DNA of 64,000 nucleotides from Hydrogenophilales bacterium CG12_big_fil_rev_8_21_14_0_65_61_21 (GTDB lineage Bacteria > Pseudomonadota > Gammaproteobacteria > Burkholderiales > Thiobacillaceae). Positions within the stretch are counted from its first letter, which is position 1; the number at the start of each line of letters is the position of its first letter. The stretch is taken from positions 1 through 64,000 of the forward strand of contig PFGT01000101.1 in the NCBI GenBank assembly GCA_002782005.1, given 5' to 3'. This document shows positions 1-64,000 of the stretch, in pieces. Both the position numbers and the translations under genes were made by a program. Below the pieces are notes generated by a model. It did not search any database. It worked only from the letters and a program-made list of their open reading frames with translations, and had not been told where the DNA came from.

Positions 1-2976
1 AACCGGCGCACGGCGGCGCTGCAACGATTGAGCAAGCTGTATGCGGTGCTGAGCCAGTGCAACCAAGCCATCGTGCGCTGCCAAAACGAGTCCGAACTAT
101 TCCCACAGATATGCCGCGCCGCAGTCACATTCGGCAGCATGAAGATGGCCTGGATCGGCATGAGCGACCCGGCGAGCCAGATGGTCAAGCCGGTGGCCTC
201 GTTTGGCGCCGGCATCGAATATCTCGACGGGATACAAATCTCTGTCGATCCCGGTGAACTCATAGGCCGAGGCCCGACCGGCACCGCCCTGCGCGAAGAC
301 CGGCCGTTCTGGTGTCAGGACTTCCAGCACGATCCACAGACGGCAGCCTGGCATGATCGCGGCGCCCGCTTTGGCTGGGGCGCATCGGCCGCGCTGCCGC
401 TGCATCGCCAGGATGTCGTGGTCGGCGCGCTGATGTTGTATAGCGGCGAGATCGATGGATTCGACCAGGCAACGCGGGATCTATTGGCCGAAATGGCCAT
501 GGACATCGACTATGCCTTGGACAGTTATGACCGCGAGGCGGCGCGTCAGCAGGCCATAGCGGCCTTGGCCGATTCGCAACTGCTGCTGCGCACCATCATC
601 GACACCGCGCCGGTGCGCATATTCTGGAAGGACCAAACCCTGCACTTCCTGGGCGGCAACCCGCTGTTCGCCCATGATGCCGGTCTGAACGAGCCGGCGG
701 AGCTGGTCGGCAAGGACGACTACGCCATGGGCTGGCGCGAGCAGGCCGAACTGTATCGCGCCGATGATCGCGCGGTGATGGCGTCCGGCGTAGCGAAACT
801 GGCTTACGACGAACCGCAGACCACGCCCGATGGCAAGATCATCTGGCTACGTACCTACAAGGTGCCGCTGCGCAACCCGGCTCGGGAAATCATAGGGGTG
901 CTGGGCTTGTACGAGGACATCACCGAGCACAAGCTGGCCGAGCTTGCGTTGCGCGACGAGACCGCGTTGCGCAAGCAAATGATGGAGTCGCTGCCGGGTA
1001 TTTTCTACATGTTTAACCCGTCCGGGCAGTTCCTGGCCTGGAACAAGAATCTGGAGAAGATCACCCAGCGTAGCGCGGAAGAGATTGCCCATAGCCAGCC
1101 GCTCGATCTGATTGCCGCCGCCGATAAAGAATACGTCGCGGCCAAGATCAGACAAACTTTTGTCATGGGTGAGGCATCCCTTGACGCCAGCTTGACGGCT
1201 AAAGACGGCTCTGCCAAGGCATTTTATCTGACCGGGCTCAAGATAGAGACCCATGGCGAGCCGGTATTGATCGGCATCGGCACAGATATTACCGAGCGCA
1301 ACCGCATGTCCGACTCGCTACTCAAACTTTCGCAGGCGGTGGAACAAAGCCCCAACACCATCGTCATCACCGATCTGGAGGCGAGCATCGAATACGTCAA
1401 CACGGCCTTCACCCAGGTGACTGGCTATAGCCGCGAGGAGGCGATTGGCCAGAACCCGCGCATCCTGCAATCTGGCAAGACCGCCAAGGCGGTTTACGAT
1501 GATATATGGGCGCATTTGACCCGCGGCGATCCGTGGCGCGGCGAGCTGGTCAATCAGCGCAAGGACGGCAGTGAATATATCGAGTCGGCGATGATCGCCC
1601 CGGTGCGCCAGGCGGATGGCCGGATCATGAATTACCTGGCGATCAAGCAGGACATTACCGCCGAAAAACGCAACCAGGAACGGATCAAGCAACTGGCCTA
1701 TTTCGATCAGTTGACCGGCCTGCCCAATCGCGCCCAACTGGATGAGCGCTTCAGGTATGCGCTGAGCCTGGCGCAACGTAGCGGCGAGCAGTTGGCGGTG
1801 ATGTTCGTCGACCTCGATCATTTCAAGGACATCAACGATAGCCTGGGTCATAGCACCGGCGACCAACTGCTGATCGAGATTGCAAAACGGCTCAGGTCCG
1901 CGCTGCGCGAGGAAGATACCGTGGCGCGGCTGGGCGGCGACGAATTCATCCTAGTGCTGCCGGGAACCGATGCAAATGGCGCGGCGACGGTGGCGGCCAA
2001 GCTGATCGAGCAGATTGCCTTGCCGTACCTGATCGAACAACAAGAATTGAACACCACGATCTCGATCGGCATCGCCGTCTTTCCGGGCGATGGCGACGAT
2101 TTCGAGACCTTGCTCAAGAATGCCGACACCGCCTTGAATCGGGTCAAACAGGCCAACCGCAACAGTTACCGCTTCTTTATGCCGGAGATGCAGGCGCGCT
2201 CGGCCCGTACCCTGCTGCTGTTGAATGCCTTGCATCGCGCCCTGGAGCGGGACGAATTGCAGTTGTACTATCAGCCGCAGGTCAGCTTGCAGGACGGCCG
2301 CATCGTCGGCGCCGAGGCCCTGCTGCGCTGGTTCCACCCGGAGCTTGGGATGATCTCGCCGGCCGAGTTTATCCCTATCGCCGAGGACAGCGGCCTGATC
2401 GTGCCGATTGGCGAATGGGTGCTACGCACCGCAGCGAGGCAATTGAAAGATTGGCTGACGGGCGGCATGGCGCCGATGGTGGTGGCGGTGAACCTGTCGG
2501 CGGTGCAGTTCCGGCAACCCGATCTGCCCGATCGGGTCACGGCCATACTCGACGAGCTCGACGTGGCGCACGAACTCCTGGAGCTGGAGTTGACCGAAGC
2601 GGTGGCGATGGAAGACCCGCAAGCCGCTATCGATATGATGGACAGGCTGTATGAGCGCGGCATCCGCATGTCCATCGACGACTTCGGTACCGGCTATTCC
2701 AGCCTAAGCTACCTGAAAAAATTCAAGGTCTACAAGCTCAAGATCGATCAGTCCTTCGTTAGAAATATCGCCGACGATCCGGACGACAAGGCCATCGTCA
2801 CCGCCGTCATCACCCTGGCCAGCAGCCTGGGCCTGCACGCCATCGCCGAGGGCGTTGAAACGGCCGGCCAACTGGCCTTCCTGCGCTTGCAGGGCTGCGA
2901 CGAAGTGCAAGGCTATTACTTCAGCAAACCGCTGCCGGCGACGCAATTCAAGGCGTTCATGGACCAGCGAACGTAA
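1..2976 (+). CDS. GAF-PAS(x2-3)-GGDEF-EAL signalling protein, 5' end truncated by window edge
   Basis: Frame is open upstream of the TTG at 28 (NRRTAALQRLSKLYAVLSQCNQAIVRC). GAF-like N-terminus, PAS repeats, GGDEF motif (RLGGDEFILVLPG), EAL motif (EALLRW) and DDFGTGYSSLSYLKK. Confidence 0.93.
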   Translation, partial: NRRTAALQRLSKLYAVLSQCNQAIVRCQNESELFPQICRAAVTFGSMKMAWIGMSDPASQMVKPVASFGAGIEYLDGIQISVDPGELIGRGPTGTALREDRPFWCQDFQHDPQTAAWHDRGARFGWGASAALPLHRQDVVVGALMLYSGEIDGFDQATRDLLAEMAMDIDYALDSYDREAARQQAIAALADSQLLLRTIIDTAPVRIFWKDQTLHFLGGNPLFAHDAGLNEPAELVGKDDYAMGWREQAELYRADDRAVMASGVAKLAYDEPQTTPDGKIIWLRTYKVPLRNPAREIIGVLGLYEDITEHKLAELALRDETALRKQMMESLPGIFYMFNPSGQFLAWNKNLEKITQRSAEEIAHSQPLDLIAAADKEYVAAKIRQTFVMGEASLDASLTAKDGSAKAFYLTGLKIETHGEPVLIGIGTDITERNRMSDSLLKLSQAVEQSPNTIVITDLEASIEYVNTAFTQVTGYSREEAIGQNPRILQSGKTAKAVYDDIWAHLTRGDPWRGELVNQRKDGSEYIESAMIAPVRQADGRIMNYLAIKQDITAEKRNQERIKQLAYFDQLTGLPNRAQLDERFRYALSLAQRSGEQLAVMFVDLDHFKDINDSLGHSTGDQLLIEIAKRLRSALREEDTVARLGGDEFILVLPGTDANGAATVAAKLIEQIALPYLIEQQELNTTISIGIAVFPGDGDDFETLLKNADTALNRVKQANRNSYRFFMPEMQARSARTLLLLNALHRALERDELQLYYQPQVSLQDGRIVGAEALLRWFHPELGMISPAEFIPIAEDSGLIVPIGEWVLRTAARQLKDWLTGGMAPMVVAVNLSAVQFRQPDLPDRVTAILDELDVAHELLELELTEAVAMEDPQAAIDMMDRLYERGIRMSIDDFGTGYSSLSYLKKFKVYKLKIDQSFVRNIADDPDDKAIVTAVITLASSLGLHAIAEGVETAGQLAFLRLQGCDEVQGYYFSKPLPATQFKAFMDQRT

Positions 2977-3040
2977 TGGCGTGCTCTCCCGGATTAGCCA
3001 TGCTTAACGATCTTCCCGCAGGCGCCACAGGCGGCGGTTG

Positions 3041-3058
3041 GTCGGGTTGAAACCCGAC
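3041..3058. repeat. REP-like palindrome, copy 1 (GTCGGGTT-GA-AACCCGAC)
   Basis: Perfect 8-bp stem in the convergent intergenic region; related copies at 3091 and 20360. Confidence 0.7.
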
Positions 3059-3090
3059 CAACGTGTGGTTGGTTTTGTCCGGGTGTTGTG

Positions 3091-3108
3091 GTCGGGATTC
3101 ATCCCGAC
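3091..3108. repeat. REP-like palindrome, copy 2 (GTCGGGAT-TC-ATCCCGAC)
   Basis: Perfect 8-bp stem; same family as copies 1 and 3. Confidence 0.7.
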
Positions 3109-3121
3109 GACGCGGGTTCCA

Positions 3122-5284
3122 CTACTTGCGTTCGGTCTGGAATACGCCACGGATATGGGCGGCTTTGGCCAGAAACTGGGCCAGTTGCGCTACATCGTTT
3201 ACTTCCAGGGTGAATTCCATGCGGGCGATCTCGTTCTGGCTCAGGGTGTTCACCTGGGTTACGTTGATGCGTTCCTTGGTCAATAGCTCGGTGATGTCCT
3301 TGAGTAGGCCGGGGCGGTCGTAGGCGGCGATGGCGACTCGAACGGCGAATAGCTCTTTTCCGCTCATGCCCCATTCTGCCTTGAGCAGGCGTGATTGTTT
3401 GTCGGCCGGCAGGCGCCGGATGACCGAGCAGTCGGCGCGGTGGATGGTGACGCCCCGGCCCAGCGTGGTGTAGCCGACGATGCGCTCGCCGGGCGCCGGT
3501 TTGCAGCAACCGGCCATGTGGGTCAGCAGGTTGGCCTCGCCCTCGACCAGCAGTCCGGTCGGCGCTTCCCGACTCTTGCGGGCCGATACCAGCGGCCTTT
3601 GCGCCAGCGGCTGGAATTCGTCCTGCAACGAGCGGGCGACCTGGCCGGCGCCGAGGTCGCCCCGACCCAGGGCGGCGAACAACTCCTCCGGCTTGGCCAA
3701 TTTGAGCCGGACGGCGAGCCGTTCCAGGTTGACATTGCTCAGGTTGAGCCGATGCAGCTCCCGCTCCAGTATGTCGCGGCCTTCCTGGACGTGGCTGTCG
3801 TGGTCCAGTTGCTTGAACCACTGGCGCACCTTGCTGCGGGCGCGTGAGGTGGCCAGGAAGCCGAGGTGAGGATTCAGCCAGTCGCGGCTGGGGCCGCCTT
3901 CTTTGACGGTCAGAATTTCCACCCGCTGACCGGACTTGAGCGGTGTGTCCAGCGGCGCCAGCGCGCCGTCGATCTTGGCGCCCCGGCAGCGGTGGCCCAG
4001 CTCGGTGTGGACCGCGTAGGCGAAGTCGATCGGCGTGGCGTCCTGGGCCAGGGCGACCACCTTGCCTTGCGGGGTGAGTACGAATACCTCGTCCTGGAAT
4101 AGTTCATTCTTGAATTGCCGGGCTAGTTCGGCGCTGTCCGCCACGTCTTGTTTCCAGCTCAGCAGTTGTCTCAGCCAGGCGATCTTGTCGGTAAGTTGCT
4201 GGCCCTTGCCGCCTTCCTTGTAGCGCCAGTGGGCGGCGACCCCGAGTTCCGCTTCATGATGCATGTCGAAGGTGCGGATCTGGATTTCCAGTGCCTTGTT
4301 TTCCGGGCCGACCACGGCGGTGTGCAGGCTCTTGTAGCCATTGCCCTTGGGCCGCGAGATGTAGTCGTCGAACTGGCCGGGGATGGGTTGCCATAGGCTG
4401 TGGATCAGGCCAAGCGCGTGGTAGCAGTCCTTGATGTCCTTGACCAGCACCCGGACCGCGCGGACGTCAAAGACCTCGTCGAAGGCCAGGTGTTTCTTGT
4501 GCATCTTGGCCAGGATACTGGCGATGTGCTTGGGTCGGCCGCTGACCGCCGCGTTGGCGATGCCGTCGCGATTCAATTCTGCCTTGACCTGGTCGATGAC
4601 CTTCTCGATGTACCACTCGCGGTCTAGCCGGCGTTCATCCAGCAGGCGGGCGATATGTTTGTAGGTATCCGGTTCCAAATAGCGGCAGGACAGGTCTTCC
4701 AACTCCCACTTGAGCTGCCAGATGCCCAGCCGGTTGGCCAGCGGGGCATACAGGTCGCGGGCATCGTGGGCAATCTTGCGGCGCAAGTCCGGTGCGCTGT
4801 CGCTCAGCTCGCGCAGGGCCTGACAGCGGTCGGCCAGCTTGATGAGCACCACCCGGATGTCGTCGGTCATGGCCAGCAGCATCTGGCGCAGGGCCTCGCT
4901 TTGATCCTGGCCATCCGGCTGGACCTCTGCCAGCAGCCGGTCCATCTGGTGCAGGCGCGCGGCGCCCAGGGCCAGACGACTGACCGCTGTGCCCAGCACG
5001 GGGGTGACCAGCTCGGCGGCCAGGGCGGCTTTTGGCAGGGTGCAGAGCAAGGCGGCGGCGACCGTTTCGACATCGAACTCAATACCGGCCAGGATGGCGG
5101 CGGCGCCTAGGTTATGGCGAGTCAGCGGCGCGCCGGTGTCGGCGCTCAGGTCGTCGGCATGGGCTTTGAGCCAGTCGGCAGCGCGCCTCAGCAGCGCGCA
5201 TTGCTCGGCGTTGTATTGGCTGGTCAGGGTAGCCAGCCAGCCGGCGACATCGCCGTGGGCGTGGCTGAGGGTATGGGAGACCAT
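3122..5284 (-). CDS. relA: RelA/SpoT-family GTP pyrophosphokinase, RelA type with degenerate HD domain
   Basis: Synthetase motifs (RAVRVLVKDIKDCYHALGLIHSLW, GNGYKSLHTAV, HHEAELGVAAHWRYKEGG), TGS and C-terminal ACT domain; canonical HD pair not seen in the N-terminal region. Confidence 0.93.
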   Translation of the reverse strand: MVSHTLSHAHGDVAGWLATLTSQYNAEQCALLRRAADWLKAHADDLSADTGAPLTRHNLGAAAILAGIEFDVETVAAALLCTLPKAALAAELVTPVLGTAVSRLALGAARLHQMDRLLAEVQPDGQDQSEALRQMLLAMTDDIRVVLIKLADRCQALRELSDSAPDLRRKIAHDARDLYAPLANRLGIWQLKWELEDLSCRYLEPDTYKHIARLLDERRLDREWYIEKVIDQVKAELNRDGIANAAVSGRPKHIASILAKMHKKHLAFDEVFDVRAVRVLVKDIKDCYHALGLIHSLWQPIPGQFDDYISRPKGNGYKSLHTAVVGPENKALEIQIRTFDMHHEAELGVAAHWRYKEGGKGQQLTDKIAWLRQLLSWKQDVADSAELARQFKNELFQDEVFVLTPQGKVVALAQDATPIDFAYAVHTELGHRCRGAKIDGALAPLDTPLKSGQRVEILTVKEGGPSRDWLNPHLGFLATSRARSKVRQWFKQLDHDSHVQEGRDILERELHRLNLSNVNLERLAVRLKLAKPEELFAALGRGDLGAGQVARSLQDEFQPLAQRPLVSARKSREAPTGLLVEGEANLLTHMAGCCKPAPGERIVGYTTLGRGVTIHRADCSVIRRLPADKQSRLLKAEWGMSGKELFAVRVAIAAYDRPGLLKDITELLTKERINVTQVNTLSQNEIARMEFTLEVNDVAQLAQFLAKAAHIRGVFQTERK

Positions 5285-5334
5285 GGTATCGGCCGCGCCT
5301 GTTCAGTAGCCGCTAGCCGAGTCGGTGGCGGCGA

Positions 5335-6126
5335 TTACCAGAAGCGCCACCAGGCCTTTTTCACCTGGTGGCCGCTGGCGCCAGGCTGGGCGCTGTTCGG
5401 GAAATTCTGTTTCAGGACCCGCAGGCTGTCGTCGCGCAAGGCATTCAGCCCGAGCTTGTCATAGCTCTTGGCCATGATGGTCAGACCCTGTTCCATGGCC
5501 GGAGCCTGTTGGTAATGTTCAAGCGCGTATTTGACCCGGTTTACTGCCGCGACATAGGCGCCCCGTTGGTAGTAATAGTTGGCCACATGAACCTCGTGCC
5601 AGGCCAGGTTGTCGACCAAATAGCGCATCCTGGCCAGGGCGTCCGGGGTGTACTTGCTGTTGGGAAAACGGTCGGTCAACTCCTTGAAGGCATCGAACGA
5701 TTCCTGGGCGGCGCGCGGGTCGCGTTCGCTCATGTCCTGGTCGGCCAGACCGGAAAACAGACCGCCGTCCGAGATGAAATTGGCCAGCCCCTTGAGGTAA
5801 TAGGCGTAATCGACGTTGGCGTGATCGGGGTGCAGCTTGATGAAACGGTCGCAGGCGGCGATGGCGGAGACCGGCTCGTTGTCCTTGTAGTAGGCGTAGG
5901 CCACTTCGAGTTGGGCCTGTTGGGCATAGGGGCCATAGGGATAGCGGGCCTCCAGCTTCTCAAAGTTCTTGACGGCGTCGGCGTAGTTGCTGTCCAGCAG
6001 GTTTCCCTTGGCCTTGTCGTAGAGCTTGGCGGCCGACCAGTCCTTGGTCTCGTCGATCTGGTCCGGCAACAGGCTACAGGCATTTAACAGCGCGGCGGCC
6101 AGCAAAACGGCTAGAATTTGTTTCAT
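5335..6126 (-). CDS. bamD: Outer membrane protein assembly factor BamD (lipoprotein, TPR)
   Basis: Lipobox LNACS; KLYDKAKGNLLDSNYADAVKNFEKLEARYPYG; divergent from rluD. Confidence 0.94.
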   Translation of the reverse strand: MKQILAVLLAAALLNACSLLPDQIDETKDWSAAKLYDKAKGNLLDSNYADAVKNFEKLEARYPYGPYAQQAQLEVAYAYYKDNEPVSAIAACDRFIKLHPDHANVDYAYYLKGLANFISDGGLFSGLADQDMSERDPRAAQESFDAFKELTDRFPNSKYTPDALARMRYLVDNLAWHEVHVANYYYQRGAYVAAVNRVKYALEHYQQAPAMEQGLTIMAKSYDKLGLNALRDDSLRVLKQNFPNSAQPGASGHQVKKAWWRFW

Positions 6127-6165
6127 TTCAACGCCTAGTAAAAAGATCGCAGGATTGTATCTCGG

Positions 6166-7086
6166 ATGCCTTATAACTTCATTCTATCGATTCCCATGGA
6201 ACACGCCGGCCGTCGTCTCGACCAGAGCCTGGCCGAGTTGCTGCCGGACCATTCGCGTAATCGCATCCAGCAGTGGATAGACCAGGGCGGGGTGCTCCTC
6301 GACGGCTCGCCGGCCAGCCGCAAGGCCAAGATATGGGGCGGCGAGGAGGTGGAAATTAGCGTCGAGGCTCATCCATCCGAGCAGCCCTACCAGGCCGAAG
6401 CGATGGCGCTGGATATTGCGTATGAGGATGACTCGGTCATGGTCATAAACAAGCCGGCCGGGCTGGTGGTCCATCCCGGCGCCGGCAATTGGACCGGCAC
6501 GCTGCTCAATGCCTTGCTCTACCACGTCCCGGCCTTGGCCAATATCCCACGCGCCGGCATCGTCCATCGCCTGGACAAGGATACCTCCGGGCTGATGGTG
6601 GTGGCCAAGACCCTGGAGGCCCAGACCGCGCTGGTGCGCGCACTGCAAGCGCGCGAGGTTAAGCGGGTCTACTGGGCCGTGGCCCAGGGCCAGTTTGCGC
6701 CGCTGGAGGGCGAAATCGACGCCCCAATCGGCCGCGACCCCCGGAACCGGGTGCGCATGGCGGTGGTGGAAAACGGCAAGCCGGCCCAGACCCATTACCG
6801 GGTCCTGCGCCAGTACCGTAACGCAGCCTGGGTCGAGTGCCATCTGCGCACCGGCCGCACCCATCAGATTCGGGTCCACCTGACCCATATCGGCCACCCC
6901 TTGCTGGGCGATGCCGTCTATACCGGCAAGAAAGCCCACCACACGGCCTTCCATCGCCAGGCGCTGCACGCCTACAGGCTGGGCTTCGTTCACCCGGCCA
7001 GCGCTGAACTCATGGCATGGGAAGCCCCTATGCCAGCCGATTTTCAGGGCTTGTTGCACGAACTGGAAGATGGCGATGGCGCCTGA
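6166..7086 (+). CDS. rluD: 23S rRNA pseudouridine synthase RluD
   Basis: S4 domain plus PAGLVVHPGAG and GIVHRLDKDTSGLMVVAKT motifs; synteny with bamD. Confidence 0.94.
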   Translation: MPYNFILSIPMEHAGRRLDQSLAELLPDHSRNRIQQWIDQGGVLLDGSPASRKAKIWGGEEVEISVEAHPSEQPYQAEAMALDIAYEDDSVMVINKPAGLVVHPGAGNWTGTLLNALLYHVPALANIPRAGIVHRLDKDTSGLMVVAKTLEAQTALVRALQAREVKRVYWAVAQGQFAPLEGEIDAPIGRDPRNRVRMAVVENGKPAQTHYRVLRQYRNAAWVECHLRTGRTHQIRVHLTHIGHPLLGDAVYTGKKAHHTAFHRQALHAYRLGFVHPASAELMAWEAPMPADFQGLLHELEDGDGA

Positions 7087-7825
7087 TTGGATCGTTCCCG
7101 ACTGGCCGGCGCCGGCCCATGTGCGGGCCTTCATGACCACCCGCGCCGGTGGGGCAAGCCGGGCGCCCTACAACAGCATGAACCCGGCCAGCCATGTCGG
7201 CGACGACCCGGCGGCGGTGGCGGAAAACCGCCGTATCCTGTGTGCCGATCTGCCCGCCGAGCCGTTGTGGCTGAATCAGGTACATGGCAATTGCGTGGTT
7301 GACCGGGCCGATGGCAGCGAACCGCCCTGTGCCGATGCCAGTCTCGCGACGGAACTGGGCAAGGTCTGCGTGGTGATGACTGCCGACTGCCTGCCGGTGC
7401 TGTTCTGCAACCGGGCTGGTACGGTCGTAGCGGCCGCTCACGCCGGTTGGCGTGGCTTGGCGGGCGGCGTATTGGAGCAGACCGTGGCCGCAATGAAGGC
7501 GCCGCCCGGTGAGATACTGGCCTGGTTGGGAGCCGCCATCGGCCCCGATGCCTTCGAGGTCGGCGACGAGGTCAGGTTGGCCTTTATGGATCAGCAGCCG
7601 CTGACCGCCGTGGCCTTCCGGCCGGCCTTCCCTGGCACCCTGGACGAAGCGCCGCGCAAGTGGCTGGCCGATATTTATGCCCTGGCCCGCATCCGCCTGG
7701 CAGTGGCGGGGGTTACGGCGGTGTACGGCGGCGGTTTATGTACCTTCAAGGATACCCGGCGCTTCTTTTCCTACCGCCGGGATGGGGCAACCGGCCGCAT
7801 GGCCAGTCTGATCTGGCTTGAGTGA
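7070..7825 (+). CDS. pgeF: Polyphenol oxidase / purine nucleoside phosphorylase family (YfiH/PgeF, laccase domain)
   Basis: TADCLPVLFCNRAGTVVAAAHAGWRGLAGGVLE, GPDAFEVGDEV; start overlaps the rluD end. Confidence 0.9.
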   Translation: MAMAPDWIVPDWPAPAHVRAFMTTRAGGASRAPYNSMNPASHVGDDPAAVAENRRILCADLPAEPLWLNQVHGNCVVDRADGSEPPCADASLATELGKVCVVMTADCLPVLFCNRAGTVVAAAHAGWRGLAGGVLEQTVAAMKAPPGEILAWLGAAIGPDAFEVGDEVRLAFMDQQPLTAVAFRPAFPGTLDEAPRKWLADIYALARIRLAVAGVTAVYGGGLCTFKDTRRFFSYRRDGATGRMASLIWLE

Positions 7826-7892
7826 AATGATGGTTTTTGCGGGTTATTGGTCAGATCAAACCGCTTGCCAGAATATTGGGTTGGCCAGAGTG

Positions 7893-8108
7893 TCAGCGCG
7901 GCATCACATGGATGCTACCGGTCGCAAGCGCGATTTCGCGCAGGAAGCAAAGTAGCCCGACCACCAGCAAGAGCATGGCCGTGATGAAAAACGTGGCGAT
8001 GACGAAGCAGATCAGCAGCGCGCACCCGGTGCAATGCCCGATTGCCCAGTGGATCGCTGGTGATGTCGGGAAGTGCCTGCAAGTTGGTTCACCTACTTGT
8101 TGAGTCAA
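7893..8108 (-). pseudogene. Possible C-terminal remnant of a DUF2721-type membrane protein
   Basis: ALLICFVIATFFITAMLLLVVGLLCFLREIALATGSIHV resembles a DUF2721 C-terminus from memory; the N-terminal part is missing. Confidence 0.4.
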
Positions 8109-8165
8109 AAATGTGCGGCTTCATCGTTGAGCCAGGTCATAAACCTTAACCACACCGGCTTTTTA

Positions 8166-11100
8166 TCACTTTGGCTGTTGCACACAAAGCGCCACCGCGT
8201 GTTCCCTATGGTCATCGAGCAATTGAATGACCAGGCCGTCCTGCTCGACACCATCAACCGTCAAATCATTCCTACCGGTCTCACCCCCCAGGCCTTGCGT
8301 GACCGCGATGTGATAGATCGTTTCCCGATAGCGGTAGTGAAGCTTGAACCCTGGCCAGTGCGCTGGCAGGCAGGGCGCGATATGGAGGCGGTCCACTTCC
8401 AGGCGCAGGCCGAGCAGGGATTCGACGATGAGACGATACATCCAGCCGGCCGAGCCGGTGTACCAGGTCCAGCCGCCGCGTCCGGTGTGGGGCGCGACAG
8501 CGTAGACGTCCGCCGCCATGACGTAAGGTTCCACCTTGTAGGTGGCGATGCCGTCCTTGGATTTTGCGTGGTTGGCCGGGTTGATCAGAGTAGTCAATTC
8601 CCATGCGCGGTGGTTGTCGCCTAGGGCGGCGAAGGCCATGGCCGCCCAGATGGCGCCGTGGGTGTACTGGCCGCCGTTCTCACGCACGCCGGGCACATAG
8701 CCCTTGATGTAGCCGGGGTCCAGATCGGTCTGGTCGAACGGCGGATCGAGCAGTTGGATGAGGGCCGCATCGCGGCGCACCAGGCGCGCGTCCAGCGACT
8801 GCATGGCTTGGCGCGAGCGCCCGGCATCGCCTGCGCCGGATAGCACCGACCAGCTTTGCGAGATCGAATCGATCTGGCATTCGACGTTGTCGGTGGAGCC
8901 GAGCGGGGTGCCGTCGTCGAACCAGGCGCGGCGATACCAGGCGCCGTCCCAGGCGTGCAATTCAAGATTCTCGCGCAGCCGGGTGGCCTCGCCCAGGCAG
9001 AATTCGGCGAACTCGGGGTCGCCGTTTTGGCGCGCCAGCACGGCGAACTGCCTGAGCACTTCATGCAGGAAGAAGCCCAGCCAGACGCTTTCTCCCTTGC
9101 CGCCCATGCCGACCCGGTTCATGCCGTCGTTCCAGTCACCGGAGCCGATCAGCGGCAGGCCTCGCTCGCCATAGCGCAGGCCATGGCGGATGGCCAGCAC
9201 GCAATGCTGATACAGGCTCACCGTCGTGACGGAACGGCCGGGCAGGTCGAAGTAGGAATCGTCGTTCGGGTCGAGCAGGCGCCCTTCCAGGAACGGGACC
9301 GATTCCGCCAGGACGCCGGTGTCGCCGGTGCCCAGCACGTAACGGCAGGTAGCCAGCGCCAGCCACAGGTAATCATCTGAGCAATGGGTGCGCACGCCCC
9401 GCCCGGAAGGCGGGTGCCACCAGTGCTGGACATCGCCTTCGCGGAACTGGCGGCCAGCGCAGAGCAGCAGCTGGCCGCGCAGCAGGCCGGCCTCGGCATG
9501 CAGCAGCGCCATCGCATCCTGCAACTGGTCGCGGAAGCCGAAGGCGCCGCCCGACTGGTAATAGCCGCTGCGTGCCCACATCCGGCAGGCCAGGGTCTGA
9601 TACAGGAGCCAGCCGTTGCTGAGCACGTTGAGCGACTGGTCAGGCGTTTCCACCTGCACCGCGCCGAGGGTGTGGTTCCAGTACAGCCAGACCGCTTCCA
9701 GGGCCTGCCGTGCAACGTAGCTGCCGCGGCTGCGATGCACCAGATGGTTGACCTCCTCGCCGCCCGGCGTGCCGGCAAGGCCAAGCCTGAAGATGATTTC
9801 ACGTTCCTCGCCATTGTCCAGTTCGAAGCAGACCTGGAGCGCGGCGCAGGGGTCGAGGCTGCTGCCCGATCTGCCGGACAGATGGTGGCGGCCCAGTGCT
9901 GCGGGGTTGGCCAGGCTGCCGTTGCGGCCGATGAACTCGGCGCGATCACAGGTCGCGCTGCGCTCGGCGTCGTCGACATCGAAGAAGGCGACCCGCCCGG
10001 GAAACTCGCTGTTGTACGCATTGCGCGCATAGAGCGCGCCGCTGTAGGGATCGATCTCGGTGCTCACATACATGGCCGACTTCTGCCGCAGGTCGCCCAG
10101 GACCCATTCCACATAGCCGGTGGCGGATAGGCGGCGCGGCCGCCCGGACTCGTTGCGCACCGTGAGCCGGGAGAACTTGACCGCCATGTCGGTCGCGACA
10201 TAGACCCACAGTTCCGAGCGGATGCCGACCTCGGCGTGCTCGAACACGCTGTAGCCGAAACCGTGGCGGCTGACGTAGGGGGTGGCGCCGCGCCGGGGCA
10301 GCGGCGTGGGCGACCAGAACTGGCCGGTCTCTTCGTCGCGCAGGTAGAAGGCCTCGCCGCTGGCGTCGGAAACCGGGTCGTTGTGCCAGGGCGTGAGCCG
10401 GAACTCGTGGGCGTTCTCGGCCCAGGTGTAGGCCTGGCCGCTCTCCGAGATGACGCTGCCGAAGTGATCATTGGCCAGCACGTTGACCCACGGCGCCGGG
10501 GTGATCAGGTCGGGCGTGGTGGTGATGACATATTCGTGTCCATCCCGCGTGAAGCCGCCGATGCCGTTAGCCAGGATCAGGTCACGCGGCGCCGTGCTGG
10601 CGATGACCGCGTCGTCCTGCCGGGGCCGGCTCGGTACCAGGCGCGGTACACGTGCCGTTGGTACTGCAGGGCGGTTGATCTGCTCTGCCAGCGTCCCACG
10701 GCTGTCGCTGAGGATGACGCGGGCGACGGTCAGGAACAGGATGCGATCTTCTTCCGATATCTGTTCCGCCGAGCGGATGAAGATGCCGCCCGGCCGATCG
10801 ATCGCCTGGCTTTCCAGTCCCACCGCGACCAGGTCCAGTATCTGGTCCTGCAAGGCTTGCCGGTAGCCGGCGCGATCTTCGATCCAGATCACCATATCCA
10901 CGGCCAGCCCCTTCAGGCGCCAGTAGGCATGGGCCTGGATCAGCTGGCGCACCAGTTCGATATTGGCCAGGTCGGCGATGCGCAAGAGCACAATGGGCAG
11001 GTCGCCGGAGATGGCGTAACCCCAGAGTCCGGATTGTCCGCGCCGGTTGCTCATCAGCACGTTGCTCTCGGCGCGCAGACTGGCGTTGGCATAAACGACG

Positions 11101-14100
11101 AAGTTGGCCAGACGGCCATAGAGTTGCGCATCGGCTTCGCTGGCGTTGATCTGGCGCAGCACCACCTGGGCATGGGTCCAGGCTAGTTCGAAGACCCGGT
11201 CGGCCAACCGGCGATCCTGATATTTCTCGACCAGGGCGAGTGCCGCGTCGCGGTTGTCGCCGATGCCGTAGACCAGATCGACGCTGGCCGATTGCTCGGG
11301 TTGCAGGGTAATGCGACAGCGGATGGACAGGATGGGATCAAGTACCGAACCCTCGCTGCCGGAAAGCACGCCGTCCATATCCAGCGCCCGGGGCGCGGCG
11401 ACATCGTGGCCACGGCCCAGGAAGCGGGCACGATCGGTTTCGTAGGTAATTTCGCCGATGTCCGCGTCATGCACGGCCAGCAGGTGGAACATCCAGGGCG
11501 TCGCTTCGTCGTGCGAGCGTGGCCGCCGGGTGCAGAGCAGCGCCTGGCGCGGCGCGACGATCTCGGTCTGCACGAACAGGTTGCTGAACGCCGGATGCAG
11601 TGCATCCGCAGCGGCGGGCGCCAGCACTACTTCGGTGTAGCTGGTGATCTCGATGGTTCTGGGCGTGCCGGAACGGTTGGTGATGCGCACCCGGCGCAGT
11701 TCGATGTCATCTTCGGGAGAGACGACGATATCGGTATGGGTATCGAAATCGAAATCCTGACCGCGATCGCGGCGGCGGAATTCGGCGCGTCCTTCAGAGA
11801 AAATGGCCTCGTAGTGATTGGCATGGCGCAAGGTGGGCTGGTGTGCGGTAGACCAGGTTTCGCCGCTCTCGATGTCGCGCAGGTAGGCGAACGTGCCCCA
11901 GGCGTCGCGGGTGCCGTCCTCGCGCCAGCGGGTCGCCGCAATATCCTGCCAGCGACTGTAACCGCCGCCAGCGTGGCTGATCATGACGTGATAGCGGCCG
12001 TTGGACAGCAACTGCACTTCCGGCATCGGCGTATCCGGGGTGGTCAGCACCCGAATCGGCATCTCGGGACTGTCCGTGCCAGGCTGCATTCCGGTCAGTT
12101 CGGCGGCAGGGGCATAGAAGGCCGAGGCCCTTGGGATGCGTTCCTGCAGCAATAGCAGGGTGGCCTGGAACAACGGGTCGGCGGCAAAGTGCTTCTGCAT
12201 CGGCTGGTCCAGCAGCAGATAGGCCAGCGCAAGCAGGCTCATGCCCTGGTGATGAGCCATGTAGGAGTGCACCAGGGCATGGGTCTCGTGACGGCGTTGC
12301 CGGGTCGGGGTGTAGTCGATGGCTTCGTAAAAGCCAAACCAGCCTTCCGCGCCCTCGGCGGCAAGGTGTTGCAGGTTTAGGCAGGCCGCCTCCGGCGCCA
12401 CCATTAGCGCCATCACGCTGGCATAGGGCGCGATCACCATGTCGTCGGCAAGTCCGCGCTTCAGACCCAGGCCAGGCACGCCGAAGGCGCGGTACTGGTA
12501 GTTGAGTTGCACATCGACCGCGTTGTAGCCGGATTCCGAGATGCCCCAAGGTAGTCCGCACTGCTGTCCATAATCGATCTGCCGCGCCACGGCCGCCCGG
12601 GTGCTCTGGTCGAGCAGGGTGTGCGCATAGTTCGGCATGACCAGTTGCGGCATCAGGTACTCGAACATCGATCCGCTCCAGGACAACAGGATCGGTTCAC
12701 CTCCGGCCGAGGTGAGCAGGCGGCCAAGGGCGAACCAGCTCTCCTGCGGCAGCTGCCCCTGAGCGATGGCGACGAATACGGTAAGCCGGGCTTCTGATGC
12801 CAGCAGGTCGTAATAGCTGGTGTCACGCCGCCGCTCGTCGACGTTGTAGCCGATGCTCAACAGGCGTGCGGCCTTGTCGTAGAGGAAACCGTATTGCATC
12901 TCGGCGAGGTCGCCGGCGCGCAGGGCAAGGCGCTGGATGTCGGCGATACGGGCCCGGGCGCGCTCGCTGCCCAATTCGATAGCGCGGCGCAATTTGGCCA
13001 GCCAGGCTTGCTGTGACGGTGTGATTTCTGCGCTGATGAGCGGGGTTGGCAGTATCAGCCCAGCCAGGCCTTGTAGGGTCGGAACGGACTCAACGTGCGG
13101 TTGCTCGGTGAGTCCGTGCGGGACCTCCGGCAATTCGAGCCAAGGCGCTAGAAAGATCAGTTCGTCGCGGATGGCCTGACATTGCTTTGCCAACGCCCGC
13201 GACCACCAGGCCGCCTGGCTCGCTGGATCATGGTCCATGCCTTGGTGCAACGCTGAGGCGGCCTGGCTCAACTGCCTGATCAGGCGCCAGGCGGCCGGGA
13301 GCGTATCGGGTCGCAATTCGCAAACGGCATCAAGCTCTGTTCGGAACAGTGCCAGCGCTTCAGGCAGCGGGGCAAGCACAGAGGCTTCCAGTATGCCCAG
13401 GGTGTCGGCCAGACCCTCCAGCCAGCGCGGTTGCAGGATCGGTTGATCAAGCAGCGCGATCAGACCTGGCCGCAAGGTCAGCAGGTGGCCGGCCAGATTG
13501 CCGCTGTCCACGGTCGAGACATAAGCCGGGTGCAGGGTTTGCAGGGTCTGGGTGTCATACCAGTTGTAGAAGTGGCCACGATGACGCTCCAGACCCGCCA
13601 TCGTTTGCAGGGTGTTGGTGGTGCGCACGATCACCTGTCCGGCCGGGATATAGCCGAAATCGTGAGCGGTCAGGTTGGCCAGCAGCGACAGGCCCATATT
13701 GGTTGGCGAGGTGCGATGCGCCAGCGCGCCGGTGCGGAATTCTTGGTAGTTGTCCGGGGGCAACCAGTGGTCCTCCGGTCCGACGAAGGCCTCGAAGAAG
13801 GCCCAGGTCTTGCGCGCGATCCGGCCCAGAAAGCGGGTCTGGATCGTACTCAGCCGGGCCTCTCGGAAGAACTGTGGCTGGCTGATCCACCAGGCGATGG
13901 CGGGCGAGGTCAGCCACAGGATGAGAATGGGGCCAGCCACGAGGAGGGCAGCCGGATTGGCCGCCGCCAGATAAATGGCCATGCCCACCGCAAGCGTGGG
14001 GCTGAACCCCATGGTGCGGAACGAGGCCGCCAGATCGCTGCGGCTCATCAGTTCCTGGTCGCCGGAAGCGTTCCATTCCAGCAGCCGCTTGTGCGAAACC

Positions 14101-16910
14101 AGCAGGCGCCACAAGGTACGCAGGATCGCATCCAGGCTGTAGTACGCCTCATGCGGCAAGGTGACCAGGGCAAACAGTGACTGCGAGATACGTTGGCCGG
14201 CAGCACGGAAGCTGGCGGCGAAATGCTGGCCCGAATTCATGTTGTCCGGTTTGCGGATCAGATTCAGCAGGATGGCCAGTAGCGGTGGAATCAGGATGAC
14301 GCCGAGCACCGCCAGGGTCCAGAACAATGAATCGGTAAGCAGCGCCCAGCCCGACAGCAGGAGCAGCACCAGCGCCGCCGGCACCAGGCTGCGCCGTAGG
14401 TTATCGAATATTTTCCAGCGCGCCAGTGGGGACAGCGGGTTCCTGCCACGCCGTCCGTCAGGACCGCGCAGCCAGGGCAACAGCCAGCCGAGCAGTTGCC
14501 AATCGCCGCGGATCCAGCGGTAGCGGCGATTGACGTCGGCGCCATAACGGCCCGGATATTCCTCATACAACTGCACGTCGCTCAACAGCCCGGCGCGGAT
14601 GTAGCAGCCTTCAAGCAGGTCATGGCTGAGGATGCGGTTTTCGCGGAAGCGGCCCTTGAGCGATTGCTCGAACGCGGCAACGTCGTAGATACCCTTGCCG
14701 ATGAACGAGCCTTCCTGGAACACGTCCTGATAGACATCGGAAACCGCACGAGTGTACGGGTCGATGCCCGGCTCGCCGCCGTTCAGGCGGGCATAGCGCG
14801 ACAAGGGGCTACTGGGCAGGCTCATGCTCACGCGCGGCTGGAGGATGCCGTAGCCGGCGACGACCCGGCCCAGGTCGGGGTCGTAGACCGCCCGGTTGAG
14901 CGGGTGGGCCATGGTGCCGACGAACTGGTGTGCGGCGTCGCGCGGCAACTGTGTGTCCGTGTCCAGGGTGATGACGTATCTGACCCCGGTCAGTACCGCA
15001 ACAGCCCCGACCAGCAAGGAAAATCCGTCGCTGTTTCCTTCATGCAGCAGGGCGTTCAGGTCCGCCAGCTTGCCGCGCTTGCGCTCGTAGCCCATCCAGA
15101 TGCGGTCATGCGGGTTCCAGCGGCGCGGACGATGCAACAGGAAGAAAACGTCGTTCCTGTCTTCCGCATAGCGCGTGTTCAAGGCTTCGATCCTGGCTTG
15201 GGCCAGTTTCAGCAAGGCTGCGTCCTCGGTCAGGGTTTCCTGGGCTGCGTCGCGCAGATCGGTCAGCAGTCCGTAATGCAGGTTGGCATCGCGATTGGCC
15301 AGGAACCGGACCTCCAGGGCCTCGGCCAGGCTGTCGATGTTGTGTGGACTGGTGAGCAGGGTCGGCACCACGACCAGGGTGCGCGATTCAGGCGGAATGC
15401 CGGCGGAAAAATCCATGCGGGGCAGGGGATGCGGCGAGGTCAGCAGGGTGGTGACCCAGTTAACCAGCGCAGACGCAAGCTGGCTGCTGGCCACCAGGGT
15501 GAGCAGTCCCAGCGGGACCCAAGCCCATTCCGCTACGCCTTCCCAGTCCCCGGCCAGTAGTCCCGCCGCTAGCAGCAGGGTAAGCAGCATGATTGCACCC
15601 AGATACAGCAGCAACGCCGATCGGCCAGCCTTTCGCTTCAGCCGCGAGGCCATGGGCAGGTGGGCACTGACGAGCCGTTCCAGTTCCGACCGGCCGCAGT
15701 CGATCAGGTAGTAGCCGACATGGGCGGTTCTGTCGCCCGTCCCGCTCCGGTCCGCAGCGGCCTGCGCCAGTCCGATCGCATGGCGGGCCACGCTGTCCTC
15801 GGCAAGCGTGCTGCCCTTCGCCACGGCTTCGATGACATGGCGATAGCGGTCACGGGTGGCGAAATCCATGTCGGCATAGGCCGAGCCTGGGTCGGTGCGC
15901 AGGGTCTGCTCGACCAGGCTCATGGATTCGACAAACTCGTGCCAGTCCATGGTGCCCAGGAAACGCAGGCTGCCGATGCTGTTGCTGATGGAAACCTGAT
16001 CGGTCGCCTGATGCTGGTTTCCCGCCCGCACCGACTGCTCGATGTTCGACCCCGACTCGGCCAGCTGCTGTTCAATCCAGGTCAGCGGCAGGGCCAGGGA
16101 GGGTCCTTGACCCTGCAGACGACGTGCCAGTTCCGATATGAATGGCGGGGTCATGGGCGGCTTTGACCGGGCCATGTCGGCAATGACCAGAATCAGGTTC
16201 TTTGGGTCCTGGTGGGCGGTTTCGGTCAACTTGTCCGCCCAGTCGACTGCCTGATCCCGGTCCCGCCTGCCGCTGGCAATATGCACCGCGACCCGACGCA
16301 GGTTTTCGATCAGGGCCAGACGCAGCATGATCGGGATGGCCCACAACTCGCCCAGCCGAAGCGGTGTGACGGTCTGGTAGGCCGTGACAAAACGGCTCAG
16401 GTTGTCCGGGTCCACCAGACCATCGCCATGCGAGATGGTTTCAAGGGCGATGTCATAGACGCGCGGCAGGCCGCTTGACGGTCCCCCGACCAGAATTGGC
16501 AATTCCCGGCTGTAGCCCTTGGGCAAGTGGCGTCGGGCGGTGCGTATCTGCTCTTCAGTGAGATAGAAGTTGTCGAGCAGCCATTCCCCGGCCGGGGTGA
16601 TGCGGTGTTTCGCCGAGACGGCTGCTGTCAACTGGTTGCAGGTTTCGATCAGCACCCGTTCATTGGCCGCCAGGCGCGCGAGCAATGGATCCTGAACCCG
16701 CCCGGCGGTCAATCGGTGGACGGTCGCCAGACGCACTCCATGCTGAGCCATCTGATCGCTGCTAAACAACTCCGCGCGCAGCGGAGGTTCCTCGTCGTTG
16801 GCTTTGCCGCGCGCAAGGCCAGTGATCATGGATGCGCTACCGAGAGCGGCCCAGATCCGGCGCCAATGTCTGTCGATGTTTGAGTAACGTGCTTTCCACT
16901 CCGGTCCCAT
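8166..16910 (-). CDS. ndvB: NdvB-like cyclic beta-1,2-glucan synthase (GT84 plus GH94), 2914 aa; true start may be internal
   Basis: [14 protein letters not shown]-terminal motif, central glycosyltransferase ([30 protein letters not shown]), C-terminal GH94 phosphorylase-like domain ([26 protein letters not shown]). Confidence 0.93.
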
Positions 16911-17125
16911 ACCGTTCTCCTGACCGTTCTGCGAGCGGCATTTGCAACACGAGGCAGGGCGCCAGGGTGAAGATGACTAAGATCGGAGTGCTCTGGGTGG
17001 TTTGACCCGAATGCCCGGGAGTCATTCTCGGGACAGCGCTGAGGACTGTTTGGCCGCTCTTGTGATCTGCCCATTATACACTGCGTTGCATTTACACTCA
17101 TTATCGGAGCCTTGCCCAATGAGAC

Positions 17126-17410
17126 ATGAGCCTGAACGAAGAGGTGTGTTTCCAGCGTGAGATGAGCCTGGAGGGCAGAAGTTGGGATCATGGAGGCATG
17201 ATTGTGACTTTACATACCCAAGGACTCCAAACGTTGGCCCAGGTACGCGCCTTTGTGTCGGGCGATGGCGTGGCGGGCCAGGGCAGCGGTCTCGGTTTGG
17301 CCATCGCGTGCGAGGCGGCCATCCGGCTGGGCGGCGAGATCAGCCTTCAGGATCGCGAGGACACCCAGGGGCTGGTTTTCAGGTTTCATCTGCCGTTGTC
17401 GAATCGCTAG
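17126..17410 (+). pseudogene. C-terminal remnant of a sensor histidine kinase (end of HATPase_c)
   Basis: GVAGQGSGLGLAIACEAAIRLGGEISLQDREDTQGLVFRFHLPL is a G2-box and kinase C-terminus; no H-box, N-box or G1-box upstream. Confidence 0.65.
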
Positions 17411-17436
17411 TCTGCAACCGGATTGATACAATGTCG

Positions 17437-17459
17437 GGCCGGTCCGTTCGGGACCGGCC
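17437..17459. promoter_or_regulatory. GC-rich hairpin upstream of rimO (GGCCGGTCC-GTTCG-GGACCGGCC)
   Basis: Perfect 9-bp stem, 5-nt loop, no strong T-tract. Confidence 0.5.
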
Positions 17460-17492
17460 TTAGATCATTCACGGCGCCCCTGCAGCAGGCAT

Positions 17493-18806
17493 ATGAACAG
17501 CATTCCCAAGGTCGGCTTTGTCTCGCTCGGTTGCCCTAAAAATTCCTACGATTCCGAGCGCATCCTCACTCAGCTTCGGGCCGAGGGTTATCTCATCGTG
17601 CCCAGTTATGACGATGCCGATCTGGTGGTGGTCAACACCTGCGGTTTTATCGACTCGGCGGTGGCTGAGTCGCTCGACGCCATCGGCGAGGCCTTGCGCG
17701 AAAACGGCAAGGTCATCGTCACCGGCTGCCTGGGGGCGCGCGCGTTGGTCATTAAGACCGCTCATCCCGGTGTCCTGGCGGTGACTGGCCCCCATGCCGC
17801 CGACGAGGTGATGGCCGTGGTCCACCAACACCTGGCCCGGCCGCACGACCCGTTTGCCGATCTAATCCCGCCCGGTGGCCTGAAGCTGACGCCCCGGCAC
17901 TATGCCTGGCTGAAGATTTCCGAGGGCTGCAACCACCGCTGTACTTTTTGCATCATCCCGTCTTTGCGCGGCGACTTGGTCTCGCGGCCGATAGGCGAGG
18001 TGCTCGGCGAGGCCGAGTCGCTGGCTAAGGCAGGCGTGAAAGAGTTGCTAATAATCTCTCAGGATACAAGCGCTTACGGCGTAGACTTAAAGTATCGAAC
18101 TGGGTTTTATAATGGCCGGCCGGTCAAGACCCGGATGCTGAAACTGGTCGAGGAACTGGCCAAACTGGGCATCTGGATCCGCCTGCATTATGTCTATCCC
18201 TACCCCAACGTTGACGACGTCATCCCACTGATGGCCGAGGGCAAGGTGCTGCCATACCTGGACGTGCCATTTCAGCACGCCAGCCCGCGCATCCTCAAGG
18301 CCATGAAACGGCCGGGCGATGTCGAGCACACCCTGCGCCGGATCGAGCGCTGGCGCGATATCTGCCCGGAACTGGTGATCCGCAGCACCTTTATCGTCGG
18401 TTTCCCGGGTGAAACGGAAGATGATTTTGACCAATTGCTCGACTTTCTGGAGGCGGCGCAACTGGACCGGGTCGGCGCCTTTACCTACTCGCCGGTGGCT
18501 GGCGCCAAGGCCAACGAGCTGGCCGATCCGGTCGATGAGGATGTGAAGCAGGATCGCCTGGCCCGGTTCATGGATGTTCAGGCCGACATCAGCGCCGCCA
18601 AGCTGCGTCGGCGCATCGGCTCGGAGATGACCGTGCTGGTGGACGAGGCGGGTGGCGGCCGGGCCGCGGCCCGTTCCTATGCCGATGCGCCGGAGATCGA
18701 TGGCCTGGTGCATATCGCCCAGGGCCGGGGATTGAAGCCGGGCGACTGGGTGCGGGTTAAAATCACCCGCTCGGACGACTATGACCTTTGGGGGAAACCG
18801 CTATGA
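17493..18806 (+). CDS. rimO: Ribosomal protein S12 methylthiotransferase RimO
   Basis: [18 protein letters not shown]; radical [19 protein letters not shown]-terminal TRAM. Confidence 0.96.
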
Positions 18807-19267
18807 GCAAGGAAGTCTGGAAACCGCATGTGGTGGTGGCCGCCGTGGTCGAACGGGACGGCCGTTTTCTGCTGGTCGAGGAAGAGACCGACTGCGGCAT
18901 CCTGTTTAATCAGCCGGCCGGCCACCTGGAAGACGGCGAGTCGCTGCTGGCGGCGGTGCGCCGGGAGGCCTTCGAGGAGACCGCCCATCACTTCGAGCCG
19001 GAGGCGTTGCTAGGCATCTATCACTGGCGCCATCCGACCAAGGACCGCACCTACCTGCGCTTCGCCTTTACCGGCGTGGTAACCGGCTTCGACCCAACGG
19101 CGGCCCTCGATACCGGCATACTGCGCGCGGTCTGGTTGACCCCGGAAGAGATTGAAGCCTGTCGTATGCGCCATCGCAGCCCATTCGTCGATCAATGCGT
19201 CGCTGATTACCTGGCCGGTCGTCGCTTTCCGCTCGACCTGATAAACGAATTTCCCTTGCTCCAGTGA
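18803..19267 (+). CDS. nudJ: Nudix hydrolase, NudJ-like
   Basis: Nudix box [29 protein letters not shown] overlap with rimO; upstream of mnmA. Confidence 0.87.
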
Positions 19268-20334
19268 GTCGCGTTGTCGTTGGCCTGTCCGGCGGCGTCG
19301 ATTCGGCGGTCGCCGCCTGGCTGTTGCAGCAACAGGGCTTCGAGGTGGTTGGCGTGTTCATGAAGAACTGGGAGGCTGACGATCTGGAGGCCGATTGCCC
19401 GATCGCCCGCGACTACCAGGATGTGCTGGCGGTCGGTGAGGTGTTGGGCATCGAGGTCGAACAGGTTAATTTCGCCAAGCAGTACCAGGACCGCGTCTTC
19501 GCCTACTTTTTGGCCGAGTACCGGGCCGGGCGGACGCCCAATCCGGATGTACTGTGCAATTCCGAGATCAAGTTCAAGGCCTTTCTGGAACACGCCATCA
19601 GCCTCAAGGCCGATCATCTGGCGACTGGGCATTACGCCCGGCTGGACGGTGACTATCCGAATCGCCGGCTGCTGAAGGCGGTCGATGGCAACAAGGACCA
19701 GAGCTATTTTCTCTATCGCCTGAATCAGCGCCAGATCGAGCGGGCGTTGTTCCCGCTCGGCGGTCTTGAAAAGCCCGAGGTGCGGGCCTTGGCCCGCCAG
19801 GTCCGGCTGCCGGTGGCCGATAAAAAGGACAGCACCGGCATTTGTTTCATCGGCGAACGACCGTTCCGGGAATTTCTGCAACGCTTCATACCGGTCCAGC
19901 CGGGCATCATACGGAGCCGGGAAGGTCGCCAGGTGGGCGAGCATCAGGGCCTGATGTATTACACCCTGGGCCAGCGCCAGGGACTGGGCATCGGCGGCCT
20001 GAACTGGGCCGAGGAGGGGGTGCCCTGGTTCGTGGCCGGCAAGGACATGGCGCGCAACGAATTGATTGTGGTGCAAGGTCACGACCACCCCCTGCTGCTC
20101 TCGGAGAAGGTAACGGCCAATGACCTGTCCTGGGTCGGCCCGCCGCCGGTAGTGGGTCGCCGTTACGCCGCCAAGACCCGCTACCGTCAGCAGGACGCGA
20201 CCTGCTGGGTCGAGCGGCTGGTCGACGACGAACTGGAATTACGTTTCGAAGAGTCGCAATGGGCGGTGACGCCAGGCCAATCAGTGGTGGTCTATGAGGG
20301 CGAGGTTTGCCTGGGCGGCGGCATTATCCGCTAG
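19264..20334 (+). CDS. mnmA: tRNA 2-thiouridine(34) synthase MnmA
   Basis: [45 protein letters not shown] start overlapping the nudJ stop. Confidence 0.96.
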
Positions 20335-20359
20335 ACCTTGTTTGGCAAAAGCGATGGTG

Positions 20360-20377
20360 GTCGGGATTTATCCCGAC
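20360..20377. repeat. REP-like palindrome, copy 3 (GTCGGGAT-TT-ATCCCGAC)
   Basis: Same palindrome family as 3041 and 3091, also in a convergent intergenic region. Confidence 0.65.
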
Positions 20378-20438
20378 CTACAAAATCCCGCTGGCCTGCC
20401 CGGTTTGTAGGGCGCAACACTACGCCAGGAGCACTGTC

Positions 20439-21170
20439 TCAGCGTCGATGGATCAGGAATACGCAGGGACTGCGCTCGATTTCGAACGCCCGCTTGCGCC
20501 ATTCCTCCACCCGGTGCGTGGCCACCAGCTCGCCCCCAGTGGTCAGGCCGCAGCCCAGACTCAGCCAGGTGTCGCCGCGACAGGCGGCCAGGATGGTTTC
20601 GAACATGGCCCGATTGCGATAGGGGGTCTCGATGAAGATTTGCGTGGCATCGTCTTGTTCCGAGCGTTTTTCGAGCGCCTTCAAGGCACTGGCGCGCGCT
20701 TCCGGCTTCGCCGGCAGATAACCATGAAAGGCGAAGCGCTGACCGACCAGCCCCGAGCCCATGATCGCCAGAAGGATGGAGGAGGGGCCGACCAGCGGTT
20801 TCACGGTAATGCCGTGTCGATGGGCCAGGTTGATCAGGTCCGCGCCGGGGTCGGCCACCGCCGGACAGCCCGCCTCGGATAGCAGCCCGACATCGACGCC
20901 CGTCAGTAGCGGCTGGATCACGGCCTCCAGTTGTTCGGTCCGAGTATGCTCGTTGAGTTCCAGCAGGCTTAGTTGCTGGATGGGCAGGTTGGCGCCGACC
21001 TGTTTCAGAAAGGCGCGCGCGGTCTTGGCGTGCTCGACGACAAAGGTGGTGAGCTGGGCGGCGATGCGTCGGGTTTCCTCGGGCAGGACGGCATCGAGCG
21101 GGGTGTCGCCGAGCGGCGTGGGGATTAGGTAGAGGATGCCGAGGACAGCCGCCCGCTCCTCGCTCTTCAC
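20439..21170 (-). CDS. SAM-dependent methyltransferase, tetrapyrrole methylase fold (RsmI-like paralogue)
   Basis: LYLIPTPLGD, GLLSEAGCPAVADPGADLI, PLVGPSSILLAIMGSG. Confidence 0.82.
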   Translation of the reverse strand: MKSEERAAVLGILYLIPTPLGDTPLDAVLPEETRRIAAQLTTFVVEHAKTARAFLKQVGANLPIQQLSLLELNEHTRTEQLEAVIQPLLTGVDVGLLSEAGCPAVADPGADLINLAHRHGITVKPLVGPSSILLAIMGSGLVGQRFAFHGYLPAKPEARASALKALEKRSEQDDATQIFIETPYRNRAMFETILAACRGDTWLSLGCGLTTGGELVATHRVEEWRKRAFEIERSPCVFLIHRR

Positions 21171-21173
21171 GCC

Positions 21174-21767
21174 TCACTCCTCACTGACATAGGTCAATAC
21201 GTCCAGGCCTTCATTGGCCAGCATCTCGGTCAGCTTGATTAGCGGCAGACCGACCAGGGCATTGGGATCTTCGGTTTCATAGCGGGCGATGAGGGCGATA
21301 CCCAGGGACTCGCTGCGCGCGCTGCCGCAGCAGTTGTAGGGCTGGTCGCGGCGCAGGTAGGCCTCGATCTGGGCATCGCTGTAGTCGCGCATGACCAGCC
21401 TGACCGGCACGTTGGCGGTTTGGGTGCGGCCGGTACGGGAGTTGAGCAGGGTCAGCGCGGTGTGGAACTCTAGCGTCTTGCCGCGCATGGCCTGGAGCTG
21501 CGCCACGGCCTTTTCGTGCGTGCCGGGTTTGCCGAGTTGCCGGCCTTCGAGCAGGGCGACCTGATCGGAGCCGATGACCAGTGCATTGGGAAATTTCTCC
21601 GCCACCGCCTGGGCCTTGAGCACCGACAAGCGCTGGGCGGTATCGTCGGGCGATTCGCCGGGCAGGGGCGCTTCATCGATATCCGGGGCGGCAACCTCGA
21701 AGGGCACGCCGAAACGGGCGAGTAATTCGCGCCGGTAGGGGGACGTGGAGGCAAGGACCAGTTTCAC
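21174..21767 (-). CDS. Maf-family nucleotide pyrophosphatase, YceF-like
   Basis: LVLASTSPYRRELLARFGVPFE, VIGSDQVALLEG, LGKPGTHEKAVAQL. Confidence 0.9.
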   Translation of the reverse strand: MKLVLASTSPYRRELLARFGVPFEVAAPDIDEAPLPGESPDDTAQRLSVLKAQAVAEKFPNALVIGSDQVALLEGRQLGKPGTHEKAVAQLQAMRGKTLEFHTALTLLNSRTGRTQTANVPVRLVMRDYSDAQIEAYLRRDQPYNCCGSARSESLGIALIARYETEDPNALVGLPLIKLTEMLANEGLDVLTYVSEE

Positions 21768-21810
21768 CGCGACCTATTCCATATGTCTAGCCACTCACCC
21801 CTCGCTATCA

Positions 21811-23667
21811 TCATTCCGGCTGTATCTCCACCAGGACCTGATCCGGGGTTACGGCGTCGCCCTTGGCAATGAGGACCGATACCACGGTGCCGGACACGGC
21901 GGCCTGGACCTCGTTTTCCATCTTCATGGCCTCGATGATGAAGATGCCGTCGCCGGCCTTGACCTTATCGCCAACCTTGACCTTGACGTCGACGATGGTG
22001 CCGGGCATCGCCGTGGTGACATGGCCGGCATGGCTGGGCCGCGGTCGTTTGCCGGCGGTGGAGGCCGCGCCGTCCTTACCGGTGGTCTTGCGGTGCGCGC
22101 CGGAGCCGGCGCTGACTTCGATTTCGTCCAGCGTTTCCACCAGGACCTCTTCCGATATGCCGTCGACATGGACGTAGAACGGCCGTTCGGTCTCGTCGCC
22201 GTGACCGCTGCCAGTGATGCGGATGTGGTAGGTCTCGCCGTGCAAGGTCACCTTGAATTCGTTCGGCGCATAGACCGCCGGGCTGGCTATTGCTTCCTTG
22301 GCCGAGGGCGGCAGCAGGGGTTCCGGGGTCAGGCTGCCGGCGGCGCGTTCCAGCAGGAAGGTGCGACCGATGTCCGGGAACATGGCGTAGGTCAGCACAT
22401 CCTCGTCGCTCTTGGCCAGGCCTTCGCTGTCGGCGCGCAGCTTGTCCAACTCGGCGCCGATCAGATCGGCCGGGCGGCAGGTGATGACCTCCTGATTGCC
22501 CACGGCCATCTTCCGTACTTCTTCGTTGACGGCACCCGGCGCCTTGCCGTAGCGGCCGAGCAGGTAGTTCTTGACCTCGTTGGCAACCGATTTGTAGCGC
22601 CCGCCAGTGAGCACGTTAAGCACCGCCTGGGTGCCGACGATCTGGGAGGTCGGGGTGACCAGCGGCGGGTAGCCAAGGTCTTCGCGAACCCGGGGAATTT
22701 CCAGCATGACCTCGTCCATACGGTTGAGCGCGCCCTGTTCCTTTAATTGGTTGGCCAGGTTGGAGATCATGCCGCCGGGTACCTGAGAGGTGAGGATGCG
22801 GGAATCGACCAGGTGCGAGTCCATCTCGAACTGCCAGTATTTCTTGCGCACTTCACGGAAGTGGGCGGCGATCTCCTGCAATAGCGGCAAGCTGAGACCG
22901 GTGTCGTACTCGGTGCCGGCTAGGGCGGCGACCAGGCTTTCGGTGGTGGCGTGGCTGGCGCCCTCGGAGAAGGCCGAGTTGCAACAGTCGATGATGTCGA
23001 CGCCGGCCTCCACAGCCTTCATGTGCACCATGGTCGATAGGCCGGCGGTAGCGTGACTGTGTGAATTGACCGGCAGGTCGGTGGCCGCCTTGATCGCCTT
23101 GACCAGTTCGTAGGCGACGTAGGGCGTGAGCAGGCCGGCCATGTCCTTGATGGCGATGGAGTCGACGCCCATGTCGGTGAGTTGCTTCGCCATCTCGACG
23201 AAGTAGGCGATGTCGTGGACCGGGCTGACGGTATAGGAAATCGCGCCCTGGGCGTGTTTGCCGCTCTTCTTGACCGCATCGATGGCGACTCGCATGTTGC
23301 GGATGTCGTTCATGGCGTCGAATACCCGGAACACGTCGATGCCGTTGTCGGCGGCTTTTTGCACGAAAGCACGGACCACATCGTCGGCATAGTGGCGGTA
23401 GCCGAGCAGATTCTGGCCGCGTAGCAGCATCTGGATGCGGGTGTTGGGCAAGGCGCGGCGCAGCTTCTTTAGCCGTTCCCAGGGGTCTTCCTTGAGAAAA
23501 CGAACGCAGGCGTCAAAGGTGGCGCCGCCCCAGGCCTCCAGCGACCAGAAGCCGACCTGATCGAGCTTGCCGCAGATCGGCAGCATGTCGTCGGTCCGCA
23601 TACGGGTGGCGATGAGTGATTGGTGACCGTCGCGCAGGACGAGGTCGGTGACTTGTACTTTTGCCAT
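21811..23667 (-). CDS. Pyruvate carboxylase subunit B / oxaloacetate decarboxylase alpha subunit
   Basis: LRDGHQSLIATRMRT carboxyltransferase start; biotinyl domain motif EAMKMENEV. Confidence 0.92.
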   Translation of the reverse strand: MAKVQVTDLVLRDGHQSLIATRMRTDDMLPICGKLDQVGFWSLEAWGGATFDACVRFLKEDPWERLKKLRRALPNTRIQMLLRGQNLLGYRHYADDVVRAFVQKAADNGIDVFRVFDAMNDIRNMRVAIDAVKKSGKHAQGAISYTVSPVHDIAYFVEMAKQLTDMGVDSIAIKDMAGLLTPYVAYELVKAIKAATDLPVNSHSHATAGLSTMVHMKAVEAGVDIIDCCNSAFSEGASHATTESLVAALAGTEYDTGLSLPLLQEIAAHFREVRKKYWQFEMDSHLVDSRILTSQVPGGMISNLANQLKEQGALNRMDEVMLEIPRVREDLGYPPLVTPTSQIVGTQAVLNVLTGGRYKSVANEVKNYLLGRYGKAPGAVNEEVRKMAVGNQEVITCRPADLIGAELDKLRADSEGLAKSDEDVLTYAMFPDIGRTFLLERAAGSLTPEPLLPPSAKEAIASPAVYAPNEFKVTLHGETYHIRITGSGHGDETERPFYVHVDGISEEVLVETLDEIEVSAGSGAHRKTTGKDGAASTAGKRPRPSHAGHVTTAMPGTIVDVKVKVGDKVKAGDGIFIIEAMKMENEVQAAVSGTVVSVLIAKGDAVTPDQVLVEIQPE

Positions 23668-23684
23668 TGCTGAATTTCCTGGGG

Positions 23685-25103
23685 TTACATGCCGAGATGG
23701 GCGGCCAGGGCCGCTGAAATCGCCGCCGCCATGAACTCTGGCGGGCGCCGTACATGATAATCGATGAGTTCTGTATGGGCCTCGACGAAGCCGGTGTCGA
23801 AGCGACCGCTACGGAACTCATCGTTGTTGAGAATCTCCCGGTAATACGGGACGGTGGTCTTGACACCGTAGACCACCATGTCGTCCAGGACCCGTTTGCC
23901 GCGTTCGACCACGCTGTTCCAGTCGAGCGCCCAGACGATCAGTTTGGCGCACATCGAGTCGTAATAGGGCGGGATGATATAGCCGGTATACATGGCGGCA
24001 TCGATCCGGACGCCGGGGCCGCCGGGCGCATAGTAGCGGGTGATGCGGCCGAAGCTGGGGAGAAAGTCGTTCTTCGGGTCTTCGGCATTGATGCGGAATT
24101 CCATGGCGAAACCACGGTAGTTGATGTCTTCCTGTTTGTATTGCAGCGGCAAGCCGCTGGCAATGCGGATTTGCTCCTGGACGATATCGATGCCGGTGAT
24201 GGTCTCGGTCACGGTGTGCTCGACCTGAAGCCGGGTGTTCATCTCCATGAAATAAAACTGGTTGTCCTTATCGAGCAGGAACTCCACCGTCCCGGCGTTT
24301 TTATAGCCCACCGTCTTGGCCGCCTGGACCGCGATCTTGCCGATGTAGTCGCGTTGGGCGCGGGACAGTTGCGGCGATGGCGCAATCTCGATCAGCTTCT
24401 GGTTGCGGCGCTGGATGGAGCAATCGCGCTCGAACAGGTGGACGACATTGCCGAAACTGTCGCCCAGCACCTGCACCTCGATGTGGCGGGGATGGACCAC
24501 ACACTTCTCGATGAACACCTCGGGCTTGCCGAAGGCCTTGCTGGCCTCGGAGATCACCCGTTCGTAGTTCTTGACCAGGTCGTCCTCGGAGTCGCAGCGC
24601 CGAATGCCCCGGCCGCCGCCGCCGTTGGTGGCCTTGAGCATGACCGGGTAGCCGATGTCGTTGGCCAGGGCGCGGGCCTTTTCGAGGTTTTCGAGGTTAT
24701 GGTCGGAACCGGGAGTGACCGGGATGCCGGCCTTAATCATGGCCTGACGGGCTTGTATCTTGTCGCCCATCTGGCGGATGACCTCGGGCGAGGGGCCGAT
24801 GAACCGGATGCCGCGCCGGGCGCAGATTTCTGCCAGCGCCGGGTTTTCCGACAGGAAACCATAGCCGGGGTGTAGTGCGTCGCAGCCGGAGGCAACGGCC
24901 AGGTTGACGATATTGTGGGTATTTAGATAGCCGACGACCGGGTCCGAGCCGATGTTGTACGACTCGTCCGCCTTCTTGACGTGCAGGGCATGACGATCGG
25001 CATCGGTGTAGATGGCGACCGAACGGATGCCCAATTCACGGCAGGCGCGAATGATCCGGACCGCAATTTCTCCGCGGTTGGCTATGAGTATCTTTTTAAT
25101 CAT
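23685..25103 (-). CDS. Biotin carboxylase subunit (pyruvate carboxylase subunit A / AccC-like)
   Basis: KKILIANRGEIAVRIIRACRELGI, GGGGRGIRR, MNTRLQVEHTVTE; adjacent to subunit B. Confidence 0.92.
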   Translation of the reverse strand: MIKKILIANRGEIAVRIIRACRELGIRSVAIYTDADRHALHVKKADESYNIGSDPVVGYLNTHNIVNLAVASGCDALHPGYGFLSENPALAEICARRGIRFIGPSPEVIRQMGDKIQARQAMIKAGIPVTPGSDHNLENLEKARALANDIGYPVMLKATNGGGGRGIRRCDSEDDLVKNYERVISEASKAFGKPEVFIEKCVVHPRHIEVQVLGDSFGNVVHLFERDCSIQRRNQKLIEIAPSPQLSRAQRDYIGKIAVQAAKTVGYKNAGTVEFLLDKDNQFYFMEMNTRLQVEHTVTETITGIDIVQEQIRIASGLPLQYKQEDINYRGFAMEFRINAEDPKNDFLPSFGRITRYYAPGGPGVRIDAAMYTGYIIPPYYDSMCAKLIVWALDWNSVVERGKRVLDDMVVYGVKTTVPYYREILNNDEFRSGRFDTGFVEAHTELIDYHVRRPPEFMAAAISAALAAHLGM

Positions 25104-25273
25104 GGCGAAAATAAATTAGGCGGACAGGGCCTCAATGGAGCGGCGTGACGGCGTAGTTTATCCGGAGATCGCGTTATTGTCGCTGTGACCTGAGCACGGG
25201 CCAGCGATCCGTGCAGCGCTAGGGCTGCGAGAATACCGGAATGGACTCAGACTTGGACGCTGCGCCTAAGTGC

Positions 25274-25298
25274 AAAAGGCTTGCATTGCGCAAGCCTT
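25274..25298 (-). terminator. Intrinsic terminator of tRNA-Thr
   Basis: On the minus strand AAGGCTTGC-GCAAT-GCAAGCCTT followed by TT; perfect 9-bp stem just after the tRNA. Confidence 0.75.
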
Positions 25299-25307
25299 CG
25301 ATTTTGA

Positions 25308-25383
25308 TGGTGCCGGTGAAAGGAGTCGAACCCTCGACCTTCGCATTACGAATGCGCTGCTCTACCAACTGAGCTACACCGGC
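25308..25383 (-). tRNA. tRNA-Thr(CGT)
   Basis: GCCGGTGTAGCTCAGTTGGTAGAGCAGCGCATTCGTAATGCGAAGGTCGAGGGTTCGACTCCTTTCACCGGCACCA: 7-bp acceptor, D and T arms, anticodon loop TTCGTAA, encoded CCA. Confidence 0.97.
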
Positions 25384-26447
25384 GCGGCGCGGATTATATC
25401 AGGCCAAGTGAATAAACGAAGGGTCGGTTCCGGTGTTTTCCCGGTCATTAGATCGGCGAGTAATTCAGCGCTGGCGGGGGCCAGGGTGACGCCATAGCGG
25501 AAATGGCCGCTGTTGACGAACAGGTTTTCCAGGATCGGGTGCCGGGCGATTATGGGTATGTTGTCCGGGGCGCCAGGCCGCAGACCGGCCCAGTGCCGGA
25601 TCGGGCCGCTGGCGGCGACGTCTGGCAACAGGCGCGACATGAAGCCATGCAGTCGGTCGCGCGCTTCAACGGTGGTGGTCTTGTCGAAGCCGACGTCTTC
25701 CAGCGTGCTGCCGGCGAGTATGTGACCGTCGGCGCGCGGCACCAGATATTGGCCAGCCTCATACAGTATGCACGGCAGCCGTCCTGGCTCGGTTCGGTAG
25801 AGCAGCATCTGGCCGCGTATGGGGCGGATCGGCAGCCCGGCAGCGTGCTGATCCAGTAGATTCGCGCTCCAGGCACCGGTGGCGACGACGAACTGGTCGG
25901 CTGGCCAGCGCCGGTCGCCGGAAACAGCGGCGGTCACCCGGTTGGCCTGGGTGGTCAGGCTGATCGTTCCGATTTCGCTATGGATGGTCACCCCAAGCCG
26001 ACGTAGACCTTCCAGCAAGGCTTGAAGAAGACGTGGATTGCGGACCTGCGCGACCTCTGGCAGCCAGAGACCCGGGCCGAATCCGGTCAGCGCGGCGGGT
26101 GCGACCGTTGCGGCCTGGCCGGCAAACCCTGTTTCGGCTTGTGCCCGGTCATAGGGCGCCCGTATCAACATGCCCGTTCGGCGATATTCCGGGTCGATGG
26201 CGGCGGTCTTGTGGATGGCGTCGATCCAGTCTGGATACAGGGCCTGGCTGTGCTCGGTCAATGCCCGGAGCGGCGCCGGGTAATTCCATGGCAACAGCAG
26301 GCTGAGTATGCCGGCGCCTGCCCACGAGGCTTCCTGGCCGGGCGTGCCGCGTTCCAGCACTTCGACCTGGGCGCCGCGGCGGGCAAGTTCCCAGGCAGAG
26401 GCTAGTCCGGCGATGCCGGCGCCGATAACGACAATAGGCTTGCTCAC
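25374..26447 (-). CDS. thiO: Glycine oxidase ThiO-like FAD-dependent oxidoreductase (GTG start at 26447 preferred)
   Basis: PIVVIGAGIAGLASAWELARRGAQVEVLER, C-terminal FVNSGHFRYGVTLAPASAELLADLM. Confidence 0.87.
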   Translation of the reverse strand: MSKPIVVIGAGIAGLASAWELARRGAQVEVLERGTPGQEASWAGAGILSLLLPWNYPAPLRALTEHSQALYPDWIDAIHKTAAIDPEYRRTGMLIRAPYDRAQAETGFAGQAATVAPAALTGFGPGLWLPEVAQVRNPRLLQALLEGLRRLGVTIHSEIGTISLTTQANRVTAAVSGDRRWPADQFVVATGAWSANLLDQHAAGLPIRPIRGQMLLYRTEPGRLPCILYEAGQYLVPRADGHILAGSTLEDVGFDKTTTVEARDRLHGFMSRLLPDVAASGPIRHWAGLRPGAPDNIPIIARHPILENLFVNSGHFRYGVTLAPASAELLADLMTGKTPEPTLRLFTWPDIIRAAPV

Positions 26448-26534
26448 TGGGTCGGGTTCATAGTCGGAGTCGGGCCATTCTAGCAAAGCCGGCCAGCGGC
26501 GTTAGAATGTCCCTGTTCGCCGGAGAGAATCCCA

Positions 26535-27503
26535 ATGCCGTTTCCCGTTCTGAAATTACTGTCGCCGGATGAGTTCCGTTCCGGCGAGGCTATTTCGAGC
26601 GATCTGGGCATTTCCAGGGCCAGCGTTCACAACCGGGTGGAGCAGGCACGGGGCTTGGGGGTCGCCATTCAGGCGGTGCGTGGCAAGGGTTATCGTCTGG
26701 CCGAGCGCTATAGCTGGCTGGAACCGGAATGCTTGACGGCGGCGCTGGCACACTCGGGTTACCACGTGCTCGTCCATGAGCAGGTGGATTCCACTAACAG
26801 CCTGTTGCTGAACCTGGCCCAGCAGGGGCAGCCGCACAAGAGCATCCTGGCGGCGGAGTGGCAGGCCCAGGGCCGTGGTCGCAGAGGTCGGACCTGGTTG
26901 GCGCCCTTGGGTAGTGGTCTGACCTTTTCGCTGCTTTGGCGTTTTCAAAGGCCCTTGACCGCGCTTTCGGGATTGAGTCTGGCGGTCGGCCTGGCCCTGG
27001 CGCGCGGCTTCAGGACGCTGGGCATCGAGGCGGTTGAGCTGAAATGGCCCAATGATGTTTTGCTGCACGGAGGCAAGTTGGCCGGCATCCTCATCGAGAC
27101 CCATGGCGACATGCTGAGCGCGGCAACGGCGGTGATCGGCATCGGGGTCAATGTTCGCTCGGCCATGGCCGCAACCGATGCCATGGACTTCCAGCCGGTC
27201 GCCATGGAGGACGCGCTCGGCGACCGGCTGGACCGGAACGAGGTATTGGTGCGTTTGCTGACTCAACTGGATACGGTACTGAAGGCATTCGACCAGAGTG
27301 GCTTCGCACCTTTTGTCGATGAATGGCAACGGCTGCATGTCTGGCAGAATCGGCCGGTGCGGGTGATCAGCGGCGGACAGCGCATCATGGAAGGCGTGGC
27401 GCTGGGGGTCGACGCGGCGGGGCTGCTGCGTTTGAATACCGCCGATGGCATCCGCCTGGTTCACTCGGGGGAGGTTAGCCTGCGCTCGGGGGGCGCATCG
27501 TGA
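26535..27503 (+). CDS. birA: Biotin--[acetyl-CoA-carboxylase] ligase BirA
   Basis: N-terminal HTH, AEWQAQGRGRRGRTWLAPLGSGLTFSLLW, LKWPNDVLLHGGKLAGILIE. Confidence 0.94.
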   Translation: MPFPVLKLLSPDEFRSGEAISSDLGISRASVHNRVEQARGLGVAIQAVRGKGYRLAERYSWLEPECLTAALAHSGYHVLVHEQVDSTNSLLLNLAQQGQPHKSILAAEWQAQGRGRRGRTWLAPLGSGLTFSLLWRFQRPLTALSGLSLAVGLALARGFRTLGIEAVELKWPNDVLLHGGKLAGILIETHGDMLSAATAVIGIGVNVRSAMAATDAMDFQPVAMEDALGDRLDRNEVLVRLLTQLDTVLKAFDQSGFAPFVDEWQRLHVWQNRPVRVISGGQRIMEGVALGVDAAGLLRLNTADGIRLVHSGEVSLRSGGAS

Positions 27504-28252
27504 TGCTGCTGCTGGATGTCGGTAACAGCCGGATCAAGTGGGGTATCTGGCACGCCGGCGAATGGCATGAGCGGGGCGTGGCGCCGACCTCGGAACTTGG
27601 CGCGTTGCGGGCCGTGTTGGCCAGGACAACGCCGCGTTGGGCGGCAATCGGTTGCGTAGCGGGCGACGAGGTTCGGGCGCGTTTGGCGGCCATGCTCGAT
27701 GTCGCCGGCGTAAAGGCGGTCTGGTTACAGTCGGCGGCGGAGTGGCATGGCTTGGTCAACCGTTATGAGCCGCCCGAAAGCTTGGGTATTGATCGCTATG
27801 CCGCGTTGATCGCCAGCTATAAAAACGGTTGTGCGCCCTGCATCGTGGTTAGCGCGGGCACCGCGCTGACGGTGGATGCACTGGCTGGCAACGGCGAATT
27901 CCTGGGCGGTATGATACTGCCCGGCGTCGCGCTCATGCGCCGCACGTTGACCGTCGGCACGGCAGGCTTGGCGACCACGAACGGCGCCTGGCAGCCGTTC
28001 CCTCGCACCACCGGGGCGGCGGTGGAAACGGGAATCTGGACGGCGATTTCGGCCGCCGTGGCGGTTATGTATAGCCGCCTGACCAGACAGTCGAGTGCGA
28101 CTGTAGACACTGTGTTGACTGGCGGCGACGCCAGCCTGCTGGCACGCCGTTTGTCGGCGGATGCGCTACCTGGTTCCGTGACAGTCGATGAATATCTGAT
28201 ATTGGAGGGCTTGCTTTGGTTAGCGCGGGGTATGAACGTGCCGGGCGTATAA
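27500..28252 (+). CDS. coaX: Type III pantothenate kinase CoaX
   Basis: LLLDVGNSRIKWG, GIDRYAALIAS, VVSAGTALTVDAL; overlaps birA. Confidence 0.93.
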   Translation: MMLLLDVGNSRIKWGIWHAGEWHERGVAPTSELGALRAVLARTTPRWAAIGCVAGDEVRARLAAMLDVAGVKAVWLQSAAEWHGLVNRYEPPESLGIDRYAALIASYKNGCAPCIVVSAGTALTVDALAGNGEFLGGMILPGVALMRRTLTVGTAGLATTNGAWQPFPRTTGAAVETGIWTAISAAVAVMYSRLTRQSSATVDTVLTGGDASLLARRLSADALPGSVTVDEYLILEGLLWLARGMNVPGV

Positions 28253-28926
28253 CGCTCTTTCTGGCGGTGCTCAATCTGCTGGCGCTTGGTTTTGGCGCTG
28301 GGCTGCGCTATGTCGAGGCCAATCGGATGCCCGGCTTCGATGAGTTGAACGCCGAGAAGATACATTTATGGTCGCAGCCTCGAATGTACCAACCCCGTAC
28401 TCCGGTGGCGCCGCCACTGGCCGCCGATTCGACCGCCGCCGTCCGAAACACGCTATGCCTGGCGCTTGAGAATATCAGCCAGGCCAATTTCCAAGACCTC
28501 CAGACACTGATGCAGGCCAATGGCATCGACAGCGCCCAATGCACATACGAGTTCGACAAAAAACTGGCCTGGTGGGTGTTCTGGCCGCCGGAATATGAGG
28601 CGGCGCGACGCGATAAGGCGTTGCAATCGATCCATGCGGCCGGGGTAAAAGATGTGTTGCCCATAATTCAGGGGGCGATGGCGCAGGCATTTTCGGTCGG
28701 GGTATTCATTTCCGCGAGCCAGGCTCGGCAATATCGGGATAGCTTGAGAAGTAAGGGCCTGGACAAGATCGAATATGGCCCACGACCCGGCATCGGCTAC
28801 CTTAGGCTCGGCTGCCAGGTAGATGAGCCAGACCGGTTGGCCCGCTTCGAAACGGCCTTACCGGCGTGGGCCAAGCCGGTGGATGCGGCGCAGTGTCAGG
28901 CAGGGCTTAAACCGCGACGACCGTGA
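28216..28926 (+). CDS. Membrane-anchored SPOR-domain-like protein
   Basis: N-terminal TM helix; C-terminal SPOR-like region (FSVGVFISASQARQYRDSLRSKGLDKIEYGPRPGIGYLRLG); downstream of birA-coaX. Confidence 0.65.
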   Translation: MVSAGYERAGRITLFLAVLNLLALGFGAGLRYVEANRMPGFDELNAEKIHLWSQPRMYQPRTPVAPPLAADSTAAVRNTLCLALENISQANFQDLQTLMQANGIDSAQCTYEFDKKLAWWVFWPPEYEAARRDKALQSIHAAGVKDVLPIIQGAMAQAFSVGVFISASQARQYRDSLRSKGLDKIEYGPRPGIGYLRLGCQVDEPDRLARFETALPAWAKPVDAAQCQAGLKPRRP

Positions 28927-30571
28927 AGCTGACCTTGAGCCAGGATTCACCCGAGTCCTCGACCGCTTCGAGGCGTATCAGGCGGCTTGGATCGAACGGC
29001 GAGCGCAATTGGTATTGACGGTTCTTGGCATAATCAGCGCCGCTGATCAGCAAATATTCCTGTTTTTCTTCGTTGGTGAGCAAAATAGCCTTGAGGTTCT
29101 GACTGCCCGACGGCAGGTCCAACTCATCGACGACGTAACCGCCAGTCGCATCGGCATTGTCCATCTTTAACGTGACGGCCTGGAACTGTTCGGACATCAG
29201 TTTGATCCCCGCCAAGCGATGGTCTTCGTCCTTGCGTGCCAGATGCATGACGATACCCAAGCGCCAAGCATTGTCGTCCCGCAGACTCAGGGCGATCAGC
29301 TTGCCCACCTTGATCCATTCATTGCTGAGTGGGTTGATATGAAAGCCCAGACCGGTTTCGCTGGAATCCGCCTGTTCCCATAGCTCATAGCGTGACTGCA
29401 GGGCGGTTTCACGTTGCTGCTCAAGTCCTTTATCCTTGGTGCGCTCGGTGACGAAGCCATAGAGCTTGATATCGAGTATTTCTTCAGGACTGATTGGGCT
29501 ACGGTTGCTTTTGACCTTGTTTTCAGCCTTGGATAGTTCGTTGCAGATATTGTTCAGGTCGTGGATGACCTTCCATTGTCCGGGTTGCGGAATGCGCTGG
29601 TTGACGCGGCGGTCGCGGTCGTCAAGTACCGCCCATTCCTTATCGACCAGATTGATCAGGTCATACCCTTCCGGCAAACGGAAATCCTCGGTTAGGCCGA
29701 GCGTGGCGGGTGGAGCGCCGGATTTAAGCGATTCAGTAATATCCCGGAGATGCTTGAGCAGGTCAGTCGTTGAGACAAAACGCAGAGCCGGGTCAGATGT
29801 CTGGTTACGGCTCCGTTTAAGACCTTGCCCTTTGCTGGTGTCGACGTAGAACGTATGGCTGCCCGGATCGTATAGGCTGTCGATACGGATCAGGTCGGAC
29901 CAGTTATCCAGCCATTGGTCGACCATTTCGATTTCTCTGGCCGCCAGGCTGCCGTTGCCGACTAGCGAAAGCAGCAAGGCCTGGCCATATTCCTGCGCCG
30001 GTGTGCGCTGCTCGGCATCGGTGGAATAGACCGTCACCGCCGTATTGCTGAAGTTGTCGAATTCGGCAATGCGATATAGGTTGTGCAACCGCAGCCAGAG
30101 CTTCTCGTCCGCTTGTTCATAGCGGAAATAGCGCCATTTGATGATGTCGGCGAAACCGCGGATGGCGCGGGAGGTGATGAGCGGGATCGACATCTGTATC
30201 TTGCTGCCGCCCGGATTGGCGATAAAGTCCATCAAGAAGCCGTGGTAGCCTCGGGTGATTTCCCAATAAAAGGCGTGGATGGCGATCCATAACCTGGTCT
30301 CGATGGATTTGGACATACGGGCGTTACGCAGGTACTGCATGCACAACGACGACTGCATGTCCCTGGTAGCCTCGTCCAGGTGCATCAGCACCTGTAGCCG
30401 ATCCTTGGAAAAATTCGATTCGGCGTGATTGAACTGAATCAGGTTTTGAACCACCTCTTCTTGGGCGCTGTAGATGTCCCCAGCAGGCAGGTCCTGAACC
30501 CAGCGAGTAATGGTTTTGAGGTTGCTCAGCACCCCTTGGTCGTCTTTTTTTTTCTTCAAAAAACTAAACAT
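28907..30571 (-). CDS. Uncharacterised 554-aa protein with possible divergent PilZ-like C-terminus
   Basis: Long ORF; ELWEQADSSETGLGFHINPLSNEWIKVGKLIAL contains a DxSxxG-like motif; no family firmly recognised. Confidence 0.6.
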   Translation of the reverse strand: MFSFLKKKKDDQGVLSNLKTITRWVQDLPAGDIYSAQEEVVQNLIQFNHAESNFSKDRLQVLMHLDEATRDMQSSLCMQYLRNARMSKSIETRLWIAIHAFYWEITRGYHGFLMDFIANPGGSKIQMSIPLITSRAIRGFADIIKWRYFRYEQADEKLWLRLHNLYRIAEFDNFSNTAVTVYSTDAEQRTPAQEYGQALLLSLVGNGSLAAREIEMVDQWLDNWSDLIRIDSLYDPGSHTFYVDTSKGQGLKRSRNQTSDPALRFVSTTDLLKHLRDITESLKSGAPPATLGLTEDFRLPEGYDLINLVDKEWAVLDDRDRRVNQRIPQPGQWKVIHDLNNICNELSKAENKVKSNRSPISPEEILDIKLYGFVTERTKDKGLEQQRETALQSRYELWEQADSSETGLGFHINPLSNEWIKVGKLIALSLRDDNAWRLGIVMHLARKDEDHRLAGIKLMSEQFQAVTLKMDNADATGGYVVDELDLPSGSQNLKAILLTNEEKQEYLLISGADYAKNRQYQLRSPFDPSRLIRLEAVEDSGESWLKVSFTVVAV

Positions 30572-30586
30572 ATCCCTTTGCCTTTA

Positions 30587-33214
30587 TTACTCACAGAGTT
30601 TCGATTCGGCCCAGTTTACAACGGAGTTCAACGCCAGCGCCAAATGTTCCGGCTGCGTGCCGCCCGCCTGAGCCATGTCCGGGCGTCCGCCGCCTTTGCC
30701 GCCGACCTGCTGGGCTACAAAGTTGACCAGTTCGCCTGCCTTTATCTTGGCGGTGGCATCCGCCGTTACACCCGCAATCAGGCTCACCTTGCCATCGCTG
30801 ACCGAGGCCAGCACGATCACAGCGCTCTTGAGTTTGTCGCGTAGTTTGTCCATGGTCTCGCGCAAAGTCGCCACATCCGCGCCTTCGAGTTTGGCTGCCA
30901 GCACCTTTACACCGTTGATGTCTTGCGCTTGGGCGACCAGTTCATCGCCCTGAGCAGAAGCGAGTTTGGATTTCAGCGCGGCCAGTTCTTTTTCCAGCGA
31001 CTTCACATGATCGAGTACCTGCCCGATGCGTGCCGCCGCTTCTTGCGGTTGTGTCTTGACCGCATCGGCGACTTGCCGCAACTGTTGTTCCTGCCACTGT
31101 ACCAGCGCCAGCGCGCCCTCGCCGGTCACCGCCTCCACGCGCCGGATGCCGGCCGCTACGCCGCTCTCGGTGACGATCTTGAACAGGCCGATGTCGCCCG
31201 TGCGTTTGATATGCGTGCCGCCGCACAATTCGCGGCTTGAGCCGATGTCGATCACCCGCACTTCGTCGCCGTATTTTTCGCCGAACAGCATCATCGCGCC
31301 GGTCTTCTGCGCGTCTTCGATGCCCATCACCCGCGCCTGACAATCGGCATTGGCAAGAATTTCGGCATTCACTATCGCTTCTACTTGGCGTATCTCGGCA
31401 TCGGTCATCGGTTGGCTATGCACAAAGTCGAAACGGGTTTTGTCCTCATCCACTTGCGACCCCTTTTGGTGGACATGCTCGCCCAGCGTTTCGCGCAAGG
31501 CCTTGTGCATCAGGTGTGTTGCCGAGTGGTTGCGCATGGTGCGGTTACGCGCGGCGGCATTTACTCGCGCTTGCACAGCGTTGCCCAGGCTCAGTTTGCC
31601 GGTCTTCACTACGCCGTGATGGCCAAATACCGTGGCCTGTATCTTCTGCGTGTCCTCGACCGCAAAGATGCCGTTAGTGCCGCGCAACTCACCGCTGTCG
31701 CCGACCTGACCACCAGACTCGGCGTAGAACGGGGTGTCGTCCAACACCACTACGCCCATCTCGCCTTCGTTCAGCTCATTGACCAGCGTGCTGTCCTGGT
31801 ACAGCGCGAGGATATTGCCCTTGTGTTCCAGTGTGTCGTAACCGTGGAAAGTGGTCGCCTGGCCGTTGTATTCGAGGTTTGCCGCCATCTTGAATTTGCC
31901 CGCCGCGCGGGCGAGTTCTTTTTGTTGCGCCATTGCCTTCTCGAACGCAACAACATCGACCGCCACCCCATGCTCGCGGCACACGTCCTGCGTCAGGTCG
32001 AGCGGAAAGCCAAAGGTGTCGTGCAGCTTGAATGCCGTCTCGCCGTTGAATGTTTTGCTACCTGCCTTGTCCATCTCGGCCAGATCGGCATCGAGGATCG
32101 CCATGCCATTCTCAATGGTCGCAAAAAAACGCTCTTCTTCCAGCTTGAGTACGCCCTTGACGCGCACTTGCTCGGCGATGAGTTCGGGGTAAGCCGCGCC
32201 CATTTGTTCGGCGAGATCGGGCACCAGTTTGTAAAAGAATGCCTCACGCGCGCCCAGCTTGTAACCGTGACGAATGGCGCGACGGATGATGCGGCGCAGC
32301 ACATAACCGCGCCCTTCGTTGCCGGGAATCACGCCATCGGCGATGAGGAAGGAACAGGCGCGAATGTGGTCGGCCAGCACCTTTAGCGAGGGCGAATCGA
32401 GATCGGCGCAATGCGTTTCGCGCGCCGCCGCTTTGATGAGCGCCTGGAACAGATCAATCTCATAGTTGGCATGGACGCCTTGCAACACCGCCGAGATACG
32501 TTCCAGACCCATGCCGGTATCGACCGACGGCCTGGGGAGCGGATGCATCACGCCGGCCTCGTCGCGGTTGTACTGCATGAACACGTTGTTCCATATTTCG
32601 ATGTAGCGGTCGCCGTCTTCTTCGGGGGTGCCTGGTAGACCGCCGGGGATATGCGCGCCATGATCGTAGAAGATTTCGGTACACGGGCCGCACGGGCCGG
32701 TGTCGCCCATCATCCAGAAATTGTCTGAGGCATAACGCGCGCCTTTGTTGTCGCCGATGCGAATGACGCGATCCGCGCTGAGGCCGACCTCTTTGGTCCA
32801 GATGTCATATGCCTCGTCGTCTTCGGCATAGACGGTGACGTAGAGCTTGTCTGCGGGCAGCTTGAATATCTCGGTCAGCAACTCCCATGCGTACTTGATC
32901 GCATCGCGTTTGAAGTAATCGCCAAAGCTGAAATTGCCCAGCATCTCAAAGAAGGTGTGATGGCGCGCGGTATAACCGACGTTCTCCAGATCGTTGTGCT
33001 TGCCACCGGCGCGCACGCATTTCTGTGATGAAGTGGCGCGGGTATAAGGGCGTTTGTCGAAACCGAGGAAGACATCCTTGAACTGGTTCATGCCCGCGTT
33101 GGTGAACAGCAGCGTCGGGTCTTCGTGCGGCACCAGCGAACTGGAGGGGACGACGGTATGGCCCTTGGAGGCGAAGAAATCCAGGAACTTCTGGCGAATC
33201 TCACTGCTTTTCAT
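30587..33214 (-). CDS. alaS: Alanyl-tRNA synthetase
   Basis: [84 protein letters not shown] start moved from 33307 to MKSSE. Confidence 0.97.
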
Positions 33215-33303
33215 ATGCTGAGCGGGGTTTGTGTAATTGCGCGATTGTAGCCAATGCCGGCCCGGAGTGGGAAAGCGAGCCGCCGTTAGCGCTGACTTCA
33301 GTG

Positions 33304-34362
33304 TCAATCCGCGTTGGTGTCGTAAATCTCGCGCCAGCGTTTGGCGCAGCGCATGAAGGCGGCGAGCACTTGCGGATCGAAGTGTCCCGGCATGGTGCGG
33401 CCGTCACCGACGGTGATGACCTCCATCGTCTTTTCATGTGCGAGGGCCGGCTTGTAAGGGCGCTTTGAGCGCAGCGTGTCGTAGATGTCGGCGATGTTCA
33501 TGATTCGCGCCGAGAGGGGGATTTCCTCGCCCTTCGACCCATTTGGATAGCCGCCGCCGTCCCAGCGCTCATGGTGGTTGAGCGCGATCTCGGCGCCCAT
33601 CTTGATGTATGGCGAGTTGCCCTTTTCGAGGATTTTCGCGCCATAGGTGGTATGACCCTTCATGATCGCCCATTCCTCCGGCGTGAAGCCGCCGGGTTTG
33701 AGCAGGATGGCGTCGGGAATGGCGATCTTGCCGATATCGTGCATCGGGCTGGCGTAGAAGAGCTGTTCGGTAAATTCATCGCCCAACCCCATCTCCTCGG
33801 CCATGTCGCGGCAGTAGTAGCTGATGCGCTGGACATGGTTGCCGGTCTCCTCATCCTTGAATTCCGCCGCCCGCACCATGGTGAGGATGGTGTCCCTGTA
33901 GGCCTCGCGCAACTCCTGGGTGCGCGCGGCCACCTGCTCTTCAAGGATGTGGTTGTGTTGTTCGAGAAACCGGCTGAACTCGCGCAGCCGCAGCAGGTTC
34001 CGCACCCGCACCCACAGCTCGGTGCGTTCAATCGGCTTGGTGAGAAACTCCTCGGCGCCCATCTGTAGGGCACGGATTTCCGACCCGCGATTGTCCGGCG
34101 TGCCAACCATGATAATGGGGATGGTCTTGGTTGCCGGGTCGAGCTTGAGTCGCCCGGCGACCTGGAACCCGTCGATGCCTGGCAGTATGACGTCAAGTAC
34201 GATCAGATCGGGCCGGAAGCCTGGGATAAACTTCAGCGCATCCTCGCCGTTGGTGGCCGTCTCGGTGACGTATCCCTCGGCCTTGAACAGCATCTCCAGT
34301 AGTTGCAGGCTGCGCGCATCGTTGTCGACGATAAGGATACGGGAGGGGTCTTCAGCCACCAT
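33304..34362 (-). CDS. Response regulator with REC and HD-GYP domains (RpfG family)
   Basis: REC ([35 protein letters not shown]); HD ([18 protein letters not shown]); GYP ([14 protein letters not shown]). Confidence 0.93.
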
Positions 34363-34546
34363 AAACCTCTTTGCAATGTGGATTCGGCGCCTCGTCACTT
34401 TCTGCTTGACGGTGCGACCGAAGTATAGACAACCGGGTAACAGTTATGTCGCGCTGCACGCCAGACGCAAATAATAGCCAATTGAAATGCTGTGGTATTT
34501 GCGGTAGATTAGCATCCTCTAATATTGAATTATGGGGTACAGAGCC

Positions 34547-34873
34547 ATGTTTAGCGCTTACGGTATCAAGGAAATCGATGTCGACTCTTTGAGTTCTAGC
34601 AAGGATGACATTCACCTGATCGATGTACGAACGGAAGCTGAGGTATTGGCAGGTGCGATTGCCGGCGCGATTCACATTCCGCTCCATTTGCTGCCCATTA
34701 AGGCGCACGAGATTCCTCAGGATCGGCCGGTGGTGATCTATTGTCGTACCGGAGCACGCTCGGCTCAGGCCTGTGCCTTCATGCAGCAAAAAGGCTACAC
34801 CAATATGCTCAATCTGGCCGGTGGCATCGCGGCCTGGGCGAGGTCCGGCAAGCCGATTGGCAAGATAGCCTGA
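34547..34873 (+). CDS. Single-domain rhodanese-like sulfurtransferase
   Basis: HLIDVRTEAEVLAGAIAGAIHIPL; active-site CRTGARS. Confidence 0.9.
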   Translation: MFSAYGIKEIDVDSLSSSKDDIHLIDVRTEAEVLAGAIAGAIHIPLHLLPIKAHEIPQDRPVVIYCRTGARSAQACAFMQQKGYTNMLNLAGGIAAWARSGKPIGKIA

Positions 34874-35031
34874 TCTCGACGCCGACTTGCGGCGGTCGGC
34901 ATCGAGACCAAAAGACGCGCAAGCCAGACGGCCATTGCAATCGTTCATCAACTGGTTTAATGTTGCCAGCGCAATTTAGAGGTATTCCACCGGTTAACGC
35001 TTAAATTCTTTACCAAGTAGAAGGAGCAGAA

Positions 35032-35259
35032 ATGAATTTTGATAAAGACCTCGACGCCCGCGGCCTGAACTGTCCGCTGCCTATCTTGCGTGCCAAGAAG
35101 ACGCTCAACGAACTAACCACTGGCCAGGTGCTGAAGATTCTCGCCACCGACCCAGGTTCTGTGAAAGATTTTTCCGCGTTTGCCAAACAAACGGGCAATG
35201 AACTGCTGACCTCCAGCGAAGCTGGTGGCGAGTACACCTTCTTCATCAAGAAGAAGTAA
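35032..35259 (+). CDS. tusA: TusA-family sulfur carrier
   Basis: LDARGLNCPLPILRAKKTLNELTTGQVLKILATDPGS; CPxP motif. Confidence 0.93.
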   Translation: MNFDKDLDARGLNCPLPILRAKKTLNELTTGQVLKILATDPGSVKDFSAFAKQTGNELLTSSEAGGEYTFFIKKK

Positions 35260-35366
35260 GCTCGGAGCAATTGCCAGAAGGGGCCTCGTCATGAGGCCCT
35301 GTTTACGTCGAATGCCCATGCGGCAAGCCGTACAAGTTGTCCAACCCAATTCAAAGAGGTGGAGAG

Positions 35367-35876
35367 ATGGAAGAGAAAAAACTCGCGATTATCGCAACCA
35401 AGGGTACCCTGGACTGGGCCTATCCCCCATACATCCTGGCCTCCACGGCGGCGGCCCTCGGCTATGAAGTTCAGATTTTCTTCACCTTCTATGGTCTGCA
35501 ACTGGTACGCAAGGACCTTAGCGGCCTGAGAGTCAGCCCCATCGGCAACCCCGGTATGCCCATGAAGATGCCCTTCGGCCCCAAATGGTTCCGCGGCATC
35601 AACTGGAATATCCCCAATGCCATCCAGTGCCTCATCCCCGGCTATGAAACGCTGGCAACATCGCTGATGAAACAGACCATCGCCAATAATGGCGTGGCCA
35701 GCATCCCCGAGCTGCGCGAACTGTGTCAGGAAGCCGAGGTGAAATTCATCGCCTGCCAGATGACCGTCGAGCTGTTCGGTTTCTCGCATAGTGATTTCAT
35801 CGATGGTATGGAATTCGGCGGCGCCGCCACCTTCTTCGAATTTGCCGGCGAGTCGGATGTTTGCCTGTACATCTGA
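35367..35876 (+). CDS. DsrE2-like DsrE/DsrF/DrsH-family protein
   Basis: KLAIIATKGTLDWAYPPYILASTAAALGYEVQIFFTFYGLQLVRKDL, FIACQMTVELFGF; directly follows rhodanese-tusA. Confidence 0.88.
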   Translation: MEEKKLAIIATKGTLDWAYPPYILASTAAALGYEVQIFFTFYGLQLVRKDLSGLRVSPIGNPGMPMKMPFGPKWFRGINWNIPNAIQCLIPGYETLATSLMKQTIANNGVASIPELRELCQEAEVKFIACQMTVELFGFSHSDFIDGMEFGGAATFFEFAGESDVCLYI

Positions 35877-35902
35877 TCCAGCAGGGTAATGCTCCACAGT
35901 AC

Positions 35903-35932
35903 AAAACCGCCTAATTAGGGCGGTTTTTTTTT
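35903..35932 (+). terminator. Intrinsic terminator after dsrE2-like gene
   Basis: AAAACCGCC-TAATTA-GGGCGGTTTTTTTTT. Confidence 0.9.
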
Positions 35933-36074
35933 GGCTGCGCCGCAGATAGCTAATGGCCTGGAAGATAAGCATATTCTTATACTGTTCTGTTTGTTGCAGA
36001 TTAAATATCAGCCGGCTACCATGACCCGCGCTTTACTTTTTATTACGCAATCACCTTGAGGCGGAGACATTTAA

Positions 36075-37382
36075 ATGACGTTTAACAAACTTGCAATTGC
36101 CCTGGCCGTAGCCGGAGTTTCAACCGGCGCCTATGCCACCAACGGTATGAATATGGAGGGTTATGGCCCCATTTCGACCAGCATGGGCGGCACATCTTTT
36201 GCTTATGACAATGGTACGGGTGCGATGGCTGGTAACCCGGCGACCCTGGGGCTGATGACCGACGGTTCCCATTTGGACGTAGCTGTAGGCGTATTACAGC
36301 CCGATATCACAGTGCAAGGTGGCCAGAGTTCGACCGCTACCTCATTTCTTATGCCGGCCATCGGCTGGGTCAAGAAGAATGGCAATCTGGCCTATGGCGC
36401 GGGCATGTTCGCCCAGGGCGGCATGGGTACGGACTATGCGCAGGGTATCGATGGCCAACCCGAGCGCTCCGAGTTAGGCGTCGGCCGTTTGATTTTTCCC
36501 GTGGCATTCCAGGCCACTCCCGACTTGGTGGTCGGCGGTTCGATCGATTTCGTCTGGGCGATGATGGACCTTAGAATGGCCATGCCGCTGCAAAATATGG
36601 CTGGCCTGATTACCCCGACCGGACAGGGTAACGGCACCATCTTGGGCGCGCTGGGCGGCATGATGCAGTCCGGTGCCTACACCAATGCCCGTCTCGATTT
36701 CAGCGACAATAACGACTTCACTGGTAAGGCCCGCGGTTTCGGTTACGCCGGCAAGCTGGGCCTGACCTACAAGGCCTCGCCGACCGTGACCATCGGCGCG
36801 GTGTATGAGTCGAAGACCTCCCTGGGCGACATGAAGACGCCCGATACCGGTGCCACCATGATCGTTACCGGCGTGGGTCCGACCCAGGCCATTCCGGGCA
36901 AGATTACGATACGCGATTTCCAGTGGCCAGAGATGTTTGGCCTAGGTATCGCCGTGCAGGCTACGCCTGACTTGATGGTGGCCGCAGATGTCAAGCACAT
37001 CGGCTGGTCCGGCGTCATGGAGAACTTCACCATGACCTATGCCGCCTTTGGCGATAACGTCACGTTCGCGTTGCCACAAAATTGGGAAGATCAGACCGTA
37101 TTGAGTCTGGGCGGCGCCTATAAGGTGAATAATGCGCTGACCCTGCGTGCCGGTGCCAATCTTGCCGACAATCCGGTTCCGGACGCCACGATGCACTATT
37201 TGTTCCCGGCTATCATCAAGAATCACTACACGGCCGGCCTGGGCTATGTCATCGACCCGGCATCCGAGGTGAACGTCTCGCTGGTTTATGCACCCAAGGT
37301 CACTCAGACCAATTCGACCTTCGGTTATACCGTTACCCACAGCCAGACCAACTGGCAGTTGATGTACAGCCGCAAGTTCTGA
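36075..37382 (+). CDS. OmpP1/FadL-family outer membrane transporter
   Basis: Signal peptide, NGMNMEGYGPISTSMGGTSFAYDNGTGAMAGNPATLGL; beta-rich, C-terminal aromatic SRKF. Confidence 0.88.
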   Translation: MTFNKLAIALAVAGVSTGAYATNGMNMEGYGPISTSMGGTSFAYDNGTGAMAGNPATLGLMTDGSHLDVAVGVLQPDITVQGGQSSTATSFLMPAIGWVKKNGNLAYGAGMFAQGGMGTDYAQGIDGQPERSELGVGRLIFPVAFQATPDLVVGGSIDFVWAMMDLRMAMPLQNMAGLITPTGQGNGTILGALGGMMQSGAYTNARLDFSDNNDFTGKARGFGYAGKLGLTYKASPTVTIGAVYESKTSLGDMKTPDTGATMIVTGVGPTQAIPGKITIRDFQWPEMFGLGIAVQATPDLMVAADVKHIGWSGVMENFTMTYAAFGDNVTFALPQNWEDQTVLSLGGAYKVNNALTLRAGANLADNPVPDATMHYLFPAIIKNHYTAGLGYVIDPASEVNVSLVYAPKVTQTNSTFGYTVTHSQTNWQLMYSRKF

Positions 37383-37402
37383 TTACTGAAGTCGCTTGAT
37401 CG

Positions 37403-37439
37403 ATGGGGCCGGCCTGTTTGGGTTGGCCCCATTTTATTT
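37403..37439 (+). terminator. Intrinsic terminator after fadL-like gene
   Basis: TGGGGCC ... GGCCCCA followed by TTTTATTT. Confidence 0.75.
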
Positions 37440-37446
37440 GGTTTGG

Positions 37447-37615
37447 CTAGGAGCCTGTCGGACTTATGGGGATCGAAGCGAAAAGTCGGCTGGGCGAAGA
37501 CAGATTTTGCCGATTTTGCCGGTCAATAGTCGTTCTATTGACCAAAAAAGCGGTGAAAGATGGACCGCTCAGGCGGATTTGCAGCCGATTCATCATAAGT
37601 CCGATAGGCTCCTAG
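37447..37615. mobile_element. MITE-like non-autonomous element (161 bp, 37451-37611) with CTAG flanks
   Basis: TIRs GAGCCTGTCGGACTTATG / CATAAGTCCGATAGGCTC (17 of 18), CTAG at both boundaries, central perfect hairpin GGTCAATAG-TCGTT-CTATTGACC at 37521-37543. Confidence 0.75.
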
Positions 37616-38347
37616 TTCGCTCGGCAGATCGGGTTGGGACCGGGATTGGCTAAAGCGGCCGACCAGCATCTGCCGTTTACTGGCAAAGCCAGGCGTCTTT
37701 TCTACGCTGAAACCGGCTTGTTGCAGCCCTGTCCTGACCGTAGCCGAGACGCTCCAGGTGGCGACAGTGGCGTCGGTATTGGCCAGCCGACCGATCTGAC
37801 CGAGAACGTCGGCTGACCAGAGGTCCGGGTTTTTGCCTGGTGCGAAACCATCCAGATAAACCGCATCGACCCTGGCCTGGAGTTGGGTCAACACCTTGGC
37901 GGCATCGCCCAATAGCAAGGTCAGTACCAACCGGCCGCCGGCAAACTCGATGCGGTGCAAGCCGGGCGTTAAAGTCGGCCAGTGGGCGCGTAGTTCGGCG
38001 GCGAGTTCGACGAACTCCGGCCAGGCGGCCTGGATGACGGTCAGATCGTCAGCCCGGAATGGGTGCTTCTCCACCGATAGATAGTGCAGCCGCCGGCAGG
38101 CTTGCGGGTCATCGCGCCAGGCTTGCCAGGTGGCCAGGAAATTGAGGCTGGCGCCGAAGCCGGTTTCCAGGATGGCGAAGTGGTCTCGGTCGCGCCAGCG
38201 TTCCGGCAGGCGATTACCGGCCAGAAAGACGTGGCGGGCCTGGCCGGGGCCGCCGCCATCGGAATGGTAGATGTCGCCATATTGAATGGAAAACGGGATG
38301 CCGTTCTCGGAAAAGGCCAGGGTGGCGGGGACCAACGGTTCGTACAT
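37535..38347 (-). CDS. mnmC: MnmC-type tRNA nm5s2U methyltransferase domain (no FAD oxidase domain), C-terminus encoded by the MITE
   Basis: FSIQYGDIYHSDGGGPGQARHVFLAGNRLPERW, AILETGFGASLNFL, DAVYLDGFAPGKNPDLW, GFASKRQMLVGRF; no FAD-binding domain follows. Confidence 0.85.
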   Translation of the reverse strand: MYEPLVPATLAFSENGIPFSIQYGDIYHSDGGGPGQARHVFLAGNRLPERWRDRDHFAILETGFGASLNFLATWQAWRDDPQACRRLHYLSVEKHPFRADDLTVIQAAWPEFVELAAELRAHWPTLTPGLHRIEFAGGRLVLTLLLGDAAKVLTQLQARVDAVYLDGFAPGKNPDLWSADVLGQIGRLANTDATVATWSVSATVRTGLQQAGFSVEKTPGFASKRQMLVGRFSQSRSQPDLPSELGAYRTYDESAANPPERSIFHRFFGQ

Positions 38348-38443
38348 GATCTATGGTACGGCTTCAGAAAAGGGCAATGGCTAACGTTTTGCCACGAATG
38401 AGCACGTTAGAATAGCGCTGTTTCGACCCAGTAGCGACGCGCC

Positions 38444-40117
38444 GTGATCCATCTTGTTCTGTGCTGGCATTTTCACCAGCCCGATTATCGTACCGAAGAT
38501 GGGCAATATTTTCTGCCCTGGACCTACCTCCATGCCATCAAGGACTACGCAGACATGGCGGCGCACCTCGAAGCGCGGCCCGAGATGCAGGCGGTGGTCA
38601 ATTTTGTCCCCACCTTACTCGAACAACTGGACGATTATGTCGAACAGTTCCGTAGCGGCGTAATCCGCGACCCGCTCCTGGCCGCCCTGGCCGAGCCGAA
38701 CCTGGAGGGTATGAACATCGAGGCACGGCGCCAGTTGGTCACCGCTTGCTTCAGGCTAAATTTCCCGACCATGCTGGACCCCTTTCCGGGCTATCGCCGG
38801 CTGCAACGACTCTGGCAGGGGCTGAAAGAAGACGGAGAACCGGCCATCGATTACCTGTCCGGGCAATACCTGGCCGACCTGGTGACCTGGTATCACCTCG
38901 CCTGGACCGGCGAGACCCTGCGCCGGGAGCATGGCTGGCTGGTTCACTTGCTGGATAAGGGCAGCGGTTTCAGCCTGGAAGATCGCCAGCAGTTGTTCCG
39001 CCTGATCGGCGAGGTCATTGCTGATCTGGTACCGCGTTTTAAGGCCCTGGAGGCCAAGGGCCAGATCGAGTTGTCGGCGACCCCGCATAGTCACCCGATC
39101 GGGCCGCTTCTGCTCGATTTCCAGGCGGCGCGCGAGGCGCGGCCAGGGTTGTCGTTGCCGGCCAGCGCTGGCTATCCCGGCGGCGCGGAGCGCTTTGGGG
39201 TCCATATCCGCGCAGCGCAGGAGGTCCATAGCGACCATTTCGGTAAACGGCCACAAGGTTTTTGGCCGGCCGAAGGCGGCATCTCGACGCCGGTGCTTGA
39301 ACTGTTTTCCAGGGCGAGTGTCCGCTGGGCGGCCAGCGGCGAAGGCGTGTTGCGCCACAGCCTGCGCGCGGCCGGCCTGGACGCCGCCCATCCGGCTCCA
39401 TGGCTGTATAGTCCCTGCCGCCTACCGGGCCAGAGCACGGCCTGTTTCTTCCGCGACGATTACCTGTCCGACCTGATCGGCTTCGAATATAAGGGCTGGT
39501 TCGCCGAGGACTCGGTGCGTCATTTCATCCATGCGTTGGACGAACGCGAACGCAATTCCAGCATCCCCGATCCGGTGGTGACGGTGATCCTGGATGGCGA
39601 AAACGCCTGGGAGTACTACCCTTACAATGGCTGGTATTTCCTGTCCGAACTGTATCAAGCCTTGGCTGAGCACCCGACGATCCGGGTGACGACCTTCTCG
39701 GATTATTTAGACCTTTTTCCGGACAACGTAGCGGCCTTGCCGGTCATGACCGCCGGCAGTTGGGTCTATGGTGATTTCACCACCTGGATGGGCGATCCCG
39801 CCAAAAATCGGGCCTGGGATATGTTGTGCGTGGCCAAGCTGGCTTATGACGAGCGCCTGGCAAGCGGCAGCTTGCCGAAGGACGTCGAGCGGCAGGCGGA
39901 GATGCAGCTTCGCTCTTGCGAGAGTTCAGACTGGTTCTGGTGGTTTGGCGATTACAACCCTGGCGATAGCGTTGAGGCCTTCGACAGGCTTTACCGGAGC
40001 AAGCTGAAGCGGCTTTATCACCTGCTAGGCCTGCCCGTTCCGGCCGTCCTGTATGTGCCGCTCTGCCAGGGCGGTGGCCCGGTTGAGGCCGGCGGAGTGA
40101 TGCGTCGGGGCGGTTGA
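38444..40117 (+). CDS. Glycoside hydrolase family 57 protein (GTG start)
   Basis: MIHLVLCWHFHQPDYR, GFWPAEGGISTPVLELF, VTVILDGENAWEYYPYNG. Confidence 0.9.
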   Translation: MIHLVLCWHFHQPDYRTEDGQYFLPWTYLHAIKDYADMAAHLEARPEMQAVVNFVPTLLEQLDDYVEQFRSGVIRDPLLAALAEPNLEGMNIEARRQLVTACFRLNFPTMLDPFPGYRRLQRLWQGLKEDGEPAIDYLSGQYLADLVTWYHLAWTGETLRREHGWLVHLLDKGSGFSLEDRQQLFRLIGEVIADLVPRFKALEAKGQIELSATPHSHPIGPLLLDFQAAREARPGLSLPASAGYPGGAERFGVHIRAAQEVHSDHFGKRPQGFWPAEGGISTPVLELFSRASVRWAASGEGVLRHSLRAAGLDAAHPAPWLYSPCRLPGQSTACFFRDDYLSDLIGFEYKGWFAEDSVRHFIHALDERERNSSIPDPVVTVILDGENAWEYYPYNGWYFLSELYQALAEHPTIRVTTFSDYLDLFPDNVAALPVMTAGSWVYGDFTTWMGDPAKNRAWDMLCVAKLAYDERLASGSLPKDVERQAEMQLRSCESSDWFWWFGDYNPGDSVEAFDRLYRSKLKRLYHLLGLPVPAVLYVPLCQGGGPVEAGGVMRRGG

Positions 40118-40235
40118 TTGGCATCGGGCGCAATTGGCACGGCCGGGCCATTCATGAGAAGATCGCTACATTGTAATGAACGCCAATGTGGTTGGGCTGC
40201 GTTTCGAACCCTGCCTCTGGACCAGATAATCCAAT

Positions 40236-43124
40236 ATGTCCAATAGCCCCGATACGGCGGACTCGCCGGCCCCGCACGAGGACGTGCGCAATACCACCTG
40301 CTACATGTGCGCCTGCCGTTGTGGCATCCGGGTACATCTAAAGAACGGTGAGGTGCGCTTCATCGAGGGTAATCCGGACCATCCGCTGAACCAGGGCGTG
40401 CTGTGCGCCAAGGGTTCCAGCGGCATCATGAAGCAATATTCGCCGGCCCGGCTGACCAAGCCGCTGCGCCGCAAGCAGGGCGCCGAGCGGGGCGCCGGCG
40501 AATTCGAGGCGATCTCCTGGGACGAGGCCTTCGCCATCCTGGAAGAACGCTTGGCCAAAATCCGCGCCACTGATCCAAAGAAATTCGCCCTGTTCACTGG
40601 CCGCGACCAGATGCAGGCATTGACCGGGCTGTTCGCCCGCCAGTACGGCACGCCCAACTATGCCGCCCACGGCGGCTTCTGCTCGGTCAATCTGGCAGCC
40701 GGCCTGATCTACACCATCGGCGGCTCATATTGGGAATTCGGCGGGCCAGATCTCGACCGCGCCAAGCTGTTCGTCATGCTGGGCACGGCGGAGGATCACC
40801 ACTCTAACCCGATGAAGATCGCTTTGGCCAAGTTCAAGCGCAACGGCGGTCGCTTCATCTCCGTCAACCCGGTGCGGACCGGCTATTCCGCCATTGCCGA
40901 TGAGTGGATTCCGATCAAGCCCGGCACCGATGGCGCGCTGCTGCTGGCGCTGATCCACGAAATCATTAAGCAGGGCCTGTATGACCGCGACTTTCTGGTC
41001 AAATATTCCAACTCCGCAGAGCTGGTCAACCAGGACTTCAAAAGTCCCGAATGCGGCATGTTCGTGCGCTTCGAGGTGCCGCCGGAGGAGGGCTGTTTCG
41101 ACCCCCAGAACAAGCTGTGGTGGGATCGCGAGATGGACCGCCCGGTATCGACCATGACCCCAGGGGTCGATCCCTACCTGATGGGTGAATTCAAACTGCC
41201 GGACGGCACCAAGGTGAAGACCGCTTTCCAGTTGCTCAAGGAGCGGGTCGCCGAGTACACCCCGGAATGGGCCGCCGGCATCACCGGCATCCCGACCGAA
41301 ACCATCGTCCGGCTGGCCCATGAGATGGGCGTCACGGCACGCGACCAGAAGATCGAGCTGCCCATCGCCTGGACCGATGTCTGGGAGAACGAGCACCAGA
41401 GCGTCACCGGCAACCCGGTCGCCTTCCACGCCATGCGTGGCCTGGCCGCCCATTCCAATGGCTTTCACACCATTCGCGCGCTGGGCATCTTGATGTCCCT
41501 CCTGGGCACCATCGATCGGCCCGGCGGCTTTCGCCACAAGGCGCCGTTCCCACGCCCCATCCCGCCGTGTCCCAAGACGCCCAAGGGTCCGGAGGGCGTG
41601 CGGCCCGACATGCCGCTCGACGGTATGCCGCTGGGCTGGCCGGCCGATCCGGACGATCTGTTCGTTGACGATGAAGGCAAGCCGGTGCGCATCGACAAGG
41701 CCTTCTCCTGGGAATACCCGCTGTCGGTGCATGGCTTGATGCACAACGTTATCACCAACGCCTGGCGCGGCGACCCGTATAAAATCGACACCTTGATGAT
41801 CTTCATGGCCAACATGGCCTGGAACTCGACCATGAATGCGGTCGAAGTCCGCAAGATGCTCAACGACAAGGAGGAGGACGGCAGCTACAAGATACCGTTC
41901 ATCGTGGTCGCCGATGCCTTCCAATCCGAGATGACCGCCTTCGCCGACCTGGTGTTGCCGGACACCACCTATCTGGAGCGCCACGATGTCATGTCCATGC
42001 TTGACCGGCCAATCTCGGAATTCGACGGTCCGGTCGATTCGGTGCGCATCCCGGTGCTGCCGCCGACCGGCGAATGCAAGCCGTTCCAGGAAGTGCTGAT
42101 TGAACTTGGCACGCGCCTGAAGCTGCCGGCCTTCGTTGACAAGGACGGTAAGCGCAAGTACCGCGACTACCCGGACTTTGTTGTCAACTTCGAGACCGCA
42201 CCTAACTCCGGCATGGGCTTTTTGGCCGGCTGGCGCGGCAAGGGCGGCGAGAAGTCAATGAAGGGCGAGCCGAACCCGAACCAGTGGCAGATGTACGAGC
42301 AGAACAACTGCGTGTTCCAGTATCACCTGCCCAAGTCATATCAATACATGCGCAACTGGAACCAGGGATATTTGCAATGGGCGCAGGCCCACGGCATGAC
42401 CCGCCATGCCGAGCCGATCAACATCCACATCTATTCCGAGGTGTTGCAGAAGTTCCGCCTGGCGGCCCAGGGCAAGAGCCAGGGGCGGCGGCCGCCCGAG
42501 CACCTGAAAAAGCGCGTCGAGACCTATTTCGATCCGTTGCCGTTTTATTACGAGCCGCTTGAGGCCAGCCTCACCGACAAGCACAAGTACCCGCTCAACG
42601 CCATCACCCAGCGGCCCATGGCCATGTACCACTCCTGGGACAGCCAGAACGCCTGGCTGCGTCAGATACACACCTACAACTACTTGTACCTGAACTCGAA
42701 GACGGCGGCGGCCCAGGGCATTGCCGACGACGACTGGCTCTGGGTCGAATCGCAATGGGGTAAGGTGCGCTGCATGGCGCGGCTGTCCGAGGCCGTGGAG
42801 CCGGGCACGGTGTGGACCTGGAACGCCATCGGCAAGGCCTCCGGCGCCTGGAATCTGGCCCCGGAGGCCAACGAATCCAGACAGGGTTTCCTGCTTAACC
42901 ATGTGATTTCCGAGGAACTGCCGCCTAACCCGGCCGGCGAGCACGTCTCCAACTCCGATCCGGTCACCGGCCAGGCGGCCTGGTATGACGTGCGGGTGCG
43001 CATCTACAAGGCCGGCGCCGACGAGCCGCACGAGACCTCGCCCCAGTTTGCGGCGCTGAAGCCGTATCCAGGGCAGGGGAAACGTAAGTCATTCTGGAAC
43101 TTTTTCGCGGGGAGGCGGCCATGA
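40236..43124 (+). CDS. soeA: Molybdopterin oxidoreductase, SoeA-like (cytoplasmic sulfite dehydrogenase)
   Basis: CYMCACRCGIRVHLKNGEVRFIEGNPDHPLNQGVLCAKGSSG 4Fe-4S/Mo-bisMGD motif; no Tat signal; followed by FeS and NrfD-type subunits. Confidence 0.85.
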   Translation: MSNSPDTADSPAPHEDVRNTTCYMCACRCGIRVHLKNGEVRFIEGNPDHPLNQGVLCAKGSSGIMKQYSPARLTKPLRRKQGAERGAGEFEAISWDEAFAILEERLAKIRATDPKKFALFTGRDQMQALTGLFARQYGTPNYAAHGGFCSVNLAAGLIYTIGGSYWEFGGPDLDRAKLFVMLGTAEDHHSNPMKIALAKFKRNGGRFISVNPVRTGYSAIADEWIPIKPGTDGALLLALIHEIIKQGLYDRDFLVKYSNSAELVNQDFKSPECGMFVRFEVPPEEGCFDPQNKLWWDREMDRPVSTMTPGVDPYLMGEFKLPDGTKVKTAFQLLKERVAEYTPEWAAGITGIPTETIVRLAHEMGVTARDQKIELPIAWTDVWENEHQSVTGNPVAFHAMRGLAAHSNGFHTIRALGILMSLLGTIDRPGGFRHKAPFPRPIPPCPKTPKGPEGVRPDMPLDGMPLGWPADPDDLFVDDEGKPVRIDKAFSWEYPLSVHGLMHNVITNAWRGDPYKIDTLMIFMANMAWNSTMNAVEVRKMLNDKEEDGSYKIPFIVVADAFQSEMTAFADLVLPDTTYLERHDVMSMLDRPISEFDGPVDSVRIPVLPPTGECKPFQEVLIELGTRLKLPAFVDKDGKRKYRDYPDFVVNFETAPNSGMGFLAGWRGKGGEKSMKGEPNPNQWQMYEQNNCVFQYHLPKSYQYMRNWNQGYLQWAQAHGMTRHAEPINIHIYSEVLQKFRLAAQGKSQGRRPPEHLKKRVETYFDPLPFYYEPLEASLTDKHKYPLNAITQRPMAMYHSWDSQNAWLRQIHTYNYLYLNSKTAAAQGIADDDWLWVESQWGKVRCMARLSEAVEPGTVWTWNAIGKASGAWNLAPEANESRQGFLLNHVISEELPPNPAGEHVSNSDPVTGQAAWYDVRVRIYKAGADEPHETSPQFAALKPYPGQGKRKSFWNFFAGRRP

Positions 43125-43846
43125 CCCAGCTTGCCCTGGTAATCGACCTCAACGTTTGCGTCGGCTGCCACGCCTGCGTGACCAGTTGCAAACAGTGGAA
43201 CACCTCCGGCCAGGCCGGGCCGCTGTTCGATGACCATCCTTATGACAAAGACCCGACCGGCACCTTCTTTAACCGGGTGCAGACCTATGAGATCGGTGAG
43301 TTCCCCAACACCGAGACGCTACACTTCCCGAAATCCTGCCTGCATTGCGAGGAACCGCCCTGCGTGCCGGTGTGCCCGACCGGCGCCTCGTATAAGCGCA
43401 AGGAAGACGGCATCGTTCTGGTCGATTACGACAAGTGCATCGGCTGCAAATACTGCTCCTGGGCCTGCCCATACGGCGCACGCGAGTTCGACGAGAAGCA
43501 GAAGGTAATGAAGAAATGCACCCTGTGCGTCGATCGCATCTATGACCAGAGCATCCCAGAAGATCGGCGCAAGCCGGCCTGTGTGATCTCCTGCCCGACC
43601 AGTGCCCGGCTGTTTGGCGACGTGCATGATCCCGAGTCGGAGGTATCGATTGCCATCCGTGAAGGCGGCGGCTACCAGCTCATGCCCGAGTGGGGCAGCA
43701 AGCCGGCCAACCACTACCTGCCTCGGCGCAAGACCAAGATGCGTATCCACGAGGACGAACTGGTGCGCGCCGACAATCCGCTCAAGAAGGAAGACATCCG
43801 CAAGGAAAAGAGCACGGATGTCACCCTGGACGACTGGCTCATGTAA
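43121..43846 (+). CDS. soeB: 4Fe-4S ferredoxin-type electron transfer subunit, SoeB-like
   Basis: CVGCHACVTSCKQWN, CLHCEEPPCVPVCPTGA, CIGCKYCSWACPYGA. Confidence 0.88.
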   Translation: MTQLALVIDLNVCVGCHACVTSCKQWNTSGQAGPLFDDHPYDKDPTGTFFNRVQTYEIGEFPNTETLHFPKSCLHCEEPPCVPVCPTGASYKRKEDGIVLVDYDKCIGCKYCSWACPYGAREFDEKQKVMKKCTLCVDRIYDQSIPEDRRKPACVISCPTSARLFGDVHDPESEVSIAIREGGGYQLMPEWGSKPANHYLPRRKTKMRIHEDELVRADNPLKKEDIRKEKSTDVTLDDWLM

Positions 43847-43858
43847 GGAAAGACGGCT

Positions 43859-43919
43859 TGTAGCCGGTAGCTTGTAGCCAAAGGCGCACGACGGCTACCA
43901 GCTATAAGCTACCGGCTAC
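43859..43919. repeat. Intercistronic inverted repeat between soeB and soeC
   Basis: GTAGCCGGTAGCTTGTAGC and GCTATAAGCTACCGGCTAC are near-perfect reverse complements (1 mismatch in about 19). Confidence 0.7.
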
Positions 43920-43936
43920 CCGCTAAGGAGTTAAAG

Positions 43937-44908
43937 ATGCATCCCGCGTTTTCAGTGATCTTTCTCACTACCCTGATCGGCGTCGGTCAGGGGTTGTTTC
44001 TGGCCCTGTTTTCCAGCCAGACCTACTCCATCGTCAACGTGCTGCCAGCCCAGCCCGGCGGTTATTACGCCTTGGGCGGGTTGATCGCCCTGGGCTTTCT
44101 GGCGGCGGGTCTGGTCGCCTCGTTCTTTCACCTGGGGCATCCGGAACGGGCCTGGCGGTCGGCCAGCCAGTGGCGCACATCCTGGCTGTCGCGCGAGGTC
44201 ATCGCCTTGCCGCTGGTGATGGGCTTGCTGTTCCTGTATGCGGTGGTCAACTGGCTGGAGTTGGATGCCGACCTGTTCGGCTGGAGACTACACGGCCAGG
44301 TGCCACTGATCGTCGGCGCCCTGGGCGCGGCCGCCACCCTGGGCCTATTCCTGTGCACCGGCATGATTTACGGCGCGGTCAAGTTTCTCCAGACCTGGGC
44401 CACGCCGCTGACCGTGCTGAACTATTTCCTGCTTGGCTCGGCCTCGGGTTTTGTTTTCGCCGCTGCCTATGCGGCCTTTAAGGCGCCGAATGTGGTGGAA
44501 TTCTATGCCGCTTGGGCCATGGTTTTGATCGTTGCAGCCTTTGCCGGACGGGCCGCCGCGTTGCTACGCAACGCCCGGATCAAGCAGGTGGCCAACCTGC
44601 AAACCGCCATCGGCATTCGTCACAGCAAGGTTCAGCAGCGCGCCATGGGCTTCATGGGTGGTTCCTACAACACACGGGAATACCGCCACGGCAAAGGCCT
44701 GGCCTTTCTGAAATCGGTCAAGTGGATATTTCTGGCGCTGGTCTTTCCTATACCCTTTCTTCTGCTCTGGCTGGGCCTGGCACTGGGTAGTTCGACCGCC
44801 TATGTCGCCGCCTTCGCGGTACAGTATGTCGGTTTGCTGTTTGAACGCTGGTTTTTCTTCGCCCAGGCCGACCATCCGCAAAACCTGTATTACCAGGTCG
44901 TGGGTTAA
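43937..44908 (+). CDS. soeC: DmsC/NrfD-type membrane anchor, SoeC-like
   Basis: MHPAFSVIFLTTLIGVGQGLFLALF, multiple TM helices, FFHLGHPERAWRS. Confidence 0.87.
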   Translation: MHPAFSVIFLTTLIGVGQGLFLALFSSQTYSIVNVLPAQPGGYYALGGLIALGFLAAGLVASFFHLGHPERAWRSASQWRTSWLSREVIALPLVMGLLFLYAVVNWLELDADLFGWRLHGQVPLIVGALGAAATLGLFLCTGMIYGAVKFLQTWATPLTVLNYFLLGSASGFVFAAAYAAFKAPNVVEFYAAWAMVLIVAAFAGRAAALLRNARIKQVANLQTAIGIRHSKVQQRAMGFMGGSYNTREYRHGKGLAFLKSVKWIFLALVFPIPFLLLWLGLALGSSTAYVAAFAVQYVGLLFERWFFFAQADHPQNLYYQVVG

Positions 44909-44932
44909 TTGTTACCTTTACTAGAGAATGCC

Positions 44933-45421
44933 ATGAACGACGACATCGTCAACAAGCACAAAGTGGTGTACATCCGCTATACCGTTCTCGATGACAGCGG
45001 TCTGGTCCGTGGCCAGCAGGATATGCCCATCGGCTATGTGCATGGCGCCCACAGCGGTCTGTTCGAGGAGATCGAGCAGGCACTGGATGGCCACCGGGTC
45101 GGCGACAAGGTGGAGGCATTTCTAAGCCCCGACACCTTCGGCGAACGCAACCCCGACCTGGTCATCGAAGAAGACATCGATAACGTGCCGCCGCAGATAC
45201 GCTACATCGGCGCCGAGGCCGAATTACAGAATGACAGCGGCGATGTATTGACCTTCCGGGTCACTGCCATCGCCGACGGCAAGATCACCCTGGACGGCAA
45301 CCATGTACTGGCCGGCCGCCCAGCCAAATGCGCAGCCGAGATAATATCGCTGCGCGACGCCACGGCCGCTGAAATCGAAAGCGGCTTTCCCTCCGAGCAG
45401 GGCGTACCGCAACTGCACTGA
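44933..45421 (+). CDS. SlyD-like FKBP-type peptidyl-prolyl isomerase, divergent active-site region
   Basis: GYVHGAHSGLFEEIEQALDGHRVGDKVEAFLSPDTFGERNPDLV and LDGNHVLAGRPAKCAAEIISLRDATAAEIESG. Confidence 0.85.
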   Translation: MNDDIVNKHKVVYIRYTVLDDSGLVRGQQDMPIGYVHGAHSGLFEEIEQALDGHRVGDKVEAFLSPDTFGERNPDLVIEEDIDNVPPQIRYIGAEAELQNDSGDVLTFRVTAIADGKITLDGNHVLAGRPAKCAAEIISLRDATAAEIESGFPSEQGVPQLH

Positions 45422-45431
45422 GAGACGTACT

Positions 45432-45461
45432 AAAAAAGGCCCGCAACGCGGGCCTTTTTTA
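45432..45461. terminator. Bidirectional intrinsic terminator
   Basis: AAAAAAGGCCCGC-AAC-GCGGGCCTTTTTT between convergent genes. Confidence 0.93.
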
Positions 45462-45480
45462 GATCTTCCGGAAACGGGCG

Positions 45481-45984
45481 TTACTTGGCGGGACAGCTGT
45501 CGTCGCCTGGAACCTTGCCGGGGATCAACAGGAACTGCTCAAACGGCCCCATGACCTTCATTGCTTCACCCTTGGGGCCTTGGAACTTGAGGCGGCCGAA
45601 CAACATGGCGCGCATCGGGCCATACTCGCCGTTACCCATTTCATGCCAGCGTTTGGTTTCGGCGTTCATCAGGTAATCGACATCGTAGTTCAGGCTGGCA
45701 TGCTGTATCTTACCGCCGTAAGCGCAGGTGGTCTTGCCGCCCTTGGTGGAGATGGTCATTTCCACCTTGCTCGCCTCGCCGCAGTCGGTGCGATACATGT
45801 GGATGACCTTGTAACCGCGGCCAGCATCGTTTGGCGCCCACCTGACGGCCAGTTCGGTAGTTAAGGCGTGGCTGGTGTTCCAATATTGACAGGCCTGAGC
45901 CGCCCACTCGGCGGACATCAAGGGTGCGGCCTGAGCCGAAATGGCGCAGCTCAGGGCGGCCAGGGTAATCGCTAATTTACGCAT
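45481..45984 (-). CDS. Secreted SCP2 sterol-binding-like protein
   Basis: Signal peptide; ETKRWHEMGNGEYGPMRAMLFGRLKFQGPKGEAMKVMGPFEQFL resembles the SCP2 fold. Confidence 0.6.
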   Translation of the reverse strand: MRKLAITLAALSCAISAQAAPLMSAEWAAQACQYWNTSHALTTELAVRWAPNDAGRGYKVIHMYRTDCGEASKVEMTISTKGGKTTCAYGGKIQHASLNYDVDYLMNAETKRWHEMGNGEYGPMRAMLFGRLKFQGPKGEAMKVMGPFEQFLLIPGKVPGDDSCPAK

Positions 45985-46090
45985 TGAGTTATCTCCTCCA
46001 GATCAAAAAAATGCCGGCAATTCGCCGGCGGCAAGGTTAGTCCAGTTGAAAGCAAACTGTCAAAGCGAGTATTGGCCGCCGTTTCCAGGT

Positions 46091-46741
46091 TCAATGGCCA
46101 ATAGAGGATTCGACCAGACTGATGCGCTGGCGCAGTCTGGCAACGGCGGCTTGATCGCCGGCCGCCTCGGCCCGTTTTAGTTCGACTCCCAGCCAGGCCA
46201 GCAGCGGCCGCCGCCAGCCCTGTGCGGAGGCGGTGCCGATGGCGGTGGCAATGCCGGCGGGCGCGATGCTGCCTTGCCGAAACAAGACCCCGGCGGCGAT
46301 CAGGCGTGAGAACGGGTCGGCAATCTGGCCAAGATCAGTCGCCCCGCCGGCATTTAGCAGCGCCGCATATTGGCCGGGCAGGGCCTTGCCATCGACTGCT
46401 CGCCAGTCGCCGGTCAGAAAGGCGGCATAGCTTCGCTCCTCCGGGCTGGCGCCGTCTTTCAGGACGGCATAGGCGGGACAGTCGTCGAACTCAAGCGCCG
46501 CGGTGCGGGTGGCGCAGCGGGCCAGCTCGACCCGCGCCACCCATTGCGGCTGACCGGTGCGAGCCGCCTGGGCGCGGGCGCGGGCAAAGCTGAGATTGGC
46601 CGATGCAGCGCTGCCGTCGAGATAGGATTTCTCGAAGCTTTCCAGCGCGCTCTGGGTATTAGTCTGCCAGTCGGGCGGCGGCAGGTTGCTGGCGCAGCCA
46701 GTCAGCGCGGCAAGGATGAACAAGGTCGGCAGTCGGTTCAT
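46091..46741 (-). CDS. Putative lipoprotein in MCE/Mla-like operon
   Basis: MNRLPTLFILAALTGCASN lipobox; overlaps the end of the mlaD-like gene. Confidence 0.75.
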   Translation of the reverse strand: MNRLPTLFILAALTGCASNLPPPDWQTNTQSALESFEKSYLDGSAASANLSFARARAQAARTGQPQWVARVELARCATRTAALEFDDCPAYAVLKDGASPEERSYAAFLTGDWRAVDGKALPGQYAALLNAGGATDLGQIADPFSRLIAAGVLFRQGSIAPAGIATAIGTASAQGWRRPLLAWLGVELKRAEAAGDQAAVARLRQRISLVESSIGH

Positions 46742-47715
46742 GGCAGCTTTACCTCCGCCTTGTGGGAGAAGGGCCACTTGCGGTTGATCTCGTCGATCAT
46801 GCGGTTGACCTTGGCCAGGCTGTCGTCCACCTGGGCGCGCAACGAGGCGATGTCGGTGGTGGCGCCCTTGATGTCGGAGCTGATGCCCTGGGTGTTCTTG
46901 AGGATGGCGTCGGCCTTCTTCAGGCTTTCCCGCGCGTCGGTGAGTATTGCGTTGATCTGGACCACGGCCTTCTGGGTCTCGTCCATGATGCCGCCCTGAC
47001 CATGGAGCCGTTGGTCGGTCTTGGTCAGGACCGTATCAACCTTGAGCGAAACGCCGTTCAGCGAGGCGAGCAGGGTATTGGCCCGGTCGATGGCCTCGAT
47101 CACCTTGCGGGCATTTTGGTCATCGCCCAGGATGCCGCCGACGACGCCGTAACGACCGGCCATGCGATCACTGACCGTGCGCAGATTAACCATGGTCTGG
47201 CTCAAGCTGGATTGTTGGTCGGTCAGGTTTTGCAAGTTGCTCAGGACATCGCGAACCTTGGCCATCAGCTCCGGGATTTCCTGAGCTGCGTCGCCGGTGT
47301 ACAGCGGGCGCTCAGCGTTGTCGGCCAGGAGCGGGTCTTTCAGGTTGGTCGAGAAGGCCTTGATCTTGGCTGCGCCGACCATGGATTTCTCCAGGGTAAA
47401 CACGCTGCTGGTGCGCAGCCATCGGGCGTCCTTGACCGGGATGGCCATCTCGATGCGCACCTTGCCCTGGTCGGTCAGCGCCATGCGCTTGACCTGGCCG
47501 ATGGGAAAGCCCGAAAAGCCGATGGCCATGCCGATGCTGACCCCGTCAGCGTTGTCGGCGATCAGCGTCAGCTTCTGGGTGCGCTCGAAGACGCCGCGCG
47601 CATACAAGGTATAGCCGATGAAGGCGACGGCCAGGGTCAGCGTCAGCACCAGCAGCAGGCCGACCTTGAATTCCAGATTCTTGATTAACGGGGCGCGTAC
47701 AGGGGCTCGTTCCAT
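46738..47715 (-). CDS. MlaD/MCE-domain protein
   Basis: Single N-terminal TM; ADNADGVSIGMAIGFSGFPIGQVKRMALTDQGKVRIEMAI. Confidence 0.9.
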   Translation of the reverse strand: MERAPVRAPLIKNLEFKVGLLLVLTLTLAVAFIGYTLYARGVFERTQKLTLIADNADGVSIGMAIGFSGFPIGQVKRMALTDQGKVRIEMAIPVKDARWLRTSSVFTLEKSMVGAAKIKAFSTNLKDPLLADNAERPLYTGDAAQEIPELMAKVRDVLSNLQNLTDQQSSLSQTMVNLRTVSDRMAGRYGVVGGILGDDQNARKVIEAIDRANTLLASLNGVSLKVDTVLTKTDQRLHGQGGIMDETQKAVVQINAILTDARESLKKADAILKNTQGISSDIKGATTDIASLRAQVDDSLAKVNRMIDEINRKWPFSHKAEVKLP

Positions 47716-48125
47716 GCGTAGTCCACGATCCAGCAGTGTTCGAATAAATCTTCCACGGCCGCGAGGCTGGCCGCCAGGAAGGCGGGGTAATGACAGTCCG
47801 GCAGGAGTAGTCCCGGCCGTTCGATGAGGATTATAGGTTGCGGCAGGATCAATGCGCGCGCCAGTTTGGCGGCGAAACGCTGCTCGCTATTCAGGTCAGG
47901 GTCGCGTTTGAAGGCCGAGTCGGTCTGGCCGAGTCGGGCCAGCAGCGACCAGGCCCGGTCGGCGGCGGCCTCGTAAGCCATATTCCGCCGGTATTGCAGG
48001 ACGATAGCGGCATTCTCCAGCACCGATAGATTGGCCCGCAGCGGCAGGTTGTCCGAGATCAGCGCGGCGCCTGGATTATCCGTCAGCAGGCGAGCTCGCG
48101 CGGCGTCATCCGGCTGCCATTTCAG
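47685..48125 (-). CDS. Degenerate ABC-ATPase-like protein lacking the Walker A region (start codon uncertain)
   Basis: LISDNLPLRANLSVLENAAIVLQYRRN (Q-loop-like), LNSEQRFAAKLARALIL (degenerate signature), PIILIERP (degenerate Walker B); lies between permease and MCE genes. Confidence 0.65.
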   Translation of the reverse strand: MKWQPDDAARARLLTDNPGAALISDNLPLRANLSVLENAAIVLQYRRNMAYEAAADRAWSLLARLGQTDSAFKRDPDLNSEQRFAAKLARALILPQPIILIERPGLLLPDCHYPAFLAASLAAVEDLFEHCWIVDYAWNEPLYAPR

Positions 48126-48925
48126 ATGTACTTTAGGGCTAATGACAGCACCTCGATCAGCATCAGAACGAAAAATAGCCGCACCATGCCACGTAGCACG
48201 GCGATGGGCGCGAAGAATAGCTTCTTCGGCGCGGCCAGGGCCTCGGCGATGGGTATAACCGTTACGGCAAGGCCGAAGGCCAACACCTTGACCCACAATA
48301 TGGCGAGTGCGGGCAAGTCGAAGATGCGGGCCACCACCCGAGCGAAATCAGGCAGGTTCCAATACTGCAGACCATAGACCACGAAGTAGGCGATCAGCAA
48401 GGCCAGTGAGCTGGTCACGGCGGTCAGGGCCAGAACCGAGATGGCGCCGCCGATTACCCGTGGGATGAACTCGAAACGACCAGGGTCGACGCCGGACGCC
48501 TCGATCGCCAGAATTTCGTTGTGGATATTCATCAGTACCACCTCGGTGCCGGTGGCGGCTCCGGAGCGCAGGGCCACGAACAGCGCGGTCATCAAGGGCA
48601 GCACCTCCAACACCAATAGCCGAATGACCGCCTCCAGGGCATAGTCGGCCAGGCCGAAATCGCGCGCGGTGTCGACCACGATCTGGATCAGGACGTAGGA
48701 CAGCAAAGCCGCGAACAGGGCAAAGCGGGGTAGGATTTGCCAGGCGGTGAAGTAGATTTGCTTGAGCACCACCGACCGGGTGGCGCTGTTGTAGGTTCTG
48801 GGCGACAGCGATTCGACGATGGCGACGGCGGCGAAACGAAACACCGCGCGCCAGCCGCGCAGCCAGTTGAGCAGGGCGGCGCCGCGTTGGGTCAGGGCTG
48901 CGATGATTGGGTCCATGCGCTGCAT
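48122..48925 (-). CDS. MlaE-family ABC permease
   Basis: LLVLEVLPLMTALFVALRSGAATGTEVVLMNIHNEILAIEASGVDPGRFEFIPRVIGGAISV. Confidence 0.87.
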   Translation of the reverse strand: MQRMDPIIAALTQRGAALLNWLRGWRAVFRFAAVAIVESLSPRTYNSATRSVVLKQIYFTAWQILPRFALFAALLSYVLIQIVVDTARDFGLADYALEAVIRLLVLEVLPLMTALFVALRSGAATGTEVVLMNIHNEILAIEASGVDPGRFEFIPRVIGGAISVLALTAVTSSLALLIAYFVVYGLQYWNLPDFARVVARIFDLPALAILWVKVLAFGLAVTVIPIAEALAAPKKLFFAPIAVLRGMVRLFFVLMLIEVLSLALKYI

Positions 48926-48994
48926 GATACCGCCATGCACGGCGGTGGTGGTTTGCGTATGATAGCCACGATTCAGGCGCCGCCGCCGGGGCGT

Positions 48995-50647
48995 ATGGGA
49001 GACTTACTAAAAATGGACAAGACGAGTTTGCTATCCCATCTAGAAAAACTGGTGGCGGTGGGCATCGAGCTATCCGCAGAACACGATTCGGAGCTGATTC
49101 TCGGCCATATCGTCGATGCGGCTATGGGGCTTACTCATGCCGATGGCTGCACGCTTTACCGGGCTCATGGCGGTTTGCTGCACTTCGAAATCATCCGTAA
49201 CCGATCGCTGTCGATAAGGCTGGGCGGTCCATCCGGCGCCCAGCTGACCCTGAAGCCCATCCCACTCTATCTGACGGACGGCATGGCCAACCTACATGCG
49301 GTATCGGCGGCGGCGGCAATCCAGCGCCGGACCATCAATCTGGCCGATGTCTATGCCGTCGCGGAGTTCGATTCCGCCAGTGCACGGGCCTTCGACCAGG
49401 CCAACGGCTACCGCTCGAAATCCTTCCTGACCGTGCCGCTAATCGACCATGAAGACGAGATCATCGGGGTACTGCAACTGGTCAACGCCATCGATCGGGA
49501 GACCGGAGAAATCGTCGAGTTCGACCGCGACGGCCAGCACCTGGTCGAATCCCTGGCCTCGCAAGCGGCCATGGTGCTCAACAAACGGTTGCTGATTGAC
49601 CGGTTGGAAGCCCTGTTCATCGCCTTTACCAAGGTGATCGGCGCCGCGCTTGACGAAAAATCGCCCTATACCCACGACCACTGCCAGCGAGTGCCGGTCA
49701 TCGCTATGTTGTTAGCCGAGGCCGCCAGCCGGACCGGGACCGGTTCGTTGAAGGGGTTTTCGCTCACCGATGCGATGCGCCGCGAGCTGGAATTGGCTGC
49801 TTTGCTGCATGACTGCGGCAAGATTGCGACGCCGGTCCATGTGGTCGACAAGTCGACCAAGCTGGAAACCATCTTCGACCGCATCGCTCTGGTCGATACC
49901 CGTTTCGAGGTGCTCAAACGGGACGCCCGGATACGCGAGCTGGAGGCCATGCTGGCGGCAACGTCGCCAAATACCGGCTGGCGCGGTGAACTGGCCGCGC
50001 GCCAGGCCGAAATCGACGCCGGTCTCGACGCCGAACGGGCATTCCTGCACCAGGCCAACCTGGGCAGCGAAGCGATGTCCGCAGTCGATCGGGAACGGGT
50101 GCGTGAGATTTCCGAACGCCATACCTGGCGTGCTCCGGATGGCCGGGAGGCGGCCCTGCTTGGCGCCGAGGAGATCGCTATGCTGAACATTCCGAAAGGC
50201 ACCTTGTCGGATGATGAACGCGCCATCGTCGACCGCCACATCGACTTGACTATCCGTATGCTGGAGGCGTTGCCCTGGCCCAAGCATCTGCGTCACGTCC
50301 CGGAGTACGCTGGCGCTCACCATGAGTGCATGGATGGCAAGGGTTATCCACGGGGTCTGACGGGCGACCGAATGTCGATCCCCGCGCGCATCATCGCCAT
50401 CGCCGACATCTTTGAGGCGCTGACCGCCAAGGATCGCCCCTACAAGCCGGGTAAGCCATTGTCGGAAACCATGGCGATACTCGGGCGCATGAAACAGGAA
50501 AACCGCATCGACCCCGACCTGTTCGATGTCTTCGTCCGCAAGAGGGTATATCTCGACTATGCCGGGCGGTATCTTGATCCCAAGCAGAACGATGCCCCGA
50601 ATGAGCGGGGAATACCGGGATACAATCCAGAGGTCGCCGAAGAGTGA
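48995..50647 (+). CDS. GAF plus HD-GYP phosphodiesterase (start uncertain: 48959, 48995 or 49013)
   Basis: GAF-like N-terminus; LLHDCGKIATPVHVVDKSTKLETIFDRI and DGKGYPRGLTGDRMSIPARIIAIADIFEALTA. Confidence 0.88.
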   Translation: MGDLLKMDKTSLLSHLEKLVAVGIELSAEHDSELILGHIVDAAMGLTHADGCTLYRAHGGLLHFEIIRNRSLSIRLGGPSGAQLTLKPIPLYLTDGMANLHAVSAAAAIQRRTINLADVYAVAEFDSASARAFDQANGYRSKSFLTVPLIDHEDEIIGVLQLVNAIDRETGEIVEFDRDGQHLVESLASQAAMVLNKRLLIDRLEALFIAFTKVIGAALDEKSPYTHDHCQRVPVIAMLLAEAASRTGTGSLKGFSLTDAMRRELELAALLHDCGKIATPVHVVDKSTKLETIFDRIALVDTRFEVLKRDARIRELEAMLAATSPNTGWRGELAARQAEIDAGLDAERAFLHQANLGSEAMSAVDRERVREISERHTWRAPDGREAALLGAEEIAMLNIPKGTLSDDERAIVDRHIDLTIRMLEALPWPKHLRHVPEYAGAHHECMDGKGYPRGLTGDRMSIPARIIAIADIFEALTAKDRPYKPGKPLSETMAILGRMKQENRIDPDLFDVFVRKRVYLDYAGRYLDPKQNDAPNERGIPGYNPEVAEE

Positions 50648-50653
50648 TATGAC

Positions 50654-52885
50654 ATGATCTTGCCCAAGCCAAAACTGCCGACAATGAACCTGCGCGGCCG
50701 CCGCTTTCTATATCAGTTCAGCGCCGGTCTGGCGCTGTTGCTGGTACTGATTGGCCATGTCGGCGGGCTGTATCGGGCGGCTGGCCTTGATCGGTTGGAA
50801 GCCGTTATCTACGACTATAAACTCCAGGCCAACCAGCCCAGGACGGTGGACGATAGGGTGGTGATTGTCGACATCGACGACAAGAGCCTGCGCGAGATTG
50901 GCCGCTGGCCCTGGCCGCGCGAGACCATGGCCCGATTGACCACCAACCTATTCCAACAATATGGTGTAGCGGCGGTTGGCTATGACATTACCTTCTCTGA
51001 GTCGGACCAGAGTTCCGGCCTACCGGTGCTGGAACGGTTGGCGGCGGGTGACCTGAAGGGTGAAGCGGATTTCGCGGCGATCTTGAATCGATTGCGGCCG
51101 CGCCTTGATTACGATGCCCGCCTGGCCGATGCCCTGGCGACCGGGCCGGCGGTGCTTGGTTACTACTTCAGCCTGGCCGGCTCGGCGGATAGCGCCGGCC
51201 AACTGCCGCCGGCTGCTATCGACTGCGCCGAGGTGCACAAATATGGCATCTCGCCCCTGATTGCAACCGGCTATAACGCCAATCTGCCGATTCTGCAAAA
51301 TAAGGCGGCCGATGCCGCCTTCTTCAACATGCAGGCCGATTTCGATGGCGTCGCCAGACGCATGCCCATGCTCATTGAGTATCAAGGCCGGTGTTACGGC
51401 TCGCTGGCCCTGCTTGCCACGCGCCACGCCATGGCCAGCGGTGCGCTTAAAATCCGGCCGCCGCATGGCTATACCCCGGCCGCGCTGGCGCTGGACGACC
51501 TGATCGTGCCGCTCGACCGTCAGGCTATGGCCCTGGTGCCCTATCGTGCGCCTGGCGCGTTTCGCTATATCTCGGCCGCCGATGTGTTCAAGAGTACGGC
51601 GCCGGCCGCCGATCTGGAGGGTAGGGCGGTGCTGATCGGCTCTACCGCGCCTGGCATCATGGACCTCAGGGTGACGCCTACTTCCAGACAGTTTCCCGGC
51701 GTCGAAATCCACGCCAATCTAATCGCTGGCATCCTGGACGGTGCGATTCCCTGGGAGCCGGTTGGCGCGCGCATGATCGAACTAATCACGGTGCTGGTTC
51801 TGGGTTTGACCCTGGCCGTCTTGCTGCCCTTTGTCGCACCGCTACGTGCGACCCTGATTACGGTTACGGCGTTGGCGCTGTTGGTAGCGACCGACCTATA
51901 TGCCTGGTCACACTGGCATATGAACCTGCCCATCGCCGCCAGTCTTGCCGCCGTGCTTGGGCTGTTCGTGCTCAACATGTCCTACGGCTTCTTCGTCGAG
52001 GCCCGGTCCAAGGCCCAGATTACCCGTTTATTCGGCCAATACGTGCCGCCCGAACTGGTAGACGAGATGGCCAAGGATCCGGCCCGCTATAGCCTACGTG
52101 GCGAGTCGCGGGTGATGACCGTGCTGTTTTCCGACATCGTCAGCTTCACCACTATCTCCGAGGGGCTGGAGGCCTCGCAATTGGCTGAGATGCTCAACCT
52201 CTTTCTGTCGCACATGACGCGCCTGATCCAGCACAATCGGGGCACCATCGACAAATACATCGGCGACGCCATCATGGCCTTCTGGGGCGCGCCCATGAGC
52301 GATGAGCGCCATGCCCGCGACGCCGTGCTGACCGGTATGGCCATGCAGGCGGCGCTTGCCGAACTCAACCCTGCGCTCGCGGCGCGCGGTTGGCCGGCGA
52401 TCCGGATCGGCGTCGGCATCAACACCGGGCGCATGAGCGTGGGCAACATGGGTTCCCGGTTTCGCATGGCCTACACGGTCATGGCCGACGCGGTAAACCT
52501 GGCCTCGCGGCTGGAGGCATTGACCCGACAGTACGGGGTTGGCGTGCTGGTTGGCGAGTCGACCCGCGAGGCCTGTCCGGATATTGCCTTCATGCAAGTG
52601 GATAAGGTGCGGGTCAAGGGCAAGACCCAGCCGGTGACGATCTATGAACCGCTGGGCGTGGCCAGCGAAGTGGCTCCAGACCGGTTGGCGGCCGCGCAGC
52701 AATTCGAAGCCGCCCTGGCCGATTGCCAGGCCCGGCGCTGGGATGCCGCCCAGGCCAAGTTGCTCGAACTCAACGGCAAGAATCCCGGCAAGTTGTATGA
52801 GCTTTATCTGGAGCGGGTCGCCCACCTCCGGACCGAGCCGCTACCCGCCGATTGGGACGGCGTGTTCACCTACACCACAAAATGA
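50654..52885 (+). CDS. CHASE2-domain class III adenylate/guanylate cyclase
   Basis: VVIVDIDDKSLREIGRWPWPRETMARL (CHASE2), TM helices, VLFSDIVSFTTISE, IDKYIGDAIMAFWGAP, DAVNLASRLE. Confidence 0.92.
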   Translation: MILPKPKLPTMNLRGRRFLYQFSAGLALLLVLIGHVGGLYRAAGLDRLEAVIYDYKLQANQPRTVDDRVVIVDIDDKSLREIGRWPWPRETMARLTTNLFQQYGVAAVGYDITFSESDQSSGLPVLERLAAGDLKGEADFAAILNRLRPRLDYDARLADALATGPAVLGYYFSLAGSADSAGQLPPAAIDCAEVHKYGISPLIATGYNANLPILQNKAADAAFFNMQADFDGVARRMPMLIEYQGRCYGSLALLATRHAMASGALKIRPPHGYTPAALALDDLIVPLDRQAMALVPYRAPGAFRYISAADVFKSTAPAADLEGRAVLIGSTAPGIMDLRVTPTSRQFPGVEIHANLIAGILDGAIPWEPVGARMIELITVLVLGLTLAVLLPFVAPLRATLITVTALALLVATDLYAWSHWHMNLPIAASLAAVLGLFVLNMSYGFFVEARSKAQITRLFGQYVPPELVDEMAKDPARYSLRGESRVMTVLFSDIVSFTTISEGLEASQLAEMLNLFLSHMTRLIQHNRGTIDKYIGDAIMAFWGAPMSDERHARDAVLTGMAMQAALAELNPALAARGWPAIRIGVGINTGRMSVGNMGSRFRMAYTVMADAVNLASRLEALTRQYGVGVLVGESTREACPDIAFMQVDKVRVKGKTQPVTIYEPLGVASEVAPDRLAAAQQFEAALADCQARRWDAAQAKLLELNGKNPGKLYELYLERVAHLRTEPLPADWDGVFTYTTK

Positions 52886-52973
52886 GTGACAAAGTGACGA
52901 GTAACAGAGTGACAAAAGGTGCGCCGCGACTACGTAGCGTGTCGCTCGTTACCAATTTTCAAGGGGTGTCGAG

Positions 52974-53738
52974 ATGAAGGTCCGGGTACTGGGTTGTTCC
53001 GGAGGCATCGGCGGCGGCCGACAGACAACTTCATTTCTGCTCGACGATGCCTTCCTCATCGATGCCGGCAGCGGGGTAACCCGGCTGACGCTGGAAGAGA
53101 TGAGACGCATCCGTCATGTATTCATCACCCATAGCCATCTCGATCACATACTAGCGCTGCCGCTGCTCATGGATAGCGTGGGCACGGGCGCGCCGCCCTT
53201 GATTGTTCATGCCATCCCGGAAGTGATTGCGGCGTTGCGCCAGCACCTGTTCAACTGGGCGCTGTGGCCCGATTTCGAAAAGGTGCCGACGGCAGAGCAG
53301 CCTTTTCTGCATTTTGCTGAATTGGCGATCGGCGAGACGGTCGATCTGGATGGCGGCGAGATCACGGCGATACCAGCCCATCATGGCCGGCCAGCGGTAG
53401 GTTATCTGTTGCGGGGCGAGTCGGCGAGCCTGCTGTTCTCCGGTGACACCGCGAGCCACGACGGGCTGTGGCAAACCGCCAATGGCTGCGCCGATTTGCG
53501 CTATCTGCTGGTGGAATGCTCGTTCTGCAATGCTCGGCGGGCGGTAGCCGGGGCCGCTTACCACTATTGTCCGGAGACTCTATTGCCAGACCTAGCGCGG
53601 CTCAAGCCTGGTGTCGAGGTCTGGATCAGCCATCTAAAACCGGGCGGTGAGGCGGCCATCATGACCGAACTCACCGCCAAACACCTGCCATGCGGCCCGT
53701 TGCGCGCCCTGGAGCAGGATCAGAACTTCGTAGTGTAG
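52974..53738 (+). CDS. Metallo-beta-lactamase-fold phosphodiesterase, class II cyclic-nucleotide PDE-like
   Basis: VFITHSHLDHILALPLLMDS, FSGDTASHDGLW. Confidence 0.78.
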   Translation: MKVRVLGCSGGIGGGRQTTSFLLDDAFLIDAGSGVTRLTLEEMRRIRHVFITHSHLDHILALPLLMDSVGTGAPPLIVHAIPEVIAALRQHLFNWALWPDFEKVPTAEQPFLHFAELAIGETVDLDGGEITAIPAHHGRPAVGYLLRGESASLLFSGDTASHDGLWQTANGCADLRYLLVECSFCNARRAVAGAAYHYCPETLLPDLARLKPGVEVWISHLKPGGEAAIMTELTAKHLPCGPLRALEQDQNFVV

Positions 53739-55042
53739 CGATAGCCTTCGGGTAAGCCGAGGGAGTCGGCCCAGACGTTTTTGGCCCAGGATTCCATGTA
53801 GGAGAATTCCAGCTCGCTTTCCTGCTTGGAAATGCCGCTGCCGCCGAGTTCAGCTACCATATTCTTGGCCACCGGATCGTAGCGGAATACCGCCGCGACG
53901 TTGAAGGCGGTATGGTCGGTGCTGGCGGCATAGCAGGTATTGGTCACCACTGGGGCGTTATCGGGCCAGCGGTTGTTCAATAGTTCGACCAAGGCGGCGG
54001 CGCACATCTTGCCGGTGTTGTTGGCGACCGAGCCAGATTTTGGAAAAACGCTGAGGGCCGAGTCGCCCAGGACATGGACATTGGGCACGATGGTGGACTC
54101 GAAGGTGCGATAGTCGATCGGACACCAGTGGCCGTTGTCGCTGGCCCGAGCGCCGGCTAGTTCGGTGAGCGCCGCAGCGCGCATGGGCGGGATGATATTG
54201 ATTACGTCGCCGCTTATGTCGTCGAAGTTGGTGTGGACGACCATTTTCTTGGCATCCAGTTGATGGATGTCGTTGTCGGGCCGGTAGTCGATCATGCTGT
54301 TGGCGGTCTCGAAGCCGTAATGCTTCTTCCATGCGGTCAGAAAAAGCTGCTTCATGACGACGATATCCGGGTTGCTGTCGAGGACGATGACTTTGGCGCG
54401 CGGCTTGGTATTCTTGAAATAGTTGGCCACCAGACAGGCCCGCTCATAGGGTGCGGGCGGGCAGCGGAAAGGCATCCTGGGGATGGACATCACAAATACA
54501 CCGCCATCCGGGATTGCCGCCAACTGCTGGCGCAACACCCCGGTCTGTTCGACACTGGCCTTCCAGGCGTGTTTGATGGTCCGCTGTGCGGCCTCAGTAT
54601 AGCCCGGCACCTTATCGAATAGGAACTCGACCCCGCCGGCCAGGACCAGCCGATCATAGTCGAAGTGCAGGCCGCTGGCAGTCCTGACCCGCCGTTTCAC
54701 ACTATCGATTGCAGTCACCCGGTCCTGCACGAAACTATCCACGATATTTCTGAGATGGTCGTAGGAGAAGGTCAGAGACTCCAGGTTGTTCATGCCGGCC
54801 AGTACGGTGTTGGAGAAGGGACAGGAGATGAAATCCCGGTTGGCCTCGATGAGGGTGATATCGATATTGGGGTCCCATGCCTTCAGGTACCGGGCGCAGG
54901 TTGCGCCGCCAAAACCGGCGCCGACGATGACCACCTTGGGCCCGGCCTTGCGGGCGGTCGATAGCGAGGCGCAGCCGGTCAGCGCGCCCAGCGTGCCGAG
55001 CGCGGCGGTGGCCTTGAGAAAGTCACGACGATCGATAGCCAT
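53720..55042 (-). CDS. fccB: Flavocytochrome c sulfide dehydrogenase flavoprotein subunit (FccB/SoxF-like), Tat signal
   Basis: RRDFLKATAALGTLGALTGCAS, KVVIVGAGFGGATCARYLKAWDPNIDITLIEAN, C-terminal FCSD region. Confidence 0.92.
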   Translation of the reverse strand: MAIDRRDFLKATAALGTLGALTGCASLSTARKAGPKVVIVGAGFGGATCARYLKAWDPNIDITLIEANRDFISCPFSNTVLAGMNNLESLTFSYDHLRNIVDSFVQDRVTAIDSVKRRVRTASGLHFDYDRLVLAGGVEFLFDKVPGYTEAAQRTIKHAWKASVEQTGVLRQQLAAIPDGGVFVMSIPRMPFRCPPAPYERACLVANYFKNTKPRAKVIVLDSNPDIVVMKQLFLTAWKKHYGFETANSMIDYRPDNDIHQLDAKKMVVHTNFDDISGDVINIIPPMRAAALTELAGARASDNGHWCPIDYRTFESTIVPNVHVLGDSALSVFPKSGSVANNTGKMCAAALVELLNNRWPDNAPVVTNTCYAASTDHTAFNVAAVFRYDPVAKNMVAELGGSGISKQESELEFSYMESWAKNVWADSLGLPEGYRYTTKF

Positions 55043-55063
55043 TTTCTGTCTCCTCAGTGCGGA

Positions 55064-55369
55064 TTATTTGTGAGTGGCGAACCAGGCGCCTAGCGCCGCG
55101 AATTCGGCATTAGTGTAGCCGCTGGCGTGGGTGGACATGATAGTGTTGGGCCGGGTCCCGTCGCGGAACGCCTTCATTCGTGACACGAAATAGTCCTTGT
55201 CCATGCCCGCCAGGCTGGGGATGGAGCCCCGGCTCTTGCCGTCCGGACCATGGCAGTAGGCGCAGTTGGCGGCCATAAAACGCACCCGGCTGTGGGTCAT
55301 CAGGGTTTCGGGCGCGGCGGCGCAGAATGTGCTGACAAGTAGTAGTGCAAGCGCGGCGATTAACTTCAT
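55064..55369 (-). CDS. fccA: Monoheme cytochrome c, FccA-like
   Basis: Signal peptide, CAYCHG, distal Met in RPNTIMSTHASGYT; directly upstream of fccB. Confidence 0.88.
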   Translation of the reverse strand: MKLIAALALLLVSTFCAAAPETLMTHSRVRFMAANCAYCHGPDGKSRGSIPSLAGMDKDYFVSRMKAFRDGTRPNTIMSTHASGYTNAEFAALGAWFATHK

Positions 55370-55508
55370 GGTGGCTTCTCCATACTAAAAAAACGGCGTG
55401 AACCGTGATCCCGGAGTGCGACTTTGCAACCAGCGGGTCATTATATGATTGCCCGCGATAATGGCCGATTCGAGGTCGTTCGGTCAACTGTAAAAGTGTT
55501 GCGCCGGT

Positions 55509-56615
55509 TCAATTCGGGCAGCCGGCGTCCCGTGCCCGTTGTTGTCGTTCGGTCAAGCGGCTCGATTCGTTTTCGGCGCCCCAGTCCGTGGGTAGCCAGC
55601 CAGCAAGCTGTTCCAGGGTGATGTCAGCCAGGGCCGCGACCCATGCCGGCCGGGTGTTGAGCGCCGGGATGTAGCTGAATTCGCCGCCGCCGGCGGCGAG
55701 AAAGGTGGCCTTGCCTTCCATTGCGATCTCTTCCAGCGTTTCCAGACAATCGGCGGCAAAACCGGGGCAGAGGGTATCGACCCGTCGGGTTCCCTGTTTG
55801 CCCAACTCAGCCAAGACCGAGGCGGTATAGGGTTGCAACCATTCGGCGCGACCAAAGCGGGACTGGAAGGCGATCCGGTATTGGCTGGCGTTTAATCCCA
55901 GCGCCTCGGCCAGCAGACGGCCAGTCTTGAGACATTCGCAGTGGTATGGGTCGCCCTGGTCGAGGCTCCGGCGCGGGGTGCCGTGGAAGCTCATCAGCAG
56001 CACATCCGGCCGGCCGTGCTCGGCCCAATGGTCGGTCACGCTTTGGCGCAGGGCGGCGATGTAACTAGGATGATCGTGGTAATGCCGGACGGTGCGGATA
56101 TCGGGCATGTTCCGGGTTTGCAGCAGGTTTCGGTACACCGCGTCCAGGGCCGTGGCGCTGCTGCTGGCGGCGTATTGGGGATAGAGCGGCACGATCAGCA
56201 ACCGGTCGCAGCCCTGGGCCTTCATATTCGCCAGGACCGAGGCCACCGAAGGCTGGCCGTAGCGCATGGCGTAGTCGACCACCAGTGGGTAGCTGTTGCG
56301 GTTGGCCAATTCGGTTTGCAGCAACCGGGTCATCTGCTCGGTATGGACCTTGAGCGGCGAGCCGCCAGGCTGCCAGATGGTGGCGTATTTTTCGGCCGAT
56401 TTGGCTGGCCGGATGTTGAGGATGATGCCGTTGAGGATTAGCCACCAGAGCGCACGGGGAATTTCAACCACTCGCCGGTCGGATAGGAATTCCTTGAGAT
56501 AGGGTCGCAAGGCGGCAGCCGTGGGCGCCGCCGGGGTGCCTAGGTTGATGAGCAGGATGCCGGTGCGGCTGGCTTGATCGTGGCGGAAGGATGGTTCGGG
56601 AAGATAATTTGGCAT
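55509..56615 (-). CDS. hemH: Ferrochelatase
   Basis: [56 protein letters not shown]. Confidence 0.95.
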
Positions 56616-57634
56616 CAGTGATATGACAGTGCATTGGACAAAAGTCGGGCGGTGATGTCGACGATCGGAATAACCCGCTCGTAGGCCATGCGGGTCGGGC
56701 CGATCACCCCCAGGGTGCCGACCACTTGGCCGTCCACCTCATAAGGCGCGGCAATGACGCTGCATTCGTCCAGTGGTGAGACGCCCGATTCGGCGCCGAT
56801 AAATAACTGTACACCACTGGCCTGATAGCTGTGATCGAGCAACTGCATCAGGTCGGTGCGGCGCTCGAACAGATTGAACAACTCGCGCAGACGGCCCATG
56901 TTGGCGGCCAGGTCTGGCGTGCGCAGCAGGTTGGCCTCGCCGCTGAGGACGCATTCGGTGTCGTTCTGATTGAGCGCCTCACTGCCAGCCTGAACGGCCG
57001 CCTGCATCAAACTACTGATGTCCGATTGCAACTCCATCAATTCCTTCACCAACAGTGGACGGACCGCATCGAACGACAGGCCGCCATAATGCCGGTTGAA
57101 GAAGTTGGCGGTCTGGGTGAGCTGGCTTTCGCTGTAGGGCCGGTCGGTAATCAGTACCCGGTTCTGGACCTCGCCTTCCGGGGTGACGATGATGAGTAGG
57201 ATGCGTTTCTCGGACAGACTCAGAAATTCGATCTGGCGAAAGGTCTGGGTATGCCGTCGGGGCGCGATGACCACGCCGGCGAACTGGGTCAGTTCGGATA
57301 ACAGGTGCGAGGCCGAGGCCATCAGACGCTGGGGGTTATCCGGTGCCAGTTTGGCCTCGATCTGGCTGAATGAGGGATGGTCCAGCGGTTTTACCGTCAG
57401 CAGGGTATCGACGAACAGCCGATAGCCTTTGGCGGTGGGGATGCGGCCGGCCGAAGTATGCGGGCTGGCGATGAAGCCGCCTTCTTCCAGATCGGCCATG
57501 ATGTTGCGGATGGAGGCGGGCGACAGGTTTAGCCCGGCATGTTTGGCCAGGGTGCGGGAGCCGACTGGCTGGCCGTCCTCAATGTAGCGCTCAACCAGAG
57601 CCTTAAGCAGTACGTGGGCGCGTTCGTTTAACAT
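56615..57634 (-). CDS. hrcA: Heat-inducible transcription repressor HrcA
   Basis: [71 protein letters not shown]. Confidence 0.95.
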
Positions 57635-57690
57635 GGAGGGTGTATCGCTTGCTCGCATTTTTTAAAAGGGTGGTCGCTATAATTCCGGCT

Positions 57691-58563
57691 ATGGAACAAA
57701 ATTTCAAGAAAATCGCATTGGTCGGCAAGCACAACAGTACCAGCATAAGCGGTTATATGTTGCGCCTGGCCACATTCCTTCAGGACAAAGGCTATGAGGT
57801 CATACTGTCGACGCCGACGGCGGATTTTTGCCATCTGACCGATCTACCCTGCGCGCCGCTGGCGGAAATCGCCGACCGCATCGACCTGGCCATCGTTATG
57901 GGCGGCGACGGCACCATGCTGAACATTGCCCGCAGTCTGGTCGATCACCGGGTGCCGCTGATTGGCGTCAATCAAGGGCGGCTCGGCTTCCTGGCCGATG
58001 TCTCGGTCGACACCATGTTCACGACCCTCGACGAGATGCTGGCCGGCCAGTATGTCGAGGAAAACCGCATCATGCTGGACTGCTCGCTGGAGCGTGACGG
58101 CGACCTTCAGTTCCATATGTACGCCTTCAACGACATCGTGGTCAGCAAGGGCAGCCTGGGACGCCTGATCGAGTTCGAAGTCTACATCGACAACAAGTTC
58201 GTCTACAGCCAGCGGGCCGACGGTCTGGTGCTGGCCTCGCCCACCGGATCGACGGCCTACGCATTGTCCGCCGGCGGCCCCATTCTGCACCCGACCCTGG
58301 ATGCCTTCGTGCTGGCGCCCATTTGCCCGCACACCCTGTCGGCCCGGCCGATCGCCGTGAACGGTCACTCCGAGATCGAGGTCAACCTGATCCATGCCGA
58401 CGATGCCCGAGTCCACTTCGACGGCCAGGACCACCGCGACATGGTGGTGGGCGACCGAGTGGTCGTCCAGCGCGCCCGCCATAACGTCCGCCTGCTGCAA
58501 CCGATGGACCACAACTATTACGATACCCTGCGCCAGAAGCTGCACTGGGGCGAAAAGCTTTAG
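57691..58563 (+). CDS. nadK: NAD kinase
   Basis: VMGGDGTMLNIARSLVDHRVPLIGVNQGRLGFLADV, LASPTGSTAYALSAGGPILHP. Confidence 0.95.
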   Translation: MEQNFKKIALVGKHNSTSISGYMLRLATFLQDKGYEVILSTPTADFCHLTDLPCAPLAEIADRIDLAIVMGGDGTMLNIARSLVDHRVPLIGVNQGRLGFLADVSVDTMFTTLDEMLAGQYVEENRIMLDCSLERDGDLQFHMYAFNDIVVSKGSLGRLIEFEVYIDNKFVYSQRADGLVLASPTGSTAYALSAGGPILHPTLDAFVLAPICPHTLSARPIAVNGHSEIEVNLIHADDARVHFDGQDHRDMVVGDRVVVQRARHNVRLLQPMDHNYYDTLRQKLHWGEKL

Positions 58564-60234
58564 ATGCTTTTAAGTCTGTCCATCCGCGATTTCGTGCTGG
58601 TCGATCGCCTAGAGCTGGAATTCGGCGCAGGGTTTTCCGTGCTCACCGGCGAGACCGGGGCCGGCAAATCCATCCTGCTCGATGCCCTGCAATTCGCCCT
58701 GGGCGAGCGGGCCGAATCGGGCGTGGTGCGTGATGGCGCACCGCGCGCCGAAATCGCCGCCAGCTTTACGCCGCCGCCCGAACTTGTCGCCTGGCTGGTT
58801 GAAAACGGTCTGGATGGCGAGGAAAACGAACTGCTGCTGCGTCGGGTGATCGATGCCGGCGGCCGTTCTCGCGCCTTCATCAACGGCCGGCCGGCGACCC
58901 AGTCTCAACTCAAGGAGGCCGGCGAATTCCTCATCGACATCCATGGCCAGCATGCCCACTACTCCCTGCTCCGGCCCGGCGTGCAGCGTCAGATGTTGGA
59001 CGCTTACAGCGGCGGCGAGGCCAGCGCCGCGCAGGTGGCCGATGCCTATCGCGCCTGGCGAAAACTGGAACAGGCCTGTGCCGAAGGCCAACGGCACGCC
59101 GCCGAAGCAGCCGCCGAACGCGAAAGCCGGCAATGGCAGGCGGACGAACTCGTTACCCTGGATTTCCGTGCCGAGGAGTGGTTCACGCTCCAGGACGACC
59201 ACCGTCGGCTTGCCCATGCCGCCGAACTGATCCAGGGCGCCCAGCAGATCGTTTCGACGCTCGAAGCGGAAGGGCAGGGCGCTGTTGGCCAGTTGCAATC
59301 GGTCCGCAACCGGCTTGCCGAAATGGTCGGCATCGACCCCGCACTGAAAGGGGCGCTGGACATGTTGGACAGCAGCCTGATCCAGGCCGAGGAAGCCGCT
59401 CACGAACTAGGCCGCTATGCCGAACGGGTCGAACTCGACCCGGAGCTGCTCGCGCGGGCCGAGGCCCGCCTGGTTCAGGTTAACGATGTCGCCCGCAAAT
59501 TCCACGTCCGGCCCGAGGCGCTGCCCGACCTGCTGGCCGAGGCCCGCGTCCGATTGGCCGAGCTGGATCGCCTGGCCGATACCGAAGGCCTGCGCCGGGA
59601 CGCGGACAAGGCGCGTGGCGAATATGAAAAATGCGCCGCTGAACTGAGCGCCAAACGGCAAAAAGGCGCGGCCAGCCTGAGCCTATCGGTTAGCCAGGCC
59701 ATGCAGCAACTCTCCATGCCGGGCGGCCGTTTTGCTGTTGTACTCAATGCCTGCGCGCCGGAGGCAGGTGGCTTGGAAACGGTCGAATTCCAGGTTGCAC
59801 CCCACGCCGGCCAAGGCATGAAGCCGCTGGCCAAGACCGCGTCGGGCGGCGAGCTGTCGCGCATTGGCCTGGCTCTGCAAACCATCCTGTCGCAAGTCTC
59901 CGGCGCCCCGACCCTGATCTTTGACGAGGTCGATGCCGGCATCGGCGGCGGCGTGGCAGAGATCGTCGGCCGCCTATTGGCCGAGCTAGGCCAAACCCGG
60001 CAGATACTGTGCGTCACCCACCTGCCCCAGGTGGCGGCGGGGGCCGTCAGCCACTTCCAGGTCAGCAAGGAAACCGTGGCCGGCCATGCCCTCAGTCGGG
60101 TGCGGCTATTGGATCGCTCGCAAAGAATAGAAGAAATCGCCCGTATGCTGGGCGGCGTGACGATCACCGACATGACCCGGAAACATGCCGAAGAGATGCT
60201 TGGAGCCGCTTGGACTTCAGTCTGCACGCCCTAA
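58564..60234 (+). CDS. recN: DNA repair protein RecN
   Basis: LSIRDFVLVDRLELEFGAGFSVLTGETGAGKSILLDAL, LIFDEVDAGIGGGVAEIVGRLL; directly follows nadK. Confidence 0.95.
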   Translation: MLLSLSIRDFVLVDRLELEFGAGFSVLTGETGAGKSILLDALQFALGERAESGVVRDGAPRAEIAASFTPPPELVAWLVENGLDGEENELLLRRVIDAGGRSRAFINGRPATQSQLKEAGEFLIDIHGQHAHYSLLRPGVQRQMLDAYSGGEASAAQVADAYRAWRKLEQACAEGQRHAAEAAAERESRQWQADELVTLDFRAEEWFTLQDDHRRLAHAAELIQGAQQIVSTLEAEGQGAVGQLQSVRNRLAEMVGIDPALKGALDMLDSSLIQAEEAAHELGRYAERVELDPELLARAEARLVQVNDVARKFHVRPEALPDLLAEARVRLAELDRLADTEGLRRDADKARGEYEKCAAELSAKRQKGAASLSLSVSQAMQQLSMPGGRFAVVLNACAPEAGGLETVEFQVAPHAGQGMKPLAKTASGGELSRIGLALQTILSQVSGAPTLIFDEVDAGIGGGVAEIVGRLLAELGQTRQILCVTHLPQVAAGAVSHFQVSKETVAGHALSRVRLLDRSQRIEEIARMLGGVTITDMTRKHAEEMLGAAWTSVCTP

Positions 60235-60300
60235 AGTTCGCTGGCTGACGGCCGTTAATGCCTTATCGCGTTCTCTCATAATCGATAAGCCGCCGCAGCG

Positions 60301-63048
60301 ATGTTGAATCTACTACCTCTCGTAGTCAGTCCGCCGGACAGCAACCTGCTCTATATGGGGCATTACGATCCCATCCTGGTCGGCCTGTCGATCATTGTCG
60401 CGATCCTGGCCTCCTACGCGGCGCTGCTGGTGGCGCAGCACGTCTCAACCGCCAGGGCGGCCAAGACCCGACGCCGCTGGCTGATGCTTGGCGGGTTATG
60501 TATGGGCATCGGCATCTGGACCATGCACTTCGTCGGTATGCTCGCCTTCAGTTTGCCCTGCGGCAGCCGTTACGACCCAGTCGTGACCGTGTTGTCGATG
60601 ATTCCTGGCATCCTCGCCAGCATCCTGGCCCTGAATATCGCCAGCCGCCCCAGTCTTACCCGCGGCCAACTGGCTGCCGGTGGTCTGCTGTTTGGCGCCG
60701 GCATCGGCGCCATGCATTACTCCGGGATGGCGGCGATGCATATCGATGGTCTGATCCGCTACGACCTGAAGTTGTTTCTGGTGTCCATTCTGGTTGCCGT
60801 TGTTCTGGCCACACTGGCCATCTGGTTGAGATACCGTCTACAGGTTCGGCAGGCGCAATCCGGCGTCTGGACGTTGATCGTTAGCGCCGCAGCGATGGGG
60901 CTGGCCGTTTCTGGGATGCATTACACGGGGATGGCGGCCGCCTACTTCATCAGCGACGGCGATGGAAGCATCGTCGATTCCCAGATTACGCCGACCTTCC
61001 TGGCCTCGATGGTGCTGGCCGCAACCGGCGCGCTGATCGTCCTGACCATGGCCGCCAGTTACGTCGCGCGACCCAACCTGTTTTCCATCGGTCGATACTA
61101 CAAAATGGCCAGTTTGCTGACGATCGGCTGGCTTACCGTCGCCTGGCTAAGCGCCGATTATTACGCCGATCGTGTTGCCGGCGACCAGTACCGGCAGGCG
61201 CAACTCGCCAAGCAGCAGATGGATAGGGGCGCCGGCAACATTGACATCATCCAGGTGCGCAGTAATGCCGAAAGGGTCTGGGTCTTCCTGTTGCTTGCTG
61301 TCGCCGGCGGCATGTTGATCGTCGCGACCTCGGCAATCATATTTTATTTGCGCGCATCGAAGCGGGCCGCAGCCGACCTGCGGGTCGCCGCCGCCGCCTT
61401 CGAGGTCCAGGAAGGCATGATGGTCACCGACCCCAGGGGGGTAATCCTGCGGGTCAACAAGGCCTTCACCGAGATCACCGGCTATCTGGCCGAAGAGGCC
61501 GTGGGCGAGACGCCGCGCCTGCTTCGCTCCGACCGCCATGATGGCGATTTTTATGCCGCGATATGGGCGGCGGTCGGCCGGACCGGCGCCTGGCAGGGTG
61601 AAATCTGGAACCGGCGCAAGGACGGCGAGACGTATCCCGGATGGCTCACCATCACGGCGGTGAATGGGGCCGACGGCGAGGTCATCAACTACGTCGGCAC
61701 GTTGGTTGATATCAGCCAGCGCAAGGCGGCGGAAGATGCAATCGAAAAACTGGCGTTCTTTGACACGCTGACCGGCCTGCCCAATCGGCGGCTGCTGACC
61801 GATCGGCTGAATCAGGCCATGATGGTTGGCGCTCGTAGCGGTCGTGGCGGCGCGCTGTTGTTCATCGATCTTGACAACTTCAAGGCCATCAACGACACAC
61901 TTGGTCACCACAAGGGCGACCAGTTGCTGAAGCAAGTCGCCGAACGGCTGGTCGGCTCGGTGCGCGAAGGCGATAGCGTGGCTCGTTTCGGCGGCGACGA
62001 GTTCGTGGTCTTGCTGGAAAACTTGAGCGATAAACTGGAGACGGCGGCTGCTCAGACCAGGATGGTCGCCGACAAGATATTAACGACGCTGAATCGGAAC
62101 TATCAGCTTGAAAACTGCCGGTACTACAGCAGTAGCAGCATCGGCGCCGCGATGTTCTCAGGCAATGACATTGCCCTGGAGGAATTGCTGAAGCAGGCCG
62201 ATCTGGCCATGTATCAAGCCAAGGCGGCGGGTCGCAATGTGATGCGTTTCTTCGACTCGGCCATGCAGACCGCAGTCAATACCCGCGCCGCCCTGGAGGC
62301 GGACCTGCGTCAGGGCCTGCAACGCAATGAGTTCTGCCTTTACTACCAGCCGCAGGTCGATTGCACCGGCCATTTGACCGGCGTCGAGGCACTGGTGCGC
62401 TGGCGCCATCCCGAGCGCGGCCTGGTATTGCCTGACACCTTCATTCCGCTGGCCGAGGACACCAGACTCATCCTGCCTTTGGGCCATTGGGTGCTGGAAA
62501 CGGCCTGCGCCCAACTGGCGGTCTGGGCGACCCGACCGGAGTCGGCGCGGCTCACCATGGCGGTCAACGTCAGCGCCCGTCAATTCCGTCACCCCGATTT
62601 CGTCGAGCAGGTACAGGCCATCGTCGAGCGGACGGCGATCGATCCGAGCCGGCTCAAGCTGGAAATCACCGAGAGCCTGTTGCTGGATGATATCGAGGAC
62701 GTCATCGCCAAGATGGCTGCCCTGAAGGATAGTGGCATCGGTTTTTCGCTGGACGATTTCGGCACCGGTTACTCGTCGCTCGCCTACCTCAAGCGCCTGC
62801 CGCTGGATCAGTTGAAGATCGACCGCTCTTTCGTGCGCGATGTGCTCACCGACCCGAACGACGCCGCCATTGCTCGCGCCATCATGACCCTGGCCCGGAG
62901 TTTGGACCTATCGGTCATCGCCGAGGGCGTGGAAACCGAGGCGCAGCGGGATTTGCTGTATGAAAGCGGTTGCGCCACCTATCAGGGTTATCTGTTCGGC
63001 AAGCCGGCGCCCATCGAGGCGATCGAGCCATTCCTGGTCTACGGCTGA
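60301..63048 (+). CDS. MHYT-PAS-GGDEF-EAL signalling protein
   Basis: MHYT segments (WTMHFVGMLAF, GAMHYSGMAAMHI, SGMHYTGMAAAYF); GGDEF (FGGDEFVVLLEN); EAL (EALVRW). Confidence 0.94.
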   Translation: MLNLLPLVVSPPDSNLLYMGHYDPILVGLSIIVAILASYAALLVAQHVSTARAAKTRRRWLMLGGLCMGIGIWTMHFVGMLAFSLPCGSRYDPVVTVLSMIPGILASILALNIASRPSLTRGQLAAGGLLFGAGIGAMHYSGMAAMHIDGLIRYDLKLFLVSILVAVVLATLAIWLRYRLQVRQAQSGVWTLIVSAAAMGLAVSGMHYTGMAAAYFISDGDGSIVDSQITPTFLASMVLAATGALIVLTMAASYVARPNLFSIGRYYKMASLLTIGWLTVAWLSADYYADRVAGDQYRQAQLAKQQMDRGAGNIDIIQVRSNAERVWVFLLLAVAGGMLIVATSAIIFYLRASKRAAADLRVAAAAFEVQEGMMVTDPRGVILRVNKAFTEITGYLAEEAVGETPRLLRSDRHDGDFYAAIWAAVGRTGAWQGEIWNRRKDGETYPGWLTITAVNGADGEVINYVGTLVDISQRKAAEDAIEKLAFFDTLTGLPNRRLLTDRLNQAMMVGARSGRGGALLFIDLDNFKAINDTLGHHKGDQLLKQVAERLVGSVREGDSVARFGGDEFVVLLENLSDKLETAAAQTRMVADKILTTLNRNYQLENCRYYSSSSIGAAMFSGNDIALEELLKQADLAMYQAKAAGRNVMRFFDSAMQTAVNTRAALEADLRQGLQRNEFCLYYQPQVDCTGHLTGVEALVRWRHPERGLVLPDTFIPLAEDTRLILPLGHWVLETACAQLAVWATRPESARLTMAVNVSARQFRHPDFVEQVQAIVERTAIDPSRLKLEITESLLLDDIEDVIAKMAALKDSGIGFSLDDFGTGYSSLAYLKRLPLDQLKIDRSFVRDVLTDPNDAAIARAIMTLARSLDLSVIAEGVETEAQRDLLYESGCATYQGYLFGKPAPIEAIEPFLVYG

Positions 63049-63058
63049 TACTGTTGGC

Positions 63059-64000
63059 TTACTTCTTCTTGGTACGGCGCCAGAACGGCCGCGCTGCGAG
63101 TGCCGCCGACGTCAGTTTGGCCAAGCGCCGGGCCTGGCCAATTGTTACGCCGATCATGAAGCCCTCGGCCAGGCTGGCGGCCTGGGCCAGTGTCTTGTCC
63201 TGGGCTGTGAGTTCGACCAGCAGGCCCTGAGCCACGGCCGCGTCATTGGCGGCGCCCAGGCTATCCTGAAGCCTCGCCATGCGCGCCAAGTAGTCGTTTG
63301 CCTGGTCGCCATAGCGCGGCGCGTAGGCCTCGCCGGCATAGCGCAGGCGTTTGGTGGCGATGCGCAGGCGGTGCCGTCCGGCGGCATTCAAGCGGTCATA
63401 TTGTCGGGCCAGTTTGCGGAATTGGCGCAGCCGGCGGTCGAGCGACTCACCTGCCCAGTTGGCCAGCTTCACGCCCCCGGATCGTTCCGGCATCAGGTCT
63501 TTGGTCATGGTCAACAGCAGGCGGGTCGTGCGCGGCTCGGTCGCCGCCGCCCGGGCACGCTCACGGGCCGCCGTTCGGCGCGCATCGGCGACGGCGATCA
63601 GTGCGTCCAGCCGGTTGCCATCGGGCAGCGCCGCGCGGCAGTCGGCCAGCGTCTCGGTGACCATGACGTCCCAGTCGCGGGCCGGCGCCAGTTCGGCCAT
63701 AAGCCAGCGCAGCTCGCTCAGCCAGTCAGGCCGTGCCAGGCCGATGCGCCGCCCCAGTCGCAACACGGTCTCTATACGCTGGACCGCGATCCGCATCTGG
63801 TGGCCATATTCGGGCTCATGTCCGGATAATAAGCCAGGCAGATTGCGGCTCAACTGGGTCAGACCGGCGAGCAACAAACGGCGCCAGGCCTCGGCGGCCG
63901 ACGGCTGGTCGGCCATGGTCACCGGACCGGTTTTGGCGGGCATCTGCTGCCAGACCCCGGCCAGTTCATAACCGCGCAGCGCCTTGCTGCGATATTCGGG
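63059..64000 (-). CDS. CYTH-CHAD protein, N-terminus beyond window edge
   Basis: CHAD domain (HQMRIAVQRIETVLRLGRRIG, HRLRIATKRLRYAGEAYAPRYG); the frame stays open upstream of the Met at 63943 with CYTH-like YRSKALRGYELAG. Confidence 0.82.
   Translation of the reverse strand, partial: PEYRSKALRGYELAGVWQQMPAKTGPVTMADQPSAAEAWRRLLLAGLTQLSRNLPGLLSGHEPEYGHQMRIAVQRIETVLRLGRRIGLARPDWLSELRWLMAELAPARDWDVMVTETLADCRAALPDGNRLDALIAVADARRTAARERARAAATEPRTTRLLLTMTKDLMPERSGGVKLANWAGESLDRRLRQFRKLARQYDRLNAAGRHRLRIATKRLRYAGEAYAPRYGDQANDYLARMARLQDSLGAANDAAVAQGLLVELTAQDKTLAQAASLAEGFMIGVTIGQARRLAKLTSAALAARPFWRRTKKK

Follow-up and report, generated by a model that had tools for sequence, protein, structure and literature searches.

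A MITE-capped, stand-alone MnmC2 methyltransferase gene that most likely arose by earlier domain loss at an mnmC locus

Known MnmC2 proteins and the single-domain protein of the window

A stand-alone form of MnmC2 is known from Aquifex aeolicus (DUF752, PDB 3VYW) (PMC3648344, PMC3936742). The bifunctional MnmC of E. coli (YfcK, 3PS9/3AWI) and Y. pestis (3PVC/3SGL) carries, in addition to the methyltransferase (MT) domain, a FAD oxidase domain, MnmC1. The MnmC domains of E. coli act independently; MnmC(m) works without MnmC(o) and is able to act on the ammonium-pathway product (PMC3936742). C-termini encoded by small mobile elements have also been described, namely for the RU elements of enterobacteria (PMC2759123) and the QMITEs of Coxiella (PMC5896051).

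The window, which is the whole stretch of 64,000 nucleotides that was analysed, contains on its minus strand an open reading frame of 270 amino acids (37535..38347), of which residues 1–244 are ancestral and residues 245–270 are derived from a MITE. Profile matches and structure matches assigned the product to the MnmC2/MnmD-type tRNA methyltransferases. NF033855 gave 226.9 bits against a curated cut-off of 136, and PF05430 gave 127.9 against a cut-off of 22 (2.6e-37). Profiles, homologue alignment and the predicted structure together delimited a complete MnmC2 domain at residues 1–237, and the structural homologues of the methyltransferase were the MnmC proteins of E. coli and Y. pestis and Aquifex MnmC2 (3VYW). 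The bifunctional enzymes align with the protein over residues 3–242 through their MT domain, and differ from it in that the window protein is without the FAD oxidase domain. Like Aquifex DUF752, it is a single-domain SAM methyltransferase of the MnmC2 family with no fused MnmC1, for which an MnmD-like action may be inferred. Unlike DUF752, it is much closer in sequence to the MnmC2 part of the bifunctional MnmC of proteobacteria, its gene derives from domain loss at a known locus, and it has a MITE-encoded tail and a Ser in place of the SAM-loop glycine.

The first-pass annotation had proposed that a bifunctional gene had been reduced to an MnmD-like stand-alone methyltransferase lacking the oxidase domain, and the data bore this out. 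The FAD oxidase profile (TIGR03197) had no match over cut-off in the genome of the window or in the sister genome G006, and neither was among the 47 of 61 profiled genomes in which MnmC1 scored above cut-off. Most relatives encode a full-length MnmC of about 600–650 amino acids, and a genome of the same genus, G005, encodes the bifunctional protein at the same locus. The description of the remaining protein as MnmD-like, with a single methyltransferase domain and a tail derived from the element, is hence supported.

Other outcomes were seen among more distant genomes. Propionivibrio dicarboxylicus DSM 5885 and an Accumulibacter MAG have similar MT-only genes that end just after the MT domain, with no FAD domain in the approximately 4 kb that follow the gene; these two domain losses are apparently independent. 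Three members of the family (G018, G023 and G029) showed no MnmC2 match and no MnmC1 match above cut-off, and apparently lost MnmC completely. At one further locus (L034; G001, contig C23, 48482-50370) the MT domain and the FAD domain are read in different frames and meet or overlap, representing either two adjacent genes or an assembly frameshift.

The MITE and the protein tail that it encodes

The element is 169 bp long (37447..37615), has the ends CTAGGAGCCTGTCGGACTT... and carries CTAG at each end, a possible 4-bp target duplication. Its 22-nt terminal inverted repeats (37447..37468 on the left and 37594..37615 on the right) are 95% complementary, with a single mismatch, and a central hairpin, GGTCAATAG-TCGTT-CTATTGACC, occupies 37521..37543. 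The minus strand folds with -71.7 kcal/mol (z = -8.2 versus shuffled sequences), and the element is far beyond chance. It is short, contains no transposase gene and occurs as several dispersed copies with unrelated flanks. A total of 27 matches were present in its own genome, near-full-length copies among them, and this abundance identifies the element as a genuine MITE. No autonomous parent insertion sequence was found: pairs of repeat ends in the same genome and on two contigs of G034 delimited short elements only, and a plasmid search with the MITE gave no match.

Further copies are present in related genomes of the family and the order, and many are found elsewhere in G006. The highest identity, up to 89%, was reached in G074, which belongs to another family within this order. 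Two copies of that genome (L070 and L084) are 88–89% identical to the window copy, which is nearer than most copies of the window's own genome; this closeness suggests that the element is likely to have spread horizontally.

Codon 245 of the reading frame begins exactly at 37615, the last base of the MITE, so that exactly 26 codons (245–270) and the stop are element-derived (37535..37615, minus strand). This agrees with the earlier estimate of about 26 codons. The reading frame ends in LGAYRTYDESAANPPERSIFHRFFGQ and a TAG stop at 37537-37535, which lies, as also proposed, in the right arm (37535-37543) of the central hairpin. The insertion point had been placed directly after GFASKRQMLVGRF and had to be moved: 12 linker codons, SQSRSQPDLPSE, separate the GRF residues from the MITE, and the insertion hence lies at the end of the former interdomain linker. 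Residues 238–270 had pLDDT values below 50 in the predicted structure, and the tail is accordingly predicted to be disordered.

Enterobacterial RU-1 (ECA3499) and Coxiella QMITE2 (EnhC) provide the closest parallels, in that the final residues of a host protein, beyond its conserved domain, come from a small non-autonomous element (PMC2759123, PMC5896051); they differ in belonging to other element families and in affecting other host genes. Another copy of the present family ends murC on contig C92 of the window's genome, with the ending ...KLAALGACQT and a stop. Copies on contig C13 of the same genome (L003) and on contig C18 of G006 (L086) likewise end host reading frames, the endings being ...ARSLSDL and ...EGLLGACRT, and in G006 one copy ends an SPFH-like frame (named by resemblance). 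C-terminal capping by this MITE family is recurrent.

The mnmC locus in related genomes and the order of events

The methyltransferase gene is bordered by two synteny markers, both named by resemblance: a convergent gene for a fadL-like outer-membrane protein (36075..37382, plus strand) and a divergent GH57-like gene (38444..40117, plus strand). The same neighbours enclose a full-length mnmC with an open frame of 652 codons in G005, and in G006 an MT-only gene whose product is 82% identical to that of the window, with no MITE at the site and no FAD domain over cut-off. This observation is at odds with the first-pass suggestion that a mobile element had separated or terminated the bifunctional gene, for which a MITE-free relative with the same protein had been named as the refuting case. 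G006 is essentially such a case, with a single-domain gene at the same locus; its frame ends in other tail residues, because without the MITE its reading frame runs into the convergent terminator and overlaps the 3' end of fadL by 35 nt. Since G006 lost the FAD domain and has no MITE, the FAD half was most likely deleted before the MITE arrived.

The far side of the junction retains the end of the old gene. A relic of the mnmC 3' end, CCAAATAA (37434..37441, minus strand), is now out of frame and lies 5 bp from the MITE; it matches ...ACCAAATAA of G005, whose gene ends in ...GGTACCAAATAA, and is directly followed by the conserved terminator hairpin of the fadL-like gene (37402..37433), which is present in G005 and G006 as well. 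This position of the relic indicates that the FAD half was deleted and not displaced. No FAD-coding DNA was found past the MITE, from which the fadL terminator is no more than 15 bp away. A search for an orphan MnmC1/FAD-domain gene elsewhere in the genome, as the first-pass annotation had recommended, returned sub-cut-off matches of the MnmC1 profile only. The best of these, at 25374-26486 in the same window, is the glycine oxidase ThiO and scores above the ThiO cut-off; that ThiO is the only strong MnmC1-like match agrees with the structural relationship that has been published for MnmC1 and glycine oxidase (PMC3648344).

When the flanks were joined around one CTAG to reconstruct the empty site, a single-domain reading frame of 285 codons resulted, with a 58-nt antisense overlap with the 3' end of fadL. 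The MITE therefore did not split a gene; it shortened a read-through tail. The 3' breakpoint of the deletion is common to the genomes (CCAAATAAAATGGGG in the window's genome, ACCAAATAAAATGGGG in G005 and TCCGATAAAAAAAGGGG in G006), and the 5' breakpoints are unlike, about 12 linker codons being retained in the window and the G006 domain ending right after GRF. Either G006 was trimmed further, or two separate domain losses are possible; in both cases G006 needed no MITE.

These unlike 5' breakpoints, together with a MITE edge that lies at the end of the linker and within 5 bp of the old 3' end, as an element-linked deletion would also predict, speak for a different history, in which the oxidase half was lost through an element-linked event, either adjacent deletion or recombination, that involved a MITE inserted in the linker or a pair of MITEs on both sides of the FAD domain; one MITE stayed behind, and G006 lost its FAD domain independently. 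The terminal CTAG does not discriminate here: it ends most full copies, is palindromic and indistinguishable from the terminal repeat, and no longer duplication was seen, so that no duplication scar can separate simple insertion from recombination, and an attempt to date the insertion by the target duplication was abandoned. We nevertheless regard an element-linked deletion as very unlikely, as it requires two independent FAD losses with the same 3' breakpoint in sister genomes, and as the free space at the junction is only about 60 bp, which makes proximity alone weak evidence. The claim that the MITE itself drove the split, a lineage-specific deletion having both removed the FAD half and, in the same step, left the methyltransferase with a new C-terminus and stop while G006 underwent a separate loss, has in our judgement an even slimmer chance of being correct.

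The age of the insertion was approached through the other copies. The window copy (contig C54) is 95% identical to a copy on contig C74 (169 bp) and 93% identical to one on C13 (135 bp aligned), and the synonymous divergence between the window's genome and G006 is about 0.44 (dS) for the MT gene and 0.48–0.65 for its neighbours. A twin of 95% identity set against a dS of about 0.44 between the species argues that the insertion is probably recent, although the 5% divergence does not date it if the C54 copy was the source of the C74 copy and not its sister. These comparisons suggest, short of proof, that the MITE arrived later than the species split. They also speak against the proposal that the common ancestor of the two genomes already carried the MITE, whether or not the MITE caused the deletion, and that G006 later lost it with the linker. 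The linker is indeed missing from G006 along with the MITE, and the same family is represented there by many copies; the window copy, however, falls with those of C74 and C13 (93–95% identical) in a subgroup set apart from the G006 copies (about 81%). Such a grouping ill suits an element in place since a split at a dS of about 0.44. We consider an ancestral MITE highly improbable.

The reading that we prefer, as the most likely one, is that of a MITE-capped stand-alone MnmC2 that arose by earlier domain loss. On this view, about 1.2 kb of a bifunctional mnmC at this locus, reaching from the linker between the two domains down to the final codons, would have been deleted, and the MnmC1 half lost with it. 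The deletion would have preceded the MITE and been independent of it; the simplest timing is in an ancestor shared by the window's genome and G006. With the old stop no longer in frame, the truncated reading frame would have continued through the terminator of the convergent fadL gene, a read-through that persists in G006. The 169-bp MITE would afterwards have landed on CTAG at the junction and provided a nearer in-frame stop and the disordered tail of 26 residues. We hold this account as a whole, including a product most likely acting as a stand-alone MnmC2, with good confidence.

Selection, residue 67 and expected function

Between the window's genome and G006 the dN/dS of the MT gene is 0.23 (0.19–0.42 for other pairs), with values of about 0.2–0.3 on each polarised branch. 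The branch leading to the window carries 27 synonymous and 18 nonsynonymous changes, well below the neutral expectation. Judged from these substitution patterns, the methyltransferase is under purifying selection.

One residue stands apart. Codon 67, AGC (38147..38149, minus strand), encodes Ser at a position of the SAM loop that is Gly in 97 of 97 homologues and corresponds to Gly-70 of E. coli (PMC3648344); the loop consequently reads GFGAS, in comparison with GFGxG in the family. The LDGF motif (D166) is retained, the family reference residues being E. coli Asp-178 and the GFGxG loop. Ser67 could mean that activity is lost or that SAM is bound differently, or it could be an error of the assembly, and the Gly-to-Ser change makes activity in this strain uncertain. 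In E. coli, nm5 accumulates in the G68D allele, which is near Gly-70 (PMC3936742). It is thus conceivable, and compatible with the preferred history, that the gene is a decaying, inactive remnant in which the SAM site was damaged after the FAD loss and in which the MITE landed while the gene was dying. We consider this unlikely, as none of the 56 alignment columns with at least 95% conservation is altered except that of Ser67, the frame contains no frameshift or internal stop, the substitutions on the window branch are predominantly synonymous, and the glycine is kept in G006.

The mnmG and mnmE genes are intact and score above cut-off in both the window's genome and G006 (TIGR00136, TIGR00450). 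The product would act as a stand-alone MnmC2 (MnmD) that converts nm5(s2)U34 from the ammonium branch of MnmEG into mnm5(s2)U, and the tRNAs of the glycine branch would stay at cmnm5(s2)U. From the domain independence of E. coli MnmC we infer that a stand-alone MnmC2 is expected to give mnm5(s2)U while cmnm5(s2)U persists.

The event is minor, and MITE-supplied protein tails are already published for other bacteria. It offers a small, well-resolved example of how an enzyme of tRNA modification went from bifunctional to single-domain within one bacterial genus, in which three states are seen: before the loss in G005, after it without the element in G006, and after it in element-capped form in the window. 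A mobile element at a domain boundary need not have caused the loss of the domain, and a MITE can give a nearer stop to a stop-less reading frame at a junction of convergent genes.
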